DNA of 64,000 bases from the NCBI GenBank assembly GCA_003228175.2, contig QGNQ01000010.1, positions 1 through 64,000 of the forward strand. Reading direction: 5' to 3'. This document shows positions 1-64,000 of this stretch, piece after piece. Made by a program: the position numbers and the translations under genes. Every line of letters starts with the position of its first letter. The first letter of the stretch is position 1. This DNA comes from Chloroflexota bacterium. Lineage in GTDB: Bacteria > Chloroflexota > Dehalococcoidia > Bin125. Below the pieces are notes generated by a model that saw only the letters and a program-made list of their open reading frames with translations, was not told where the DNA came from and did no database searches.

Positions 1-90
1 CCCCCGCCCCCCCCCCCCCCCGCCCCCCCCCCCCCCCCCCCCTCCCCCCCCTCCTTCCCCCGCCCCCCCCCCCCCCCCCCCCCCCCCCCC
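1..90. repeat. Near-homopolymeric cytosine tract
   Basis: All but seven of the first 90 bases are C; the exceptions are three G and four T. No gene can be read here. On the minus strand it is a run of G tracts that could in principle form G-quadruplexes, and C-rich i-motifs on the plus strand. Because it lies at the extreme edge it could equally be a contig-end or polishing artefact. Confidence 0.9.
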
Positions 91-125
91 AACGCCGCGA
101 CACCGAAGCGCCTTCCGCCCTCCCC

Positions 126-154
126 TTGACAAATCCCGCCCGCTCTGGCACAAT
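126..154 (+). promoter_or_regulatory. Sigma70-type promoter pointing rightward
   Basis: A perfect TTGACA at 126-131 is followed after 17 bases by CACAAT at 149-154, which matches four of six consensus -10 positions and carries an extended TGn at 146-148. Transcription would start near 161 and run antisense to the 3-prime end of the MFS gene; no plus-strand gene follows. It may be an orphan promoter, an antisense-RNA promoter, or a remnant left at a rearrangement or assembly junction. Confidence 0.5.
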
Positions 155-176
155 ATACGCATATCGCGTTCGTATA
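154..176. promoter_or_regulatory. Inverted repeat at the orphan promoter
   Basis: TATACG at 154-159 and CGTATA at 171-176 form a 6-bp dyad with an 11-base spacer. It overlaps the predicted transcription start of the promoter at 126-154, a usual place for a repressor operator. No regulator gene adjoins it, so an operator role is inference. Confidence 0.35.
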
Positions 177-191
177 GACACAGAACGCGGT

Positions 192-1541
192 CTAAACCGG
201 GGCGGCCGGCGCCTCCACGGGCATTCCGCCGCCCGCCGCCACGACCTCCGGCTCCACCGGCAGCGGCTCCAACGCCGGAATCACCGGCCGTGGCATCCGC
301 GCCGCGACAAGGAATAGCAGCCCGCCCAGCGCCACAGACGACATCCACATCACCAGCGCCCAGTCGTACTCGCCCGTCTGATCGAAGATCGCGCCCGCGA
401 CCGTCGGACTGACGACCGTTCCAATCGTGCCCAGCACCCCCACCAGGCCCAGGATCGTCGCGAAGTGCGCCAGGCCAAAGGCGCGGGTCAGCAACAGCGG
501 CTCCAGCATGGGACCGCCTGCCGACCCAATCAGGAAGAAGCCCAGGAAGAAAACGATCCCCAGCGTCGAGCCGCCGCTGATCAGCAGCGAGGCCAGCGCC
601 ACCACCAGCAGCGCGGACAACACCGCCGCGCCCGTCTCGATGTAGCGAACCTTGTCGGCCAGCAGGCCGAACCCCAAGCGACTGATGATCCCCACCCCCG
701 CCGCCAGCGAGACCAGCGCCGCCGCCATCCCGGGCGAGACCCCCACAGACTCGTAGTACGGGATCATATGAATCATCCAGCCCGTGATGCCGTAGAAGAG
801 GAATCCCAGCGCCAGCGACAGCGCCCAGAGCAGCGGCGTCCGCAGCGCCTGGCGAGGCGTGAGACCGGGCAGCCGCCGCGGCCCGGTCGGAGCTTGACCC
901 CGCGGAACCGCGTCACCGTCGACCTCCTGGCCCACGTCGCTGGGATCATTGCGAATGAACTTGAACCCCAGCGGAAGGTAGATCGAGGCGAGCAGCACGC
1001 CCGAGAAGATCAACGTGCCGTCCCAGTCCCAGGCGTCCATCACCACGCGCAACACCGGCACCATGATCAGCCCGCCCAGCGAAAAGCCAACCCCCATCAC
1101 CCCCACCGCGAAGCCCCGACGGCGGTCGAACCAGCGCGCCACCAGCGACTGGAACGGAATGTAGAACGCCATCGTCCGCACGACCGCATTCAGCGCCAGG
1201 AAGAAATACCACTCCCAGATGCTGCTCGTCGTCGCCACAAGCAGGAAGCTGGCGCTCGTCAGGACCGCCCCAAGCAACGTCACCCGACGCGGCCCATAGT
1301 GATCGATCGCCCGACCCACGATCGGCGCCGCCAGCCCGCTGATCAACAACGACAGTGAAATCCCGAACGACACCGTCGCCCGGCTCCAGCCGAACTCCTC
1401 CTCCACCGGTTTGATATAAAGCCCGAACGCCCAGAACGACGTCCCGCTCGTCACCGCCATCAGCACCACCCCCGACGCCACCAACCACCATCCGAAATAC
1501 ACCGGCCGACGACCGGTCAGCACCGCATAGCTCGATCGCAA
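192..1541 (-). CDS. Major facilitator superfamily transporter
   Basis: This is a 12-helix MFS permease of about 449 residues that would move a small, probably anionic, solute across the inner membrane. A motif-A-like segment, GRAIDHYGPRRV, lies between helices 2 and 3 around residue 80, and a charged cytoplasmic loop separates the two six-helix halves. The C-terminus is a proline/valine-rich tail. The nearest resemblance I recognise is the oxalate/formate or monocarboxylate antiporter branch, but no substrate can be assigned. I place the start at a TTG at 1541; a GTG at 1523 is the alternative, because the open frame further upstream has no Met and runs into the divergent macrodomain gene. 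A TATACT at 1616-1621 could be its -10 box. Confidence 0.8.
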   Translation of the reverse strand: MRSSYAVLTGRRPVYFGWWLVASGVVLMAVTSGTSFWAFGLYIKPVEEEFGWSRATVSFGISLSLLISGLAAPIVGRAIDHYGPRRVTLLGAVLTSASFLLVATTSSIWEWYFFLALNAVVRTMAFYIPFQSLVARWFDRRRGFAVGVMGVGFSLGGLIMVPVLRVVMDAWDWDGTLIFSGVLLASIYLPLGFKFIRNDPSDVGQEVDGDAVPRGQAPTGPRRLPGLTPRQALRTPLLWALSLALGFLFYGITGWMIHMIPYYESVGVSPGMAAALVSLAAGVGIISRLGFGLLADKVRYIETGAAVLSALLVVALASLLISGGSTLGIVFFLGFFLIGSAGGPMLEPLLLTRAFGLAHFATILGLVGVLGTIGTVVSPTVAGAIFDQTGEYDWALVMWMSSVALGGLLFLVAARMPRPVIPALEPLPVEPEVVAAGGGMPVEAPAAPV

Positions 1542-1677
1542 TGGTCGCCTGGTTTCGGGAATCGCGACTCCCTTGTCCGCAGCCCGCCGCCTAGACGCGT
1601 GACCCCGGGAACCCGAGTATAAGAGCGCAATCCGGCCATCACTGTGGTCCGCCTTGCGCCAGACGGACGGAGCGCGC

Positions 1678-2175
1678 GTGCCAGTCAAGATCGAGGTCGT
1701 CCAGGGCGACATCACCCAGGCCAACGTCGACGCCATCGTCAACGCCGCCAACGACAATCTCTGGATGGGCGCCGGCGTAGCGGGCGCAATCGTGCGCGCC
1801 GGCGGCGCCGGCATCGAAGACGAAGCGATCCGGCAAGCGCCCATCAAGACCGGCGAGGCCGTCATCACCGGTGGCGGTCGTCTCAAGGCCGCGCACGTGA
1901 TCCACGCTGCCGTCATGGGCCAAGACCTGCGCACCGACGGCGCGACAATCAGCCAGGCCACCACGGCCGCTCTGGAACTGGCAGAGCGCTACGAGCTCAC
2001 CCGCATCGCCTTCCCCGCGCTCGGCACAGGCGTCGGCGGCTTCCCAGTCGACGAGTGCGCCCGACTCATGCGCGACGCCGTCAAAGGCCGCCCGGACTCA
2101 ACCCTGCGCAGCGTCCGCTTCGTCCTCTTCGACGAGCCCGCCTACCTCGCCTTCCGGCGCGTCACCGGCCTCTGA
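1678..2175 (+). CDS. Macrodomain (ADP-ribose-binding) protein
   Basis: A stand-alone macrodomain of 165 residues, the usual size for this family. The motif VDAIVNAAN at residues 17-25 and the phosphate-binding loop GTGVGGFP at 116-123 are both intact, so ADP-ribose or O-acetyl-ADP-ribose binding or hydrolysis is expected; the exact reaction is not decided by sequence alone. The GTG start is chosen because GGAG lies five bases upstream; a TTG at 1654 lacks a comparable site. It is divergent from the MFS gene across 136 bases that contain one shared TATA-like segment at 1616-1623. Confidence 0.88.
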   Translation: MPVKIEVVQGDITQANVDAIVNAANDNLWMGAGVAGAIVRAGGAGIEDEAIRQAPIKTGEAVITGGGRLKAAHVIHAAVMGQDLRTDGATISQATTAALELAERYELTRIAFPALGTGVGGFPVDECARLMRDAVKGRPDSTLRSVRFVLFDEPAYLAFRRVTGL

Positions 2176-2194
2176 ACCCGGCGCTCGGGCCGCA

Positions 2195-2290
2195 CTAGCT
2201 CAGGAACGGGATCAGCAGCGCCGGCACAAACGCCACGGCCATCATCGCCATCGCCACCATGACCGCTCGGATCTCGCGAAGCACAGACAT
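2195..2290 (-). CDS. 31-residue single-helix membrane miniprotein
   Basis: A very short frame reads MSVLREIRAVMVAMAMM and continues with a hydrophobic run to the C-terminus ending LLIPFLS. It has a charged N-terminus (two Arg, one Glu) and one predicted transmembrane helix over roughly residues 9-30, the topology of small membrane regulators and complex-stabilising subunits. An AGGAGG Shine-Dalgarno sits six bases before the ATG, one of the best ribosome-binding sites in the window. It is convergent with the macrodomain gene, whose stop is 20 bases away. I do not recognise the family and infer no function. Confidence 0.55.
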   Translation of the reverse strand: MSVLREIRAVMVAMAMMAVAFVPALLIPFLS

Positions 2291-2403
2291 CGGGAGCCTC
2301 CTGCCTGGGCGCCGCCAAGAAACAGCGACCGCCCTCCATCGATCGTCGCGCAGTGCCGCAGCCCACCGCCTCGGGGATTTCCCGCATTCCCCGCGCGCGG
2401 CGG

Positions 2404-2409
2404 TAGCAT
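2404..2409 (+). promoter_or_regulatory. Leaderless -10 box before the ASCH gene
   Basis: TAGCAT, then six bases, then ATG at 2416 with no Shine-Dalgarno. The spacing puts the transcription start at or beside the start codon. Confidence 0.45.
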
Positions 2410-2415
2410 CGGCCC

Positions 2416-2796
2416 ATGCTCTTCAAGCCCGACTCGCTGGACGACGTGCTCAACGCTCGCAAAACGCAGACCGTGCGTCTCAAGCAACCCCGGCTGAAAA
2501 TCGGCAAGACCTACGCCGTCCAAACCTCGTTCCGTTCGCCCTCCAAGGGCCGCATCCGCATCACCGGCCTGCGCCAGGGAACCCTCCGTGCCCTAAACGA
2601 CGCCGACCTCGCCCGCGAAGGCTGGGCCGGCCGCCGCGCCGAGTTCGAGCAATACTTCGCCCAGGTCAACCACTTCGCGCCCAAGACCATGTCCCCGGAC
2701 GACTGGGAGCAACTCCGCGACACCCCCCTCTGGGTGATCGACTTCGAACCGGCCCCCAACCCCGAGTCAGACGACACCGGGCCACCACCCGCGTGA
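2416..2796 (+). CDS. ASCH-domain protein
   Basis: A 126-residue protein that resembles stand-alone ASCH domains, a PUA-like fold thought to bind RNA or a nucleotide-like ligand. Features consistent with this are the N-terminal segment ending in KTQTVRLKQPRLKIGKTY (about residues 16-33), with Lys/Arg and Thr where the ASCH cleft lies, and a following beta-rich RIRITGLRQGTL. The C-terminal tail is proline-rich and disordered. It is translationally coupled to the NUDIX gene by a GTGA overlap, so the two probably act together in nucleotide or RNA metabolism. The start is a leaderless-type ATG. Confidence 0.65.
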   Translation: MLFKPDSLDDVLNARKTQTVRLKQPRLKIGKTYAVQTSFRSPSKGRIRITGLRQGTLRALNDADLAREGWAGRRAEFEQYFAQVNHFAPKTMSPDDWEQLRDTPLWVIDFEPAPNPESDDTGPPPA

Positions 2797-3281
2797 GCGA
2801 GCCCATCTCCACCGTCGGCGCTGGCGCCGTCGTTGTGCGACAGCAGCGCCTCCTGCTCGTCCGCCAAACCTACGGCTGGGCCACCGGGCGCTGGCTGATC
2901 CCCAACGGCGCACTCCACCCCGGCGAGACGCTGGCCCAGACCGCCCTGCGCGAGCTCGCCGAGGAAACCGGCCTCCACGGCACGGCCGGCGCGCTGTGCG
3001 CCGTCCGCAGCCTCGCCGGCCCCCTGGGCTCCGACACCTTCGTCGCGCTCAATGTCGACGCCCCCCACGGCGATCCCCGCCCCGACCACGCCGAGGTCAG
3101 CGAAGCCCGCTTCTTCGACCGCGATGCCATCGCCGCCCTGGACGCGGAGGGCCTGATCGTGCGCCTGCATCGGCTCATCGCCGAACACGTCCTCCCCGGC
3201 CCCTCACCGCAGCCCCACATCGAGCTCCCCGCACTCGATCGCGACGGACATCCGGCTCGCTCGACCTTGTACCTCGCCTAA
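2793..3281 (+). CDS. NUDIX hydrolase
   Basis: A 162-residue NUDIX pyrophosphohydrolase, expected to cleave a nucleoside diphosphate linked to another moiety with Mg2+ or Mn2+. The 23-residue NUDIX box spans residues 39-61 with every key position present: Gly39, Glu45, and the RELAEETG core at 53-60 that supplies the metal-binding glutamates. The GTG start shares GTGA with the stop of the ASCH gene. The substrate cannot be told from the sequence; the last 30 residues form a Pro/Asp-rich tail without a domain I recognise. Confidence 0.9.
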   Translation: MSEPISTVGAGAVVVRQQRLLLVRQTYGWATGRWLIPNGALHPGETLAQTALRELAEETGLHGTAGALCAVRSLAGPLGSDTFVALNVDAPHGDPRPDHAEVSEARFFDRDAIAALDAEGLIVRLHRLIAEHVLPGPSPQPHIELPALDRDGHPARSTLYLA

Positions 3282-3401
3282 TCCGCTCCCGCGTCGCGAG
3301 CGCCCCCCTAAGAACTTCCCCGCCCCACCCGATGGGCCCCACCCTGACAGCCCCCCGGCCGATCCCCTACGGCCCCTAAGGGAATCCGCCGATGATCGTG
3401 C

Positions 3402-4562
3402 ATGCGCCGCCTCCAACTCCTCCGCTCGCGCCGCTTCTGGCTGCTGGCCGCCGTCTCCGGAGGGGGGCTGGCGCTCTTCATCACCCAGCTCGATTTCTCC
3501 TCCATGGGCGCTAGTTTCGCCCAGGCGGACCTCGGCTTGGTGGCCCTCGCCGGCGTCCTCTACCTCACCGCCCACGCCGTCCGATCCGTGCGCTGGCGCG
3601 TACTCATGTCCCACATCCACGACTGCGGCCGCTGGCGCCCCTTCCACGCCCTCAGCATCGCCATGCTGACCAACAACGTCCTGCCCGTGAAAGCCGGCAT
3701 GGCCGCGCGCGGCCACCTGATCAGCAGCAAGACCCCCATCAGCCACGCCGCCGTCGGCAGCAGCCTCATCGTCGAGGGCCTCTTCGACGGCCTGGTCGCG
3801 CTCGGCCTCGTCATGCTCGCCATCGCCTTGGTCCCCATGGACCCCACCGTGCAAGCCGCCGCCACCGGCCTCGCCCTCACCATGCTCGTTCTCGGCGCCA
3901 CCATCGCAGTCGTGCTCAGCGGGCGCGGACCCGCCCAACTCTGCGGCCGCCTCGCATCACGCGTCCCCGGACGCGCCGGCCGCCTACTGCGCGAAACGGG
4001 CGCAGCCCTGCGCGAGGGTCTCGGCGCCGTCCGCCGCCCCTCCCTCGCCTCCGCCGCGCTCTACACCTCCCTCATGTATTGGCTGCTCCTCGGCGCCGCC
4101 TACATGCTGCTGGGGGCTGCCTTCCACCTGCCACTCAGCGTCCCCGAATACGTCGCCATCCTCGCCGTCGTCCAACTCGCCATTGGCGCCCCCTCCGCCG
4201 GCGCCGGCGTCGGCACCTTCCAGATCGTCATGGCCCAGACAATGGCCGCCATGGGCGTTGCCTCTGGTGCCGCCGGCGCATACGTCGTCGCCCTGCACGC
4301 CATGATGGTCGTGCCCGTCTCCCTCCTCGGCATCGCCCTGCTTTGGGCCGACCGCACCGACGCCGCCCGGCCCGCCGCCGCCCGTGTCGTCGCCCGCCTC
4401 CGCGCCCCCATCACCATCGCCCGGGCCCACGCCGTCCCGGCCCGCTTCCGCCAGCCGTTGTCCACCCGCTTCAGCGTCGTCCGCCGCACCGTCGAACCCA
4501 TCCCCGCCCCCGTCGTCATCGCGACAGCCCAGTCCAACGCCGACATCTCGCGCGCCGCCTAG
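3402..4562 (+). CDS. Flippase-like (LPG-synthase transmembrane domain) membrane protein
   Basis: A 386-residue integral membrane protein of the AglD/UPF0104 (lysylphosphatidylglycerol synthase transmembrane region) family, with about eight hydrophobic helices and a soluble Arg/Ala-rich C-terminal tail of some 70 residues. Characteristic conserved pieces are HAVRSVRWRVLM (around residue 59) and the polar LTNNVLPVKAGMAARGHL (around 89-106), which resembles the N-x-LP-x-R-x-GE-x-R motif of the family, although the usual GE-x-R is altered. Family members handle lipid-linked substrates or flip lipids; with two hopanoid loci nearby a lipid role is plausible but not shown. The start has no clear Shine-Dalgarno. 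Confidence 0.75.
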   Translation: MRRLQLLRSRRFWLLAAVSGGGLALFITQLDFSSMGASFAQADLGLVALAGVLYLTAHAVRSVRWRVLMSHIHDCGRWRPFHALSIAMLTNNVLPVKAGMAARGHLISSKTPISHAAVGSSLIVEGLFDGLVALGLVMLAIALVPMDPTVQAAATGLALTMLVLGATIAVVLSGRGPAQLCGRLASRVPGRAGRLLRETGAALREGLGAVRRPSLASAALYTSLMYWLLLGAAYMLLGAAFHLPLSVPEYVAILAVVQLAIGAPSAGAGVGTFQIVMAQTMAAMGVASGAAGAYVVALHAMMVVPVSLLGIALLWADRTDAARPAAARVVARLRAPITIARAHAVPARFRQPLSTRFSVVRRTVEPIPAPVVIATAQSNADISRAA

Positions 4563-4579
4563 TCAGCCCACGCGGCGGC

Positions 4580-4585
4580 TACACT
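4580..4585 (+). promoter_or_regulatory. Leaderless -10 box inside a hairpin before the adenosyltransferase gene
   Basis: TACACT lies seven bases before ATG 4593, with no Shine-Dalgarno. The box is also the loop of a perfect GGCGGC/GCCGCC dyad (4574-4579 and 4586-4591), so a protein binding the dyad would cover the promoter. Confidence 0.5.
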
Positions 4586-4592
4586 GCCGCCA

Positions 4593-5162
4593 ATGCCCCA
4601 TTACACCGCCGCCGGTGACGACGGCACCACCACCCTCTACGGCCCCGGTCGCGTGCCCAAGCACCACCAGCAGCCGGAGACCTTCGGCGCCGTCGATGAG
4701 GCGTCGAGCGCCCTCGGACTCGCCCGTGCCCTCGCCCAGGCCCCCCGCAGCGACCAGATCGCCCGCGCCATGCAGGAGCGCCTCTACCTGATCATGGCCG
4801 AGTTGGCCGTCGTCGTCGGAGAGCCGATCCCGGACGCCTTCGTCACCACCCCGGAGCACGTCTCCGCCCTGGAGACGATCGCAGCCGAGCTCGAGGCCGA
4901 GGTCCCCGCTCCCAAACAGTTCGTCCTGCCCGGCGCGACCCCCGCCGGTGGAGCGCTGGACCTCGCCCGCACCATCATGCGCCGCGCCGAGCGTGAGGCC
5001 TCCCGACTGCGGGCCGGCGGCCACCCCCTCAACCCCGAGATCCTGCGCTACCTCAATCGCGCCTCCTCAGTCCTCTATGACCTCGCCCGCTACGAGGAGC
5101 ACCACGCCGGTCGCGAGGCGCCGCGCGCCACCCGGCACGGCGTGCAGGACGCCAACGCGTGA
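4593..5162 (+). CDS. Cob(I)alamin adenosyltransferase, PduO type
   Basis: This 189-residue enzyme transfers the adenosyl group of ATP to cob(I)alamin, making adenosylcobalamin in the cytoplasm. Seen are the N-terminal ATP-binding segment GDDGTTTLYGPGRVPKH (residues 8-24), FGAVDEASSALG, the middle motif LPGATPAGGALDLART followed by RRAER, and the C-terminal LNRASSVLYDLARYEE. Length and motif order match the PduO/MMAB family; the usual TGD at the start of the ATP motif reads AGD here. It is coupled to the next gene by a GTGA overlap. No cobalamin-dependent enzyme lies in the window. Confidence 0.92.
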   Translation: MPHYTAAGDDGTTTLYGPGRVPKHHQQPETFGAVDEASSALGLARALAQAPRSDQIARAMQERLYLIMAELAVVVGEPIPDAFVTTPEHVSALETIAAELEAEVPAPKQFVLPGATPAGGALDLARTIMRRAEREASRLRAGGHPLNPEILRYLNRASSVLYDLARYEEHHAGREAPRATRHGVQDANA

Positions 5163-6529
5163 CCCCACCGCTGCTGCTCACCACCGAAGACCAAGACCTC
5201 GCCCTGATCGACATCAACACCGAGACGGACGTCGAGACAAACACCGAGACGGATGTCGACGCAGACCCCGAGACGGACGTCGACACCCACAGCGCACAGC
5301 ACGCCACGACCCACCTGATCCGCCAGGGCGGCTTTGGGCGGGGCTACGGCTGGCCTGTCTGGTCCCCAGACGGGTCGAGAGCGCTGGTCAGCTACGGCTG
5401 GCGCGAAGCCGAAGGCGACCCCCACCTCGATCTGCTCTCAATCACCATCCCCCAGGGGGCATCCGGCGAGCCACGCTTCAGCAACGCTGAGGGCCATCGC
5501 CAACCCATCGCCCCCGGCGTCATGCACTACGCCCACTGGTCGCCGGACGGCCAGCGCGCCATCGCCGTCGCGCGCAGCGGCGGCGGTCTCACCCTCACCC
5601 TCCTCGCCGCACCCGCGACCGACGCCGCCGATGCCCCCGATGCCCCCGACCCCACCGACGCCACCGACGCCACCACCCTCGCCGATCCCGACCCCACCGC
5701 CGCCTGGTCCGCCAACGCCCTCATCGACGCAGCGCCCATGTTCTGCGCCTGGTCGCCAGACGGCACACAGCTCGCCGTGCACGCCGGACCCCAACTCGTC
5801 CTCTTCGACCCGGCCGCCGTCGCTGAGCCCCGCCGCGTGCTCGCCGACCAATCGCGCTTCCGCACCCCCGCCTGGAGCCCGGATGGCGAAGCGCTCTACT
5901 ACGCCGCCCCCGGCACCGGCCAAAAAGACCTCCTCTGGCGTACCCAGCCCCAATCCGGCCAGCGCGAAATCGTCACCGAGGTCGACGGCCTCACCGCGAT
6001 CCTCGCCTCCCCCGCCGGCGCCGACCTGGCGCTGCTCACTCTCAGCGCTGGCGGGCTCGGCGGTCGCGACCTGCGCCTGATCGACCCCACCACCCCCGAG
6101 CCTCGCTTCCTCGAACGCGGCAACGTCCTCGGCGCATTCTGGTCGCCCGACGGCGCCGCCCTCTTCATCGTCTCCCGCGCCGGTCTCGACCTCGAGTGCC
6201 GCCTCGCCCGCTACGACATCGACAGCGCCCGCAGCCACGAACTGGCGCGCTTTCATCCCAGCCCCGCCTACTCCGCCTACCTCGCCTTCTTCGACCAATA
6301 CTCGCTCTCCCACCGCCTCATCTCCGCCGACGGGCGCTGGCTCTGCCTGGGCGGCATCGTCGCCGGCAACGGCGCCGGCAAGCGCCCCTTCGCGCCGCAA
6401 TTCGGATGCTACCTGCTGCCCACCGATGGCAGCGCCCCGCCCCGCCGCGTCGCCGACGCCGAGATCGCCTTCTTCCCACCGCCAACGTCACCGCCAACGT
6501 CGCCCCCAGCGGCGCAAGCATCAGACTGA
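5159..6529 (+). CDS. TolB/PD40-type beta-propeller protein
   Basis: A 456-residue protein built of WD40-like PD40 repeats. Five copies of W-S-P-D-G start near residues 68, 127, 198, 239 and 328, consistent with a six- or seven-bladed propeller of the TolB/dipeptidyl-peptidase-N type. No signal peptide is evident, so it is probably cytoplasmic. Two low-complexity insertions stand out: an ETDV-like repeat at residues 20-40 and an Asp/Ala/Pro/Thr repeat near 155-180, both encoded by short DNA repeats. Coupling to the adenosyltransferase (GTGA) suggests coexpression, but no shared role is obvious and no catalytic domain is visible. Confidence 0.7.
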   Translation: MTPPLLLTTEDQDLALIDINTETDVETNTETDVDADPETDVDTHSAQHATTHLIRQGGFGRGYGWPVWSPDGSRALVSYGWREAEGDPHLDLLSITIPQGASGEPRFSNAEGHRQPIAPGVMHYAHWSPDGQRAIAVARSGGGLTLTLLAAPATDAADAPDAPDPTDATDATTLADPDPTAAWSANALIDAAPMFCAWSPDGTQLAVHAGPQLVLFDPAAVAEPRRVLADQSRFRTPAWSPDGEALYYAAPGTGQKDLLWRTQPQSGQREIVTEVDGLTAILASPAGADLALLTLSAGGLGGRDLRLIDPTTPEPRFLERGNVLGAFWSPDGAALFIVSRAGLDLECRLARYDIDSARSHELARFHPSPAYSAYLAFFDQYSLSHRLISADGRWLCLGGIVAGNGAGKRPFAPQFGCYLLPTDGSAPPRRVADAEIAFFPPPTSPPTSPPAAQASD

Positions 6530-6576
6530 CGGCCACGTAGTATGGGCCACGGAGCTGGAGCGCGCACCGGACCGCC

Positions 6577-6671
6577 GGCGTGCACACCACGCCACCAGGC
6601 CCGGCGTGCACACCACGCCACCAGGCCCGGCGTGCACACCGCGCCACCGGGCCCGGCGTGAACGGCACGCC
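6577..6671. promoter_or_regulatory. Four tandem GGCGTG-N5-CACGCC dyads upstream of fur
   Basis: Three near-identical 26-bp units start at 6577, 6603 and 6629, and a diverged fourth starts at 6655. Each contains GGCGTG, five bases, and CACGCC (CGCGCC in unit 3). In unit 4 the spacer changes from CACAC to AACGG while both arms stay perfect, which suggests the arms matter. A 26-base period is not a multiple of three, so the array is not coding. The last dyad ends just before the Shine-Dalgarno of the Fur gene, where a bound protein or an RNA hairpin could control its expression. Confidence 0.7.
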
Positions 6672-6693
6672 ACCAGACAAGGAGAGCCCGCCG

Positions 6694-7131
6694 GTGTCCT
6701 GCGAAACCTCCGTCGCAACGCTCGTCCGCGGCGTCGGCCTGCGTCACACGCAGCAGCGTGAAGCTATCATCGTCGCCCTGCGCCACGCTGAGCGACACCA
6801 AGTCGCACGCGACATCCTCAGCGCCGTCCAGACCACCCAGCCGGACGTCAACGCCAGCACCGTCTACCGCACGCTCACGCTCCTGCGCGACCGCGGCCTC
6901 GTCTCAGAGACCGACCTCGGCACCGGCGAGCTCTCCTACGCCTGGGTCGGCGACGACCAGCCCCACCACCACCTCGTCTGCCACGACTGCCGCCGCGTCA
7001 TCGAGCTCGACCATCAATACCTCGCCCCCATCGCCGAACGCCTGCGCGCCGACTTCAACTTCGAGCCCAGCCTGCACCACTTCGCCATCTTCGGCCGCTG
7101 CGCGCAATGTCGCGCCGCTGACGCCCCCTAA
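6694..7131 (+). CDS. Fur-family metal- or peroxide-responsive repressor
   Basis: A 145-residue Fur superfamily regulator (Fur, Zur, PerR or Nur). The winged-helix recognition helix NASTVYRTLTLL is at residues 53-64, the sensory HHH run at 91-93, and two CxxC pairs at Cys96/Cys99 and Cys136/Cys139 form the structural zinc site. The sequence does not by itself tell iron from zinc, nickel or peroxide sensing. The GTG start is set by AAGGAGAG eight bases upstream; reading further upstream would run into the non-coding dyad array at 6577-6671, which is the likely site of control. The epimerase gene follows 35 bases downstream and may be cotranscribed. Confidence 0.9.
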   Translation: MSCETSVATLVRGVGLRHTQQREAIIVALRHAERHQVARDILSAVQTTQPDVNASTVYRTLTLLRDRGLVSETDLGTGELSYAWVGDDQPHHHLVCHDCRRVIELDHQYLAPIAERLRADFNFEPSLHHFAIFGRCAQCRAADAP

Positions 7132-7166
7132 CCCACGCATCGGCACACGAAACAGGAGCAACCACC

Positions 7167-8279
7167 ATGCCTCACATCTCTGGACCTGCGGACGGCCCCG
7201 TCGCCGTCACCGGCGCCTCCGGCTACATCGGCGCACAGCTCGTCAAGAACCTCATCAGCGACGGCTACACCGTTCGCGGCTGCGTCCGCGATGCCACCCG
7301 CCAAGACAAGGTCGGCTACCTCAACGCCCTCAACGACCAAGGCCCGGGCAGCATTGAGATCCTCTCGCGTGACCTCTTCCAGGCCGCCGACGGCGTCTAC
7401 GACGATGTCTTCCAGGGCTGTAGCGTCGTCTTCCACGTCGCCGCCGACCTCGGCACCGACCCCACCTACGGCGATCGCAGCCCGCAGCGCACCTTCGACG
7501 GTTGCATGACCACCACCACCGGCGTCCTGGACTCCTGCGCCAAGGCCGGCAGCGTCCAGCGCGTCGTCTACACCTCCTCCCTCGCCGCCGTCGCCGGCCT
7601 GGGCTCGGGCGGCGCGCCCGGCGACGGCTACGAATACCAGGACGACGACTGGGCCGGCGCCGGCCCCTACGAAACCATCGAGCACCGCTGGACCGTCACC
7701 AGCCCCCGCACCGGCGAACTCCGCAAGCTCTGGACGCTGGAGCGGCAGGCCTACGCCATGGGCAAGGTCGAGGCCGAGCAGTACGCGTACAAGTGGGGCG
7801 CGGAGACCGGCATCGATGTCGTCACCTGCAACCCCTGCCACGTCCTAGGGCCGCTGATGGGCAAAGCGCACAACACCACCTGGCAACAGCGCATCGGCCA
7901 GATGCTGCAGGGCGAAAACGGCCACGAGGGTCGCGGCAACATCCTCTGGAACATCATCGATAACCGCGACATCGCCGAGTCCCAGCGCCTCATGGCCGTC
8001 AGCGACGTCGCCACCAACGGCTCCCGCTACATCCTCGCCGCCACCGAGGCCTCGGGCGAGCTAACCGTCCAGCAGCTGATCGACACGTTGCAGCAGATCT
8101 ACCCAGACACGGATATCGCGGGCGACTACGCCCCGCCCCCCACCGCCGACACGCCGCACGCCAAAAGCACCAAAGCGATCAGGGAACTCGGCCTCACAAC
8201 GCACAGCGTTCGCGACACCCTCACCGCAACCGTCGATTCGCTGATCAGCGTCGCCGGGATCGTGCCCAAGGCGCGCTAG
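7167..8279 (+). CDS. NAD(P)-dependent epimerase/reductase, extended SDR
   Basis: A 370-residue extended short-chain dehydrogenase. The N-terminal dinucleotide motif TGASGYIG is at residues 15-22 and the catalytic Tyr/Lys pair appears as YAMGK at 196-200, with TSS before it as the catalytic Ser. The best family resemblance is to dihydroflavonol-4-reductase/cinnamoyl-CoA-reductase-like enzymes; the substrate is unknown. A Shine-Dalgarno (GGAG) precedes the ATG. It follows the Fur gene closely and precedes hopanoid locus I by about 95 bases, so a role in modifying an isoprenoid is possible, but iron- or zinc-linked control by Fur is equally open. Confidence 0.75.
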   Translation: MPHISGPADGPVAVTGASGYIGAQLVKNLISDGYTVRGCVRDATRQDKVGYLNALNDQGPGSIEILSRDLFQAADGVYDDVFQGCSVVFHVAADLGTDPTYGDRSPQRTFDGCMTTTTGVLDSCAKAGSVQRVVYTSSLAAVAGLGSGGAPGDGYEYQDDDWAGAGPYETIEHRWTVTSPRTGELRKLWTLERQAYAMGKVEAEQYAYKWGAETGIDVVTCNPCHVLGPLMGKAHNTTWQQRIGQMLQGENGHEGRGNILWNIIDNRDIAESQRLMAVSDVATNGSRYILAATEASGELTVQQLIDTLQQIYPDTDIAGDYAPPPTADTPHAKSTKAIRELGLTTHSVRDTLTATVDSLISVAGIVPKAR

Positions 8280-8373
8280 GCCGCCTCCCCAACCGCCCCC
8301 CGATCGATCCCCGCCGCAGATTCCGTATCCTGACCGTCACCCCGGATGACCGCGAAGCGTCTCGGAGAGTCGC

Positions 8374-9414
8374 GTGGACCTGCCCCTCGTCCTGGCCCAA
8401 CCGCACGACGCCGTGCAGGCCGAAATGCGCGCCGCCCTGGGGGAGCGCACCCTGCCCATCTACCAGATGGTCCGCTATGCCCTGGGCTGGGTCGAGGCCG
8501 ACGGTGCGCCACGCTCCGACGCCGCCGGCAAGGGCATCCGCCCCGCCCTCACCACCCTCGCCGCGCAAGCCCTGGACCCCTCCCCCGCGGCCCAACGCCG
8601 CGCCCTGCCCGCCGCCGCCGCCGTCGAGTTCGTGCACAACTTCAGCCTCGTCCACGATGACGTCCAGGACCGCGACGACCAACGCCACCATCGCCCCACC
8701 GTCTGGCGGCAGTGGGGGGACGCCCAGGCCATCAACGTCGGCGACGCCCTGCGTGAACTCGCACAGATCGCCCTCAACCGCGCCACCCACGCCGGCGCCC
8801 ACCCGGCCACCGTGCTCGCCGCCACCGACACCCTCAATCGCTGCGCCCTCGACATGATCGAAGGGCAGTACCTCGACCTCGAATACGAGCTCCGCGACGA
8901 CGTCAGCGTCGACGACTACCTCACCATGGTGGAGCGCAAGACCGGCGCAATGCTCGGCTGCAGCCTCGCCCTCGGCGCGCTCCTCGCCACCGGCGACGCA
9001 CACGTCGCGGCGCAACTCGAACAGGCCGGGCGCCGCCTCGGCCTGGCCTTCCAAATCCGCGACGACGCGCTCGGCATCTGGGGCGACAGCGCCGCCACCG
9101 GCAAATCCGCCGACAACGACATCCGCCGCCGCAAGAAGTCGTTCCCCATCGTGCATGCCTTCGCGGAGGCCGCCGCGGACCCAGACGCCCGCGCCGCGCT
9201 CGCCCGCGTCTACCAGCAGGATCAGGTCAGCGATCAGGACGTCCACGACGTCACCCGCGAACTCGACGCGCTCGATACCCGCGCCGCCGCCGAACGCGCC
9301 GCCGACCAACACCACCAGGCCTTCCTCCAAGCGCTCGCCGCCTGCGACCTCCACGCCCCCGGCCGCGCCGCGCTCGAACAAGCGGCCCGCTTCATCGTCC
9401 TGCGCGCGTACTAA
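8374..9414 (+). CDS. Polyprenyl (farnesyl/geranylgeranyl) diphosphate synthase
   Basis: A 346-residue trans-isoprenyl diphosphate synthase that condenses isopentenyl diphosphate with an allylic diphosphate. The first Asp-rich motif HDDVQD is at 94-99, followed by the expected RDDQ. The second motif reads DDALGIWGD (230-238) rather than DDxxD, a form common in bacterial short-chain synthases with a DDLLGIWGD-type motif. Product length cannot be fixed by eye. The GTG start has GGAGAG about five bases upstream. As first gene of the locus, ten bases before shc, it most simply supplies farnesyl diphosphate for squalene. Confidence 0.88.
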   Translation: MDLPLVLAQPHDAVQAEMRAALGERTLPIYQMVRYALGWVEADGAPRSDAAGKGIRPALTTLAAQALDPSPAAQRRALPAAAAVEFVHNFSLVHDDVQDRDDQRHHRPTVWRQWGDAQAINVGDALRELAQIALNRATHAGAHPATVLAATDTLNRCALDMIEGQYLDLEYELRDDVSVDDYLTMVERKTGAMLGCSLALGALLATGDAHVAAQLEQAGRRLGLAFQIRDDALGIWGDSAATGKSADNDIRRRKKSFPIVHAFAEAAADPDARAALARVYQQDQVSDQDVHDVTRELDALDTRAAAERAADQHHQAFLQALAACDLHAPGRAALEQAARFIVLRAY

Positions 9415-9417
9415 GAT
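9412..9417 (+). promoter_or_regulatory. Possible internal leaderless -10 box before shc
   Basis: TAAGAT, six bases, then ATG 9424 with no Shine-Dalgarno. The first three bases are also the stop of the upstream gene, so this match carries less weight than the others. Confidence 0.3.
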
Positions 9418-9423
9418 CGATCG

Positions 9424-11403
9424 ATGAGCAACGCCCCCGCCGCCACCTCCGTCAACGACGCCCGCCTCGCCGCCGCCATCGACGGCGCCACCCGCTGGCT
9501 GCTCCAGGCCCAAGACGCCGACGGCTCCTGGTGGGGCGAACTCGAAGCGAACGTCGCCGTCACCTCTGAGTACCTCCTGCTCACCCACCACCTCGGCATC
9601 GCCGATCGAGACGTCTGGGCCAAGATCGCCCGCTACCTGCGGCGCCATCAGCAGCCCGACGGGTACTGGGCGCAGTGGCACGGCGGCCCCGGCGAACTCA
9701 ACACCACCATCGAGGCCTACTTCGCCCTCAAATTGGCCGGCGAAGACCCCGACGCCCCCCACATGGTCCGCGCGCGGGACTGGGTCCTGGCCAGCGGCGG
9801 CATCGCCAACGCCCGCGTCTTCACCAAGCTCTGGCTCGCCCTCTTCGACCAGTACGACTGGGATCGCCTGCCCGCCATGCCCCCCTGGGTCGTCCTCCTG
9901 CCCTCCTGGTTCCCCTTCAACATCTACGAGTTCGCCTCCTGGGCCCGCGCCACCATGGTCGGCATCACGGTCATCTTCGCCCTCCGCCCCACCGCCGACA
10001 TCCCCGCCGGCGCCGGCATTCAGGAACTCTGGTGCAACCCCAAACAGCGACGCGACTTCGCCATCCCGCGCCCACGCAACCCATTCGGCTGGTCCGGCTT
10101 CTTCTACGGCGTCGACAAACTGCTGCGACTATTGGAGCGCAACCACGTCCGGCCCCTGCACCACCGGGCCCTCGGCACCGCCGAGCGCTGGCTGCTCGAT
10201 CGCCAGGAAGCGGACGGCTCCTGGGGCGGCATCCAGCCGCCCTGGGTCTACGCCATCCTCGCCCTGCGGGCGCTCGGCTACCCGCTGGACCACCCCGTCA
10301 TTCGCCAGTCGCTGGAAGGCTTCGACAACTTCACGCGCGAAGAACCGCTCCCGCACCGCTCGCCCGGATCGGAGGGCGCCAACCCATTGGACGGTCCCGG
10401 CGCCCCAATGCGCTGGACGGAGCCCTGCCTCTCGCCCGTCTGGGACACCTGCCTCGCCGCAATCGCGCTGCAAGACGCCGGCCTGCCCCCAGACCACCCC
10501 TCGCTCGTGCGCGCCGGCGAATGGATGCTCCACGAGCAAGTCGTCAGCGGCGGCGACTGGCAGATCAAGAACCCCGATACACCCGCCGCCGGCTGGGCCT
10601 TCGAGTTCGAAAACGACATCTACCCAGACATGGACGACTCCGCCGTCGTGCTCATGGCCCTGGAAGGGATCCAGCTTCCTGATGAAGCCGCCAAGCGCCG
10701 CGCCGTCGACGCCGGCCTGCGCTGGACCCTCTCCATGCAGTCCCAGAACGGTGGCTGGGGCGCCTTCGACGTCGACAACACCAAGGCCTACCTCACCAAG
10801 ATCCCCTTCGCCGACTTCGGTGCCACCATCGACCCGCCCACCGCCGACGTCACCGCCCACGTCCTCGAGTTGCTGGGCCGGCTGGGCTATCGGGGCGAGT
10901 TCCCGCCCGCCAAGCGCGCCCTCGCCTTCCTCGACGACATGCAAGAGGCGGACGGCTCCTGGTGGGGCCGCTGGGGCGTCAACTACATCTATGGCCTAGG
11001 CGCCGTGATCCCCGCCCTCGAGGCCTTGGGCGAATCCATGTCGCAGCCTGGGGTCCGCAAGGCCGTCGACTGGCTCCAGCGCTACCAACTGCCCGACGGC
11101 GGCTGGGGCGAGGGCTGCGAGACCTACCACGACCCCACGCAGCGCGGCGCAGGCCCCTCCACCCCCTCCCAGACCGCCTGGGCCTTGATGGCCCTCATCG
11201 CCGCCGGCGAGGCCCAATCGGTCGCCGTCGCCCGCGGCATCCAGTATCTGCTCGACCGCCAGAAGTCGGACGGCACCTGGGACGAGCCTGAATTCACCGG
11301 CACCGGCTTCCCGCACGACTTCATGCTCAACTACCACCTCTATCGTCACTACTTCCCACTCATGGCCCTGGGCCGCTGCGCCAAGGCCCTCTCACACGAT
11401 TAG
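9424..11403 (+). CDS. shc: Squalene-hopene cyclase
   Basis: A 659-residue type II triterpene cyclase that converts squalene to hopene at the membrane surface. The catalytic general acid appears as DMDD at residues 402-405 (the DxDD motif). Several QW repeats are visible, such as QAQDADGSW near the N-terminus, DRQEADGSWGG in the middle and DRQKSDGTWDE near the C-terminus. The C-terminus GTGFPHDFMLNYHLYRHYFP is typical. Length fits bacterial SHC (about 630-720). It sits between the prenyl synthase and hpnC, so the operon encodes both substrate supply and cyclisation. Confidence 0.97.
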   Translation: MSNAPAATSVNDARLAAAIDGATRWLLQAQDADGSWWGELEANVAVTSEYLLLTHHLGIADRDVWAKIARYLRRHQQPDGYWAQWHGGPGELNTTIEAYFALKLAGEDPDAPHMVRARDWVLASGGIANARVFTKLWLALFDQYDWDRLPAMPPWVVLLPSWFPFNIYEFASWARATMVGITVIFALRPTADIPAGAGIQELWCNPKQRRDFAIPRPRNPFGWSGFFYGVDKLLRLLERNHVRPLHHRALGTAERWLLDRQEADGSWGGIQPPWVYAILALRALGYPLDHPVIRQSLEGFDNFTREEPLPHRSPGSEGANPLDGPGAPMRWTEPCLSPVWDTCLAAIALQDAGLPPDHPSLVRAGEWMLHEQVVSGGDWQIKNPDTPAAGWAFEFENDIYPDMDDSAVVLMALEGIQLPDEAAKRRAVDAGLRWTLSMQSQNGGWGAFDVDNTKAYLTKIPFADFGATIDPPTADVTAHVLELLGRLGYRGEFPPAKRALAFLDDMQEADGSWWGRWGVNYIYGLGAVIPALEALGESMSQPGVRKAVDWLQRYQLPDGGWGEGCETYHDPTQRGAGPSTPSQTAWALMALIAAGEAQSVAVARGIQYLLDRQKSDGTWDEPEFTGTGFPHDFMLNYHLYRHYFPLMALGRCAKALSHD

Positions 11404-11518
11404 GGGTGCCCCGCGTGACGCCCTCCACCCTGCCCCAACAGCCCTCAGCCGATCAGCTACCGTTCCTCAAGAGCACGACCGCAGGACCGGCTCCCGGACC
11501 GGAGTGGAGGGCGCAAAG

Positions 11519-12448
11519 GTGATCGCCAGCGCACGCACCCCGGGCGCCGCGAATCCCATCGAGGCCGCATTCGGCCCCGCCACCACGCCCCACGACGCCG
11601 CGCGCTGGTGTGAGCGCTACGCGCGCCGTCACAACGAGAACTTCACCGTCGTCTCGCGCTTCCTCCCCGCCACCCTGCGGCCCGCCATGTACACGATCTA
11701 CGCCTTCTGCCGCTTCACCGACGATCTCGGCGACGAGGCCGGCCGGGCGGGCACAGACCGCATCGACCTGCTCGACGCCTGGGAGCGGGAGACCAACCGG
11801 GCCTTCGCCGCGGGCGGCTCCCCACGACACCCCATCACGGTCGCCCTGGCCCAAGTCGCGCGGGACGCCCCCCTCACCCCAGACGCCTTCCGCCGCCTCA
11901 TCGAAGCCAACCGCATCGACCAGCGTCAGTCCCGCTACCAGACCTTCGCCGACCTCCTCACCTACTGCGACAACTCCGCCAACCCCGTCGGCGAAATGGT
12001 CCTCGCCCTCTTCGGCTACACCGACGCGCAGCGCCTGCGCTTCTCCAACGCCACCTGCACCGCCCTGCAACTCGCCAACCACTGGCAAGACATCGCCCGC
12101 GACTACCAGGCCGGGCGCATCTACCTCCCACTCGACGACATGGCCCACTTCGACGTCCAAGAGGCGCAAATCCCCGACAAGCGCTTCGACGTCAACTTCC
12201 GCGCCCTGATGCAGTTCCAAGTCGACCGCACTGAGGCCCTCTTCCGAGACGGCCTGCCGCTGATCGACATGGTCGATCGTCCCCTGCGTGTCGATCTCCA
12301 GCTCTTCAGCGACGGCGGCCGCGCCGTCCTGCGGGCGATCGAGCGGCAGCACTACAACATCCTGCGCCGGCGCCCCACCGTCTCCAGCCCGCACAAGGGC
12401 TACCTCGCGGCGCGGGCCCTCGCCCGGCACCGCCTGGGGATCGGCTGA
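11519..12448 (+). CDS. hpnC: Hydroxysqualene synthase HpnC (squalene/phytoene synthase family)
   Basis: A roughly 309-residue trans-prenyltransferase-like enzyme. In the HpnCDE route it converts presqualene diphosphate to hydroxysqualene. Diagnostic is NENFTVVSRFLP (residues 39-50), typical of HpnC rather than HpnD, followed by the first Asp motif in FCRFTDDLGDE (63-73) and the second as DIARD (191-195) inside NHWQDIARDYQAGRIYLP. The GTG at 11519 is preferred because GGAGG lies eight bases upstream; the in-frame GTG at 11504 is the alternative. It is separated from hpnD by three bases. Confidence 0.9.
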   Translation: MIASARTPGAANPIEAAFGPATTPHDAARWCERYARRHNENFTVVSRFLPATLRPAMYTIYAFCRFTDDLGDEAGRAGTDRIDLLDAWERETNRAFAAGGSPRHPITVALAQVARDAPLTPDAFRRLIEANRIDQRQSRYQTFADLLTYCDNSANPVGEMVLALFGYTDAQRLRFSNATCTALQLANHWQDIARDYQAGRIYLPLDDMAHFDVQEAQIPDKRFDVNFRALMQFQVDRTEALFRDGLPLIDMVDRPLRVDLQLFSDGGRAVLRAIERQHYNILRRRPTVSSPHKGYLAARALARHRLGIG

Positions 12449-12451
12449 CCG

Positions 12452-13408
12452 ATGTCTATCGACGCCCCCGCCTGGACCCTGCCCGACGCCTACACCGCCT
12501 GCCGCGCCTTTACCAAACAGCGCGCCACCAACTTCTACTACGCCTTCGCCTCCCTCCCCCGAGACAAACGCAACGCCATCTACGCCGCCTACGCCTTCGC
12601 CGGCACGGTTGATGACGCCGTCGACGACGCCGTCGACAACGCCGTTGACAGCGCCATCGATGAAGCCCGCGCTCGCGAGTTGCACCTGCAACGTCTGGCC
12701 GAAGCGCGTGCCGTCCTCGATCGCGCATACGGCGACGCAACCGGCACGGCCCCACCGGACTCGCAAGGCTGGCTCGCCGTCGCCCTCAGCGACGCCGTCA
12801 CGCGCTTCGCCATCCCCAAGGCCTACTTCCTCAACCTCATCGCCGGCATGGAGCAGGACCTCGACCAGCGTCGCTACGCCACCTACGACGACCTCCTCGA
12901 CTACTGCTACAAGGCCGCCTCCGTCATCGGCCTGATCTGCGTCGAGATCTTCGGCTACGACCCTGCCCGTGCCGCCCTCGCACATGAGGCTGCGATCGAT
13001 ATGGGCCGCGCCCTGCAACTCACCAACATCCTCCGCGACATCCAGGAGGACGCGGCCCGCGATCGCATCTACCTGGCCCAGGAAGACCTCCGCGCGCACG
13101 CCTATTCCGACGCCGACGTGCTGGCCAATCGCTACTCACCGGAGTTCCGCGCCCTCATGGCCGACTACACCGCGCGCGCCCTCGCCCTCTACGACAGCGG
13201 CCTGCGCCTCATCCCCCTGCTGAACGGCCCGCGCAGCCGAGCCTGCTGCAACGGCCTCCAGGGCATCTACCGCAGCCTCCTCAGCGAGATCATCAAACGC
13301 GACTACGACGTCTACAGCGGCCGCGTCAGCCCCTCCAAGCCCGGCCGTCTGCTGCTGCTCTTCCGGCTCTGGATCAGTGGCGCCACGCCGCGCTGGAGCC
13401 TCCGTTGA
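12452..13408 (+). CDS. hpnD: Presqualene diphosphate synthase HpnD
   Basis: A 318-residue squalene/phytoene-synthase-family enzyme that joins two farnesyl diphosphates to presqualene diphosphate. The second Asp-rich region LTNILRDIQEDAARDRIYLA is canonical for HpnD. The first is unusual: instead of one DDxxD it is a tandem expansion, TVDDAVDDAVDNAVDSAID, at residues 52-70, encoded by a 12-base DNA repeat, and the usual CRR before it is AG. Function is still likely since one intact DDAVD remains, but substrate-motif geometry may differ. The stop TGA overlaps the TTG start of hpnE. Confidence 0.88.
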   Translation: MSIDAPAWTLPDAYTACRAFTKQRATNFYYAFASLPRDKRNAIYAAYAFAGTVDDAVDDAVDNAVDSAIDEARARELHLQRLAEARAVLDRAYGDATGTAPPDSQGWLAVALSDAVTRFAIPKAYFLNLIAGMEQDLDQRRYATYDDLLDYCYKAASVIGLICVEIFGYDPARAALAHEAAIDMGRALQLTNILRDIQEDAARDRIYLAQEDLRAHAYSDADVLANRYSPEFRALMADYTARALALYDSGLRLIPLLNGPRSRACCNGLQGIYRSLLSEIIKRDYDVYSGRVSPSKPGRLLLLFRLWISGATPRWSLR

Positions 13409-14820
13409 GGCAGGCCCCCCTGCCCGACCCGGCCGCCGCTCCTTCGCGGGCCGCCCGCCGCGTCGTCATCGTCGGTGGCGGCCTGGCCGGCCTCACCTGC
13501 GCCCTCGACCTCGCCCAGGCCGGCCTCCACACCACCTTGATCGAGAAGCGCCCCTTCATGGGCGGCAAGACCTTCTCCTTCCTCGATCCCGCCGCCGGCG
13601 TCGAACTCGACAACGGCCAGCACGTCTACCTGCGCTGCTGCACCGCCTACATCGCCCTCATCAAACGACTCGGCCTCCAGCGCGATGTCCGCCTGCAACG
13701 ACGCCTGCGCGTCCCCGTGCGTGACCCCGCCACCGGTGCGACCGGCGCCATCGCCTCCACCCCGGGGCCGCTCCCCCCGCCCTGCAACCTCGCCTGGTCG
13801 ATCCTGCGTTTCCCCCACCTGGGCTGGGCCGACAAGCTCCGCCTGGGCCGCGCCGTCCTGCCGCTGATGCGCATGTCGGAGTCGGCCCGCCGCAACCTCG
13901 ACGACGAGAGCTTCGGCCACTGGCTGCGTCGCCACGGCCAGTCGCAGACCGTCATCGACCGCTTCTGGGACCTCATCGTCCTGCCCACCTGCAACGACCT
14001 CTCCAACGACGTCAGCGCCGCCCAGGCCGCCTACGTCTTCCGCGTCGGCCTCTTCACCGACGCCCACGGCGCCGACATCGGTGTCGCGCGCATCGGGCTC
14101 TCCCACATCGCGGCCGCCGCCCGGGCCCACTTCGAAGCGGCCGGTGGCGCCTCCATTCTCGGCAAACGCGTCCGCCGCATCGTCGCCCGCGACGACCACC
14201 CCGCCAGCGTCGAAGGAGGCGGCGTCGAACTGGGTGGCGAAACGATCGATGCCGACGCCGTCGTCCTGGCGCTGCCGCCCGACCAGGCGCGCGCCCTGCT
14301 GCCCGCCGACTGGCGCACCCGCGACGGCCTCAACGCGCTCGACGCATTCACCTTCAGCCCCATCGTCAACGTGCACCTGCGCCTCGACCGCCCCATCCTG
14401 CGTGATGACTTCGTCGCCGTCCTCGACCCAGACCTGCAGTACGTCTTCAACCGCGACCGCATCACCGGACACCGCGATCCCGACGGGGGTCAGTGGCTCA
14501 CCGTCTCCCTCTCCGCCGCGCATGACGCCGCCACCCGGCCCCAAGCCTCCATCGCGGAGTCCACGATCGCCGCCCTGCGCCGCGCTTTCCCCGCCGCCGC
14601 CGACGCGTCCGTGACGCACTGGCGCGTCGTCAAAGAGCAGCAGGCCACCTTCCGACCGTCGCCCGGCGTCGCCACGCTCCGGCCCGGCCCCTGCACCGGC
14701 GTCGAGGGCCTCTTCCTGGCCGGCGCATGGACCGACACCCAGTGGCCCGCCACGATGGAGTCCGCCGTGCGCAGCGGTCACGCCGCCGCCGCCGCCGCTC
14801 AGCGCTTCCTGAACGACTGA
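13405..14820 (+). CDS. hpnE: Hydroxysqualene dehydroxylase HpnE (FAD-dependent)
   Basis: A 471-residue flavin amine-oxidase/phytoene-desaturase-like protein that reduces hydroxysqualene to squalene, the last step before Shc. The N-terminal FAD motif VVIVGGGLAGLTCAL (residues 20-34) is followed by an acidic residue about 20 positions on, and the C-terminal FAD-contacting segment GLFLAGAWTDTQWPATMESA is present. I place the start at TTG 13405, which overlaps the hpnD stop (TTGA) and has GGAG seven bases upstream; there is no Met before the FAD motif. It is convergent with the release-factor-like gene, 22 bases away. Confidence 0.9.
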   Translation: MRQAPLPDPAAAPSRAARRVVIVGGGLAGLTCALDLAQAGLHTTLIEKRPFMGGKTFSFLDPAAGVELDNGQHVYLRCCTAYIALIKRLGLQRDVRLQRRLRVPVRDPATGATGAIASTPGPLPPPCNLAWSILRFPHLGWADKLRLGRAVLPLMRMSESARRNLDDESFGHWLRRHGQSQTVIDRFWDLIVLPTCNDLSNDVSAAQAAYVFRVGLFTDAHGADIGVARIGLSHIAAAARAHFEAAGGASILGKRVRRIVARDDHPASVEGGGVELGGETIDADAVVLALPPDQARALLPADWRTRDGLNALDAFTFSPIVNVHLRLDRPILRDDFVAVLDPDLQYVFNRDRITGHRDPDGGQWLTVSLSAAHDAATRPQASIAESTIAALRRAFPAAADASVTHWRVVKEQQATFRPSPGVATLRPGPCTGVEGLFLAGAWTDTQWPATMESAVRSGHAAAAAAQRFLND

Positions 14821-14842
14821 CCCCCTCACACACCCCGCTCGC

Positions 14843-15385
14843 TCAACGCAGCGACCGCATCCCGTGCGCCTCCCGCCAGCCGTTCACCGCCCGCACCAGG
14901 CGCGGATCGCTCAGCACGAACCGCGACAGCGCACCCGTCGTCAGGCCCGTCCGCTTCGCCGTCTCCGACACCGACCCCTCCACCGCCACGAACAAATCCA
15001 GCAGCGCCTGCACCCCCGGCCAATAGTCGCGATGCTTCTTGCCGATCCGCGTCCGCCCCCCACCCGCCCTGCCCGGCAAGATCGCCTCCAGCGCCTCTGC
15101 TGGGGCGTAGCCCTCCAAAACGACCGGGCGTCGGTACCCCAGCGCGATCGTCGCCCGCAGCCGCCGCAGCGCCGCCTCCCGATTCCGCAGCTGCGACCGC
15201 TGCTCTGACGCCTGCCCAATCAGACCCGTCGGCTCGTGCGTCAGCCGCACCGCCGTATCGCGCCGGTTCCGATTCTGCCCCCCCGGCCCCGACACACGCA
15301 GCGTCTCCAAACGGCACTGGCGCTGCAGCGCCTCATCGGACAGCGCGAGGTAGTCGTCGTCTGGCATCTGCCCATCATCGCCCAT
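14843..15385 (-). CDS. Release-factor-like protein with GGQ motif and C-terminal HTH-like region
   Basis: A 180-residue protein with the class I release factor catalytic domain only: GGQ at residues 35-37 in VSGPGGQNRNR, followed by TAVRLTHEPTGL. It lacks the codon-recognition domain, like ArfB/YaeJ or RF-H, which hydrolyse peptidyl-tRNA on stalled ribosomes. Unlike ArfB it has no simple basic tail; residues about 130-180 instead look like a helix-turn-helix (SVSETAKRTGLTTGALSRFV). An internal ATG at 15367 is an alternative start. It is divergent from the hydrolase gene. A rescue or RNA-repair-linked role is inferred from family only. Confidence 0.8.
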   Translation of the reverse strand: MGDDGQMPDDDYLALSDEALQRQCRLETLRVSGPGGQNRNRRDTAVRLTHEPTGLIGQASEQRSQLRNREAALRRLRATIALGYRRPVVLEGYAPAEALEAILPGRAGGGRTRIGKKHRDYWPGVQALLDLFVAVEGSVSETAKRTGLTTGALSRFVLSDPRLVRAVNGWREAHGMRSLR

Positions 15386-15398
15386 CCCGCCCGACCGC

Positions 15399-15404
15399 TA
15401 CCCT
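15399..15404 (+). promoter_or_regulatory. Leaderless -10 box before the alpha/beta hydrolase gene
   Basis: TACCCT, six bases, then ATG 15411 without a Shine-Dalgarno. Confidence 0.45.
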
Positions 15405-15410
15405 CCACCC

Positions 15411-16271
15411 ATGTCCACAGCGCCCATTCCAGCCGCATCGGGCCCCAGCGAAGGCCGCGTCCAGGCCAACGGCCTTGCCCTGCGCTATCGCGACTGGGGC
15501 GGCGACGCGACCCCCGCGCTGGCGTTGCACGGCTTCGCCCTCAACGCCCACTCCTGGGACGAAGTCGCCCCGCCCCTGCACGACCTCCTGCGCTTCATCG
15601 CCATCGACCAGCGCGGCCACGGCCTCTCCGACCGCGCCGCCGACCTCGCCCACTACTCCCGCGCGCACATGCTCGCCGACATCGGCGCCGTGATCGCCGG
15701 ACTGTCCCTCAAGCAGCCTGTCCTCATCGGCCACAGCATGGGCGGCATGAACGCCATGGCCTTCGCCGCCGCCAACCCAGACGACGTGCGCGCCCTGATC
15801 CTCGTCGATGTTGGACCCGAAGTCAGCGTCGACGGCGCAAACGAAGTGCGACGCTTCGTCGCCGGCCCCTACGAAATGGACAGCCTCGACGCCTGGGTCG
15901 ATCACACCCACCAGTACTACCCCTGGCGCTCCAAAGACCGCATCCGCGCCCGCCTGGAAGCCTCCCTCACCAAGACAGAGAGCGGCTCGCTCGCCAAGCA
16001 GTACGACGCCCGCTTCCGCGATGCCGCCTTCGGCGGCGTCCGCGCCGCCCCGGACGAACTCTGGGCCGTCGCGCGCGGCCTGCGCTGCCCCACCCTGCTG
16101 CTGCACGGCGCAAAGAGCCCCGTGCTCACCGCCGAGGGCGCCCAGGCCTTCGCCGACGCCGTCGATGTCGTGCAACTGGTCCACATCGACGAGGCCGGGC
16201 ACTCCGTCGCCGGCGACCAGCCCCAAGCATTCGTCACGGCCGTCCGCGACTTCCTGCATGATCTCAACTGA
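15411..16271 (+). CDS. Alpha/beta-fold hydrolase
   Basis: A 286-residue serine hydrolase of the alpha/beta fold. The oxyanion segment LHGFALNAHSW is near residues 39-49, the nucleophile elbow GHSMGG places Ser109 in the active site, and the catalytic His is His264 in DEAGHSVAG. A catalytic Asp is probably in the segment before LLLHGAKSPVLT. No signal peptide is seen. The family includes esterases, C-C hydrolases and haloperoxidase-like enzymes; the substrate cannot be assigned. Its last 14 bases overlap the start of the next gene, implying coupled translation. Confidence 0.85.
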   Translation: MSTAPIPAASGPSEGRVQANGLALRYRDWGGDATPALALHGFALNAHSWDEVAPPLHDLLRFIAIDQRGHGLSDRAADLAHYSRAHMLADIGAVIAGLSLKQPVLIGHSMGGMNAMAFAAANPDDVRALILVDVGPEVSVDGANEVRRFVAGPYEMDSLDAWVDHTHQYYPWRSKDRIRARLEASLTKTESGSLAKQYDARFRDAAFGGVRAAPDELWAVARGLRCPTLLLHGAKSPVLTAEGAQAFADAVDVVQLVHIDEAGHSVAGDQPQAFVTAVRDFLHDLN

Positions 16272-16866
16272 CGGGCCCGGCTCGCAACCGCCAGCGACCG
16301 GCCCGCGACCGCCTGATCCGTCCCACGACTCCTTCGACGACTACCGCACGCCCAGATTCAACGTCATCGCCATCATCCTCCTCGCCATGGTCTCGCTGAC
16401 CGCGGCCGTCGGCATCACGCTCGCCATCAACAGCGGCGACGAGTCGCCCAGCTTCGCCGCCAACTACTTCGGCGACATCGCCCGCCTCTCCCAGCGTGCC
16501 GCCGCCGACGTCGCCCAACTCGCCCCCGGCCCCGCCGATCGTGCCGCCTGCCTCAAAGACGACGGCGGCGAGATCTGCACCGCCTACGCCCAAGCCGCCC
16601 AAGCCGTCGCCGATCGCATGCAGACCCTGATCGGCGAGTTCTCACTGCTGCAGCCACCCAGTCTCGCGGCCGCCTGGCATCGCGAGTACCGCGCCGCCCT
16701 TGAGCGGATCGAGCGGGCCTTCGGCGACCAGGCCCGCGCCATCACCGCCCAGCGCCTCGACGCCTTCCAGGCCGCCGCCCGCCGCGCCGACGCCGCCGTT
16801 GCCCAAGAGATCGCCCTCAGCGACCAGTTCAACCTGGACTTCGCCGCCCAGCTTGCGGGCGCGTAG
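16258..16866 (+). CDS. Single-pass membrane protein of unknown function
   Basis: A 202-residue protein with a Pro-rich cytoplasmic N-terminus (residues 1-33), one transmembrane helix at about 34-57, and an extracytoplasmic domain of about 140 residues predicted to be helical, with long runs of Ala, Gln and Arg suggestive of a coiled coil. Two Cys (in RAACLKDDGGEICTAY) could form a disulfide outside the cell. The ATG start overlaps the hydrolase gene by 14 bases. I do not recognise the family. Confidence 0.65.
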   Translation: MISTDGPGSQPPATGPRPPDPSHDSFDDYRTPRFNVIAIILLAMVSLTAAVGITLAINSGDESPSFAANYFGDIARLSQRAAADVAQLAPGPADRAACLKDDGGEICTAYAQAAQAVADRMQTLIGEFSLLQPPSLAAAWHREYRAALERIERAFGDQARAITAQRLDAFQAAARRADAAVAQEIALSDQFNLDFAAQLAGA

Positions 16867-16904
16867 GCACACCCCGACGTCGTGTCCCTGATGCAGGGCA
16901 ACGA

Positions 16905-16910
16905 TATGCT
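16905..16910 (+). promoter_or_regulatory. Leaderless -10 box before the low-GC membrane gene
   Basis: TATGCT, five bases, then ATG 16916. Confidence 0.4.
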
Positions 16911-16915
16911 GGGGC

Positions 16916-17707
16916 ATGCGCATCCCAGAATCACTCCGCCCGGGCATCGAGTACTACCGGCGCGTCATCGGGTGCGCCGCATCGAAATCACGAAGGTTCG
17001 TCGTTGCCCACGCTCGCTCGGAGGCGAGCTTCGCGATCGGCACAACCCTCATGATCTTCCTCGTCGCTGGTTCGCCTGATACCGGAACAGAGTGGCTGAT
17101 CCTGCTCTCCCCGTTATTGGGCGTTGGTGCAGTCGTGACCCTCGTCGGACTTGTACAACTGACTCTTGCGCCGGTCTGGCTCGACGAGGAACGGCAGGCC
17201 GACTTCGACGAGCAACAAGAGCTGCTTGCACGGTTCACCCGGATGAAAATCGAACTGTACGCAGGCTGGCCGACCCTCCACAACGCGGACGGCACGACGT
17301 ACTTGATCATTCCCATTCAGTCATTGGCGAACCGGACCCCCGACACTGACATGGACATCGATATTGATCTCTTCATCAAGAAGCGGGGCGAGCCTAGGTT
17401 CTTGCAACCGCTGGAAGGGAATCCGATTCCCAACGCAGCAGACAGCTTGATTGGTCAACCCCACGTAGGGCAGCAACTCTGTCCACCGATTGTCGTCGGC
17501 GCAAAGCGGCGAGCTATGGGGTTTATCGGATTCGATGTGGGTCATCTGGATATCTCCCAAGACTTGACTAACATCGAAACAATCGACGTCATGTTGTCCG
17601 AGGGGGTCGAGAACGTGCACCTCCGCGACGTACACATTTGGCCTCCGGAGCCTATCCCGCCACCAGGTCCCGATACTCCAACGGATCGGCCGGCAGGAGG
17701 CCAATGA
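16916..17707 (+). CDS. Low-GC membrane protein of unknown function
   Basis: A 263-residue protein with two hydrophobic helices near residues 38-52 and 60-85 and a soluble C-terminal domain of beta-strand character. Its base composition is unlike its neighbours: bases 17521-17580 have 26 of 60 G+C and 17341-17400 have 30 of 60, against 48 of 60 in 16741-16800 just upstream, and A/T-ending codons are common. This suggests recent transfer. The last 20 residues (Pro-rich) overlap an antisense frame that reads like the end of another gene, so the natural C-terminus may have been replaced. The family is unknown to me. Confidence 0.6.
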   Translation: MRIPESLRPGIEYYRRVIGCAASKSRRFVVAHARSEASFAIGTTLMIFLVAGSPDTGTEWLILLSPLLGVGAVVTLVGLVQLTLAPVWLDEERQADFDEQQELLARFTRMKIELYAGWPTLHNADGTTYLIIPIQSLANRTPDTDMDIDIDLFIKKRGEPRFLQPLEGNPIPNAADSLIGQPHVGQQLCPPIVVGAKRRAMGFIGFDVGHLDISQDLTNIETIDVMLSEGVENVHLRDVHIWPPEPIPPPGPDTPTDRPAGGQ

Positions 17708-17759
17708 GCGTGTCTCGGAAGCGTCCGGGGTTCTCGCGGTTGCTGAGGATCCGGCCTGT
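17652..17759 (-). pseudogene. Possible 3-prime remnant of an unrecognised gene
   Basis: An open minus-strand frame of 35 codons ends in TAG and reads, in part, ILSNRENPGRFRDTLIG followed by LLPADPLEYRDLVAG. It has the look of a genuine protein C-terminus, but an in-frame stop lies directly upstream and no start exists. It overlaps the 3-prime end of the low-GC gene on the other strand. I infer a truncated gene at an insertion boundary; chance is the alternative. Confidence 0.3.
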
Positions 17760-17817
17760 CTACTCGGCGCAGCGACACTTCTCCGCCTAGTCTCCTGCCG
17801 GAACCGGGGAGTCCTCC

Positions 17818-17886
17818 ATGCAGGTCCGGCGCATCGAAACCATCATCCAGTGGGTCGCGGACCTCGGCGACAGAGTCGCACCCTAG
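17818..17886 (+). CDS. 22-residue ORF or N-terminal gene fragment
   Basis: ATG at 17818 follows GGGGAG by six bases and opens a frame of 22 residues beginning MQVRRIETIIQWVADLG. The Shine-Dalgarno is good, but the frame stops within the end of cofE on the opposite strand. It may be the 5-prime end of a gene cut at the right edge of the low-GC patch, or a small protein. No family is recognised. Confidence 0.3.
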   Translation: MQVRRIETIIQWVADLGDRVAP

Positions 17887-18674
17887 CGGAACAAGTCCAT
17901 CTCCGACGGCCGCACCAGCGTCGACGCATCATGCTCCGACACCGCCACCTTCAGCCCCCGCACCACCGCCACCGGCACCCGGTCCAGCTTGTTCATCACC
18001 GGCTCCGCCGCCCCCGCCAACTCGTCCGCCAGCGCCATCACCGTCACCTTCAGGTCGTACCCCTCCGCGTCCGTCTGCCCCACGTACGACAGCATCGGGT
18101 CCATCCCGCTCACCCCGATCGCGACGTTCGTCAGCCCGTCCCGCCACGGCCGTCCGAACGTGTCGCTGATCACCACCCCCACATCGACCTGGCCCAGCGC
18201 GACTAATCCCGCCCGCAGCCCTCGCGCCGAGGCGCTGGAATCCTCCGGCAGCAACGACACGACCCCCATGTCACCATCGGCGCCGGCAATGTTCGACTGA
18301 TCGATCCCCGCGTTGGCGCAGATCCAGCCCTCCTTCGTCTCCGCGATGATCACCCCCCGCTCCATCCGCACGATCCGCGCCGACTCGCGCAGCACCAACT
18401 CCACCGCCCGCGCGTCCTTGTCCCACTCCGCCGCCCACGCCAGCGCCCTCTCGCCCGGCTCGATCTCCGCCAGCGCGACCAGCCGCCCCTCCGCCTTGCT
18501 CACAATCTTCTGCGTCACCACCAGCACATCGCCCGGCTCTAGCGCTACCCCGTGCGCGCGCAGCGCCCCGTCGATCAGCGCCGCCAGATCGTCGCCCTCG
18601 CGTACCTCCGGAATCCCGCGCAGCGGGATCACGCGATAACCGCCCAGGTCGTCCGACAGCGCCGCGTCGCTCAC
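17883..18674 (-). CDS. cofE: Coenzyme F420-0:L-glutamate ligase CofE
   Basis: A 263-residue GTP-dependent ligase that adds glutamates to F420-0, completing coenzyme F420. Recognisable segments are PEVREGDDLAALI near the N-terminus, VLVVTQKIVSKAEGR (about residues 50-64), the metal- and GTP-binding region ETKEGWICANAGIDQSN, and SDTFGRPWRDGLTNVAIG. It matches stand-alone CofE length (about 250) and lacks the C-terminal FMN reductase domain of actinobacterial FbiB. The GTG start overlaps the stop of the upstream F420 reductase gene (GTGA), so the two form an operon. CofC, CofD and CofG/H genes are not in the window. Confidence 0.95.
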   Translation of the reverse strand: MSDAALSDDLGGYRVIPLRGIPEVREGDDLAALIDGALRAHGVALEPGDVLVVTQKIVSKAEGRLVALAEIEPGERALAWAAEWDKDARAVELVLRESARIVRMERGVIIAETKEGWICANAGIDQSNIAGADGDMGVVSLLPEDSSASARGLRAGLVALGQVDVGVVISDTFGRPWRDGLTNVAIGVSGMDPMLSYVGQTDAEGYDLKVTVMALADELAGAAEPVMNKLDRVPVAVVRGLKVAVSEHDASTLVRPSEMDLFR

Positions 18675-19360
18675 GACTCGATCCCCACCATCCGCACCGC
18701 CGCCTGGGTCTTGTAGCGACGATTGATGCCCAGGATCAGCGCCGTCAAGTCCTCCACGAACCGCGACATCGCCAACGGGCCCGCGTCGATCGCCCGCAGC
18801 TCCGACATCCGACCGGCCAAAGCCATGACCGCCGCCTTGGCCTCCGCGTCGTCGCCGGTGATCAACACGTCCCCCTGGATCGGGGTATCGATCGCCTGCA
18901 GCTTCTTGGCGCTCAGGTTGTGGAACGCCCCCACCACGCGCGCCTCCGGCAGCAACGCCTGCGCCTGCTCCGTCGCGCTGCCCTCCTCCACCTCCTCGAT
19001 CCCGGGTACGCCATCGACGAAGGCCAGCGGCACCACCGCATCGATCAGGATCTTCCGGCCAATCGCCTCCCGCAGGTCCATCAGCGTCGCGCCGTGCCCC
19101 TCGAACGGCACCACCACGATCACGATCTCGCTTGCCTCAACGACGGCCAGGTTCACGTCGCCGCTCACCTCCGCCCCGGGCGCCGCCGCGCGCACGTCGG
19201 CGGCCGCCTCCGCAGCGCGCTCCGCTCGGCGCGACCCGATCCGCACCGGCACCCCCGCCTGGGCCAGCCGCAGCGCCAGCCCACGACCTTCCGGTCCCGT
19301 GCCGCCAATCAGCCCAACCGTCGCTTCGCCACTCGTCACCAGCGCCGCCTCTCGCCCCAT
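18671..19360 (-). CDS. npdG: F420H2:NADP+ oxidoreductase (NADPH-dependent F420 reductase)
   Basis: A protein of about 229 residues with a Rossmann fold that moves hydride between NADP(H) and coenzyme F420. The nucleotide-binding motif GLIGGTGPEGRGLALRLA is at residues 16-33, followed by the NADP-selective IGSRRAERA. AFHNLSAKKLQAID and the C-terminal MSRFVEDLTALILGINRRY fit this family. ATG 19360 is chosen; a GTG at 19339 with GAGAGG upstream is a fair alternative. Pairing with cofE gives both the cofactor and a way to reduce it. Confidence 0.92.
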   Translation of the reverse strand: MGREAALVTSGEATVGLIGGTGPEGRGLALRLAQAGVPVRIGSRRAERAAEAAADVRAAAPGAEVSGDVNLAVVEASEIVIVVVPFEGHGATLMDLREAIGRKILIDAVVPLAFVDGVPGIEEVEEGSATEQAQALLPEARVVGAFHNLSAKKLQAIDTPIQGDVLITGDDAEAKAAVMALAGRMSELRAIDAGPLAMSRFVEDLTALILGINRRYKTQAAVRMVGIES

Positions 19361-19534
19361 GCCGCTACGGACCGACTCACGATCCGCCGGCGCAGATTGA
19401 AGAAAGTTTCTCGCCCGTGCAGAATACAACCCGCGTCCGGCCATCCCCTGTCACATTCGGCACCCCCCAAGAGTCGCCACCAGCCGGTCCGCGCGCCCGC
19501 TCGCTCGTAGTCCGCAGGATCGAAAAGGAACCCC

Positions 19535-20503
19535 GTGGCCCATGCGCGCCCCACGCCACCCTCCCCCGCAGCGGGCCCTCCCACAGCGGACCCCCCCATA
19601 GCGGACCCCAAAGCGGCCCCCGGCCCGACGGCGGCGCCTGCCGCCGCGCTCCACCTTTCCGGCGTCCGCCTCCGCTACGACCATCTCCTCGCCCTCGACG
19701 CGATCGACCTCACGCTGCAGCCGGGCCAATTCGTCGCCATCGTTGGGCCCAGCGGCTGCGGCAAGACATCGTTGCTGCGCATCGCCGCCGGGCTGCTCCT
19801 CCCCACCCAGGGCCACGTCCAGGTGCTGGGCGACACCGCCGCCGCCGCGCAGGCCGGCAAGCGCCTGGGCCTCGTCGCGCAGAGCCCCGCCCTCCTGCCC
19901 TGGCGCGACGTGCGCGCCAACATCGACCTGCCCCGCTCCATCAATCGTGCCGCCGGCCGCGGGCCCCAAGGAACCACTCCCGCCCTGGCCAGCACCGACG
20001 CCCTCATCCGCCTCGTCGGCCTGGAGGGCTTCGAGCAAGCCCGGCCCCACGAGCTCAGCGGCGGCATGCAGCAGCGGGTCGCACTCGCCCGCGCCCTGGC
20101 CGTCAACCCGGAGCTCCTGCTCATGGATGAGCCGTTCGCCGCCCTCGACGAAATCACGCGCGAGCAGATGCGCTACGAACTCCTGCGCATCTGGGCCGCC
20201 GCCGCCGAGCGCGCACCCAAGACCGTCCTCTTCGTCACCCACTCCGTCACCGAAGCCGTCGCCCTCGCCGACCGCGTCGTCGTCATGAGCGCACGCCCCG
20301 GCCGCATTCGCGCCGAGATCGCCATCGACCTCCCCCGCCCACGACGCCAGACCGACGAGCGCTCCCCCGCCTTCCTCGACGCCGTCGATCGCGTCCGCGC
20401 CCTGCTGCGCGACGCCCCCCCAGACGACGCCGCCCACGGCACTACCCACGACACCGCCCACGGCGCTCCGGATAGCCCAGCCCCGGATGGGCCACGACCG
20501 TGA
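19535..20503 (+). CDS. ABC transporter ATP-binding protein (nitrate/sulfonate/thiamine-precursor type)
   Basis: A 322-residue ATPase of the SsuB/TauB/ThiZ group that powers import. The Walker A GPSGCGKT is at 71-78, the Q-loop in VAQSPALLPWRDV, the signature LSGGMQQR from residue 174, and Walker B LLLMDEPFAALD follows. About 38 residues at the N-terminus are Pro/Ala-rich and encoded by short imperfect repeats, and the C-terminus carries an Asp/His/Gly-rich tail; neither is part of the core domain. The start is GTG with AAGGAA upstream. It is coupled to the permease gene by a GTGA overlap. Confidence 0.9.
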   Translation: MAHARPTPPSPAAGPPTADPPIADPKAAPGPTAAPAAALHLSGVRLRYDHLLALDAIDLTLQPGQFVAIVGPSGCGKTSLLRIAAGLLLPTQGHVQVLGDTAAAAQAGKRLGLVAQSPALLPWRDVRANIDLPRSINRAAGRGPQGTTPALASTDALIRLVGLEGFEQARPHELSGGMQQRVALARALAVNPELLLMDEPFAALDEITREQMRYELLRIWAAAAERAPKTVLFVTHSVTEAVALADRVVVMSARPGRIRAEIAIDLPRPRRQTDERSPAFLDAVDRVRALLRDAPPDDAAHGTTHDTAHGAPDSPAPDGPRP

Positions 20504-21330
20504 ACGCCCCCTCCACGACCCCACGCCCGCCCCTGCGGCTCGATTGGGGACGCTGGCTGCGCCTCGCCTTGCCCTACCTGCTGCCGCCGCTCATCGCCGC
20601 CGCCATCGCCGCCGCCGTCTGGGAAGCCTGGGTCGAAATCAACGACGTCAGCATGTTCGTCCTGCCGCCGCCCTCCGCCGTCGCCGACGCACTCATCTCC
20701 GACCTCGGCTTCTTCGCCACCGAGGGCCTGCGCACCTTCGGCGTCGCCATCGGCGGCCTCGCGATCGGCGCCGGCGCCGCCGTCGCCCTCGCCGTCCTCA
20801 TGGCCCACTCCACGACACTCGAGCGCGCCCTGCTGCCCATCGCGATCGCCGTCAAAGTCACCCCCATCGTCGCCCTGGCGCCGCTCTTCGTGATCTGGTT
20901 CGGCTTCGGCTGGGAGCCCAAAGTCGCCATCGCGGCCCTCATCACCTACTTCCCCGTGCTCATCAACGGCATCGCCGGCTTCCGCGATGTCGACCCCGGC
21001 GCGCTCGACTTTCTGCGCTCGCTCAACGCCTCCCCGCGCGAGATCTTCCTTCGACTGCGCGGGCCCTCCGCCCTCCCCTACCTCTTCGCGGCGCTCAAGA
21101 TCGCCGCCACCCTCAGTTTGATCGGCGCAGTCGTCGCGGAGTTCTTCGCGGCCGGGCAGGGCGGTCTCGGCGCCGTCATCGATGAGGAAAACCGACTCGT
21201 CCGCCTCGACCGCCTCTTCGCCGCCATCGTCACCCTCGCCGTGATCGGCGTCCTCATGAACGTCGCGCTCGCCCTCGCCGAGCGCCGGTTCCTCTCCTGG
21301 CATCGCTCCACCTGGACCCCTCCCGGCTAG
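20500..21330 (+). CDS. ABC transporter permease (same importer)
   Basis: A 276-residue permease with about six transmembrane helices in the arrangement of the SsuC/ThiX family. The cytoplasmic EAA-like coupling loop is seen as LDFLRSLNASPREIFLRLRG. The GTG start overlaps the ATPase stop. With the ATPase and the binding protein at 22374 it makes up a complete importer. The ligand is not shown directly; family members carry nitrate, alkylsulfonates, taurine or thiamine pyrimidine precursors. Confidence 0.9.
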   Translation: MNAPSTTPRPPLRLDWGRWLRLALPYLLPPLIAAAIAAAVWEAWVEINDVSMFVLPPPSAVADALISDLGFFATEGLRTFGVAIGGLAIGAGAAVALAVLMAHSTTLERALLPIAIAVKVTPIVALAPLFVIWFGFGWEPKVAIAALITYFPVLINGIAGFRDVDPGALDFLRSLNASPREIFLRLRGPSALPYLFAALKIAATLSLIGAVVAEFFAAGQGGLGAVIDEENRLVRLDRLFAAIVTLAVIGVLMNVALALAERRFLSWHRSTWTPPG

Positions 21331-21453
21331 CCCGGCAGCCTCCGCAATCCACTCCCGCCGCCACTCGCTCCGCACAAGCCCGGCGCTTTGTATCCTTCCC
21401 CCGTACCATCAAAACAAGCACGCCCCGGTCGCCACCGGGCACAGGGAGCGACG

Positions 21454-21870
21454 ATGACCTCGGAACCCACCCCCCCCGAAACCCCAACCCCCCAGCCCCC
21501 AACCGCCCAGCCCCCAGCCCCGCAACCGAACCCCACCCCGGGAACGCCCGACGACCACGCCGACGCCGACCGCCCAGACGACCCCTCCAACGCCGACGGC
21601 CGAATGCCCAGCAAAGTCAGCCGCCGTGAAGTCACGCGCGTCGTCATCAAGATCACGGGCGTCAAAGACCTCTTGGAGATCGAAGGCGACGACGTCGACC
21701 TCGGCTCCGACCTCAAGGTGCGCTACAAGCACCACCTCGTCGCCGAGTTCCGCCGCGACGCCGTCGACGGCTGGTGGTTCAAGACCTTCGTGCTCAACCA
21801 GGGACCGCCCTTCGGCGGTGAAGGTGACGCCACGGACGTCGGCGACCTGGCGGCCACCCCAGACAGCTAG
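21454..21870 (+). CDS. Small protein with proline-rich N-terminus, unknown function
   Basis: A 138-residue acidic protein. Residues 2-50 are dominated by Pro, Thr and Gln in a repeated TPQPP-like pattern and are surely disordered; residues about 50-115 form a compact alpha/beta segment (SRREVTRVVIKITGVKDLLE, then VRYKHHLVAEFRRD). The ATG has AGGGAG five bases upstream, and a TATCCT box lies at about 21391. It stands between the importer genes and the HxlR regulator, which splits the transporter locus. I do not recognise the domain. Confidence 0.6.
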   Translation: MTSEPTPPETPTPQPPTAQPPAPQPNPTPGTPDDHADADRPDDPSNADGRMPSKVSRREVTRVVIKITGVKDLLEIEGDDVDLGSDLKVRYKHHLVAEFRRDAVDGWWFKTFVLNQGPPFGGEGDATDVGDLAATPDS

Positions 21871-21895
21871 CCCGCCAACCAGCGAACTCCCGCCG

Positions 21896-22330
21896 CTAGC
21901 CCTCCACGATCCGCAGCCGCGACCGCGGCGTGTCCCGATCGCACTTCGGGCAGCGATAGACCAGCCCCACTTCGTGCCCGCACGCCTGATCCACCAGGCT
22001 CAGATCGTGCTGCGCGGCCTCGCCCCAGATCAGCAACGCCCCCACCGCCGCGCCCAGCCCGTGCCCGCGCCGCGTAAGCACGTACTCATCCCGTGGCGGC
22101 GCATCCTGGTAGCGCCGACGCACCAGCACCCCGTTGCGCTCCAACCGTCGCAGCCGCTCCGCCAGAATGTTCGGCGCGATCCCCACCACCGACTCGCGCA
22201 GCTGCCCGAACCGCGTGTTCCCGCGCAGCAGGTCCCGCACCACCAGCAACGACCAGCGGTCGCCCACGATATCGAGCGCGGCTCCCAGCGGATCGCGGGC
22301 GTGCTTTCTGGCTGACACAGTGCATTGCAT
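21896..22330 (-). CDS. HxlR-family winged-helix regulator
   Basis: A regulator of about 144 residues. The signature of the family is visible as CTVSARKHARDPLGAALDIV followed by GDRWSLLVVRDLLRG and the wing region ERLRRLERNGVLVRR, YVLTRRG. The C-terminal 40 residues hold a Cys in QACGHEV and a CPKC pair that may bind zinc. The ATG lies inside a TATAAT (22329-22334) read on the same strand; if that is the true -10 box, translation would begin at the GTG at 22318. It is divergent from the binding-protein gene by 43 bases and a TGCATTGCA dyad overlaps its start, so it probably controls the transporter. Confidence 0.85.
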   Translation of the reverse strand: MQCTVSARKHARDPLGAALDIVGDRWSLLVVRDLLRGNTRFGQLRESVVGIAPNILAERLRRLERNGVLVRRRYQDAPPRDEYVLTRRGHGLGAAVGALLIWGEAAQHDLSLVDQACGHEVGLVYRCPKCDRDTPRSRLRIVEG

Positions 22331-22360
22331 TATACAACCCACTTGGGCGCGCCGTCTGGC

Positions 22361-22366
22361 TAGGCT
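22361..22366 (+). promoter_or_regulatory. Leaderless -10 box before the binding-protein gene
   Basis: TAGGCT, seven bases, then ATG 22374, no Shine-Dalgarno. Confidence 0.5.
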
Positions 22367-22373
22367 CGCCCAC

Positions 22374-23456
22374 ATGCACGCTCTCCCCCAATATCCGTTC
22401 CAACACTGGTCTCGCCGGCTGCTCGCGCTGCTCACCCTCACCATCGTCGTCGCCGTCGTCGCGGCGGCCTGCGGCGGCGGCAACTCCGACAACGACCGCC
22501 TCTCGATCACCTTCATGGCCGGCTTCCGCGCCCAAGCCAACCTGCCCTTCGTCGCCGCCTACGTCGCCGACCAGGAAGGCTTCTTTGACGACCTCGACCT
22601 GGACGTCACCATCCAGCACTCCTCCGGACAGGGCGAACACGTCCGTCTCCTGCTCGGCGATGACGTCGATGTGACCACGCAGCCCGCTAGCGAACTCATC
22701 CAGCGCCGCGCCGACCCAGGCGCGCCCCTGGTCGCCGTCGCGCTCTTCGGCCAGACCGGCGACCTCGGCTACGCCGTCCTCGCAGACAGCGGCATCGAGT
22801 CCCCGGCGGACTTCGCCGGACGCACCGTCGGCTTCAAGGGCGTCGTCCAGGCCGAGTTCCTCGCCATGCTCAACGCCAAAGGCCTCACCGACGCCGACGT
22901 CGATCTCGTCGGCGTCGGCTTCAATCCCGTCGTCCTGCCGGAGGGCCAGGTCGATGTCTACCCCGTCTTCCTCGACAACGAGCCGGACATCCTGCAGCGC
23001 GTCATGGGCGCATCGATCCGCGTCTTCCAGGCCGGCGACCACGGCGTGCCCACGCTCGGCGTGACCTACGTCGTCACCGAGGACCTCCTCGCCGACGCTG
23101 ACCGCCGAGAGGCCCTGCGGCGCTTCCTCATCGGCGCCATGCGCGGCTTCCAGTTCGCCCTCGCGGATCCGGCCGCCGCCATCGAGGCCACCACCGCCTT
23201 CCTCAGCGACGAGGCGGACCTCGTCCACGAACGGTTCATCCTCGACACCGACCTCGCCAACGCAACCTCGGAGCTCACCCTGGCCAACGGCCTCGGCTGG
23301 TTCACCGATCAGCAGTTCCAGGCCCTGCACGACGTGCTCCTCGCCTTCGGCGGCATCGAACAAGGCGTTGAGATTGGGCCCATGTTGGACCGCTCGCTGC
23401 TGGAGTCCACAGCGCAGGAAGACCGCGCCCACCAGCGCAGTCCCGCGCAGAACTAA
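22374..23456 (+). CDS. ABC transporter substrate-binding lipoprotein (NMT1/THI5-like)
   Basis: A 360-residue periplasmic-type binding protein of the NMT1/SsuA group. A signal peptide ends in a lipobox with the lipidated Cys at residue 33 (VAAAC). The mature domain begins ITFMAGFRAQANLPFVAAYV and contains ADQEGFFDDLDLDV, the pattern seen in binding proteins for thiamine pyrimidine precursors, nitrate and sulfonates. It is separated from its likely ATPase and permease by a small gene and the HxlR regulator. The window also encodes thiamine pyrophosphokinase, so a thiamine precursor is a reasonable but unproven ligand. Confidence 0.88.
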   Translation: MHALPQYPFQHWSRRLLALLTLTIVVAVVAAACGGGNSDNDRLSITFMAGFRAQANLPFVAAYVADQEGFFDDLDLDVTIQHSSGQGEHVRLLLGDDVDVTTQPASELIQRRADPGAPLVAVALFGQTGDLGYAVLADSGIESPADFAGRTVGFKGVVQAEFLAMLNAKGLTDADVDLVGVGFNPVVLPEGQVDVYPVFLDNEPDILQRVMGASIRVFQAGDHGVPTLGVTYVVTEDLLADADRREALRRFLIGAMRGFQFALADPAAAIEATTAFLSDEADLVHERFILDTDLANATSELTLANGLGWFTDQQFQALHDVLLAFGGIEQGVEIGPMLDRSLLESTAQEDRAHQRSPAQN

Positions 23457-23501
23457 CCGCCCCCCACGGGCGCTGCAAATGCGATCCCACGTGAATCTGG
23501 G

Positions 23502-24014
23502 TTATCCGGCGGCGACGGCCGCCTTCTTCTTGCCGAACTTTTCCTGCCCCGGCGTCGGCTTGTCGTCCGGGTAGTGCGTCTTCTTCAGCATGTCCCGCAG
23601 CGGGAAGATGTGCACCGCGTCCCAGCCGCAAGAGTCCTCGCACAGCCGGCAGCCGGTGCAGTTCTTCTCGATCACCACCGCCTGGCCAAAGAAATCGGTC
23701 GCCGCCTCCGTGTGGCCCAACTCCAGCGCATCAAACGGGCAGACATTGATGCAGATTTCGCAGCCAGAACCGATGCAGCGCTCCGAATCGACGACCGCCT
23801 TGGGCCATTCCTTCTTCGGGAACTTGCGGCACAGATCGCCCACCTCGTCCAGGATCGCCTCCACCGGACAGACCGCCCCGCAGGCCCCACACTCAATGCA
23901 CAGCACCGGGTCGATGTAGTGAATCACGTTGCGCTCGCCGTAGATCGCGTTCGTCGGGCAGCGACTCACACAGGCCGTGCAGCCAATGCAGTTCTCGACG
24001 ATCTCGTAGGTCAC
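23502..24014 (-). CDS. Polyferredoxin with four [4Fe-4S] sites
   Basis: A 170-residue electron carrier with four four-cysteine motifs: Cys9/12/15/19, Cys39/42/45/49, Cys80/85/88/92 (with a longer first spacing) and Cys119/122/125/129. The last set is followed by GWDAV rather than Pro, which may shift its potential. An extra Cys at 62 is not part of a motif. It resembles electron-transfer subunits that serve oxidoreductases, but no partner adjoins it. The C-terminal 35 residues are Lys-rich. It has its own promoter at 24101-24128, so it is probably a single-gene transcript. Confidence 0.88.
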   Translation of the reverse strand: MTYEIVENCIGCTACVSRCPTNAIYGERNVIHYIDPVLCIECGACGAVCPVEAILDEVGDLCRKFPKKEWPKAVVDSERCIGSGCEICINVCPFDALELGHTEAATDFFGQAVVIEKNCTGCRLCEDSCGWDAVHIFPLRDMLKKTHYPDDKPTPGQEKFGKKKAAVAAG

Positions 24015-24100
24015 ACCTACTCCTCAACGCTCCGCAGCTTCACCACGCCCCACCCGACAAGACCCCGCCCAACGGGGCCCCACCCAGCGAACTCTGCGTC

Positions 24101-24128
24101 AGTATAGTCGGCGCTCTGCCAGAGACAA
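24101..24128 (-). promoter_or_regulatory. Sigma70-type promoter of the polyferredoxin gene
   Basis: Read on the minus strand, TTGTCT (24123-24128), a 16-base spacer and TATACT (24101-24106). Transcription would start near 24094, giving an 80-base leader. Confidence 0.55.
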
Positions 24129-24293
24129 CGAGGCCCACACGTTCCGGCGGCGGCATCAATCACCCTCGGACGCACCTCCCCGCATCACGGCCTACAACCC
24201 GGCACAGCCCCAGCACAGCCCATCGCATCACCGGCAAGCCCAACCACCGACCAGAAGTGTCGGGGGAACCCCAACTCCGCTTCAGCCGTCAGG

Positions 24294-24302
24294 TGTTACG
24301 AT
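24294..24302 (+). promoter_or_regulatory. Extended -10 promoter of the lipoprotein gene
   Basis: TG, one base, TACGAT (24297-24302). The start would be near 24309, about 48 bases before the ATG. No -35 hexamer is evident, as is common with an extended -10. Confidence 0.4.
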
Positions 24303-24356
24303 CAGTACGGTCGGCGGAGTCCACCGTGCGACGGTGACGGAACGTCGAGCAAACAC

Positions 24357-25715
24357 ATGCCCAAATCCCTTCTCTCCCTGACTGCTGGAATCGTCTTGAC
24401 GGCCCTCATCTTCACGGGCTGCTTCGGCGGTGACGACGAGGCAGACGCGCAAGCCCAAGCCCAGGCCACCGCCCAGGCCCAGGCCGAAGCCCAAGCTGAA
24501 GCCCAGGCCGCGGCCCAAGCGGAGGCCCACGAGGAGGCCCAAGCCCAGGCCCAAGCGGAGCCCACCGAGCAGGCGCAGGAGCCCGCCGCCGAAGAGCAGG
24601 CCCAGGCCGAAGAACCCGTCGAGCAAGCCGTCGAAGAAGAGCAAGCCGTCTCTGATCTGCCGCCCGACCAACTGGAATACGGCGGCCAGATCCGCTCCAG
24701 CGTCATCACGCCTGACGAGCCCGCCCAATTCCGCTTCGAGGGCAGCGAGGGCGACCTCGTCCGCATTCGCGTCGATGGCCTCAACGGCATGGACCCCGTC
24801 ACCACGCTGCAAGAGCCCAATCGCACCGACATCCTCACCAACGACGACGAAAGCATCGCCAATCGCGACTCGCTCCTCATCGCCACGCTGCCCTCCAGCG
24901 GGCTGCAGGTCATCCGCGTCACCCCCTTTGACACAGCCTCCGCCGGCGAATTCATCGTCAGCATCGAACTCCTGGAACCCGAAACGGTCGACGACTCCGC
25001 CATCATCTCGATCGGCGACACCGTCGAGGCTCGCCTCCACACGCCCGGCGACATCGACACCTTCGAGTTCGCCGGCACCGCGGGCCAAGTCGTCCGCATC
25101 CGCGCCGACGGCGAAATCGGCGCCGACACCTACATGGAGGTCTTCAGCCCCGATGGCACCTTCTTGGCGCTCAACGACGACTCCGGGCACGGCGTCGACG
25201 CCGAGGTCGAAGTGGAGCTCACCAGCACCGGCAACTACCGCATCGATGTCTACCCCGCGGTCGTCGGGCGTCCCTCCGGCGAGCGGCATCGCATCGGCGA
25301 CTACAGCTTCAGCGTCGTCTCCCTGCCGGTCACCATCGAAGCCAGCGGCGAGACCGCCACCCAGCTCGCCGGGCTCGCCCTGACCTACCTCGACGCGATC
25401 CAACAGGGCGACGCGATCACCATCTTCGGCCTCTCCGGCCCCGAACAGATCAACCAGACCGGCTGGCAAAGCGCACAGGACGTCTCACGCGATCTCTCCC
25501 GCCAGCAGGATGTCGTCACCGCCGGCGAGCCGGGCGAACTGACCGCGGAGATCCAGGGCTCGCACGCCCGCATCCGCCTCGGTATCAACGTGCCCGGCGG
25601 CGGCCTAGAAACCCTCCGCTTCGACGCCATCAACGTCAACGGTCAGTGGCTCGTCGACTTCGTCGAGCGCTTCTCCCCCACCCCCACGGACGCCGCCGCC
25701 GCCGCCGACTCCTAG
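24357..25715 (+). CDS. Lipoprotein with Ala/Gln/Glu repeat stalk and two PPC-like domains
   Basis: A 452-residue exported lipoprotein; the lipobox IFTGC places the lipidated Cys at residue 22. Residues about 29-98 are a repeat of Ala with Gln or Glu (AQAQAEAQ pattern), likely a helical stalk, encoded by a GCCCAG-like hexanucleotide repeat. Two beta-sandwich segments follow, each with the PPC (pre-peptidase C-terminal) hallmarks of G-D-x-V and D-P-x-L/TYMEVF-type turns, about residues 104-195 and 205-320. The last 110 residues form an alpha/beta domain like those of small lipoproteins of the NTF2 group, not firmly recognised. It probably binds at the cell surface. Confidence 0.75.
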   Translation: MPKSLLSLTAGIVLTALIFTGCFGGDDEADAQAQAQATAQAQAEAQAEAQAAAQAEAHEEAQAQAQAEPTEQAQEPAAEEQAQAEEPVEQAVEEEQAVSDLPPDQLEYGGQIRSSVITPDEPAQFRFEGSEGDLVRIRVDGLNGMDPVTTLQEPNRTDILTNDDESIANRDSLLIATLPSSGLQVIRVTPFDTASAGEFIVSIELLEPETVDDSAIISIGDTVEARLHTPGDIDTFEFAGTAGQVVRIRADGEIGADTYMEVFSPDGTFLALNDDSGHGVDAEVEVELTSTGNYRIDVYPAVVGRPSGERHRIGDYSFSVVSLPVTIEASGETATQLAGLALTYLDAIQQGDAITIFGLSGPEQINQTGWQSAQDVSRDLSRQQDVVTAGEPGELTAEIQGSHARIRLGINVPGGGLETLRFDAINVNGQWLVDFVERFSPTPTDAAAAADS

Positions 25716-25932
25716 TCGCCACGACCCACGGTCGGAGCGCGAAACCTCCGCATCACCTTCGCGATCGCGCCGGCATCCTCGTCGCGGAACTGATCGGCGC
25801 CGTCCCCGACGCCTGATCTCAGGGATCCCCCCACCAACCTCTCTGTCGTTCCCCGATAGGCCACTCCCCACGCCCTTCCTACCGTGACCCCAATGGCGAC
25901 TCCCACTCCTGGGATACCGCCGGGAGGTCTCC

Positions 25933-26823
25933 ATGCGGCATCTCCGCCGTCCCCTTGGCATCACCACCCTTCCGCGCCCCCATCCGGACGTACACCGTCC
26001 CAGCCTCACCCTGCCCGGCCGGGCGCCACTGGCCGCCGTCGCCATCAGCCTCGCATTCGGAGCGCTGATGCTGCTCGGCGCGGCCGCCTCGGCGCAAGCG
26101 CCCCCCACCCCAATCACCCCCTCACCCGAAATCACAACCGTCCGACTGTTCAGCGGCTGGAACAACGTCGTCTACACCGGCGTCGCCCTGCCCGTCCCGG
26201 ACGCCCTCACCACCGTCGCGCCCGACGTCCCCGTCGTCTGGCAGTTCGACGCCCCAAGCCAGCGCTGGAACGTCTGGGCGGCCAACGCCCCCACCGCCAC
26301 CCACACCCTCACGCACCTCCAGCCGGGCGGTCTCTATTTCCTGCGTGCTACGCGCACCTCGGTCTGGATCCCCCGCGTCACCGCGCCGCTCGCGCCCTCG
26401 CCGGATCAGCAGGCGTCGCCTCAAGACGACCGCCAGGACGCGACCGCTTCCCCTGCTGCGACGCCCGGCGTCTGGCAGATCACGATGACCCGCACCACCC
26501 CGCTCTTCACCCTGCAGGACATGCTCCACATCGACGGCGACGGCAACGTCCTCGTCGACAGCCTCGCCACGCCGGCGCGGCTGATCCCCTTGCCCAACGC
26601 TGAGATCGCGGCCCTCGCCGCCACACTCGAAGCGAACGACTTCTTGCGCGGGCAGCCGGGCGATGCGCGCAGCGGCTGTGTGAGCTGCTTCCACTACGCC
26701 CTGACCATCACCCCACCCCAAGGCGACAGCCGCACCATCCTCACGGACGACGTTGCACTCTCGGGCGGATTGCTGGCCGTCGTCGAACGACTCGTCGCCA
26801 CACTTCTGAGCGGCCTCAGCTAG
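25933..26823 (+). CDS. Secreted protein with GWN-type domain and emfourin-like C-terminal domain
   Basis: A 296-residue exported protein. An atypically long N-terminus precedes a signal helix at about residues 32-56 ending ASAQA. Next comes a domain marked by FSGWNNVVYTG, VVWQFDAPSQRWNVW and GGLYFLRAT, a pattern I associate with cell-surface proteins of Chloroflexota. The C-terminal 110 residues (GDGNVLVDSL, LPNAEIAALAATLEANDF, HYALTI, ILTDD) resemble protealysin-inhibitor emfourin domains. A CVSC pair may form a disulfide. GGGAGGT lies five bases before the ATG. It shares its stop CTAG with the convergent oxidoreductase gene. Protease inhibition is inferred. Confidence 0.6.
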   Translation: MRHLRRPLGITTLPRPHPDVHRPSLTLPGRAPLAAVAISLAFGALMLLGAAASAQAPPTPITPSPEITTVRLFSGWNNVVYTGVALPVPDALTTVAPDVPVVWQFDAPSQRWNVWAANAPTATHTLTHLQPGGLYFLRATRTSVWIPRVTAPLAPSPDQQASPQDDRQDATASPAATPGVWQITMTRTTPLFTLQDMLHIDGDGNVLVDSLATPARLIPLPNAEIAALAATLEANDFLRGQPGDARSGCVSCFHYALTITPPQGDSRTILTDDVALSGGLLAVVERLVATLLSGLS

Positions 26824-28355
26824 CCGGCCGCCGGCGTCCGCTCCGCCACCACCTCGGCGATGTGCGCCAGCATGGTCGGAATCGCGATATGCGCTGATGC
26901 CAGCGCCGTCACCACCAGGTCCGCGCCATTCACATTGTCACCGCCGGCGAAAACACCGGGCTGCGATGTCCGCCCCGCCCCGTCCACCACAATCTGGCCC
27001 CAGTCGTCCACCACCACGCCGGAGCCCGGGCCCAGCATCTCCGGATCCACCCCGTAGCCCACCGCCACCACCACCGCGTCCGCATCGATCACGAAGTTCG
27101 AACCCTCGATCTGCGACGGCCGCCGACGCCCGCTCTCATCCGCTTCGCCCAACTCCATCCGCGCGCACTCAATCCCGGTGACCACCCCATCGCGCCCCAG
27201 CAGCTGAATCGGCGTCGTCAGATACTCGAAGTGCACCCGCTCTTCGCGGGCGTGGCGGCGCTCTTCTTCGCGGCCCGCCATCTCGTGCTCCGTGCGGCGA
27301 TACAGCAGCGTCACCTGTTCCGCCCCCAGCCGCACCGCGGAGCGCACGCAGTCCATCGACGTATCCCCACCGCCCACGACCACCACGCTGCGACCCACAA
27401 ACGGCTTCGTCTGCATCTCCTCGGGCAGATCCTCAGCCGGCAGGTTCGCCCGCACCAGGAAGTCCGTCGCGCTCGAGACGTGACCGAGATCCTCACCGTC
27501 CAATCGCAGCCGGCGGCCCGCCCCAGCGCCGTGCGCCAGAAAGACCGCGTCGTACGCGTGCAGCTCGTCCCAGGCGATGTCCACACCAACCTGCACCCCG
27601 GTACGGAACTCCACGCCGCCATCGCGCAGCGCCTGGACCTTCTCGTCGACAATGCTCTTCGCCGACTTGAAATTGGGAATCCCGTAGCGCAGCACCCCGC
27701 CCGCCCGCGGCCAGCGCTCGAAAACCGTCACCGCGTGCCCCGCCATCCGCAGCTTCTCCGCCACCGCCAGCCCCGCCGGTCCGCTCCCCACCACCGCCAC
27801 ACGACCGTCGTTCTCCGTTCGCGGCGTCGGCACCGGGAAGCCCCCGCGCTGCTTGCGGTCCCAATCAGAAACGAACGCCTCCAGCTTGCCGATCGCCACC
27901 GGCTTCGCGTTCTTGCCCACCACACAGTGGCCCTCGCAGAGATGCTCCTGCGGGCAGATTCGCCCGCACAGCTCCGGCATCTCGCTTGTCGCCCGAAAGA
28001 TCTTCGCCGCCTCGGCGAATCGCCCCAGCTCCAGGAACGCCAGCGCCCCCGGAATGTCATTGTCGATCGGGCAGGCCTTCGTACACGGCGCCGCCGGACA
28101 CTGGATGCAGCGCTGTGCCTCGAACATCGCCGGCTCCGGCGTGTAGCCGTGATAGACCTCGTCCCAATTGTGGACGCGCTCAAAGGGGGGCTGCTTCGTC
28201 ACGTGATGCGGTGGAATGCGCAGTCGGGCCTTGCGGTCGATCGGCTGTCCCATGCCACCGGACGGCGTCACACGTGTCGGCCGCTTGGCCCCAGTCTTCC
28301 TTGGCGTCGTCCGCGGCGGGGCGTCACGCGTCCCGTCTGTGGGGCTGGCCGTCAT
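26820..28355 (-). CDS. gltD: NAD(P)H-dependent glutamate synthase small-subunit-like oxidoreductase
   Basis: A 511-residue flavoprotein of the GltD family, which takes electrons from NADPH through FAD and two [4Fe-4S] clusters. The N-terminal cluster cysteines are 83/86/91/95 and 130/134/140/144. The FAD motif GSGPAG is at 190-195, and the second Rossmann motif VVVVGGGDTSMDC binds NADPH. The C-terminus PGVFAGGDNVNGADLVVTALA is typical. No large subunit adjoins it, so it may serve another partner such as the polyferredoxin 2.8 kb away, or a separate gltB. The first 34 residues are an extra basic extension; GGGAGGG precedes the ATG. Confidence 0.88.
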   Translation of the reverse strand: MTASPTDGTRDAPPRTTPRKTGAKRPTRVTPSGGMGQPIDRKARLRIPPHHVTKQPPFERVHNWDEVYHGYTPEPAMFEAQRCIQCPAAPCTKACPIDNDIPGALAFLELGRFAEAAKIFRATSEMPELCGRICPQEHLCEGHCVVGKNAKPVAIGKLEAFVSDWDRKQRGGFPVPTPRTENDGRVAVVGSGPAGLAVAEKLRMAGHAVTVFERWPRAGGVLRYGIPNFKSAKSIVDEKVQALRDGGVEFRTGVQVGVDIAWDELHAYDAVFLAHGAGAGRRLRLDGEDLGHVSSATDFLVRANLPAEDLPEEMQTKPFVGRSVVVVGGGDTSMDCVRSAVRLGAEQVTLLYRRTEHEMAGREEERRHAREERVHFEYLTTPIQLLGRDGVVTGIECARMELGEADESGRRRPSQIEGSNFVIDADAVVVAVGYGVDPEMLGPGSGVVVDDWGQIVVDGAGRTSQPGVFAGGDNVNGADLVVTALASAHIAIPTMLAHIAEVVAERTPAAG

Positions 28356-28638
28356 GGTCGGGATCCCTCCCTGCGGCGACCTCGCATCGCCAAATCGTGC
28401 ATCTCCTGCACTTCATTAACGACCGAACGCCGCGAATCGTTCGCCACCGCACGCGTTCCACATAGGGCCGCGAGTAAAACCGGCCGCGATCGGCTCCGCC
28501 CCCCCGCGATTCCCCTGCCCTCAGGACCCCCTCCGGTGAGGAACCAAAAGTTCTGCGAACGATGCCCCAAGCAACCACACGACCTTGCGAGCCAAGGATG
28601 CAACCGGATCGTACGCGGCTGCTAGCCTCCCAACGACC

Positions 28639-29529
28639 GTGGACACAACAGAATCCCCCGACTTTCGCGAACTTGCGGCTGATTTTGCGGCCCGTGCCAG
28701 CGGCCCCCACGCCGACATCGATCTGGGCGACTGCGCCATCCGCATCGGCCGCATCCTCCAACCTGCCCCCAACGTCACCGCCAGTCTGGCCCGGCTCGAC
28801 ATTCTCGCCAGCAACGCCGAAACGCACCTGCTGACCGCCCCCGAGCCCGACAAGATCGACTGGCTCGCCGCCTACCTCTTCCGAGACCTCGGCTATCGCG
28901 GCGACGCCGATGACTACTACGACCCGCAGAACTCCTGCCTGCATCGCGTCCTGGAGCGCCAGCGCGGCCTGCCGATCACCCTCTCCATCCTCCTCATCGA
29001 GGTCGGGCGGCGCCTCGACCTCCCCATCGAGGGCGTCGGAGCGCCCCAGCACTTCCTCGTCCGCGTCCCCAACGCCCACCCCAAATCCCCACACAGCGAC
29101 GAAGCCTGGCGCTTCTTGGACCCCTTCCACGGCGGCCGCGAAATCGACCCCGCCCAGCTCCGTCGCAGCGTCCAGCAGAAACTCACCGGCCGCGCCGGCG
29201 CCCACAGCGCCTCCGACTCCCTCCTCACCGCCGTCACCAAACGCCAGATCCTGGCCCGCGTCCTCCAGAACCTCAAAGTCGCCGGCGCACGCCGCAAGGA
29301 CTACCGCATCGCGCTCGGCGCTGCTGAGCACCTCGTCGCGATGACCCCCTGGGCCGTCGACGAAATCCGCGACCGCGGCCTCATCGCCGCGCGCGCCGGC
29401 CGGCCGGATATCGCCCTCAGCGATCTGCGCACCTATCGCTCGCAGGAGCCCCGCGCACCGGACGCCGAGCAGGTTGCGGAGATCATCACCCAGCTCCAAC
29501 GCGGCGACGCAGGCGAAAGTTCGGGCTAA
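28639..29529 (+). CDS. SirB1/transglutaminase-like protein with C-terminal TPR-like helices
   Basis: A protein of about 296 residues. The N-terminal two-thirds match the SirB1 family (transglutaminase-like fold): RDLGYRGDADDYYDPQNSCL, ERQRGLPITLSILLIEVGRRL and GAPQHFLVRV are all typical, and Cys in NSCL with the His in PQHF would correspond to the pseudo-catalytic pair. The last 70 residues are helical with a TPR-like character (LGAAEHLVAMTPWAVDEIRDRG). The family has no proven reaction. The GTG start at 28639 is uncertain; a TTG at 28585 is in frame, and a TAGCCT box lies ten bases upstream of the GTG. Confidence 0.78.
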   Translation: MDTTESPDFRELAADFAARASGPHADIDLGDCAIRIGRILQPAPNVTASLARLDILASNAETHLLTAPEPDKIDWLAAYLFRDLGYRGDADDYYDPQNSCLHRVLERQRGLPITLSILLIEVGRRLDLPIEGVGAPQHFLVRVPNAHPKSPHSDEAWRFLDPFHGGREIDPAQLRRSVQQKLTGRAGAHSASDSLLTAVTKRQILARVLQNLKVAGARRKDYRIALGAAEHLVAMTPWAVDEIRDRGLIAARAGRPDIALSDLRTYRSQEPRAPDAEQVAEIITQLQRGDAGESSG

Positions 29530-29553
29530 CAGGCGCGCGCCACCGCTCGGCTG

Positions 29554-29562
29554 TGGTATCTT
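29554..29562 (+). promoter_or_regulatory. Extended -10 promoter of the YjbQ gene
   Basis: TG, G, TATCTT (29557-29562). The predicted transcription start is at about 29568-29570, the first base of the hairpin at 29569-29610. Confidence 0.4.
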
Positions 29563-29568
29563 TTTGCC

Positions 29569-29610
29569 CGACCACACACGGGTTCTTTTCATTTCTCCCG
29601 CGCGTGGTCG
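29569..29610 (+). promoter_or_regulatory. Large hairpin in the YjbQ leader
   Basis: Arms 29569-29582 and 29597-29610 pair at 12 of 14 positions; the two mismatches are A-C. The loop is a 14-base pyrimidine-rich stretch. No T-run follows, so it does not look like a terminator. If transcription begins at 29569 the mRNA would carry a 5-prime-terminal stem-loop, a structure known to protect transcripts from decay. The leader then continues AT-rich to AAGGGA before ATG 29656. Confidence 0.5.
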
Positions 29611-29655
29611 TGAACTTATTTCGGGTTATTTGGAGTTGTTCGACAAGGGATCCAC

Positions 29656-30177
29656 ATGACAGCGCCCCAGATTGCGGGTGGAGTGATCGCTGCGCCGTTC
29701 GGCCGCCTGGAGACGGCGAGCCCGTTCGGTTTCGCGCAGGAACACCTCGAATACAAAACGGACGCCGGCCCCGCATTCCACGACATCACCGAGGACGTGC
29801 GTCGCATCGTCCACGCCTCCGGCCTCCATTTCGGCCAGGTCAGCGTCTTCTCGAATCACACCACCGCCGCAATCCGCCTGCAGGAGAATGAGCCACTCCT
29901 CATCGAGGACATGAAGGACATGTTGCGCCGGCTCGCCCCGCAGGACGGCTACTACCGCCACAACGACTTCGACATCCGCACCGTCAACATGCACCCCGAC
30001 GAGCCCAAGAACGGCCACAGTCACTGCCAGCACGTCCTGCTCAGCACCAGCGAGACCGTGCCCCTCGTCGACGGTCGCCTGCAGCTTGGCGAGTACCAGA
30101 GCATCTTCCTGGTCGAGCTCGATGACGCGCGCGACCGGCGCGTCACCGTCAACATCATGGGCGCCCGCGCCGAATAG
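29656..30177 (+). CDS. YjbQ/UPF0047-family protein
   Basis: A 173-residue member of the YjbQ (UPF0047) family, small beta-rich trimers in which weak thiamine phosphate synthase activity has been reported for some members. The family motifs are present: FHDITEDVRRIV near residue 41, SNHTTAAIRLQENEP, and the His-rich NGHSHCQHVLL with three His and a Cys that may bind metal. It is about 30 residues longer than the shortest members because of its N-terminus. The leader hairpin and promoter at 29554-29610 suggest individual control. It is convergent with the ModE-like gene. Confidence 0.85.
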   Translation: MTAPQIAGGVIAAPFGRLETASPFGFAQEHLEYKTDAGPAFHDITEDVRRIVHASGLHFGQVSVFSNHTTAAIRLQENEPLLIEDMKDMLRRLAPQDGYYRHNDFDIRTVNMHPDEPKNGHSHCQHVLLSTSETVPLVDGRLQLGEYQSIFLVELDDARDRRVTVNIMGARAE

Positions 30178-30278
30178 ACCCCAACCTCAGGCCACCAAGA
30201 CCGCCACGAAGCCGCCTCAGCGCGGCCTCGCTGGTCCGGTACACGCGATCAGCGCGGGCACAACGGCCGAGCCGTCCA

Positions 30279-30662
30279 CTACCGGGGCCCCGGCCGGTCC
30301 GTTCGCAGCGACTCCGGATCCGTCGGCAGCGTCGAGCTGAACGCCTCGTCGTAAATCACCGCGACCGCCCGGCGCGCCTCATCCGCGAACCGCGTATACC
30401 GACGCACCAACTCCGCGCCCTCCGCGGTCAGCCGCGACCCGCCACCACCCGCGCCGCCCGCAACGCTCTCCACCAGCGTGAAGCCCAGATTCCGCTCCAG
30501 CTCCCGCACCTTGCCCCAGGCCCGTCGATAGCTCAGCCCCAACCGCGTCGACGCCGCCGAGAGCGACCCCGTCTCCCCGATCGTGGCGAGCAGCCGCACC
30601 CGGTAATCGCTCAGCGCCAGATCGTCCCCGTGTTCCAGCCAGAGTTTGCAGCGCGGTTCCAC
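30279..30662 (-). CDS. ModE-like LysR-type winged-helix regulator
   Basis: A 127-residue protein that resembles the N-terminal DNA-binding domain of ModE: LLATIGETGSLSAASTRLGL followed by SYRRAWGKVRELERNLGF, then LVESVAGGAGGGGSRLTAEG. It has no molybdate-binding MOP domains, like the one-domain ModE relatives in many bacteria, so metal sensing must occur otherwise if at all. The tungstate/molybdate transporter at 49.0-51.8 kb, MocA at 35.8 kb and the dyads over tupA make a role in Mo/W homeostasis plausible. It is divergent from the MidA gene by 78 bases. Confidence 0.8.
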   Translation of the reverse strand: MEPRCKLWLEHGDDLALSDYRVRLLATIGETGSLSAASTRLGLSYRRAWGKVRELERNLGFTLVESVAGGAGGGGSRLTAEGAELVRRYTRFADEARRAVAVIYDEAFSSTLPTDPESLRTDRPGPR

Positions 30663-30728
30663 CGTGCCTCCCTTGGGCGCATGCTACCCGCCGGGCCGGG
30701 GCGGGCGCCCGCCCACAGAGCCCGTCCA

Positions 30729-30734
30729 TATACT
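30729..30734 (+). promoter_or_regulatory. Leaderless -10 box before the MidA gene
   Basis: TATACT, six bases, then GTG 30741. This match decides the GTG over the ATG six bases later. Confidence 0.5.
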
Positions 30735-30740
30735 CCGGGC

Positions 30741-31913
30741 GTGACGATGCACCCGCCCGCCGACCCCTTCCGCCTGCCCGCCTCCCAATCGACCCCCGCG
30801 GCTCGACAGATCGCGGCGCAGATTCGCGACCAGGGTCCGATCACCTTCGCCACCTTCATGCACACCGCCCTCTACGACCCTTCCACCGGCTACTACCGCA
30901 GCGGCCGCCCCACCGTCGGCCGCGAGGGCGACTTCCTCACCAGCCCAGAGCTGCACCCCCTCTTCGCCTATGCCATCGCCGCACTCGCCGCCGCCCACTG
31001 GGACGCCCAGGGCCGTCCCCCCGCTTACACCATCTGCGACGTTGGACCAGGCAGCGGCGCGTTGATCGCCGCCGGCCTCACCTGGGCCGAAGCCCAGCGG
31101 CCTGACTTCGCCGCCGCCCTGCGCGGCTTCCTCGTCGAGCCCAGCCCCAGCATTCAGGCGCGGCAGCGCGAGCGCCTGCCAAGCGTTGCCGCTCGACTGA
31201 CCTGGTACGCCGATCTTCGCGAGCTCGCCCCGCTGCGCGGGCTCATCGTTGCCAATGAGCTCCTCGACGCCCAACCCGTCCATCGTCTGCGCTGGACGGG
31301 CACCGCCTGGCAGGAGCTCTACGTCGCACTCGATAGCGACCGCTTCGTCGACCTGCCGGGCCCTCCCCAGAGCGCCACACTCCTGGAGCCCCTCGCGACG
31401 CTCGACCCCCGGCAGGGCCAGATCGTCGAGGTCTGCCCCGGCCTCGGCCCCCTCCTCCGCGCCCTCGCCACCGCCCTCCACGACGGCCTGCTGCTGCTCT
31501 TCGACTACGGCGACCGCCGAGACCGCCTCTACGCCCCCTGGCGCAGCCAGGGCACCCTCATGAGCTTCTATCGCCACACCCCCGGCGACGACCCCTATCA
31601 GCGCGTCGGCGAGCAGGACCTCACATGCCACGTCGACATCGACGCCGTCCAGCAGGCCGCCCTCGCCGCCGGCCTCACCCCCTACCCCGTCCGATCCCAG
31701 GCCGCATGGCTCGCCGAAATGGGCGCAACATCGCTCTCCCCGATCGCCGAAGCCGGCTCCGGCGCCGACCTGGACGCCCACCTGGAGCGACGCCGCACCG
31801 CCCAACTCCTCAGCGACCCGGCCGGCCTCGGTCGGATCCAACTCATGGCCTTCGCCAAGGGTCCCGCCCCCACCCTCGATGGCCTCGGCGAGCCCCAGCC
31901 CAATCCCACATGA
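30741..31913 (+). CDS. MidA/NDUFAF7-family SAM-dependent methyltransferase
   Basis: A 390-residue class I methyltransferase of the MidA (DUF185) family, whose mitochondrial member NDUFAF7 dimethylates an arginine of a complex I subunit. Diagnostic pieces are YDPSTGYY, GREGDFLTSPELHPLFAYAI, the SAM-binding ICDVGPGSGALIAAGL and VANELLDAQPVHRL. Bacterial targets are unknown, and no complex I gene is nearby. The last four bases overlap the peroxiredoxin start (ATGA). Confidence 0.88.
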   Translation: MTMHPPADPFRLPASQSTPAARQIAAQIRDQGPITFATFMHTALYDPSTGYYRSGRPTVGREGDFLTSPELHPLFAYAIAALAAAHWDAQGRPPAYTICDVGPGSGALIAAGLTWAEAQRPDFAAALRGFLVEPSPSIQARQRERLPSVAARLTWYADLRELAPLRGLIVANELLDAQPVHRLRWTGTAWQELYVALDSDRFVDLPGPPQSATLLEPLATLDPRQGQIVEVCPGLGPLLRALATALHDGLLLLFDYGDRRDRLYAPWRSQGTLMSFYRHTPGDDPYQRVGEQDLTCHVDIDAVQQAALAAGLTPYPVRSQAAWLAEMGATSLSPIAEAGSGADLDAHLERRRTAQLLSDPAGLGRIQLMAFAKGPAPTLDGLGEPQPNPT

Positions 31914-32383
31914 CCGCCCCCATAACCCCACTCCAAGCGGGCGCGCCGCTCCCGGACCTCACGCTCGACGGCCCCACCGGCGACCTGCGCCTGCACCACG
32001 AAGCCTCCCTCGGCCCGCTCGTCATCGCCTTCTACGCCCAGGACGCCACCCCCACCTGCGCGGCCCAGCTCTGCGCCTTCCGCGACGACTTCGATCTGAT
32101 CGCCCGCGCCGGCGCCCAGCTGCTCGCGATCAGTGCCGATGATCGCACTTCCCACGACCGCTTCCAGGCCGCACAGTCCTTCCCCTTCCCCCTCTGCTGC
32201 GACCCGCAGCTCCACGCCGCCGAGGCCTTCGGCGTCGTCGATCCATCTGGCGCACGCAGCCTGCGCGCCGTCTTCGTCAGCGGTCCCTCGCTTCGCATTG
32301 AGCGCGCCATTCCCCATTACAACCCCGCCAACACCGACCAATTCCTCGCAGTCTTCGAGGCGATCGGTCTCGACTTGGGCTAG
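31910..32383 (+). CDS. Peroxiredoxin, BCP/AhpC-TSA type
   Basis: A 157-residue thioredoxin-fold peroxidase. The peroxidatic Cys is Cys50 in DATPTCAAQLC and a second Cys at 55 matches the resolving position of atypical two-Cys BCP enzymes (CxxxxC). FRDDFDLI and ISADDRTSHDRFQ fit the family. It would reduce peroxides with thioredoxin. The start is coupled to the MidA stop by ATGA, and the M20 gene starts ten bases downstream. Confidence 0.88.
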   Translation: MTAPITPLQAGAPLPDLTLDGPTGDLRLHHEASLGPLVIAFYAQDATPTCAAQLCAFRDDFDLIARAGAQLLAISADDRTSHDRFQAAQSFPFPLCCDPQLHAAEAFGVVDPSGARSLRAVFVSGPSLRIERAIPHYNPANTDQFLAVFEAIGLDLG

Positions 32384-32386
32384 CGT
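32381..32386 (+). promoter_or_regulatory. Possible leaderless -10 box before the M20 gene
   Basis: TAGCGT, six bases, then ATG 32393. The TAG is also the peroxiredoxin stop, so this instance is weaker evidence. Confidence 0.3.
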
Positions 32387-32392
32387 GGCGCA

Positions 32393-33637
32393 ATGCCCCT
32401 GCGCCTCGATCTCCGACGCCGCACCTCCCCCGCCGACACCCTCCGCCGGGCGGCCGCTGCCGAAGCGGACGCCGTCACCCAAATCCAGATCGAGCTCTGC
32501 GAAATCGCCGCCCCGGTCGACGCCGAGGCCCTGCGCGGCCAGGCCGTCGCGCGCTGGCTGCGCAGCAGCGGCTACGAAGTCCAGCACGACGCAATCGGCA
32601 ACGTCATCGCCCGACGGCCCGGTCGCAGCGCTGGTCCCGCCGTCGCCCTGTCCGCCCACCTCGACTCGGTCTTCCCGGCGCACCAGCCCGTCCGCGTCGC
32701 CCGCCCCGGCGAGCCCGATCCGTACCGCGCCACTCAGAGTGACGGCGACACGCGCGTCCCCGCCGGCGAACTGCGCGCCCCCGGCATCGCCGACGACGCC
32801 GCAGGACTCGCCGCCATGATCGCCTTCGCCCGCGCCTTCGCCCTCGCCGATCCGGCAACGGAGCGCGACCTCCTCTTCGTCGCCACCGTCGGCGAGGAAG
32901 GTCGCGGCGACCTCAAGGGCGCGCGCCACTTCTTCGCCCAACCACCGGGGCGGGAACTGCACGCCTTCATCACACTCGACCACCCGCAGGCCAACGTCAT
33001 CGTCCACCGCGGCGTCGCCAGCCGCCGCTACCTGGTCGAGTTCAACGGCCCCGGCGGTCACTCCTGGGGACACGCCGGTCGCTACAACCCCGCCCTCACC
33101 CTGGCCGACGCCGCCCGTCGCATCGGCGCAATCGCCACCCCAGAACAGCCCCGCACCACCTGCAACATCGGCGTCATGGCCGCCGGCCAGTCCGTCAACG
33201 CGATCCCGGAGCGGGCCAGCATGCAGATCGACCTGCGCAGCGAGGACCCCCGCGCCCTCGACACCTTGGACATCGCCGTCCAGCAGGCCATCCGCGACGC
33301 GCAGGACGCCTCCGCTGCAAATCTTCCGGAGGCCGGATCCAGCCTGCAACGCATCGGGGAACGGCCCGGTGGCGCAACCCCCGCCGACTCGCCGCTCGTC
33401 AGCGCGGCCCGCAAGGCGCTCGCCGCCGAGGGCTTCTCTCCCAAACTCGCCGCCGCCTCCACCGACGCCAACGCCGCCATGGCCGCCGGTGTGCCCGCCA
33501 TCTGCCTGGGCTGGGGCGGACGCTCCGGTGACCAGCACAGCCTGCGCGAATGGTTCGCACCGGAAGGTCGCGAGCGCACGCTGGCAGTGGTCGCGCGCCT
33601 CGTCGGTGGCCTCGCCGGCCTCCACGACTCCCCCTGA
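32393..33637 (+). CDS. M20-family zinc metallopeptidase/amidohydrolase
   Basis: A 414-residue M20 peptidase of the PepT/carboxypeptidase G2 type. Metal ligands and catalytic residues can be followed: His89 in SAHLDSVF, the bridging Asp near 134-135 in PGIADDAAG, the Glu-Glu pair in TVGEEGRGD, Asp in TLDHPQ, and His near the C-terminus in GDQHS. A dimerisation domain lies between (GVASRRYLVEFNGPGGHSWG). It is cytoplasmic, with no signal peptide. The substrate, a peptide or an N-acylated amino acid, is not evident from the context. Confidence 0.88.
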   Translation: MPLRLDLRRRTSPADTLRRAAAAEADAVTQIQIELCEIAAPVDAEALRGQAVARWLRSSGYEVQHDAIGNVIARRPGRSAGPAVALSAHLDSVFPAHQPVRVARPGEPDPYRATQSDGDTRVPAGELRAPGIADDAAGLAAMIAFARAFALADPATERDLLFVATVGEEGRGDLKGARHFFAQPPGRELHAFITLDHPQANVIVHRGVASRRYLVEFNGPGGHSWGHAGRYNPALTLADAARRIGAIATPEQPRTTCNIGVMAAGQSVNAIPERASMQIDLRSEDPRALDTLDIAVQQAIRDAQDASAANLPEAGSSLQRIGERPGGATPADSPLVSAARKALAAEGFSPKLAAASTDANAAMAAGVPAICLGWGGRSGDQHSLREWFAPEGRERTLAVVARLVGGLAGLHDSP

Positions 33638-33669
33638 TCGCCGCCCCCCGATCGCCTCACGACCGGCAC

Positions 33670-33675
33670 TACACT
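33670..33675 (+). promoter_or_regulatory. Leaderless -10 box before the NifU-like gene
   Basis: TACACT, seven bases, then ATG 33683; identical in box and spacing to the one before the adenosyltransferase gene. Confidence 0.5.
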
Positions 33676-33682
33676 GGCATCG

Positions 33683-34114
33683 ATGCCTCCTCAGCCCCCA
33701 AACGACGACGGCCTCTACAACGCCACCGTCCTGGACCACTTCCGCAACCCCCGCAACGCCGGTGAAATGGCCGACGCCAACGCCGTTGGCGAGGACCGCA
33801 ACCCCGTTTGCGGCGACCACATGCGCCTCATGCTCCGCATCGACGATGGTGTCATCGCGCGCGCCACGTTCCTGACCCGCGGCTGCGGCGCTGCCATCGC
33901 CACCAGCTCCGTCGCCACGGAGCTGCTCATCGGCCGCCCCCTCCACGACGCTCGCGGGCTCACCCGCCAGCACTTCGTCGACGCCGTTGGCGGCCTGCCC
34001 AAGAGCAAAGTCCACTGCTCCGTCTTGGCCGCCGCCGCCCTGCAGAAAGCCCTCGCCGTCTACGACACGTCCAACCCCGACACCATCAGCCCCCACACCG
34101 CTAGTGAAGCGTGA
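33683..34114 (+). CDS. IscU/NifU-type Fe-S cluster scaffold
   Basis: A 143-residue scaffold of the SufU/IscU family on which [2Fe-2S] or [4Fe-4S] clusters are built. The three conserved cysteines are Cys43 (NPVCGD), Cys68 (RGCGAA) and Cys112 (KVHCSV), with Asp45 after the first as usual. The N-terminal YNATVLDHFRNPRNAG is characteristic. No cysteine desulfurase adjoins. It is coupled by GTGA to the next gene. It could serve a molybdenum hydroxylase system, given the CoxM-like and MocA neighbours. Confidence 0.92.
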   Translation: MPPQPPNDDGLYNATVLDHFRNPRNAGEMADANAVGEDRNPVCGDHMRLMLRIDDGVIARATFLTRGCGAAIATSSVATELLIGRPLHDARGLTRQHFVDAVGGLPKSKVHCSVLAAAALQKALAVYDTSNPDTISPHTASEA

Positions 34115-34791
34115 GCGACGGCGGCTCCAGCCTCGTCCTGCCGGCCGGCTCCACGCTCGCTGCGCTCAACACCCCGGCCACCCCGCAAGCCCTTACCGAC
34201 GCGCTGGCGACTGCTAATGACCCCGCCAGCCACGACTCGGCATCGCTCGCACACGCACTCGCCTCCGGAACGGCCCAGGGCCTCACCGCCGCGCTGATCG
34301 CGCTCGATGCGCAGCTCCGCCTTGGCCCCACGCTGCTCCCACTCACCGACCGGCTCGCCATCGATGGTCGCGTCCTCCCTCGCGACGGCGAGGCCTTGGA
34401 CGCGATCGTCCTCCCCAGACGCAACGCCCCCTCCGCTCTCCGCGAGCACGCGGGCTTCCGCCTCGGCCTCGCCGCCCAGCTCACCACCCACCCGCCCACG
34501 CCCGCATCGCCTGGGCACGTCACAGATGCGCGACTGGTCTGGTGGGGCGTCGCGCCGGCGCCGCTCGTCGCCTACCAACTGGCCGCCGTCCTCCGCGGCC
34601 GATCCCTCACCCCCGCCCTGATCGACATCGCCGTTCAAACCGCCCGCGTCGAAGTGCAGCCCGCTGGCGCCGGCATGGAACTCAACCCAGCACGCCTACT
34701 CGCTGTTGAACAACTCTGCCGGGAAATCCTCACCACCCTGCAACCTCGCCCCGCCGCCCTCCCCGGACCGGCCCTCCCGGGAACCAGCTGA
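34111..34791 (+). CDS. Truncated CoxM-like flavoprotein (FAD-binding/CO dehydrogenase C-terminal type)
   Basis: A 226-residue protein resembling the C-terminal two-thirds of the medium FAD subunit of molybdenum hydroxylases. Suggestive segments are TAALIALDAQLRLG, the R-x-A-x-A-like HAGFRLGLAAQLT, and ARLVWWGVAPAPLVAYQLAA followed by LRGRSLTPAL. The N-terminal pyrophosphate-binding loop with AGGTDL is absent, so it would bind FAD poorly or not at all. No small Fe-S or large Mo subunit adjoins, though MocA lies 1 kb downstream. It is coupled to the NifU-like gene by GTGA. Decay product or a specialised accessory protein are both possible. Confidence 0.55.
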   Translation: MSDGGSSLVLPAGSTLAALNTPATPQALTDALATANDPASHDSASLAHALASGTAQGLTAALIALDAQLRLGPTLLPLTDRLAIDGRVLPRDGEALDAIVLPRRNAPSALREHAGFRLGLAAQLTTHPPTPASPGHVTDARLVWWGVAPAPLVAYQLAAVLRGRSLTPALIDIAVQTARVEVQPAGAGMELNPARLLAVEQLCREILTTLQPRPAALPGPALPGTS

Positions 34792-34839
34792 CGCGTATCC
34801 TCGCGCTTGCCACAGCGCAGCCGAGAACAGGAGCCACCC

Positions 34840-35757
34840 ATGCAGATCGGCCTCTCCGTCACCTCCGCCCATCCCCGCGAGCAACCGGCCACCGGCGCGC
34901 GTTTCATCGTCGAGCGGGCCGCCGCCGCCCGTGCCGCCGGCTTCGACTCCTTCTCCATCGGCGACCACCACGCCACCGGCCGCCCCTACATGCAAAACGT
35001 GCCCATGCTCGCCCGCTGCCTGGCCGAGCTCGGCGACATGCCTGTCATCCCCCTCTTCCTCCTGCCGCTCTGGCACCCGGTCCTCCTCGCCGAGCAACTC
35101 GGCACGCTGGCCGCCATCGCCGAGGGACCACTCGACTGCATCCTCGCCGTCGGCGACGACAACGCCCAATTCGCCCCCTTCAACGTCCCCCTCGACCAGC
35201 GGCGCGACCGCATGGAAGAGGCCCTGCCGCTCCTCCGCCGTCTGCTCACCGAAGAGCACGTCTCCCACGACGGCTGGCTCTGGCAGCTTGACGACGTCAC
35301 CATCAGCCCCCGCCCCCAGCGCCCGCCACACTTCTGGATCGGCGCCACCGCCCGCGTCGGCGTGCGACGAGCGGGCCGCGTCGGCGACGCCTGGCTCGCC
35401 GCCCCCGGCACACCCGAGGCCGTCCTCCGCGACCGCATGGCCCATTTCCGCGAAGCCGCCGACGCCAAAGGCCGCCTCGCCGGCGTCCCCGTCTTCCCCA
35501 TCCGTCGCGACGTCTTCATCGGCGTAAGCGACGCCGAAGCCAACGCCATCGCCGCTCCCGTCCTGGAGCGCGGCTACCGCGGCTTCGACCCCGACGTGCT
35601 GATCGTCGGCGGTCCCGAGACCGCGATCGCCCGCCTGCGTGAACTCGAGGAGATCGGCTTCGACCACACGCTGATCCGCTTCCTCCCGGTCGGTCAGGAC
35701 GCAATCCTGGAATCGATCGCGCGCGTCGGCCGCGACGTCATCCCGGCGCTCCGCTAG
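34840..35757 (+). CDS. LLM-class flavin- or F420-dependent oxidoreductase
   Basis: A 305-residue luciferase-like monooxygenase TIM barrel. DSFSIGDHHATGRPYMQNVP and LPLWHPVLLAEQLGTLAAI are typical, as is the late RPPHFWIGATARVGVRRAGRVGDAWL region. Members use FMN or coenzyme F420; since cofE and an F420 reductase are in the window, F420 is plausible. The ATG has AGGAG upstream. Its stop is directly followed by the MocA start. The substrate is unknown. Confidence 0.85.
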   Translation: MQIGLSVTSAHPREQPATGARFIVERAAAARAAGFDSFSIGDHHATGRPYMQNVPMLARCLAELGDMPVIPLFLLPLWHPVLLAEQLGTLAAIAEGPLDCILAVGDDNAQFAPFNVPLDQRRDRMEEALPLLRRLLTEEHVSHDGWLWQLDDVTISPRPQRPPHFWIGATARVGVRRAGRVGDAWLAAPGTPEAVLRDRMAHFREAADAKGRLAGVPVFPIRRDVFIGVSDAEANAIAAPVLERGYRGFDPDVLIVGGPETAIARLRELEEIGFDHTLIRFLPVGQDAILESIARVGRDVIPALR

Positions 35758-36378
35758 ATGCCCGGCATGATCGCTGGACTGATCCTCGCGGCCGGCGAGT
35801 CGCAACGCATGGGCCGCCCAAAAGCGCTACTCGATTGGGCAGCCAAGCCGCTGCTCCAACACCAGATCGACGAACTCCTCGCCGCGGGCTGCGACCCCAT
35901 TGTCGTCGTCCTCGGACACGACGCCGCACCAATCGAGACCGCGATCACCTGCGCCGCCCCCTGCCGCCTCGTCCGGAACGACGACTACCGCTCCGGCCGC
36001 GCCTCCTCCATCCGGGCCGGCGCGGGCGCCCTTCCCGACGACGCGACCGCGATCATCGTCGCCAGCGTCGACACGCCGCTTCGCGCGGCCACGGTCCGCG
36101 CCCTCGTCGAGCACTGGCAGACCGCCCAGCCCCGCTCCGCCATCGTCGTGCCGCGCCTCGCCGGTCGCAACGGCCACCCCGCCCTCTTCGACGCGGCCCT
36201 CCTCCCTGACCTGCGCGCCGTGCAGGAGTCCAGCCAGGGCCTGCGCGCCGTGCGACGCGCCCACACCGCCCGCACAGCCTTCCTCGATCTCGACGACCCG
36301 CTCGTCGCCCTCAACCTCAACACCCCCCAGGCATACGACGCCGCCCGCGCCGCCCACGGATCACGTTCACACGACTGA
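35758..36378 (+). CDS. mocA: Molybdenum cofactor cytidylyltransferase (MocA-like)
   Basis: A 206-residue nucleotidyltransferase that resembles MocA, which converts molybdopterin-Mo to the cytosine dinucleotide form used by the xanthine oxidase family. The GTP/CTP-binding signature LILAAGESQRMGRPKALL begins at residue 8, and VVVLGHDAAPIE, NDDYRSGRASSIRAG and VPRLAGRNGHPALF match the family. The substrate Lys is Lys22. MobA (guanylyl) and PurB-like transferases are alternatives; context with a CoxM-like neighbour favours MocA. ATG 35767 is an alternative start. Confidence 0.82.
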   Translation: MPGMIAGLILAAGESQRMGRPKALLDWAAKPLLQHQIDELLAAGCDPIVVVLGHDAAPIETAITCAAPCRLVRNDDYRSGRASSIRAGAGALPDDATAIIVASVDTPLRAATVRALVEHWQTAQPRSAIVVPRLAGRNGHPALFDAALLPDLRAVQESSQGLRAVRRAHTARTAFLDLDDPLVALNLNTPQAYDAARAAHGSRSHD

Positions 36379-36384
36379 TATGAT
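36376..36384 (+). promoter_or_regulatory. Extended -10 promoter of hopanoid locus II
   Basis: TG, A, TATGAT (36379-36384), overlapping the mocA stop. The transcript would start near 36391, about 57 bases before hpnH. Confidence 0.4.
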
Positions 36385-36447
36385 CCGCCCATCGCGCGCT
36401 CGCGACGGCCCACGACTAACGCGATCCGCGCGCGCCGGGGAGACAAC

Positions 36448-37455
36448 ATGGCGATCCCACTCAAACAGGCGGCCCACGTTGGCGCCTACATCGCCAAGCA
36501 GCGCCTCACACACACGCAGCGCTACCCGCTCACCCTCATGCTGGAGCCGCTCTACCGCTGCAACCTGGCCTGCGCTGGCTGCGGAAAGATCCAGCACGCC
36601 GACGAAATCCTCAAGGCGCAACTCACCCCCGAGCAGTGCTGGGCCGCCGCCGACGAGTGCGGCGCCCCCGTCGTCGCCATCCCCGGCGGCGAGCCCCTCA
36701 TGCACCCCCAGATCGACCGCATCGTGCAGGGACTCATCGCCCGCGGGAAATTCGTCTACCTCTGCACCAACGCCATCCTGCTCACACACAAGCTCGACAT
36801 CTTCGAGCCCAGCCCCTACCTCACGTTCTCCGTCCACATGGACGGCGTCCGTCAGGACCACGACGATTCAGTCTGCCGCGAAGGCGTCTACGACGTCGCC
36901 GTCGACGCCATCAAGCAGGCCAAGGCCCGCGGCTTCCGCGTCACCACCAACAGCACCTTCTTCCTCGGCGCCGACCCTGGTCGCGTGCGCCAAATGTTCG
37001 ACGAGATGATGGCCATCGGCGTCGATGGGCTCATGGTCTCGCCCGGCTACGCCTACGAGAAGGCCCCCGACCAGGAGCACTTCCTACAGCGCGAACAGAC
37101 CAAAGAGCTCTTCCGCGAAATCCTCCAGGACCCGCCCGATAGCTGGTCCTTCAACCACAGCACCCTCTTCCTTGACTTCCTCAAAGGTGAAGTGGAGTAC
37201 GACTGCACCCCCTGGGGGATGCCCTGCTACTCCGTGCTCGGCTGGCAGCGCCCCTGTTACCTCCTCGACGAGGGCTACACCCACACCTTCCAGGAACTCA
37301 TGGACGAGACCCAGTGGGACAACTACGGCCCCCGCTCCGGCAACCCCAAATGCCAGCAGTGCATGGTCCACTCCGGCTTCGAAGCCTCCGCCGTCATCGA
37401 CGCCTCCAGCAACATCGGCGCCGGCCTGCGCACCCTGCGCAAGGCCCTCGTCTAA
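36448..37455 (+). CDS. hpnH: Adenosyl-hopene synthase HpnH (radical SAM)
   Basis: A 335-residue radical SAM enzyme that attaches the 5-prime-deoxyadenosyl group to hopene, the first step of bacteriohopanepolyol synthesis. The cluster motif is CNLACAGC with Cys38/42/45, followed by IPGGEPLMHPQI. The N-terminus (MAIPLKQA, then LMLEPLYRCNLAC) and the C-terminal SPAD-like region with CQQC are typical, and length matches the family. GGGAGA precedes the ATG. It leads the hpnH-hpnG-hpnA operon, 21.6 kb from the genes that make hopene. Confidence 0.95.
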   Translation: MAIPLKQAAHVGAYIAKQRLTHTQRYPLTLMLEPLYRCNLACAGCGKIQHADEILKAQLTPEQCWAAADECGAPVVAIPGGEPLMHPQIDRIVQGLIARGKFVYLCTNAILLTHKLDIFEPSPYLTFSVHMDGVRQDHDDSVCREGVYDVAVDAIKQAKARGFRVTTNSTFFLGADPGRVRQMFDEMMAIGVDGLMVSPGYAYEKAPDQEHFLQREQTKELFREILQDPPDSWSFNHSTLFLDFLKGEVEYDCTPWGMPCYSVLGWQRPCYLLDEGYTHTFQELMDETQWDNYGPRSGNPKCQQCMVHSGFEASAVIDASSNIGAGLRTLRKALV

Positions 37456-37464
37456 GCGTCCTCC

Positions 37465-38250
37465 ATGCTCACAATCGTCACCGCCCTGCCCTGGGAGGCG
37501 GCGGCCTTCACCTCGCGACTGCGAGCGCGCCGCCGGATCGCTCTCGGGCCCGCGTCGGACTCCACCGCCTGGGCCCTGCGCGGGACGCGCGGGGGCCTCC
37601 AGCTCCGACTCATCGTCAGCGGCCCCGGCGAGGATCGCGCCCAGGCCGCCGCCCGCGCCCTCGCCGATCTCGACCCACCGGCCACCGGCATCCTCTCCAC
37701 CGGCGTCGCAGGCGCACTCGACCCAGCACTCAGCCCTGGCGCGCTCGTTCTCGCCACCCGCATCCAGCATCGACGCGCCGGCAGTGGCCGCCGCGGCCTG
37801 CCCATCGCCGCCACCCCCCACTTCCGCGACTGGCTCCACACCTCGCTCACGAGCGCCGGCCTCACGCCTGCCTCCGGCGACATCCTCTCCCGCGACGCGA
37901 TCCTGCGCAGCGCCGCCGACAAAGCAGAAGCGCTCAAGCAGACCCGATCCGTCGCGGTGCAGATGGAGGACTACCTCTGGGCCGAGCATGCCGCCGAGAT
38001 CGGTATTCCCTTCGCCTCCCTGCGCGCCATCCTCGACCCCGCCTCCGCCACGCTCCCCCCTGAAATCGAGGCCTGGGATCCGTCCCGTCCCTCCGCCGCC
38101 GCCGTCACAAGCGCCCTCCTCCGCCGGCCCACGCTCGCCCTCGCCCTGCCCAAGCTGGCCTGGCAGCGACGGAAAGCCGTCCGCTCGATCGACCGAGCCT
38201 TGGAGGCCATCGTCGCCGCCGGCTCCCCACCCCCTGAGAGCGACTCGTGA
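37465..38250 (+). CDS. hpnG: Adenosylhopane nucleosidase/phosphorylase HpnG
   Basis: A 261-residue nucleoside-phosphorylase-like enzyme that removes adenine from adenosylhopane, giving ribosylhopane. TGVAGALDPALSPGALVLAT (near residues 77-96) and SVAVQMEDYLWAEHA (near 168-182) match the phosphorylase fold and its conserved ME pair. Sequence similarity to general nucleosidases is weak by eye; the assignment rests on both motifs and its place between hpnH and hpnA. It ends in a GTGA overlap with hpnA. The last 40 residues form a basic helical tail. Confidence 0.88.
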   Translation: MLTIVTALPWEAAAFTSRLRARRRIALGPASDSTAWALRGTRGGLQLRLIVSGPGEDRAQAAARALADLDPPATGILSTGVAGALDPALSPGALVLATRIQHRRAGSGRRGLPIAATPHFRDWLHTSLTSAGLTPASGDILSRDAILRSAADKAEALKQTRSVAVQMEDYLWAEHAAEIGIPFASLRAILDPASATLPPEIEAWDPSRPSAAAVTSALLRRPTLALALPKLAWQRRKAVRSIDRALEAIVAAGSPPPESDS

Positions 38251-39254
38251 CCGTCGCGCTCGTCACCGGCGCAACCGGCTTCATCGGCGCCCACGTCGTC
38301 CGCGCCCTTCTCGCTCAAGACGACGTTGAGGTTCGCGCCCTCGTCCGCTCCGGCAGCGACACCCCCGCCCTCCACGGTCTGCCTGTCCAGCGCCTCACCG
38401 GCGACCTCACCGACGCCGCCTCCCTGCGCCACGCCCTCACCGGCGTCGACGTCCTCTTCCACCTCGCCGCCCGCTATGAGCTGGCCCAAAGCGACCACGA
38501 CTTGACGATGCAGACCAACGTGGCCGGGACCATCGCACTCATGCGCGCCGCCATCGACGCCGGCCTCGAACGCGTCGTCTACACCTCCTCCACCGCCGCT
38601 GTCGGATTCGCCGACCCGCACGGCGTACCCGCCGACGAGTCCCGCTGGCTCGACCCGGCCAACGCCGCCGGCCCCTACGAACTCAGCAAGCTCCGCGCCG
38701 AGCGGGCCCTGCACGCCCTCGTCCACGAAGAGGGCCTGCCTGCCGTCATCGTCAACCCCACCGCGCCCATCGGCCCCCTGGACCTGCGTCCCACCCCCAC
38801 CGGCCGCCTCATCCGCGACGCCGCACGCGGCCGCCTGCCCGGCTACATGCGCTCCGCCGGCCTCAACATCGTCGACGTGCGCGATGTCGCCCAAGGCCAC
38901 GTCCTCGCCTGGCGACGCGGCCGCATCGGCGAGCGCTACATCCTCGGCCACCAGGACGGCAATCTCACCATGGCAGAGATCGTCACGCGCGCCGCCCGCG
39001 CCGCGGGACGACGCCCACCCCGCCTGCCCGTCCCCTACCCCCTCGCCCGCGCCTACGCCCAGATCGACGAACGCCTCATCAGCCCCCGCCTCGGCCGCCC
39101 CCCCCAAGCGCCCATCGCCGGCGTCCGTCTCGCCCGCCACCGCCTCTGGTTCCGCGTCGACAAAGCCGTCCGGGAACTGGCGCTGCCCCAGTCCAGCCTG
39201 AACACCGCCTTTCACGACGCCGTCGCCTCGTTCCGCCCCAACCCGCCCGCCTAG
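38247..39254 (+). CDS. hpnA: Hopanoid-associated sugar epimerase HpnA
   Basis: A 335-residue extended SDR found in hopanoid loci. The dinucleotide motif TGATGFIGAHVVRAL is at residues 7-21 and the catalytic pair is Tyr144/Lys148 in YELSK, with the Ser in TSSTAAVG. Further typical segments are VIVNPTAPIGPLDLRPTPTG and NIVDVRDVAQGH. It is thought to act on the polyol or sugar side chain of hopanoids; its reaction is not settled. GTG is the start, overlapping the hpnG stop. Confidence 0.92.
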   Translation: MTVALVTGATGFIGAHVVRALLAQDDVEVRALVRSGSDTPALHGLPVQRLTGDLTDAASLRHALTGVDVLFHLAARYELAQSDHDLTMQTNVAGTIALMRAAIDAGLERVVYTSSTAAVGFADPHGVPADESRWLDPANAAGPYELSKLRAERALHALVHEEGLPAVIVNPTAPIGPLDLRPTPTGRLIRDAARGRLPGYMRSAGLNIVDVRDVAQGHVLAWRRGRIGERYILGHQDGNLTMAEIVTRAARAAGRRPPRLPVPYPLARAYAQIDERLISPRLGRPPQAPIAGVRLARHRLWFRVDKAVRELALPQSSLNTAFHDAVASFRPNPPA

Positions 39255-39279
39255 TCGTCCACCGCTTGCCGCTCGCGCC

Positions 39280-39309
39280 TTGACGACCTCTTTCCGCCGG
39301 TGCGAGACT
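39280..39309 (+). promoter_or_regulatory. Possible promoter of the OB-fold/thiolase pair
   Basis: TTGACG (39280-39285), 18 bases, GAGACT (39304-39309) with an extended TG at 39301. The -10 box matches only three positions, so this is weak. Confidence 0.25.
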
Positions 39310-39400
39310 CGAAAACACCCCCCGGAAGCGGGGCGGACTCGCCCGGCAAGACCGCGCGTCCGCCGCCCCCACCCACCCGCGGAGAGAAAGGGGCTCGCCT

Positions 39401-39868
39401 TTGGCTGACGCCACAGAACAGAAAATCGAACCGGGGCAGCGCCCCATCGTCGACTACCTGGAGCTGCCCTCCAACGACCTCAGCGACGCCTACATCAAGG
39501 CGCTCGTTAACAAAGACGGCTCCGCCGCCTTCCTCTACTCGCCCACCCGCCGCTTCGACAGCTCCACCGGCGACCTGGACCCGGACTCCCTGCAGCCCGC
39601 CCGGCTGGAGAACGAGGGCGAACTCTGGGTCTACACCATCGTGCACCAGTCCTTCCCGGGCGTTGAAACGCCCTTCATCGGCGCAATCGTCGACGTGCCG
39701 GTGCAGGGCCACCCGGACCTCAAGGTCGCCGTCCGCGCCAACCTCGTCGGCGTCGAGCCCGAGCCCGCCAAGATCGAACTGGGCATGAAGGTCCGCCTCC
39801 GCGCCCGCGCCGCCCGCAAGGACAAAGAGGGCAACGACGTCGTCATCCCGGAGTTCGTGCCGATCTAG
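39401..39868 (+). CDS. OB-fold protein of the DUF35 family lacking its zinc ribbon
   Basis: A 155-residue protein that pairs with thiolases of the SCP2 type. In the usual family an N-terminal rubredoxin-like zinc ribbon with four Cys precedes an OB fold. Here the OB fold is clear (ELWVYTIVHQSFPG, FIGAIVDVP, ANLVGVEPEPAKIELGMKV) but the ribbon region (about residues 33-60) contains no cysteine at all. It starts at TTG 39401 with AAAGGGG upstream and lies 88 bases before the thiolase gene. It probably stabilises or supplies acyl-CoA substrate to the thiolase. Confidence 0.72.
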   Translation: MADATEQKIEPGQRPIVDYLELPSNDLSDAYIKALVNKDGSAAFLYSPTRRFDSSTGDLDPDSLQPARLENEGELWVYTIVHQSFPGVETPFIGAIVDVPVQGHPDLKVAVRANLVGVEPEPAKIELGMKVRLRARAARKDKEGNDVVIPEFVPI

Positions 39869-39956
39869 CGACACATCTGGGGTAAACTGCTCAACAATCG
39901 TCTCCGTGCAAGAGGCCGGGGACCAAGCGCCGCCCACGCGGCGAAAGGGGAATCGA

Positions 39957-41111
39957 ATGGAAGACGTTTTTGTCGCCGGCGTAGGCATGATCAAGTTCGG
40001 TCGCTACCCGGAAGAAACGGTCGCCTCCCTCGGCGCCCAGGCCGTCAAACTCGCCCTGGACGACGCTGGCACGCAGCTCACCGACGTCGAAATGATGGCC
40101 GCCGGCAACCTCTACCGCACCAACATGGTGGGCCAGGACATCCTCAAAGAGATCGGCCTCACCGGCATCCCCGTCTACAACGTCGCCAACGCCTGCGCCA
40201 CCGGCGCAACCGCCTTGCGTGAGGCCTACTTCGCCGTCGCCTCCGGCGCCTACGACATCGCCCTGGCGGTCGGCGTCGAGCAGATGGGCAAGAAGGGCCT
40301 CCTCGGCGGCACCGGCGGCGGCGACCCCGCCTACATCACCGAAGGCGTCATGGGCACCGGCACCATGCCCGGCGTCTTCGGCATGGCCGGCATGGAGCAC
40401 ATGCGCAAGTACGGCACCACCCAGGCCCAATTCGCGCAGATCTCCGTCAAGAACCACGAACACGCCATGGGCAACCCCCTCAGCCAGTACCACGTCCAAC
40501 TCAGCCTGGAGGACGTGCTCAACTCCCGCACCGTCGCCTACCCCAACACCCTCTACATGTGCTGCCCCACCGGCGACGGCGCCGCCGCCGCCGTCCTCAT
40601 GAACAAGGACAAGATCAAGCAGTACACCCGCGAGCCAATCAAAATCGCGGCCTCCGCCCTCACCACCGACCCCTACACCCCGCGCGACCTCACCTTCCCG
40701 GACATCAACACGATGACCCGCAACGCCGCCGAGATCGCCTACGAGCAGGCCGGCCTGGGCCCCGAAGACATCGGCAGCGTCGAACTGCACGACTGCTTCG
40801 CCACGGCCGAGCTCCTGCACTACGAGAACCTCATGCTCGCCCCCGAGGGCGAGGGCGGCCGCTTCGTCGACGAGAAGCTCACCGACCTCTCCGGACCCCA
40901 GGGCGACAAGCGCTGGACCCCCGTCAACACCAGTGGCGGCCTGCTCTCCAAGGGCCACCCCCTGGGCGCGACGGGCGTTGCCAACGTCTGTGAGATCACC
41001 TGGCAACTCCGCGGCCAGGCGGGCGACCGCCAGGTGCCGAACTACAAGGCCGGCATGGCCCACGTCATCGGTCTCGGCAGCGCCTGCACGGTGCACATCC
41101 TCACCAAGTAG
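39957..41111 (+). CDS. Thiolase-family protein (SCP2-like acetyl-CoA acetyltransferase)
   Basis: A 384-residue thiolase. The acyl-accepting Cys80 is in NVANACATGA, HDCFA carries His278 and Cys280, and the C-terminal GGLLSKGHPLGATG includes His334. SCP2-type thiolases work in side-chain or fatty acyl degradation and in non-decarboxylative condensations, often in complex with a DUF35 protein such as the one just upstream. GAAAGGGG precedes the ATG. A strong terminator follows. Confidence 0.9.
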   Translation: MEDVFVAGVGMIKFGRYPEETVASLGAQAVKLALDDAGTQLTDVEMMAAGNLYRTNMVGQDILKEIGLTGIPVYNVANACATGATALREAYFAVASGAYDIALAVGVEQMGKKGLLGGTGGGDPAYITEGVMGTGTMPGVFGMAGMEHMRKYGTTQAQFAQISVKNHEHAMGNPLSQYHVQLSLEDVLNSRTVAYPNTLYMCCPTGDGAAAAVLMNKDKIKQYTREPIKIAASALTTDPYTPRDLTFPDINTMTRNAAEIAYEQAGLGPEDIGSVELHDCFATAELLHYENLMLAPEGEGGRFVDEKLTDLSGPQGDKRWTPVNTSGGLLSKGHPLGATGVANVCEITWQLRGQAGDRQVPNYKAGMAHVIGLGSACTVHILTK

Positions 41112-41133
41112 CGGCATCCGCATCGAAACGACA

Positions 41134-41163
41134 GAGGGCGCCTCTTCCGGGGCGCCCTCTTCG
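41134..41163 (+). terminator. Intrinsic terminator after the thiolase gene
   Basis: A 9-bp perfect stem, GAGGGCGCC (41134-41142) with GGCGCCCTC (41151-41159), an 8-base loop, and a short TTC tail. Confidence 0.75.
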
Positions 41164-41213
41164 ATCCTCAGGCCCTTCAGCGGCCTCGGTTGAGCCAGGC
41201 GAAAGGAGCGCGC

Positions 41214-41882
41214 GTGCCGGGACTCGTTGTCGTCGCGCTAAGCGGGCCCACCCCCGACACGCCCTTTCTGCGTGAGCGCATCGCCGGGGCCTCACTGCGC
41301 ATCGCCGCCGACGCCGGCGCACAACGTCTCGCCGAACTCGGCCTCCAACCTGACCTCATCACCGGCGACTTCGACTCCCTGTCCCCACCCCAGCGCGAGG
41401 CCGCCGTCCGCGCTGGCGCAAAGGTCGTCCCACACCCCGACCCCCAGCAGATCACCGACGGCGGCGCCGCCCTGCGACTCGCCGCCCAGCGCGGCGCCGC
41501 CACCATCGTCGTCCTCGGCGCCCACGGTGGCGCCCGCCTCGACCACAGCCTCGCCAACCTCCTAATCCTCTTCGACCCCGCCCTCCGCGCGATCCCCGTC
41601 ATCGCCATCGACGGCTGGAGTGAGGCCGTCCCCCTCCACGCCGACGGCCAGCGCACCGCCAGCTTCAGCGGCCGCGCCGGCGACTACGTCTCCATCGTCC
41701 CCATCAGCGACCACATCCGCGTCACCACCCACGGCCTGCGCTGGCCGCTCCACAACGCCCCCCTCCAGCGCGGCAGCTCACACGGCCTCTCCAACGAGCT
41801 CACCGGCGCAGCCGGCGGCGTCACGCTGCACGCCGGCGCCGCCATCGCGGTGCACGTCGGCACCCCCTCCCCGTCGCGATAG
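41214..41882 (+). CDS. Thiamine pyrophosphokinase
   Basis: A 222-residue TPK that transfers pyrophosphate from ATP to thiamine. Conserved motifs are RIAADAGAQRLAELG, PDLITGDFDSL (the Asp-rich catalytic loop), ITDGGAALRLA where the family has a D-x-T/G pattern, and GAHGGARLDHSLANL. The C-terminal thiamine-binding domain holds GDYVSIVPIS and SNELTG. The GTG at 41214 has AAGGAG eight bases upstream. It supports salvage of thiamine or its precursors, in line with the importer at 19.5-23.5 kb. Confidence 0.9.
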   Translation: MPGLVVVALSGPTPDTPFLRERIAGASLRIAADAGAQRLAELGLQPDLITGDFDSLSPPQREAAVRAGAKVVPHPDPQQITDGGAALRLAAQRGAATIVVLGAHGGARLDHSLANLLILFDPALRAIPVIAIDGWSEAVPLHADGQRTASFSGRAGDYVSIVPISDHIRVTTHGLRWPLHNAPLQRGSSHGLSNELTGAAGGVTLHAGAAIAVHVGTPSPSR

Positions 41883-42021
41883 CCCAGCCCCCCCTTCGCA
41901 CAACCCAGATCGCCCAGCCGGCGCCGCTGCGCCCGGCCAGTGCACCTCGCATGGCCCGCCATCGCCACCGATCGATACACTCGCCCGGACGCATCCCCGC
42001 ACACAACGATCGGACGCCCAC

Positions 42022-42384
42022 ATGCCTACCTACGAGTTCCAGTGCAGCAAGTGCAAAACGCGCTTCGAAGTCACCCGGCCGATGTCCAAAGCGGGCGACC
42101 CGGCCAAATGCCCCAAGTGCAAAGCCAAAGCCAAGCGCATCTTCGGCGCCGCCATCGTCGGCGTCGGCAGCGACTTCGACATGGGTGGCTTCGACATGCC
42201 GGATATGGGCGATATGGGTGACATGGGTGACATGGGCGGTATGCCGGACATGGGTGGCATGGGTGGCATGCCGGATATGGGCGGCATGGGCATGCCCGGC
42301 ATGGGTGGCATGCCCGGCATGAGCCACGGGCACGACCACGGCCACGACCACGGCCTGCCCATGAACGACGACTTCGGCTTCTAG
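42022..42384 (+). CDS. FmdB-type zinc-ribbon protein with Met/His-rich tail
   Basis: A 120-residue protein. The first 40 residues are an FmdB zinc ribbon with Cys8/Cys11 and Cys30/Cys33, starting MPTYEFQCSKCKTRFE. The rest is extraordinary: residues 54-100 contain 16 Met at mostly three-residue spacing among Gly and Asp (GDMGDMGDMGG pattern), followed by HGHDHGHDHG with five His at 102-110. Met- and His-rich tails of this type bind Cu(I), Ni(II) or other metals in metallochaperones. The tail is encoded by a nine-base DNA repeat. NiSOD genes follow on the other side of the terminator, so a nickel or copper role is a testable guess. Confidence 0.85.
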   Translation: MPTYEFQCSKCKTRFEVTRPMSKAGDPAKCPKCKAKAKRIFGAAIVGVGSDFDMGGFDMPDMGDMGDMGDMGGMPDMGGMGGMPDMGGMGMPGMGGMPGMSHGHDHGHDHGLPMNDDFGF

Positions 42385-42436
42385 CCCCCAGCCCCGTATA
42401 ACCCCCAGCCCCGCAAACCCACAGCCCCGCAAACCC

Positions 42437-42467
42437 AAACGGGCGGCTGCAGTGCAGCCGCCCGTTT
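42437..42467. terminator. Bidirectional terminator between fmdB-like and sodN genes
   Basis: Two perfect 15-base arms, AAACGGGCGGCTGCA and its complement, surround a single G. Both ends give A/T-tailed stems, so it can serve the convergent genes on both strands. Confidence 0.8.
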
Positions 42468-42491
42468 CTGAGTTGCCGCTGGCGGTCTGCC

Positions 42492-42926
42492 CTACTTCTT
42501 CGACTCCCAGAAGAGGTCCGCGAACTCCTTCGTCTTCGCGCGCAAGTCCGCCGCCGACGCCGCATCCACGTTCTGCTTGTTCGCCCCGGCCAGCTTGACC
42601 AGGTTCCAGACCATCTCATGCAGCTGCGGGAACTTCTCCACATGCGGCGGCTTGAAGTAGTCGCCCCAGATCACCAGCACCTCACGCTTCAGGATCTCCG
42701 CGTGCTCCTCCTTGACCGTCACATAGCGGCTGAACGAATTCCGCCACGCCACCGACCCATCGTCCGCGCCCAAGTCAGCGATCACCGCCACCATCTTCTC
42801 CACCGTCTGCGCCGCGATCTCCGCCGCGTGCGGGTCATAGATCCCGCACGGGATGTCACAGTGCGCGTACGCCACCCGGCTCGGGCGCAGCCATCGACCA
42901 ACCTGATCCGTCCAGTCCGTCTGCAT
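42492..42926 (-). CDS. sodN: Nickel superoxide dismutase precursor
   Basis: A 144-residue NiSOD. The nickel hook HCDIPCGIYDP begins at His22, with Cys23 and Cys27 as thiolate ligands; residues 1-21 form the propeptide that must be cleaved to free the His22 amino group. The remaining helices (VEKMVAVIADL, HAEILKREVLVIWGDYF) match the four-helix subunit. ATG 42926 is chosen because GGAGGA lies six bases upstream; longer frames upstream lack such a site. The processing peptidase gene sodX is divergent. Confidence 0.97.
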   Translation of the reverse strand: MQTDWTDQVGRWLRPSRVAYAHCDIPCGIYDPHAAEIAAQTVEKMVAVIADLGADDGSVAWRNSFSRYVTVKEEHAEILKREVLVIWGDYFKPPHVEKFPQLHEMVWNLVKLAGANKQNVDAASAADLRAKTKEFADLFWESKK

Positions 42927-43069
42927 CGCAATCCTCCACACCACCGGCGCGCGCATCGCGCGCCCGCTAGGCCCGACTCCCCCTCGCCCGCTCAAACATC
43001 AACGCGGCGACAGGGACGGGCACATCTGCTAGTCGAGCGTCCGGCATGATACGCGACAGGAGAGCCGAA

Positions 43070-43126
43070 ATGGAAATCCACCCAACCACAGCACACCCAA
43101 CCGCACCAGGCCGGGCCGCACCGTGA
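43070..43126 (+). CDS. 18-residue leader ORF coupled to sodX
   Basis: ATG 43070 has AGGAG seven bases upstream and opens MEIHPTTAHPTAPGRAAP, whose TGA stop overlaps the sodX GTG as GTGA. The sodX start has no Shine-Dalgarno of its own, so its translation may depend on ribosomes finishing this ORF. Two His residues are present, but the peptide itself need not be functional. Confidence 0.45.
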   Translation: MEIHPTTAHPTAPGRAAP

Positions 43127-43557
43127 CCGCCCGCATCCTCGCCCTCCTGGGCGCCCTCGCCGCGATCGGCACACTGCGCCTGACCCGCTCCTACCTCGTC
43201 GAGGGCGACTCCATGCGCCCCACCCTGCTCAACGGCGACTACGTCTCAGGCCTGCGCGCCCCGTTCCGTCGTCACCCCGCCTTCCTGGGCCCCAACGCCA
43301 TCCTCGTCGCCCGGCGCCCAGACCAGCCGCACCTGCCCATCATCAAACGCCTCGCCCGCCGCGAGCCCAACGGCCACCTCTGGCTCCTGGGCGACCACCC
43401 CGCCGCCAGCACCGACAGCCGGCACTTCGGCCCCCTCTCCCCCGCCACCGTCGAGGCCGTCGTCTGGCTGCGCTACTGGCCGCCGCATCGCCTCCGGCTC
43501 CTCGCCGGCCCCTTCCGCCCCCGCCCGGACGCCGGCTGGATCGACCAAATCCCTTGA
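43123..43557 (+). CDS. sodX: NiSOD maturation peptidase SodX (S26 signal-peptidase-like)
   Basis: A 144-residue serine peptidase of family S26 that removes the SodN propeptide. One N-terminal membrane helix (residues 4-24) is followed by the catalytic Ser30 in VEGDSMRPTL and the general base Lys75 in IIKRLARR, with LLGDHPAASTDSRHFG as the conserved late box. It is small compared with LepB, as in nickel-type maturation proteases. The divergent position next to sodN supports the assignment. Confidence 0.9.
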   Translation: MTARILALLGALAAIGTLRLTRSYLVEGDSMRPTLLNGDYVSGLRAPFRRHPAFLGPNAILVARRPDQPHLPIIKRLARREPNGHLWLLGDHPAASTDSRHFGPLSPATVEAVVWLRYWPPHRLRLLAGPFRPRPDAGWIDQIP

Positions 43558-43699
43558 GCGGCCCAACGCCCTCAGGAGAACCCCGATGGCAGGACCGCCG
43601 CGCCGTCGTAGCCTCGACTGAGAGCCATCAACGGACCGTCCGCGCCCACCCCGGCGTCCGCGAGTCCGCGCGCACCCATGCGGGGTTTGGGAGGATCGG

Positions 43700-44662
43700 A
43701 TGAGTCAAGCCGGTGTTCAGCCGCTCAGCGAATTGCTCGACGAGGTCGAGTCGCTCGCCCCGCTGCCACACGTCGCCACCCGCGTCATCCAGGTTGGCGA
43801 GGACGAACGCTTCTCCGCCTACGACCTCGCCTCCATCATCGCCACGGACACGGCCATGACGGCCAAGATCCTCCGCCTTGCCAACTCCGCCTACTACGGC
43901 TTCCCCCGGCGCGTCTCCACCGTCCGCGACGCCGTCGTCCTCATCGGCTTCCGCGCCGTCCGCGCCACCGCCATCGCCGCCGCCGTCGTTGACCTCTTCG
44001 ACAAGGATGGCGACCCGCGCTTCCACGGCGACCTCGTCTGGGCCCACTCCGTCGCCTGTGCCTCCGTCGCCGAAGCCATCGCCAAGCGCAGTGGGCAAGT
44101 CCGCCCGGACGAAGCCTTCTCCGCCGGCATCCTGCACGATCTTGGCCGCATGGTCCTCTCGCAATACGCCCGCGCGCCCTTCGCCCAGGCGCTTGACCGC
44201 GCCATGTCCACCGCCACGCCGCTCGAAGACATCGAGCGCGCCGTCTTCGGCTACGACCACGCCGAAGTCGGCGCCGGGCTGGCCCAGCGCTGGGCATTCC
44301 CCACCGAGGTCAGCGACGCCATCGCCCAGCACCACGATCTGCAAGCCCTCTCCCCACTTACCAGCGTCCTCGCCCGCGCCAATCAATTCTGCCGCGACAC
44401 CGGACTCTGGTGCGGCCTGGACACAGACGATGGCCAACGCGCCTTCGGGCCCTGGGGCGAAGACGGAACCCCAGGCGTCACCCCCCAACCGGATCCCCAG
44501 ATCGCGCTGATCGTCCAACAGGAGCTCGACGGCCTGCCCGGCCTGGAGGCGCGCGTGCGGCACTTCCTCAGCAACTCCGGGAACGCAGACCAGCGCTGGT
44601 ACACCGGCCGCGACCAGCCCGCAGACCTGGACCCCAGCGACGCCCGTGAGGCCGTCGCCTAG
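43700..44662 (+). CDS. HDOD-domain signalling protein
   Basis: A 320-residue HDOD protein, a domain found in regulatory proteins that respond to cyclic nucleotides or stress. The start of the domain is LPHVATRVIQVGEDERFSAY, with ATDTAMTAKILRLANSAYYG and VRDAVVLIGFRAVRATAI, all typical. An HD pair remains in AGILHDLGRMVL, although HDOD proteins usually lack hydrolase activity. The C-terminal 90 residues have no recognised domain. GGGAGGAT lies before the ATG. It is upstream of the groEL regulatory region. Confidence 0.85.
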   Translation: MSQAGVQPLSELLDEVESLAPLPHVATRVIQVGEDERFSAYDLASIIATDTAMTAKILRLANSAYYGFPRRVSTVRDAVVLIGFRAVRATAIAAAVVDLFDKDGDPRFHGDLVWAHSVACASVAEAIAKRSGQVRPDEAFSAGILHDLGRMVLSQYARAPFAQALDRAMSTATPLEDIERAVFGYDHAEVGAGLAQRWAFPTEVSDAIAQHHDLQALSPLTSVLARANQFCRDTGLWCGLDTDDGQRAFGPWGEDGTPGVTPQPDPQIALIVQQELDGLPGLEARVRHFLSNSGNADQRWYTGRDQPADLDPSDAREAVA

Positions 44663-44732
44663 ATCCCAGCGCCTCCCGGTCTCCCCCCACCCATCCAGGA
44701 TTCAGCCCTCGCCCCACACGTCATCCGCAAGC

Positions 44733-44761
44733 TTGCATCCGCGCGCCCAATGCGGCACACT
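44733..44761 (+). promoter_or_regulatory. Probable groEL promoter
   Basis: TTGCAT (44733-44738), 17 bases, CACACT (44756-44761). The transcript would start within the CIRCE element. Confidence 0.4.
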
Positions 44762-44765
44762 CGCG

Positions 44766-44792
44766 TTGGCACTCCCAACAAGAGAGTGCCAA
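44766..44792. promoter_or_regulatory. CIRCE element (HrcA operator)
   Basis: TTGGCACTC, nine bases, GAGTGCCAA: the standard 9-9-9 CIRCE with a symmetric change of the consensus TTAGCACTC/GAGTGCTAA at the third position of the arm. HrcA would repress groEL here until heat shock. hrcA itself is not in the window. Confidence 0.93.
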
Positions 44793-44846
44793 ATCGACCG
44801 GAAACCGCAACGCACACGCGCCGGAGCCGTTGCTCCGCGGACGTAA

Positions 44847-46463
<1,617 letters not shown>

Positions 46464-46505
46464 CCGTCCAGCGGACAGAGTCCTCGCACCGGACTCGCGC
46501 ATCAC

Positions 46506-46542
46506 GCAGAACAGGCCTCCCCTCGCGGGAGGCCTGTTCTGC
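46506..46542. terminator. Terminator after groEL, usable from both strands
   Basis: A perfect 16-bp stem, 46506-46521 against 46527-46542, with a CTCGC loop. It separates groEL from a convergent gene. No strong T-run follows, but stem length and position make termination likely. Confidence 0.7.
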
Positions 46543-46559
46543 GTCTCCCGCCCCCCCTA

Positions 46560-47084
46560 TCAACGTCCCCGCCAGCCCCGCCCGCTCTCCTGCCGCGGCA
46601 CACTGGGCGCCGGCCCCGGGTTCAGGTGACGCAGCAACGGCTCCGACGCCCGCACCAGCCCCGCCAGCGCCGCGCCCACCTCCAGCGCCAGCGCCGCATC
46701 CAACGGCCGCAGCGGCAGCGTCGTGTGCAGCCGGCACCACGAAGCCGTCCAGTCCTCCAACTCGTACGTCGGGCCCAGCGCCGCGCGCAACTCGTCCCCA
46801 TGCTCCGCCAACCGCCCCGCCACCGCCCGACTCCACTCCCGCGGCCCCTCCAGGTGCAACCCCACCTCAATCCGCCCCGTCTTCCGCACCGGCCACACCT
46901 CATAGTGCAGGCGCGGATCACCGAAGTGGACCTGTAACGACGTGAACACCACCCGACTCACCGGCGCCCCCAGCGACGCCGGTAGCGCCCCCAGCGCCGC
47001 ATCGCGCACCTCCTCCAAGAAGGGACGCACCCCCAGTTTCGACGCCGCAGCCGTTGCCCCCTCCGGGCGCGCTCGCGATACCAT
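46560..47084 (-). CDS. Conserved-looking protein of unknown function
   Basis: A 174-residue soluble protein with no signal or membrane segment. Residues 44-80 read as beta-strands with aromatic and His residues (VFTSLQVHFGDPRLHYEVWP, then GRIEVGLHLEG), and residues 85-150 appear helical with Trp and Arg. The C-terminus is Pro/Arg-rich. A TAGGCT box six bases before the ATG and no Shine-Dalgarno suggest a leaderless start. I do not recognise the family. It is divergent from pyruvate kinase. Confidence 0.55.
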   Translation of the reverse strand: MVSRARPEGATAAASKLGVRPFLEEVRDAALGALPASLGAPVSRVVFTSLQVHFGDPRLHYEVWPVRKTGRIEVGLHLEGPREWSRAVAGRLAEHGDELRAALGPTYELEDWTASWCRLHTTLPLRPLDAALALEVGAALAGLVRASEPLLRHLNPGPAPSVPRQESGRGWRGR

Positions 47085-47090
47085 GACCGC

Positions 47091-47096
47091 AGCCTA
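47091..47096 (-). promoter_or_regulatory. Leaderless -10 box of the 46560-47084 gene
   Basis: TAGGCT read on the minus strand, six bases before the ATG at 47084. Confidence 0.5.
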
Positions 47097-47127
47097 GCGA
47101 GCCGCTCACAGTCCGCGGAGATCCGGC

Positions 47128-48741
47128 ATGCCCAACCCGCCTGGGCCCCACACCCCCCTGCGCCACTCCCCCTTCGACGACTCCCCCGCCACACGCGGCG
47201 CAAAAATCCTCGCCACCTTGGGCCCCGCCACCTCCCACCCCGACGTCATCGCCCAGATCCTCGCCGCCGGCCTTGACGCCGCCCGCCTCAACTTCTCCCA
47301 CGCCGACCACGCCACCCTCGCCCCGCTCATCGCCCGCGTCCGCGCCGCCCAGCGCCAAGCCGGCAAACCCCTCGCCCTGCTCGGCGACCTGCAAGGGCCC
47401 AAAATCCGCATCGGCGAGCTCCCCGAACCCCTCATGCTGCACAGCGACTCGCCCGTCTGTATCCGCCCCCGCCCCAGCCACCACCGGCCTCCGAGCGCCC
47501 CACCCCCCATCACCCCATCCACCCACGAGTCCTCGGGGCCCCCGGGCCCCATCCAGCTCCAGACCGACTACGACCGCCTGCCGGACCACGTCCAGCCCGG
47601 CCAGCACATCTACCTCAAGGACGGCCTCATCGATCTCGAAGTCACCGCCGTCCAGCCCGCCGCCCCTGACCCCCACGTCGACGCCCTCGTCCGTACCGGC
47701 GGCCTGCTCACCAGTCGCGCCGGCATGAACGTCCCCGGCGTGCGCCTGGACTTCCCCACCCTGACCGAAAAGGACCGCGCCGACATCCGCTTCGCCGTCG
47801 AGCAGGGCCTTGACTACCTCGCCCTCTCCTTCGTCCACGACGCCAACGACCTGCGCGCCGCCCGCGCCCTCCTCGACGAACTCGGCTCCGACATCCACCT
47901 CGTCGCCAAGATCGAAAACGCCTTCGCCCTCGACCACCTGCCCGAAATCCTCCAGGCCGCCGACGGCGTCATGGTCGCCCGCGGCGACCTCGGCGTGGAG
48001 ATCGGCGCCGAAAACGTCCCCATCTGGCAGCGCCGTATCATCGACGCCTCCGCCGCCGCGCTCGTCCCCTGCATCGTCGCCACCCAAATGCTGGAGAGCA
48101 TGACCGCCAGCCCCCGCCCCACCCGCGCCGAAGCCAGCGATGTCGCCAACGCCGTCTGGGAGGGCACCGACGCCGTCATGCTCTCCGCCGAGACCGCCGT
48201 CGGCCGCTACCCCGTCGAATGCGTCGCCATGATGGACCGCATCATCCGCCGCGCCGAGCAGAGCGGCGACGCCCTGCACGTCCCCAGTTACCACACCGAT
48301 TGGTGGCGCGACCCCTCCCGCAGCATCAGCTGGGCCGTCCGCTCCATCGTCGAGCACAACGAAGATGTCCAGGCCGTCATCGCCTTCACCATCAGTGGCT
48401 ACACCGCCCGCCTCATCGCCAAAGACCGCATGCGCGTGCCCGTCCTCGTCCTCGCCCCCAACCCCGCCGTCGAGCAACGCGCCGCCCTCCTCTGGGGCGT
48501 CACCCCCGTCCACTGCCCGCCCCCCGCCGACCTCGACGCCATGCTCCAAACCGTCGACGACATCGCGCGCACCGAACTCGGCTGCGACGATGGCGAGCAG
48601 GTCGTGGTCGCTGGCGGCCTGCCGCTCAACATCGGCATGCCCACCAACTTCCTCAAGCTCCACGCCGTGGGCGAAGAGCATCACCACAGCGAACCCCAAG
48701 ACCGCGAACACCCGGGGACCAGGCAAAGGAGCGGCGAATGA
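47128..48741 (+). CDS. pyk: Pyruvate kinase with a proline-rich insertion
   Basis: A 537-residue pyruvate kinase, longer than the usual 470. TRGAKILATLGPATSHP and DAARLNFSHADH start the barrel, LLGDLQGPKIRIGELPEP leads into the B domain, and the active-site Lys is in HLVAKIENAFALDHL, followed by VMVARGDLGVEI and the C-terminal domain with AVIAFTISGYTARLIAK. The lid (B) domain carries an extra Pro/Ser/His-rich segment of roughly 30 residues (about 115-145). This insertion could alter lid closure. The gene is coupled to a glutaredoxin by ATGA. Confidence 0.93.
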   Translation: MPNPPGPHTPLRHSPFDDSPATRGAKILATLGPATSHPDVIAQILAAGLDAARLNFSHADHATLAPLIARVRAAQRQAGKPLALLGDLQGPKIRIGELPEPLMLHSDSPVCIRPRPSHHRPPSAPPPITPSTHESSGPPGPIQLQTDYDRLPDHVQPGQHIYLKDGLIDLEVTAVQPAAPDPHVDALVRTGGLLTSRAGMNVPGVRLDFPTLTEKDRADIRFAVEQGLDYLALSFVHDANDLRAARALLDELGSDIHLVAKIENAFALDHLPEILQAADGVMVARGDLGVEIGAENVPIWQRRIIDASAAALVPCIVATQMLESMTASPRPTRAEASDVANAVWEGTDAVMLSAETAVGRYPVECVAMMDRIIRRAEQSGDALHVPSYHTDWWRDPSRSISWAVRSIVEHNEDVQAVIAFTISGYTARLIAKDRMRVPVLVLAPNPAVEQRAALLWGVTPVHCPPPADLDAMLQTVDDIARTELGCDDGEQVVVAGGLPLNIGMPTNFLKLHAVGEEHHHSEPQDREHPGTRQRSGE

Positions 48742-49031
48742 GCGCGGAAGCCAGCGCGGACCCCAGTGCGGCCCCAGACATCGTGGTCTACATCACCTCC
48801 TGGTGCGGCTCCTGTCGCACGGCGCGGCGCTGGCTGGACAACGCCGGCGTGCCCTACCGCCCCATCGACATCGATACCGACGACGACGCGGCACAGGTCG
48901 TCATGGATCTGAACCGCGGCAACCGCTCCGTCCCCACCATCCTCGTCAACGGCCGGCACGTCCTCACGGAGCCCTCCGCCGCAGAGCTCGCCGCCGTCTT
49001 CCAGCACGAGTCCCCACCCAAACGGCCCTAG
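48738..49031 (+). CDS. Glutaredoxin-like protein
   Basis: A 97-residue thioredoxin-fold protein with the redox pair Cys23/Cys26 in ITSWCGSCRTARRWL and the cis-Pro loop SVPTILVNG. The CGSC active site lies between the CPYC of glutaredoxins and the CGPC of thioredoxins, as in mycoredoxin-like proteins. Its start overlaps the pyk stop (ATGA) with AAAGGAG upstream. The stop shares CTAG with the convergent tupC gene. Confidence 0.87.
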   Translation: MSAEASADPSAAPDIVVYITSWCGSCRTARRWLDNAGVPYRPIDIDTDDDAAQVVMDLNRGNRSVPTILVNGRHVLTEPSAAELAAVFQHESPPKRP

Positions 49032-50155
49032 CCCGGCGGATCGTGCTGTGGAATCGCGTGCGCGGCGCTCGCCTTGAAACTCGCCACCACCTCCCCACCC
49101 ACCGCCAGCCCCAGCGACTCCAGTGACGGGCGCGTCAGCGTCGCCGCCAACGGGCCGCCATCCCCCAGCGACAGCCGCAGCCGCACCAGCGCCCCCGCCG
49201 GCTCAATCGCCACAATCCGCCCCCGCAAGTGATTGCGCGCGCTCGTCGGCGGCCCCTGCGCGTCCGGCAGATCCAGCGTGATCTGCTCCGGGCGGATGCA
49301 GACCAACGCCCACGCCGGCGCCTCCTCCACCGCCACATCCACCTCCCCGCCCGCCACCGCGTACGTCGCCACCCCTGCCACCTCCCCCTGCAGACGGCCC
49401 GGCCACACGTTCTCCACACCCACGAAGTCCGCCACCTCCGAATCCGCCGGGGCCGAAAAGACCGTTTCCGGCGGCCCCGCCTGGCGCAACGTGCCCTCGA
49501 TCAGCAGCGCCACATGATCGGCCAGCCGCAGCGCCTCGTCACGGTCGTGCGTCACCAGGACCGTCGTCACCCCCGTCTCCCGCACGATCGACGCAAAATC
49601 ATCGATCAGCCCCGCCCGCGTCGGCGCATCCAGCGCCGAGAACGGCTCATCCAGCAGCAGCACCGACGGCTCCAGCGCGAACGCCCGCGCCAAACTGACC
49701 CGCTGCGCCTCCCCACCGGACAGCGCATGCGCCTGTCGCTCCGCCAGATCCTCCACCCCAAAGCGCTCCAACCAGCGCATCGCCCGCGCCCGACGCTCCT
49801 TGCGGGGCACCTTGTGCAGTCGCAGCGCCGTCTCCAGGTTCTTCCGCACCGACATGTTCAGCAGCAGCGCCTCCTGGAACACCGACGCCATCCGCCGCCG
49901 CGTCCCCAGCGGGTCGTCCCACATCAGCGCCCCCTCCAACCGCAGCTCCCCCCGGCGCGGCTTCACCAGCAACTGCAGCGCCGCCAGCAGCGTGCTCTTG
50001 CCCGACCCATTCGGCCCAATCACCGCCGTCACCCGTCCCCGCGGCGCCCCAAAGCTCGACAGCCGCAACACCACCCGGCCTCCCCGCGCCACCTCCAGGT
50101 CGCGCACCTCGATCGCGTTCGGCCCCAGCCCCTCGGAGCCGCGCGGCTCAGGCAA
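49028..50155 (-). CDS. tupC: Tungstate/molybdate ABC transporter ATP-binding protein
   Basis: A 375-residue ATPase of the ModC/TupC type. Walker A GPNGSGKST is at 47-55, the signature LSGGEAQR and Walker B LLLDEPFSALD follow, and a C-terminal TOBE-like regulatory region of about 100 residues begins near residue 250 (RPEQITLDL, RNHLRGRIVAIEP). The gene overlaps tupB by eight bases and belongs to the tupABC operon read leftward. Confidence 0.9.
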   Translation of the reverse strand: MPEPRGSEGLGPNAIEVRDLEVARGGRVVLRLSSFGAPRGRVTAVIGPNGSGKSTLLAALQLLVKPRRGELRLEGALMWDDPLGTRRRMASVFQEALLLNMSVRKNLETALRLHKVPRKERRARAMRWLERFGVEDLAERQAHALSGGEAQRVSLARAFALEPSVLLLDEPFSALDAPTRAGLIDDFASIVRETGVTTVLVTHDRDEALRLADHVALLIEGTLRQAGPPETVFSAPADSEVADFVGVENVWPGRLQGEVAGVATYAVAGGEVDVAVEEAPAWALVCIRPEQITLDLPDAQGPPTSARNHLRGRIVAIEPAGALVRLRLSLGDGGPLAATLTRPSLESLGLAVGGEVVASFKASAAHAIPQHDPPG

Positions 50156-50846
50156 CGCGACGCTGCTGCTGCACGCTCGTGAACACCAGATTCACCGCGT
50201 AAGACAGCACCAACAACACGATCCCCAGCGCGATCGCGACCTCAAAGTTTCCCCGGCTCGTCTCCAGCGCCGTCGCCGTCGTCAGCACCCGCGTCTCCCC
50301 AGCGATATTGCCCCCCACCATCAGCGCCGCCCCCACCTCCGAGATCACCGCCCCGAAGCCCGCCATCAGCGCCGCCAGCAGCCCCAATCGCGCCTCCCGA
50401 ACGATCAGCCACAAGAACTGCGGCCGGCTCGCCCCCAGCGACACGATCTGATCCAGCAGGCGCGGGTTGATCTGTTGAATCGACGCCATCGAAAAGCCCA
50501 CCACCAACGGCGCCGCAATCAAGAACTGCGCCAATGCCATCGCCCAAGGCGTATAGATGAGCTCCAGCGCCCCCAGCGGACCGCTGCGCCACAGGACCAA
50601 CGCCACCACCAGCCCCACCACCACCGGCGGCATCCCCATCCCCGTATTGACCAGCGCCACCACCGGCCGCCGCCCCGGGAACGACTTCAACGCCAGCACC
50701 GCCCCGATCGGCACACCCACCGCCAGCGACATCGCCGTCGCCACGGCCGCGATCCCCATCGTCCGCAGCGTGATCTCAATGATCTCCGCGTCCCCGCGTA
50801 GCCACAGCTTGATCGCCTCACGGACGCCGTCCCAGAGGAACTCCAT
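50148..50846 (-). CDS. tupB: Tungstate ABC transporter permease TupB
   Basis: A 232-residue permease with five or six transmembrane helices. TLRTMGIAAVATAMSLAVGVPIG and GMPPVVVGLVVALVLWRSGPLG are typical for TupB, and the coupling loop is GASRPQFLWLIVREARLG. GAGGAGG precedes the ATG. Length matches the family. Confidence 0.9.
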   Translation of the reverse strand: MEFLWDGVREAIKLWLRGDAEIIEITLRTMGIAAVATAMSLAVGVPIGAVLALKSFPGRRPVVALVNTGMGMPPVVVGLVVALVLWRSGPLGALELIYTPWAMALAQFLIAAPLVVGFSMASIQQINPRLLDQIVSLGASRPQFLWLIVREARLGLLAALMAGFGAVISEVGAALMVGGNIAGETRVLTTATALETSRGNFEVAIALGIVLLVLSYAVNLVFTSVQQQRRVA

Positions 50847-50899
50847 CGCTGCCTCCTCTCGGGCAGGCGGCGCAACCGCCCCCCCGAGTTACCGCCCGC

Positions 50900-51790
50900 T
50901 TAGCTCGCCGACGCCAACTCCGCCGTCGCCTCCGCCTCGCTGTGGCCCGCGGCGGGGAAGAACAGCGGCTGGCCGAACTCCGCCGCGCGGAACGCACCGA
51001 TCCACTCCTGCACGTCGGCGCGCGTAATGAACGCCACCCAGGCCACCGCCGCCGCCGACTTGATCCCGTTCTTGTCCGGGCTCACCTGCATCACGCTGTA
51101 GAGATTGATCAACCGACCGTCCCGCTCCACCAACGGCACCAGCTCCAAGCCATCGCTCAGCGCCAGGAACGTCGCCCGGTCCGTCAAGACGTACGCGCGC
51201 CGCTGACTCGCGATCTGCAGGCTCGCACCCATCCCCTGGCCACTCTCCAAATACCACGCGCCCCCAGGCGCAACCCCCGCCGACTCCCACAGCGACAGCT
51301 CCCGCTTGTGCGTGCCTGAATCATCCCCCCGCGAGAGGAACAGCCCCGAACCATCCCGCCCCGCCGCCGCCAATCGCGTCAACGCCACCACAATGTCGCT
51401 CTCGCCTGCCACACCGGCCGGGTCGTCCGGCGGCCCCGCGATCAGAAAGTCGTTGTACGCCACCAACTGGCGATTGATCACATCCCCCGCCTCCACCAGC
51501 GCCCGCTCCGCGTCTGGCGCGTGCACGAACAGCGCATCCGCGTTGCCCAGCGCCGCCATCCGCAGGGCCGCGCCCGTCCCCACCGCGATCACCTTCACGT
51601 TGATCCCCGTCTCCTCCTCGAAAATCGGCACCAAGTCGTCCAGCAGCCCGCTGTCGTTAACGCTCGTCGTCGTCGCCAGAAGCAACTCGCCGGGGCCGTC
51701 GTCGCCCCCACACGCGGCCAGCAACGCCGCCAGCGTTAGCAGCGCCAACACCAGGAGAGAGCGCGCGGACCGATATGCTGAATGCGACAT
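50900..51790 (-). CDS. tupA: Tungstate-binding lipoprotein TupA
   Basis: A binding protein of about 296 residues. The signal peptide ends in LLAAC with the lipidated Cys27. The ligand site starts with LATTTSVNDSGLLDDLVP, the TTTS sequence that defines TupA rather than ModA, and continues with DALFVHAPDAE and SRGDDSGTHKREL. The start at ATG 51790 gives a normal-length signal peptide; a GTG at 51841 with a GAGGGGG upstream is the alternative. Two dyads cover the start region at 51788-51816, a probable operator. Confidence 0.9.
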   Translation of the reverse strand: MSHSAYRSARSLLVLALLTLAALLAACGGDDGPGELLLATTTSVNDSGLLDDLVPIFEEETGINVKVIAVGTGAALRMAALGNADALFVHAPDAERALVEAGDVINRQLVAYNDFLIAGPPDDPAGVAGESDIVVALTRLAAAGRDGSGLFLSRGDDSGTHKRELSLWESAGVAPGGAWYLESGQGMGASLQIASQRRAYVLTDRATFLALSDGLELVPLVERDGRLINLYSVMQVSPDKNGIKSAAAVAWVAFITRADVQEWIGAFRAAEFGQPLFFPAAGHSEAEATAELASAS

Positions 51791-51816
51791 AGCGACCGCT
51801 ATGCTCGCATGAGCAT
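51788..51816. promoter_or_regulatory. Two abutting dyads over the tupA start: possible Mo/W operator
   Basis: CATAGCG-AC-CGCTATG (51788-51803) and ATGCTC-GCAT-GAGCAT (51801-51816) are perfect 7-bp and 6-bp inverted repeats sharing three bases. The first contains the tupA start codon. Their CGCTAT content recalls ModE half-sites but the half-sites point outward, so this is not a classical ModE box. Confidence 0.45.
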
Positions 51817-51880
51817 GACGCCACGGCAACCGTCGCCCCACCCCACCCCCTCATCCTCGGCCTGTCCAAGCAGCCTCCGA

Positions 51881-51886
51881 TAGGCT
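51881..51886 (+). promoter_or_regulatory. Leaderless -10 box before the geranylgeranyl-reductase-family gene
   Basis: TAGGCT, six bases, then ATG 51893; the box is the same as those at 22361 and 47091. Confidence 0.5.
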
Positions 51887-51892
51887 CGCCCC

Positions 51893-53062
51893 ATGGAACG
51901 TTCGAGCCAGCGCTGGGACGCGATCGTCGTTGGCGGCGGGCCCGCCGGCAGCAACGCTGCCCAACGCCTCGCCGACGGCGGCGCACGCACGCTGCTGCTC
52001 GAAAAGCAGCGGCATCCCCGTTACAAGCCCTGCGGTGGCGGCTTGCCGCTGCACACCCTGGCCGAAATCGCCGCCCCCATCGACGACCTCATCGAGTCCC
52101 GCGTCAACACCATCGAGGTCAGCCATCCCAATGGGCGGCGTTTTCGCAAGTGCCACGCGCAGCCCTTCGCCGTCCTCGTCATGCGCGACCGCCTCGACGA
52201 ACGCCTGCTCGACGCTGCCCGCACCGCCGGCGCCACCGTGCACGAGGACGAAGCCGTCCGCCGCCTCTCCATCGAGGGCGCCTGCGCCGTCGTCGAGACC
52301 GCGCAGGGTCGCTACGAAGCGCCCCTCCTGATCGGCGCCGACGGCGCAACCGGCCCCACCGCCCGCGCCGCCGGCCTCGACGCGGATGTCCCCCGCAGCG
52401 CCGCCTGGGAGCTGGAGATCGAAGCCCCCCCCGCCCTGCTCGACTACTGGGCCGGAGTCGCCAACATCGACGTCGCCTACCGCCCCTGGGGCTACGGCTG
52501 GGTCTTCCCCAAAGCCGGGCGGCTCTCCGTCGGCGTCGTCCTACCCCCCGGCGGCGGCCGTCACATCCGCGCCGTCACCGACACCTACCTCAAACGGCTC
52601 GGGCTAGCCGGCGCGCCCGTCCAGATCGCCCAGGGGCACCCCATCCGCTACCGCCGCAGCGCCCGCCGGCCGGTCGCACGCGGGCCCGTACTGCTCACCG
52701 GCGACGCCGCCGGTCTCGCCGACGAGTTCACCGCCGAGGGCATCCACTACGCCCTCCAATCGGGCCGCCTCGCTGCGACCGCCGCGCTCGACGCGCTCGG
52801 CGCCCACGACCCCAGCGCACACGACCCCGCCGCCCGTTACCTCGCCGCCATCAACGGCGAAATCCAACCCGAACTCGACGCCGCCCGCGCCATCTCCCGG
52901 CTCTGCTATTGGTGTCTCAGCACCGGCGCCGGACTGGCGATGCGCGTCAGCCAGCGCATCGACTACTTCTGGCGCGCCTTCTTCCGCGTCATGCGTGGTG
53001 AGTCCACCTACGCCCGCGAACTCTCCCGCGGCGGCTTGTCCCTCATCACTCGCGTGCTCTGA
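51893..53062 (+). CDS. Geranylgeranyl reductase-family FAD protein
   Basis: A 389-residue flavoprotein that reduces isoprenoid double bonds. The FAD motif VVGGGPAGSNAAQRLA is at about 12-27, KPCGGGLP is the family-specific motif with its Cys, and GDAAGLADEFTAEGIHYAL is the second FAD motif. Substrates in the family include geranylgeranyl chains of chlorophyll, quinones and polar lipids. Given the prenyl synthase and hopanoid genes here, a quinone or lipid substrate is likely but unproven. The stop overlaps the nth start by one base (TGATG). Confidence 0.87.
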   Translation: MERSSQRWDAIVVGGGPAGSNAAQRLADGGARTLLLEKQRHPRYKPCGGGLPLHTLAEIAAPIDDLIESRVNTIEVSHPNGRRFRKCHAQPFAVLVMRDRLDERLLDAARTAGATVHEDEAVRRLSIEGACAVVETAQGRYEAPLLIGADGATGPTARAAGLDADVPRSAAWELEIEAPPALLDYWAGVANIDVAYRPWGYGWVFPKAGRLSVGVVLPPGGGRHIRAVTDTYLKRLGLAGAPVQIAQGHPIRYRRSARRPVARGPVLLTGDAAGLADEFTAEGIHYALQSGRLAATAALDALGAHDPSAHDPAARYLAAINGEIQPELDAARAISRLCYWCLSTGAGLAMRVSQRIDYFWRAFFRVMRGESTYARELSRGGLSLITRVL

Positions 53063-53949
53063 TGGCCCCAGCGGCGAAGGCGCGCATGAATCAAACCGCG
53101 GCGAAGGCGCGCAAGAGCCCGCCAGCGGCGAAGGCGCGCAAGAGCCCGCCAGCGGCGAAGGCGCGCATCGATCAAACCGCCGCGAAGCCGCGCACGGATC
53201 GGCCAGCGGCCGGGAAGCGCAAGCGCGCAGCCAAACCACGCAGCGCCGCCCTCCTCACACCCGTCCACGTCATTGACCGGCTCGCCGCCGAGGCCCCACT
53301 CACCCCCCGGCGTCCGCACGGCGATCCCATCGTGGAGCTGGTCCTCACGCTGCTCTCGCAGAACACCTCCGACCACAACTCCGGCCGCGCCTTCCAGCGC
53401 CTGATCGACACCTTCCCAACCTGGGACGCTGCCATCGCCGCGCCCCTGCAAGCCGTCGAGGACGCGATCCGCATCGGCGGCCTCGCCAAAACCAAAGCGC
53501 CCCGCCTGCAAGCCCTCCTGCGCTCCCTCCGCGACCGCCTCGGCGACAATTGGGACCCAGCGCCCCTCAGCGCCATGTCCATCCCGGAGGCCAAAGACTG
53601 GCTCACCAGCCTGCCCGGCATCGGTCCCAAAACGGCCGCCTGCGTCCTCCTCTTCTCGCTCGGCCGGCCCGCCCTGCCCGTCGACACGCACGTCCATCGC
53701 GTCAGCCAGCGGCTGGGACTGATCGGCCCCAAGGTCAACCCCGTCGCCGCACACGACGCGCTCGAAGCGCAAATGCCGCCCCCCCACTACTACGACTACC
53801 ACGTCGCCGTCATCCGGCACGGGCGTCGCGTCTGCAAAGCCCAGCGCCCCCGCTGCGACGCCTGCGTCCTCGCCGACGGCTGCCCCAGCGCCTTCACCTT
53901 CGCCGACCTCGCAACTCCATCGCCGACACAGAAGCGCGCGCCCCGCTGA
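53062..53949 (+). CDS. nth: Endonuclease III-family DNA glycosylase with a basic repeat tail
   Basis: A 295-residue HhH-GPD glycosylase/AP lyase for oxidised pyrimidines. The helix-hairpin-helix LPGIGPKTAA holds the catalytic Lys190, the catalytic Asp208 is in VDTHVHR, and the [4Fe-4S] ligands are Cys258/265/268/274 with the usual 6-2-5 spacing. LTLLSQNTSD matches the start of the domain. The first 65 residues are an added tail of Lys/Ala/Pro/Arg repeats (AAKARKSPP pattern) encoded by 27-base DNA repeats, like histone H1 tails. It may add non-specific DNA binding. Confidence 0.92.
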   Translation: MAPAAKARMNQTAAKARKSPPAAKARKSPPAAKARIDQTAAKPRTDRPAAGKRKRAAKPRSAALLTPVHVIDRLAAEAPLTPRRPHGDPIVELVLTLLSQNTSDHNSGRAFQRLIDTFPTWDAAIAAPLQAVEDAIRIGGLAKTKAPRLQALLRSLRDRLGDNWDPAPLSAMSIPEAKDWLTSLPGIGPKTAACVLLFSLGRPALPVDTHVHRVSQRLGLIGPKVNPVAAHDALEAQMPPPHYYDYHVAVIRHGRRVCKAQRPRCDACVLADGCPSAFTFADLATPSPTQKRAPR

Positions 53950-54019
53950 GCTACGCTTTCCCTACCCAGCAGCGATCCGGCGTCGATCGCCGCTCGCACC
54001 GGGGATGGAGGACGCACGG

Positions 54020-55063
54020 GTGATCCGCGCCGGCATTATCAACGTCACCGGCTACGTCGGCGCCGAACTCGCGCGACTCCTGGGCCAGCATCCCGGCGTC
54101 CAAATCGTCGGCGTCACCGGCCGCTCCCAGGCCGGCAAGCGCCTCCCGGAGGTCTTCCCCCACCTCTGGTCCCTCGACCTCCCCATTGAAGAGTCGCTCA
54201 GCACCGACCTCGATGTCGTCGTCTCCGCACTCCCTCACGCCGCCGCCGCCGAAGCACTGCGACCCTACGTTGAGGCCGGCACCCCCGTCATCGACTGCAG
54301 CGCCGACTTCCGCCTGCACGACCGCCAAGCCTACGAGCGCTGGTACGGCGAGCACCCCACCCCGGACTTCCTGCAGGACGCCGTCTACGGCCTGCCCGAA
54401 CTGCACCGCGACGAGATCCGCGAATCCAAGCTCGTCGCCGTCCCCGGCTGCTACCCCACCGCCACGATCCTCGCACTCGCCCCGCTCGCCGATGCCGGCT
54501 GGCTCGACGGCGGCGCAATCGTCGACGCCAAATCCGGCGTCTCCGGCGCCGGCCGCGCCCTCAAGATCACCTCCCACTTCTCCGAGGTCGACGAAAACCT
54601 CAGCGCCTACGGTCTCGACGGCCACCGCCACCAGCCCGAAATGGTGCAGGAACTCGCCGCCCTCACGGACCACGGGCAGCCAGATCCCGCCATCACCTTC
54701 GTCCCCCACCTCATCCCCATGACCCGCGGCATGCTCGCCACCTGCTACCCCCGCATCACCCCCGGCGCCCTCCCCCCCGACCGCGACGCCGCCCTCGCGG
54801 CCCTGCGCGATCGCTACCGCGATTTCTACGCCGCGCACCCCTTCGCCCAGCTAGCGGACAGCGCCCCCAGCACCAAGCAAACCCTCGGCAGCAACGCCTG
54901 CCTCCTCTATCCCAACGTCGACGCCATCACCGGGCAGGTCACCGTCCTCTCCGTGATCGACAACCTCGGCAAGGGCGCCGCCGGGGGCGCCGTCCAATGC
55001 CTCAACCTCATGTTCGGCCTCGACGAGCGCGCCGGCCTCAGCGCCATCGGTATCTATCCCTGA
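54020..55063 (+). CDS. argC: N-acetyl-gamma-glutamyl-phosphate reductase
   Basis: The third enzyme of arginine synthesis, 347 residues. The NADP motif reads AGIINVTGYVGAELARLL, the catalytic Cys144 is in VPGCYPTATI, and SGVSGAGRALKITSHFSEV and VPHLIPMTRGMLAT are typical of the short ArgC type. The GTG at 54020 is preferred because GGAGG lies eight bases upstream; the ATG at 54005 has none. It begins an operon that runs rightward past the window end. Confidence 0.95.
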   Translation: MIRAGIINVTGYVGAELARLLGQHPGVQIVGVTGRSQAGKRLPEVFPHLWSLDLPIEESLSTDLDVVVSALPHAAAAEALRPYVEAGTPVIDCSADFRLHDRQAYERWYGEHPTPDFLQDAVYGLPELHRDEIRESKLVAVPGCYPTATILALAPLADAGWLDGGAIVDAKSGVSGAGRALKITSHFSEVDENLSAYGLDGHRHQPEMVQELAALTDHGQPDPAITFVPHLIPMTRGMLATCYPRITPGALPPDRDAALAALRDRYRDFYAAHPFAQLADSAPSTKQTLGSNACLLYPNVDAITGQVTVLSVIDNLGKGAAGGAVQCLNLMFGLDERAGLSAIGIYP

Positions 55064-55108
55064 CCGGCCCAAACCGGAAGACATGAGCGCCCGAAACACA
55101 ACACACCG

Positions 55109-56347
55109 ATGACTGAACCCACGCCCATTGACCCCACACCGATTAACGCCGTCACTACCCCCGCCGGGTTCCGCGCCGGCGGCATCGCTTGCGGCATCAA
55201 AGCATCGGGCCAGCCCGACCTCGCCCTGCTCATCTCCGACCGCCCCGCCGCCGCCGCCGCCGTCTTCACCCGCAGCCAGTCCAAGGCCGAACCCCTCCTC
55301 GTCGACCAGGGCCAGATGCGCGACCCACACATCCAGACCGTGATCGTCAACTCCGGCAACGCCAACTGCGCCACCGGCGAGCAAGGCCTCGCCGACGCCC
55401 GCACCATGCTCGGCCTCGCCGCCGCCCGCGCCGATTGCGACATCAACCTCGCCTTCGTCAGCAGCACCGGCATCATCGGCCATTTCCTGCCCATGGACCG
55501 CATCGTCGCCGGCGCGCGCGACGTGGAAACCTCCGACGACGGCGGCTCCAGCTTCGCCCGCGCCATCATGACCACCGACGGCTTCATGAAAGAAGCCGTC
55601 ACCACCTTCCAAGCCGGCGGCGTCACCTGCACGCTCGGCGGCTGCGCCAAGGGCGCCGGCATGATCCATCCCAATATGGGCGGGCCCAGCAATCACGCCA
55701 CCATGCTCGCCTACCTCACCACCGACGCCGACATCGAGCCCGCGCTCCTCCAGGACCGCCTCCAATACGCCGTCGATCGCAGCTTCAACATGATCAGTGT
55801 CGACGGCGACACCTCCACCAGCGACACCGTTCTCGTCCTCGCCAACGGCGCCGCTGGTGGCGCCCTCGTCACCGCCGACGACCCGGCCGGCATCGCCGCC
55901 CTCGACGCCGCCTTGCTCGACGTCTGCATCCACCTCGCCAAGGCCATCGCCCGTGGCGGTGAGGGCGCAACTAAGCTGCTCGAAATCACCGTCCAGCACG
56001 CGATCGACCGCAACGCCGCCGTCGCCGTCGCCCGCACCGTCTCCTCCTCCGTGCTGCTCAAAGCCGCCCTCAGCAAAGGCGACCCCAACTGGGGCCGCGT
56101 CGTCATGGCGGCCGGCAACGCCGGTGTCCCCTTCGCGCGCGGCGACCTGCGCGTCTGGCTCGGCGACCGCCTCCTCTACGAAGCTGGCAGCACCACCGGC
56201 ATCCCCGCCGCCACCGCCGCGGACGCCGTCGCGGAAGATCTCGTGCGCATCCGCATCGACCTCGGCCAGGGCGACGCCGAAGCCACCGCCTGGGGCTGTG
56301 ACCTGACCGAGGAGTACGTCCGCTTCAACGCGGATTACGTCACCTAA
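55109..56347 (+). CDS. argJ: Glutamate N-acetyltransferase ArgJ with an insertion at the autocleavage site
   Basis: ArgJ recycles acetyl groups between N-acetylornithine and glutamate. The 412-residue precursor cleaves itself at Ala-Thr before the nucleophilic Thr of ATML. Here the context reads KGAGMIHPNM, then six extra residues GGPSNH (191-196), then ATML with Thr198; the usual form runs PNM directly into ATML. Other regions (VNSGNANCATG, SSTGIIGHFLPMD, DPNWGRVVMAAGN) are normal, so the protein is likely functional. The start ATG has no Shine-Dalgarno. Confidence 0.93.
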   Translation: MTEPTPIDPTPINAVTTPAGFRAGGIACGIKASGQPDLALLISDRPAAAAAVFTRSQSKAEPLLVDQGQMRDPHIQTVIVNSGNANCATGEQGLADARTMLGLAAARADCDINLAFVSSTGIIGHFLPMDRIVAGARDVETSDDGGSSFARAIMTTDGFMKEAVTTFQAGGVTCTLGGCAKGAGMIHPNMGGPSNHATMLAYLTTDADIEPALLQDRLQYAVDRSFNMISVDGDTSTSDTVLVLANGAAGGALVTADDPAGIAALDAALLDVCIHLAKAIARGGEGATKLLEITVQHAIDRNAAVAVARTVSSSVLLKAALSKGDPNWGRVVMAAGNAGVPFARGDLRVWLGDRLLYEAGSTTGIPAATAADAVAEDLVRIRIDLGQGDAEATAWGCDLTEEYVRFNADYVT

Positions 56348-56459
56348 CCCGCCCGCACCGGGCCCGCACCTGCCCCAATCGCGCTGCCCCTGGCGGCAAG
56401 CTCGCGCCCAACCACCCGCGTCGGCATCCATGCCCCCCCAATGCCGTACGCTGTCCGTC

Positions 56460-56498
56460 ATGTTCGCTACAGCCCCGCCCAAGAACGCCCGTGAGTGA
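56460..56498 (+). CDS. 12-residue leader ORF overlapping the argB start
   Basis: A TACGCT box, seven bases, then ATG 56460 would give a leaderless 12-residue frame (MFATAPPKNARE) that ends beyond the argB GTG at 56491. ArgB has no good Shine-Dalgarno, so coupling through this ORF is possible. This is the weakest of the small ORFs listed. Confidence 0.3.
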   Translation: MFATAPPKNARE

Positions 56499-57255
56499 CG
56501 GCGCGATCGTCGTCAAACTCGGCGGCAGCACCCTCGGCACACACGACACCTCCCTGGCGGACTGTGTTGCCCTGCATCAGGCCGGCCGTCCCGTCGTGAT
56601 CGTTCACGGCGGCGGCGCAACCGTCTCGGATTGGCTGGCGCGCCTGGAGGTGCCCGTGGAGTGGGTCGACGGCCTCCGCAAGACCACCGAGCAATCGCGT
56701 GACGTCGTCGTCGCCGTTCTCGCCGGCCTCGTCAACACCACCCTCGTCCAACAACTCAACGCCCTCGGCGCGCGCGCCGTCGGACTCACCGGCGCCGACG
56801 CCGCCTCCCTGCAATCGCCCGCCAGCGCGCGCGGCCTCGGCCTCGTCGGCGAGACCCCCCAGGCCAACACATCGCTCATCGAATCCCTACTCGCCAGCGG
56901 CTACCTGCCCGTCCTCGCCCCCATCGGCGTCACCCCGCACTCCAACGACCTGCTCAACATGAACGCCGACACCGCCGCCGGCGCCATCGCCGCCGCCCTG
57001 CCCGCTGAGCACATCGTCTTCCTCACCGACGTCGCCGGCATCCTCGACGGTGACGGCGCCGTACTCGCCGAACTCTGCGCAACGGGCATCAGCGAGCTTC
57101 GCCAAGGCGGCGTCATCAGCGGCGGCATGCTGCCCAAGGTCGACGCCTGCCAGCGCGCCGCCCAGCACGGCGCCCACGCGCGCATCGTCGATGGACGCGC
57201 CCCCGGCGCCATCCCCACCGCGCTGACCGGCGCCGGCGGAACGCGCGTCGCATGA
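56491..57255 (+). CDS. argB: Acetylglutamate kinase
   Basis: The 254-residue kinase phosphorylates N-acetylglutamate. The nucleotide motif VVKLGGSTLG is at 7-16, VHGGGATVSDWL from residue 38, the substrate Arg is in VDGLRKTT, and NMNADTAAGAIAAAL is the late motif. It lacks the N-terminal helix that makes arginine-inhibited AGKs hexameric, so feedback inhibition in that form is unlikely. The start is GTG; the end overlaps the UPF0182 gene by ATGA. Confidence 0.94.
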   Translation: MSDGAIVVKLGGSTLGTHDTSLADCVALHQAGRPVVIVHGGGATVSDWLARLEVPVEWVDGLRKTTEQSRDVVVAVLAGLVNTTLVQQLNALGARAVGLTGADAASLQSPASARGLGLVGETPQANTSLIESLLASGYLPVLAPIGVTPHSNDLLNMNADTAAGAIAAALPAEHIVFLTDVAGILDGDGAVLAELCATGISELRQGGVISGGMLPKVDACQRAAQHGAHARIVDGRAPGAIPTALTGAGGTRVA

Positions 57256-60200
57256 GCACCCTCGTGAACCGCCCCCGCCTGCCCCGCATCGCATCCCGAA
57301 TCGGGTCGGCACTCCCGCTCTGGCGCGCCGGCGACGGCGACACCGACCCGCCGCCCCCCTTCGGCGCCCCCCCCTCCGAGGAAGGACGCAGCGGCGACCT
57401 CGGACCGCCCCCGCCCGTCTTCCGCGACCTTGGTCGCGGCAGCGGCGATCCCCCGCCCCCGCCCTACCAGATCGACTCCGCCCGCACCCAGGACGGCAAC
57501 CCCAACACCTTCTGGATTCGCGTGCTCATCGGCTTCGCAATCCTCCTCGTCCTCTTCATCGTCGCCAACATCGTCGTCAACCTCTACATCGACCGGCTCT
57601 GGTTCGACGAGCTCGGCTACCGCGGCGTCTTCAACACCCGCCTCGGCACTCGCATCTGGTTGTTCTTCGCCGGCTTCGGCATCGCCGCCGCCTTCCTGCT
57701 GCTCAACGTCGCCGCCGCCTGGCGCCTCCCCCTCGCCGGCCCCGGCGCTGAAACCAGCCCCTTCCGCGAAGTGCCACTCAACGCCGTCAAGCGCGCCGCC
57801 CGCATCGGCATCGTCATCGGCGCCCTCTTCATCGCCATCATCTTCGGCTCCCTCGCCTGGCAAGAATGGGAGCTCATCCTCCAGTTCATCGAGGCCGAGA
57901 AGTTCGGCGTCACCGACCCCGAGTTCGGTCGCGACGTCGGCTTCTACGTCTTCAAGCTCGAAGCCCTCCAGTTCATCAAAGGCTGGGGCCTCGGCCTCGC
58001 CATCCTCGGCCTCTTCAGCGCCATCGCCGTCTACGGCTTCCGCTTCATCGTCCTCGGCGGCAACGCCTCCGCCACCCAAGCCGTCCGCGTCCACGCCGCC
58101 ATCCTGCTCACCCTCATCATCGGCCTCGTCATTGCCGGCTACTGGCTCAGCCGCTTCGACCTCGTCCTTAGCCAAAACGGCACCGTCTTCGGCGCCACCT
58201 ACACCGACGTCAAAATCCGCGACACCGCCCTCGTCGTCATGATGGGCGCCGGCGCCATCGTCGCCCTCACCATCCTCACCTGGCCCCTCCACAAGCGCAT
58301 CGTCGTGCCCGGCGCCGCCCTCGGCTTCCTCGTCGCCGCCAGCATCGGCGGCCTCGTCATCTACCCCACCATCGTCCAGCGCTTCACCGTCGAGCCTGAC
58401 GAACTCAACCGCGAACTGGACTTCATCGAGCGCAACATCGATGCCACCCGCTTCGCCTTCGGGCTCGACACCGTCGAGGAAAACCGCTTCGCCGCCAACG
58501 ACCAGGTCACCCAAGCCGACGTCCAGGCCAACCCCGCCGCCCTTCGCAACGTCCGCGTCTGGGACCACCGCCCCCTCGTCGACACCCTCGGCACCATCCA
58601 GCAGCTCCGCGAGATCTATTCCTTCCCCGATGTCGACGTCGACCGCTACGACATCGATGGCGAGAGCCAGCAGGTCTTCCTCGGCGTCCGCGAGCTCTCC
58701 CAGGACCGCCTGCCCGCGGACCAACAAGGCTGGGTCAACCGCCGCCTGCAGTTCACCCACGGATTCGGCCTCACCGTCAGCCCCGTCGACATCGTCACCG
58801 AATCCGGGGAGCCCGATTTCTTCGTCTCCAACATCCCGCCCACCGTCACCAACGTGAACGATCCCGCCACCTCCCCACTCCAAGTCACACAGCCCCGCGT
58901 CTACTTCGGCGAAGAGACCAATAACTGGGTGATCGTCAACTCCACCTCCGAAGAGTTTGACTTCCCCCGCACCGAAGGCACCGGCGACGAAGAAGGCATC
59001 GACCTCGGCTCCCAAGCCCGCAACCGCTACGACGGCGCCGGCGGCGTCGAAATCGGTGGCTTCTTCAAACGCCTCGCCTTCGCCTGGTCCTTCGCGGACA
59101 CCAACATCCTCATCTCCGGCTCCGTCAGCGGCGAAAGCAAGATCCTCTTCCGTCGCGGCCTCCACGAGCGCATCACGGAGCTGGCCCCCTTCCTCGCCCT
59201 CGATAACGACCCCTACATCGTCATCGGCGAAGACGGCGGCCTCTTCTGGATCCAAGACGCCTACACCACCACAGACCGCTTCCCCTACGCCCAGCCCCAC
59301 GCCTCCGGCGTCAACTACATCCGCAACTCCGTCAAAGTCGTCGTCGACGCCTACAACGGCGATGTCAGCTTCTACATCGTCGATGCCTCCGACCCAATCA
59401 TCCGCGTCTGGGCCAAAATCTTCCCCGCCCTCTTCCAGGATGAAGCGGCCTTCCCCTCAGACCTGCGCGCTCACTGGCGCTACCCGGAAGACCTCTTCCT
59501 CATCCAAGCCGAGCAGTACCTCGCCTATCACGTCGTCAACCCCACCGAACTCTTCAACCGCTCCGACCAATGGGCCATCCCCCTGGAGATCGCCGAAGCA
59601 GACCAGCTCCAGCCCATGGAGCCCTACTACGTCAACATCGCCCTGCAGGGCGCCGCCGAGCCGGAGTTCCTCCTCATCATGCCCTTCACCGCTCGCGACC
59701 GCCCCAACGCCATCGGCTGGCTGGCCGGCCGCAGCGACGACCCCAACTACGGCGACCTCTTCGCCTTCAACCTCGGCCGCGGTCGCGAAGTCGACGGCCC
59801 CCAGACCGTTGAAGGCAAAATCGGCAACGACTCCGAAGTCCGCACCCAGATCAACCTCCTTGAAGACGAAGGCAGCGGCGTCATCCGCGGCAACCTGCTT
59901 GCCATCCCCGTCGGCGACGCCTTCCTCTACGTCGAGCCCATCTTCGTCCAATCCAGCGGCTCCGCCTTCCCCCTCCTGCAGTTCGTCGTCGTCGTCAACG
60001 GCGACAACGTCGGCTTCGCGCGATCACTGGAAGAGGCCGCCACCCAAGCCCTCGGCTTCCCCGCCGGCACCGGCACTGCCTTCATCGCCTCGACCGACGA
60101 CGACAACGCCGGCGAACCGGCTGAGCCCTCCGACGACGAACAGGCGCAAGCCCAGCAAGAGCCCGCCGCAGATCCGGGCGACCTGCGCGCCCTGCTCGAC

Positions 60201-60299
60201 GCCGTCAACGACACCCTCGCCGACTCCCGCGGGCAAGTCGACACGCTGGAAGCCCTGCGCGACGCCCTCGAAGCCCTGCTCACCCAATCGTCCGAATAG
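57252..60299 (+). CDS. UPF0182-family giant membrane protein
   Basis: A 1015-residue UPF0182 protein. A Pro-rich cytoplasmic N-terminus (about 1-85) precedes about seven transmembrane helices up to residue 380; a large extracytoplasmic region of roughly 500 residues follows. YIDRLWFDELGYRGVFNTR, TVEPDELNRELDFIERNI, WDHRPLVDTLGTIQQLREIYSFPDVD and LFNRSDQWAIP are hallmarks. The C-terminal 90 residues are acidic and helical. No reaction is known for the family. It lies inside the arginine operon, coupled to argB by ATGA, which is odd for a surface protein. Confidence 0.95.
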   Translation: MSTLVNRPRLPRIASRIGSALPLWRAGDGDTDPPPPFGAPPSEEGRSGDLGPPPPVFRDLGRGSGDPPPPPYQIDSARTQDGNPNTFWIRVLIGFAILLVLFIVANIVVNLYIDRLWFDELGYRGVFNTRLGTRIWLFFAGFGIAAAFLLLNVAAAWRLPLAGPGAETSPFREVPLNAVKRAARIGIVIGALFIAIIFGSLAWQEWELILQFIEAEKFGVTDPEFGRDVGFYVFKLEALQFIKGWGLGLAILGLFSAIAVYGFRFIVLGGNASATQAVRVHAAILLTLIIGLVIAGYWLSRFDLVLSQNGTVFGATYTDVKIRDTALVVMMGAGAIVALTILTWPLHKRIVVPGAALGFLVAASIGGLVIYPTIVQRFTVEPDELNRELDFIERNIDATRFAFGLDTVEENRFAANDQVTQADVQANPAALRNVRVWDHRPLVDTLGTIQQLREIYSFPDVDVDRYDIDGESQQVFLGVRELSQDRLPADQQGWVNRRLQFTHGFGLTVSPVDIVTESGEPDFFVSNIPPTVTNVNDPATSPLQVTQPRVYFGEETNNWVIVNSTSEEFDFPRTEGTGDEEGIDLGSQARNRYDGAGGVEIGGFFKRLAFAWSFADTNILISGSVSGESKILFRRGLHERITELAPFLALDNDPYIVIGEDGGLFWIQDAYTTTDRFPYAQPHASGVNYIRNSVKVVVDAYNGDVSFYIVDASDPIIRVWAKIFPALFQDEAAFPSDLRAHWRYPEDLFLIQAEQYLAYHVVNPTELFNRSDQWAIPLEIAEADQLQPMEPYYVNIALQGAAEPEFLLIMPFTARDRPNAIGWLAGRSDDPNYGDLFAFNLGRGREVDGPQTVEGKIGNDSEVRTQINLLEDEGSGVIRGNLLAIPVGDAFLYVEPIFVQSSGSAFPLLQFVVVVNGDNVGFARSLEEAATQALGFPAGTGTAFIASTDDDNAGEPAEPSDDEQAQAQQEPAADPGDLRALLDAVNDTLADSRGQVDTLEALRDALEALLTQSSE

Positions 60300-60489
60300 C
60301 GCTGGCCCGCGTCATTGGCTGGCCTCATCTGACGGTGCCTGATTGCTGGCGCTATGCCCGGCAGATATGTTGATCCCCCGGGCCCCAGCACCAAGCGGGC
60401 GGCGCCCCACGCGCACCCCGTCCCGCACGACCCGACATCGCACGACCGCACGCCGAAGAAACCACGCCGAAGAAAAAAGGACACCCCAC

Positions 60490-61683
60490 ATGCCGAGCAT
60501 TGCTGAGCGAGAAGCCGCCGTCTTCATGCGCACCGGCGTCCGCGCGCCCATCAACCTCGTGCGCGGCCAAGGCAGCCGCGTCTGGGACGCGGACGGCAAG
60601 GAGTACCTGGACTTCATCGCCGGCATCGCTACCGTCAGCCTGGGCCACAGCAGCCCCATCGTCGTCGACGCCCTCAAAAAGCAGGCCGACACCCTCATCC
60701 ACGTCTCCAACATCTTCTACACCGAGCCCCAAATCGACCTCGCCGAGCTGCTCATGGCACAGAGCGGCATGAGCCAAATCTTCTACTGCAACAGCGGCGC
60801 AGAGGCCAACGAAGGCAGCATTAAGCTCGCCCGCAAATGGGGCCGCCAGCACCGCGACGGCGCCTACGAAATCATCGTCGCGGAGGGTGGCTTCCACGGG
60901 CGCACCCTGGCCACCATCACCGCCAGCGGCACCCCCAAATACGCCGAGCCCTTCGCGCCCCTGCCCGAAGGCTTCGTCCACGTCCCCTACAACAGCATCG
61001 ACGCCCTCCGCGCCGCCATCACAGCCCAGACCGCCGCCATCATGCTCGAACCCCTGCAGGGCGAAGGCGGCGTCATCGTCCCTGACTCGGACTACCTCCC
61101 CGCCGTCCGCGCCCTCTGCGACGAGCACAACCTCGCCCTCGTCCTGGACGAAATCCAGACCGGCATGGGCCGCTGCGGCCACCTCTTCGCCTTCCAGCGC
61201 TACGGCATCACGCCGGACATCATGTCCCTCGCCAAAGGCCTCGGCGGCGGCGTCCCCGTCGCCGCCTTCCTCACCAACGACCGCTGCGCCGTCTTCGAAC
61301 CCGGCGACCACGGCACCACCTTCGGCGGCCAGCCCCTCACCACCGCCGTCGCCCTCGCCGTCACCCGCTACATGGTCGACCAAGACCTGCCCGCCCAGGT
61401 CGAAGCCAAAGGCCAGCACCTCATGGAACGGCTGCGCTCCCTGGAGGACCGCCACCCCAGCGTCGGCGCCGCCCGTGGGCAGGGACTGCTCGTCGCGCTC
61501 GAGTTCACCTCCGACATCGCCGCCGACGTCGCCGCCGCCTGTCGCGAACGCGGACTCCTCGTCAACAACGTCCGCCCCAACGCGATCCGCTTCCTGCCGC
61601 CCCTCACCGTCAGCGACGCCGAGCTCAACCAGGCCGTCGACATCGTCGACGCCGCCCTCACCGCCCTAGAGTCCGCCGACTAA
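60490..61683 (+). CDS. argD: Acetylornithine aminotransferase
   Basis: A 397-residue class III PLP aminotransferase. The PLP Lys249 is in SLAKGLGGGVP, preceded by VLDEIQTGMGRCG, and FYCNSGAEANEGSIKLAR and GGFHGRTLATITASG are typical. It makes N-acetylornithine from the semialdehyde produced by ArgC. AAGGA lies eight bases before the ATG. The 190 bases before it hold a TATGTT box near 60367 and may carry an internal promoter. Confidence 0.93.
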   Translation: MPSIAEREAAVFMRTGVRAPINLVRGQGSRVWDADGKEYLDFIAGIATVSLGHSSPIVVDALKKQADTLIHVSNIFYTEPQIDLAELLMAQSGMSQIFYCNSGAEANEGSIKLARKWGRQHRDGAYEIIVAEGGFHGRTLATITASGTPKYAEPFAPLPEGFVHVPYNSIDALRAAITAQTAAIMLEPLQGEGGVIVPDSDYLPAVRALCDEHNLALVLDEIQTGMGRCGHLFAFQRYGITPDIMSLAKGLGGGVPVAAFLTNDRCAVFEPGDHGTTFGGQPLTTAVALAVTRYMVDQDLPAQVEAKGQHLMERLRSLEDRHPSVGAARGQGLLVALEFTSDIAADVAAACRERGLLVNNVRPNAIRFLPPLTVSDAELNQAVDIVDAALTALESAD

Positions 61684-61780
61684 CCAGCACAACGCACCCA
61701 ACGCGGGAGAGCCCCAGAGTCCAGCACGCCCCAAGCCCAGAGCAACCAGCGCGGGCGGCACCAGAGTCGGGAGTACGAGC

Positions 61781-63067
61781 ATGGCAAAGTCGGACAAGAA
61801 GCGCGTCGTCCTCGCCTACAGCGGCGGACTCGACACCTCCGTCGTCACGCGCTGGCTCGTCGAACGTGGCTGGGAAGTCGTCTGTCTCAACGTCGATGTC
61901 GGCTTCCTGGAGCGCGACCCCGGCTTGGAAGAGCGCGCCCTCGCCGCCGGCGCAGAGCGCCTCGTCGTCTCCGACGCCAAAGACACCTTCGCCCGCTCCT
62001 TCATCTTCCCCGCCATGATGGCCGGCGCCCTCTACGAAGGCACCTACCCCCTCGCCACCGCCCTCGCCCGGCCCCTCATCGCCAAACTGCTCGTTGATGT
62101 CGCCCGCCAAGAAGGCGCAACCGCCGTCGCCCACGGCTGCACCGGCAAGGGCAACGACCAAGTCCGCTTCGACGTCTCCACCGCCGCCCTCGCCCCGGAG
62201 CTGCAGATCCTCGCCCCAGTCCGTGAGTGGGAACTGACCACCCGCGCCTCCGAGATCGTCTACGCCCGCGCCCACAAAATCCCCATCAACGTCAGCGAAG
62301 ACAAAAGCTACTCCGTCGACGAAAACCTCTGGGGCCGCTCCGTCGAAGCCGGATCCCTCGAGGACCCCTGGAACGAGCCCCAGGAAGACGTCTGGGAGTG
62401 GACCAAATCCATCGCCGATGCCCCGGACCAACCGGGCTACGTGGAAGTCGGCTTCGAAAAGGGCGTCCCCATCTCCCTCAACGGCGAGCAACTGGACCCC
62501 GTCAGCCTCATCCTGCGCATGCATGAGCTCGCCGGCGCGCACGGCATCGGGCGCATGGACATGGTCGAAAACCGCCTCGTCGGCATCAAGTCCCGCGAAG
62601 TCTACGAAGCCCCGGCCGCCGTCGCCCTCATGGAGGCCCATCGCGGCCTCGAGAGCATCACCCTCGGTAAGCAGCAACTGCGGCTCAAGCACCGCCTCAT
62701 GCAGGACTACGCCGACCTCATCTACGACGGCCTCTGGTTCACCGCCCACCACCAGGACCTCGCCTCCTTCACCCGCTCCATGCAGCGTCACGTCAGCGGC
62801 GACGTCCGCCTGCGCCTGCACAAGGGCGTCGCCACCGTCGTCGGACGCCGCAGCCCCAACAGCCTGTACCAGCTTTCCCTCGCCACATACGATGAGGGCG
62901 ACATGTACGACGTGTCCGCCGCGCCCGGCTTCATCCAGATCTGGGGCCTGCCCGTCCGCGTCCAGGCCAACGTACAACTGCTCAAACAGCCCGGCGGCCC
63001 CTTCGATATCGATGGCATCCCCGCTACGGAGAGCCCCGCAACCACCGAGAGCCCCCCGATCACATGA
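61781..63067 (+). CDS. argG: Argininosuccinate synthase
   Basis: A 428-residue ligase joining citrulline and aspartate with ATP. The PP-loop AYSGGLDTS is at 12-20, GCTGKGNDQVRF is the aspartate/citrulline site, and EDKSYSVDENLWGRS is typical of type 1 enzymes. The last 15 residues are a Thr/Pro/Ser tail. GGGAG precedes the ATG. Only ornithine carbamoyltransferase (argF) is missing from the post-ArgC steps in this window. Confidence 0.96.
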   Translation: MAKSDKKRVVLAYSGGLDTSVVTRWLVERGWEVVCLNVDVGFLERDPGLEERALAAGAERLVVSDAKDTFARSFIFPAMMAGALYEGTYPLATALARPLIAKLLVDVARQEGATAVAHGCTGKGNDQVRFDVSTAALAPELQILAPVREWELTTRASEIVYARAHKIPINVSEDKSYSVDENLWGRSVEAGSLEDPWNEPQEDVWEWTKSIADAPDQPGYVEVGFEKGVPISLNGEQLDPVSLILRMHELAGAHGIGRMDMVENRLVGIKSREVYEAPAAVALMEAHRGLESITLGKQQLRLKHRLMQDYADLIYDGLWFTAHHQDLASFTRSMQRHVSGDVRLRLHKGVATVVGRRSPNSLYQLSLATYDEGDMYDVSAAPGFIQIWGLPVRVQANVQLLKQPGGPFDIDGIPATESPATTESPPIT

Positions 63068-63074
63068 CGATCTC

Positions 63075-63410
63075 ATGACCACCTCCGCCACCGGCCTCAC
63101 CATCACCTACGAAGCTGAAGCCCTCACCTTCGGTGGCTACGCCGCCGCGGACTTCTTCGTGCAGCGCGCCGGCCACCACAGCCTGGAAGTCAATCTCGGC
63201 CTCGCCGCCGACGCCCAAGCCCTCTTCCAAGCCCACACCGCTCCGCTCGACAACGACGCCGTCCAGGCCATCCTGCGCGCCCTCGCTGGCCGCGTCTACC
63301 GCACCTTCATCGACGCCGGCCACGAGCCTCCCGCCATCCTCCTGCTCCGCGCCGCCGACATCGACGCACACGTCATCGCCGACATCCTCAGCGAAGCCAG
63401 CCTGGCCTGA
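63075..63410 (+). CDS. Small protein of unknown function between argG and argH
   Basis: A 111-residue soluble protein, starting MTTSATGLTITYEAEALT, with a central FFVQRAGHHSLEVNLGL and a C-terminal alpha/beta segment (AILLLRAADIDAHVIADILS). It follows argG by seven bases and so is surely in the operon. I recognise no family and see no catalytic motif. Possible roles include regulation of, or complex formation with, ArgG or ArgH. Confidence 0.65.
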   Translation: MTTSATGLTITYEAEALTFGGYAAADFFVQRAGHHSLEVNLGLAADAQALFQAHTAPLDNDAVQAILRALAGRVYRTFIDAGHEPPAILLLRAADIDAHVIADILSEASLA

Positions 63411-63505
63411 GCCAGCCCCGACGGTCGCGCATGCCTGTAGCATCGAAAGCACCACCACCACGACCGCCCCTCGCGGCGCCGATCTGATCCCGAAGGCAGT
63501 CACCC

Positions 63506-64000
63506 GTGGCGAACGACCCGCCCCCCAACCCGGAGACCCCCAGCCCGGCACCACAACCCTCCAGCATCTGGGGCGGCCGCTTCGACGGCAGCCCTGATGA
63601 ACTCGTCCAGAGCTACACCGCCTCCATCACCACCGACCTACTCCTCTACCGACACGACATCGACGGCTCCCGCGCCCACGCCCGCATGCTCGCCGCGCAG
63701 GACATCATCGCCGCCGACGACGCCGCCGCCCTCATCACCGGCCTGGACCAAGTCCAGCGCGAGATCCAAGACGGCGACTTCGCCCTCCGCAACGAGCTCG
63801 AAGACATCCACATGCACATCGAGACGCGCCTCGCGGAGATCGTCGGCGACGACATCGCCGGTCGCCTGCACACCGCTCGCTCCCGTAACGACCAAGTCGC
63901 CCTCGACACCCGCATGTTCGTCCGCGACGCCATCGTGCAGGCCGTCGGCGCCCTGCGCGGCCTCCAAGTCGCCCTGCTCAACCTCGCCGACGCCAACCCC
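63506..64000 (+). CDS. argH: Argininosuccinate lyase, cut by the window end
   Basis: The first 165 residues of ArgH. After a Pro-rich N-terminal extension of about 20 residues it reads IWGGRFDGSPDELVQSYTAS (from residue 21), then EDIHMHIETRLAEIVGDDIAG and LHTARSRNDQVALDTRMFVRD, the substrate-binding motifs. The C-terminal signature with the catalytic Ser lies beyond the window. The start is GTG with AAGG upstream; a TAGCAT box at about 63438 could be a promoter of its own. Confidence 0.95.
   Translation, partial: MANDPPPNPETPSPAPQPSSIWGGRFDGSPDELVQSYTASITTDLLLYRHDIDGSRAHARMLAAQDIIAADDAAALITGLDQVQREIQDGDFALRNELEDIHMHIETRLAEIVGDDIAGRLHTARSRNDQVALDTRMFVRDAIVQAVGALRGLQVALLNLADANP

Follow-up and report, generated by a model that had tools for sequence, protein, structure and literature searches.

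The window, a stretch of 64,000 nucleotides, lies on contig C9 of a Dehalococcoidia MAG of 2.45 Mb that is 85% complete. It carries, in this order, genes for thiamine pyrophosphokinase (TPK), an FmdB-like protein, nickel superoxide dismutase (sodN, convergent with fmdB), the NiSOD maturation protease (sodX, reading away from sodN), an HDOD protein and GroEL. The features concerned are these:

41190..41882, plus strand: thiamine pyrophosphokinase (PF04263), the immediate upstream neighbour in genera g1, g2 and g3.
42022..42384, plus strand: fmdB-like gene, 120 aa, zinc ribbon followed by a Met/Gly/Asp and His tail (PF09723, TIGR02605).
42022..42144, plus strand: zinc ribbon, residues 1-41, with Cys 8, 11, 30 and 33 (Pfam match 1-41; pLDDT ~90).
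42181..42321, plus strand: Met-rich stretch, residues 54-100, 16 Met, over a 9/27-bp DNA repeat; disordered in the AF2 model.
42325..42351, plus strand: His block HGHDHGHDH, residues 102-110, kept in 18/19 family members.
42367..42381, plus strand: C-terminal DDFGF; nearly all family members in the alignment have a DDF-type ending.
42437..42467, no strand: 14-bp hairpin between the convergent fmdB and sodN (RNA fold z-score -5.3), likely a bidirectional terminator.
42492..42926, minus strand: sodN, NiSOD precursor with a propeptide, then HCDIPCGIYDP (PF09055, TIGR02753).
43123..43557, plus strand: sodX, NiSOD maturation protease (S26), with Ser in GDSM and Lys in IIKRL (TIGR02754, 66.0 bits, cutoff 63.25).
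44856..46463, plus strand: groEL, a downstream neighbour kept in the family (PF00118).

The fmdB reading frame runs from an ATG at 42022 to a TAG ending at 42384. Its product matches FmdB/Zn_ribbon_8 clearly (PF09723, 52.4 bits against a cutoff of 34.4, E 5e-14) and belongs to the FmdB family by TIGR02605 (60.1 bits, cutoff 31.3), with the ribbon signature MPxYE(F/Y)xCxxC ... CPxC at its N-terminus. AlphaFold (AF2) gives a pLDDT of ~90 for the ribbon and ~50 after residue 41, and the tail beyond that residue is predicted to be disordered. Methionine recurs there at exactly every third residue from 59 to 89, with 16 Met within 54-100 and a 17th at residue 114; the five His (102, 104, 106, 108 and 110) lie in SHGHDHGHDHG, and the protein ends NDDFGF. 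A PDB search returned no relatives of this protein. The adjacent sodN product matches PF09055 (E 2e-45), scores above the TIGR02753 cutoff and has the Ni-hook HCDIPCGIYDP behind its propeptide. Together these profiles bear out the original prediction of an FmdB ribbon with a 16-Met, 5-His tail beside NiSOD. Its further claim, that the tail rests on a nine-base DNA repeat that may vary, also proved correct, as the repeat is real (TRF 42205-42321, period 9/27) and the tail measures 46-76 aa in different species.

The gap between fmdB and sodN is 110 bp. Since the two genes are convergent and separated by a strong hairpin, a shared transcript is not expected in the window. A search of the window for Fur-type boxes returned a single match, with two mismatches, where chance alone would give 1.9. 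Directly 3' of the fmdB stop codon lies a 16-bp tandem repeat of 3.2 copies (42385-42436); another, of 27 bp, occupies a coding-looking region at 53068-53223, possibly a Lys/Ala-rich histone-like tail. GroEL of the window and its relatives ends in APPMY or APAY and lacks the usual GGM tail; the nearby FmdB tail is GGM-like. The window opens, as does the contig, with 90 bases of almost pure C, which probably reflect an assembly or sequencing artefact.

The GTDB family (f1) comprises genera g1 to g5, mostly marine bacteria, and the tailed FmdB was located in 19 of its genomes. In g1 and g3, TPK is followed by fmdB, sodN, sodX and groEL in turn, with fmdB and sodN convergent and only sodN between fmdB and sodX. 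In g4 and g5, sodX follows fmdB directly, ~13 to 160 nt on, followed by groEL and, where the contig extends far enough, by pyk; sodN is elsewhere in the genome, and no sodX was seen near it in the loci read. When all 20 genomes of the family were scanned with TIGR02754, 18 had one full-length SodX, in each case at the tailed FmdB locus. Although most g4 sequences fall short of the curated cutoff, their Ser and Lys motifs are intact and there are no other candidates. The two exceptions are G019, which is fragmented, and G002 (79% complete), which has neither sodN nor a full sodX and whose FmdB has a reduced His block.

The SodN proteins of g4 and g5 belong to a different SodN clade from those of g1 and g3, whereas the SodX sequences of the family group together, with moderate support and one outside sequence intruding. 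Because of this difference, sodN appears to have been exchanged in g4 and g5 while fmdB-sodX stayed in place. The g4 and g5 SodN proteins (L134-L137), compared with that of the window (42492-42926), have a short propeptide, for example MSLFQTASA before HCDLPCG. Coupling of FmdB to the NiSOD protease is thus well supported, within one family. Part of the adjacency could be neighbourhood inertia, because TPK, groEL and pyk are retained too.

We then considered the class, searching 197 Dehalococcoidia genomes for FmdB with an in-frame HxHxH tail in three length ranges (one out-of-frame match, G443, was dropped) and scoring the same genomes for sodN and for COX1 as an aerobe marker. Outside the family, sodN was present in 16/19 tailed and 52/164 tailless genomes. 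Among COX1-positive genomes outside the family, these figures were 15/15 and 52/94 (p 4e-4); from the other side, a tail was present in 15/67 sodN-positive and 0/42 sodN-negative genomes. When genomes were collapsed to families, sodN was found in 6/6 tailed and 18/45 tailless families, and a tail in 6/24 families with sodN and 0/27 without it (p 0.0075), although families are not independent. This association of tail and sodN across the class is suggestive but falls short of proof, because of that non-independence, because the tails are on different paralogues, and because other traits may drive it. Urease was weighed as the true partner and set aside: it is clear in 9/197 genomes of the class, six of which have a tail. 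It may contribute to the association, but it leaves the family unexplained, since a clear urease is missing from 13 of 14 genomes sampled there; its enrichment with the tail fits a nickel theme rather than SodN alone.

Our lead reading, unproven and with a probability of about 0.38, is that the tailed FmdB carries a SlyD-like metal-holding tail that aids NiSOD maturation in this family by delivering nickel. A wider role as a general NiSOD partner was ruled out. At ~47 sodN/sodX loci read outside the family, in the class and the phylum, there was no FmdB within ~6 kb; beyond the class, a single tailed match (G123, frame unchecked) was obtained among 263 phylum genomes, despite a clear sodX in a few dozen of them. 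Moreover, 52/67 sodN-positive aerobes of the class have no such tail within the length range searched. With these two sets of observations, the tail is not a general requirement of NiSOD.

The most serious rival, only slightly less probable, is that the tail acts as a buffer for zinc or mixed metals in general, for storage or sequestration of Zn and Ni, not specific to NiSOD, and that sodX is adjacent through inherited gene order. When 85,000 genomes were scanned for FmdB proteins with an HxHxH tail, at least 80 matches were obtained. Those listed include many lineages and phyla, without sodN nearby, and RPWMIGH-type, HHHHH-type and other tails; among them, the only ones next to sodX or groEL are those of our family. 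FmdB proteins with His tails are thus common, and such tails probably arose repeatedly. Both genomes of family f117 (L301:3781-5541, L308:2251-4072) have a His-tailed fmdB in divergent orientation to the gene of a FUR-family regulator that adjoins znuA, a context that suggests a zinc (Zur-type) link for FmdB tails. Other fmdB genes, with His tails of varied make-up, lie in unrelated contexts, among them near dnaG or an rpoD-type sigma factor (family f2) or beside rpsB, for ribosomal protein S2 (L311, family f7). The f117 context in particular, with those of f7 and f2, makes a buffer a serious contender. Against it, the gene in our family stays with sodX even after the apparent exchange of sodN, the class-wide association with sodN survives the aerobe control, and the family loci examined showed no identifiable fur or znuA next to fmdB. 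Among the tails themselves, those of f7 (L311, L312, L313) have HPHPHPH-type ends, and FmdB proteins of Vicinamibacteria and Gemmatimonadetes (L195, L182, L151, L176) have a conserved-looking HEAxHHHHH end, apparently an independent His tail.

The predicted link to NiSOD therefore stands in part. The absence of such tails from all relatives with sodN had been named as grounds for refutation, and within the family FmdB proteins beside sodN do carry them. The tail is family-wide, remains linked to sodX, is reduced in the genome that has neither sodN nor sodX and co-occurs with sodN in the class, but FmdB beside sodN or sodX was never found outside the family. The many lineages with other neighbours, fur-znuA included, argue against a link of His-tailed FmdB to NiSOD alone.

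An unlikely alternative is that FmdB acts as a regulator or adaptor through its zinc ribbon, the acidic Met/Gly/His tail being a flexible interaction or chaperone-like segment and metal binding incidental. PHROGs names a relative as an FmdB-like transcriptional regulator, the tail resembles the GGM tails of chaperonins and lies near a groEL that lacks one, and the DDF repeats at the C-terminus are conserved. However, a Pfam search of the protein found no DNA-binding domain other than the ribbon, and the His block is both among the best conserved tail positions and the part that is reduced without sodN and sodX. Conservation in the family alignment centres on the His positions, on the Cys of the ribbon and on several Phe-Asp positions. 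All but one of the 19 genomes have an HxHxH block, the exception being G002, with two tail His in all and a single HGH, while the number of tail Met falls from 17 in the window to 0 in G003. Because of this difference, His rather than Met looks like the essential part of the tail.

The same comparison weakens the proposal, part of the original prediction, that the Met run forms a soft-metal (Cu+) site. Sixteen regularly spaced Met in the window protein would suit a Cu(I) chaperone or sink, but G003, of genus g3, has its fmdB beside sodN and keeps the His block, with six tail His and no tail Met, and no copper gene was seen alongside fmdB in the window. We consider this reading very improbable, and copper was dropped as the main idea.

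The tail is kept across five genera, and none of the FmdB paralogues read in the genome of the window has a His or Met tail. In 14 g4 genomes, with 0.44-0.49 synonymous differences per site, dN/dS was 0.053 for the tail and 0.129 for the zinc ribbon, so that purifying selection is stronger on the tail than on the ribbon. In three of the five His columns of the g4 block, CAC and CAT are exchanged without change of amino acid, and the Met columns show no variation other than a gap in two sequences. Since these paralogues lack such a tail and the tail is under purifying selection, it is not a product of chance; it is functional, whatever its repeat origin. That it is a functionless by-product of slippage in the nine-base repeat, as the tandem DNA repeat and variable tail length might suggest, is contradicted by this selection at high synonymous divergence and is barely credible. 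About 50 bp 5' of fmdB, most g4 genomes (L068-L085) have a near-identical GTCGTAAGATATGAC element with partly palindromic arms that overlaps a likely -10 box and is a possible operator.

Judged from its sequence, the window protein adds a new variant to the FmdB family, distinguished by a functional metal-type tail. It shares with that family (PF09723, TIGR02605) the N-terminal ribbon with two CxxC pairs, the small size and a variable C-terminal tail, but many relatives in the class have short Ser/Gly/Cys-rich tails, whereas in this subgroup the Met/His/Asp tail is conserved and the gene is linked to sodX. RPWMISH proteins (NF053663) also combine an FmdB ribbon, a linker and, often, a His-rich stretch; the window protein ends in DDFGF instead of RPWM(I)(S/G)H and, at 42.9 bits against a cutoff of 120, is not one of them. 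HypA (PF01155) likewise has a zinc ribbon, but the match is weak and below threshold (16.4 bits, cutoff 28.9) and the HypA N-terminal nickel motif is missing. The closest functional likeness is to SlyD: its unstructured tail, rich in His, takes up as many as seven Ni(II), and hydrogenase maturation depends on it (PMC7055735). Both have a disordered His-rich C-terminal tail on a folded domain, proposed to hold nickel for a nickel enzyme; the window protein is no SlyD, as it has no FKBP domain by Pfam, no Cys in the tail and a different enzyme as neighbour. For NiSOD, the protease is known, and cyanobacteria add a predicted transporter, SodT, in a sodN-sodX-sodT cluster (PMC4284471). There too a metal-supply gene is linked to sodN and sodX, but SodT, assigned to the UreH family, is predicted to be a membrane transporter for Ni, in contrast to a small soluble zinc ribbon here. 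Linkage of FmdB to the NiSOD maturation module extends throughout our family and is unseen at the loci read outside it.

The reading of nickel delivery to NiSOD starts from what was observed: the protein is present and conserved, its tail is under selection, the gene is coupled to sodX, the His block is reduced in G002, and tail and sodN co-occur across the class. FmdB would be a small zinc-ribbon protein whose disordered tail holds transition-metal ions, mainly through the HGHDHGHxH block. The tail would collect Ni(II), and probably also bind Zn(II) and Co(II); His tails as a rule discriminate poorly between Ni, Zn, Co and Cu. It would keep Ni(II) available near SodN at the moment when SodX cleaves the propeptide and the HCxxPCG hook becomes free; the zinc ribbon and the C-terminal DDF peptide would serve for docking, in contact with SodN or SodX. 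In work by Eitinger (2004, cited in PMC3919588), Prochlorococcus NiSOD is said to have been active in E. coli once its protease was co-produced, which counts against a need for FmdB. A stronger form, in which an FmdB paralogue gained the tail, became coupled to sodX and serves as a dedicated soluble nickel donor to whichever SodN is present, is a candidate that we regard as rather doubtful.

Named nickel chaperones exist for urease and hydrogenase; we know of no established route of nickel to NiSOD inside cells, and the literature searched yielded no soluble NiSOD chaperone and nothing relevant linking FmdB to NiSOD or Zur. FmdB proteins are very widespread and, to our knowledge, have no established biochemical role. 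If such a dedicated donor exists, NiSOD would have a type of soluble accessory that the literature searched does not describe, and the comparable tails found on other FmdB paralogues in the class would represent parallel solutions. The His-tailed FmdB tied to sodX thus offers one short, testable candidate for both the nickel supply of NiSOD and the role of FmdB, and a His-tailed FmdB is found together with sodN in Tepidiforma, some members of which are in culture.
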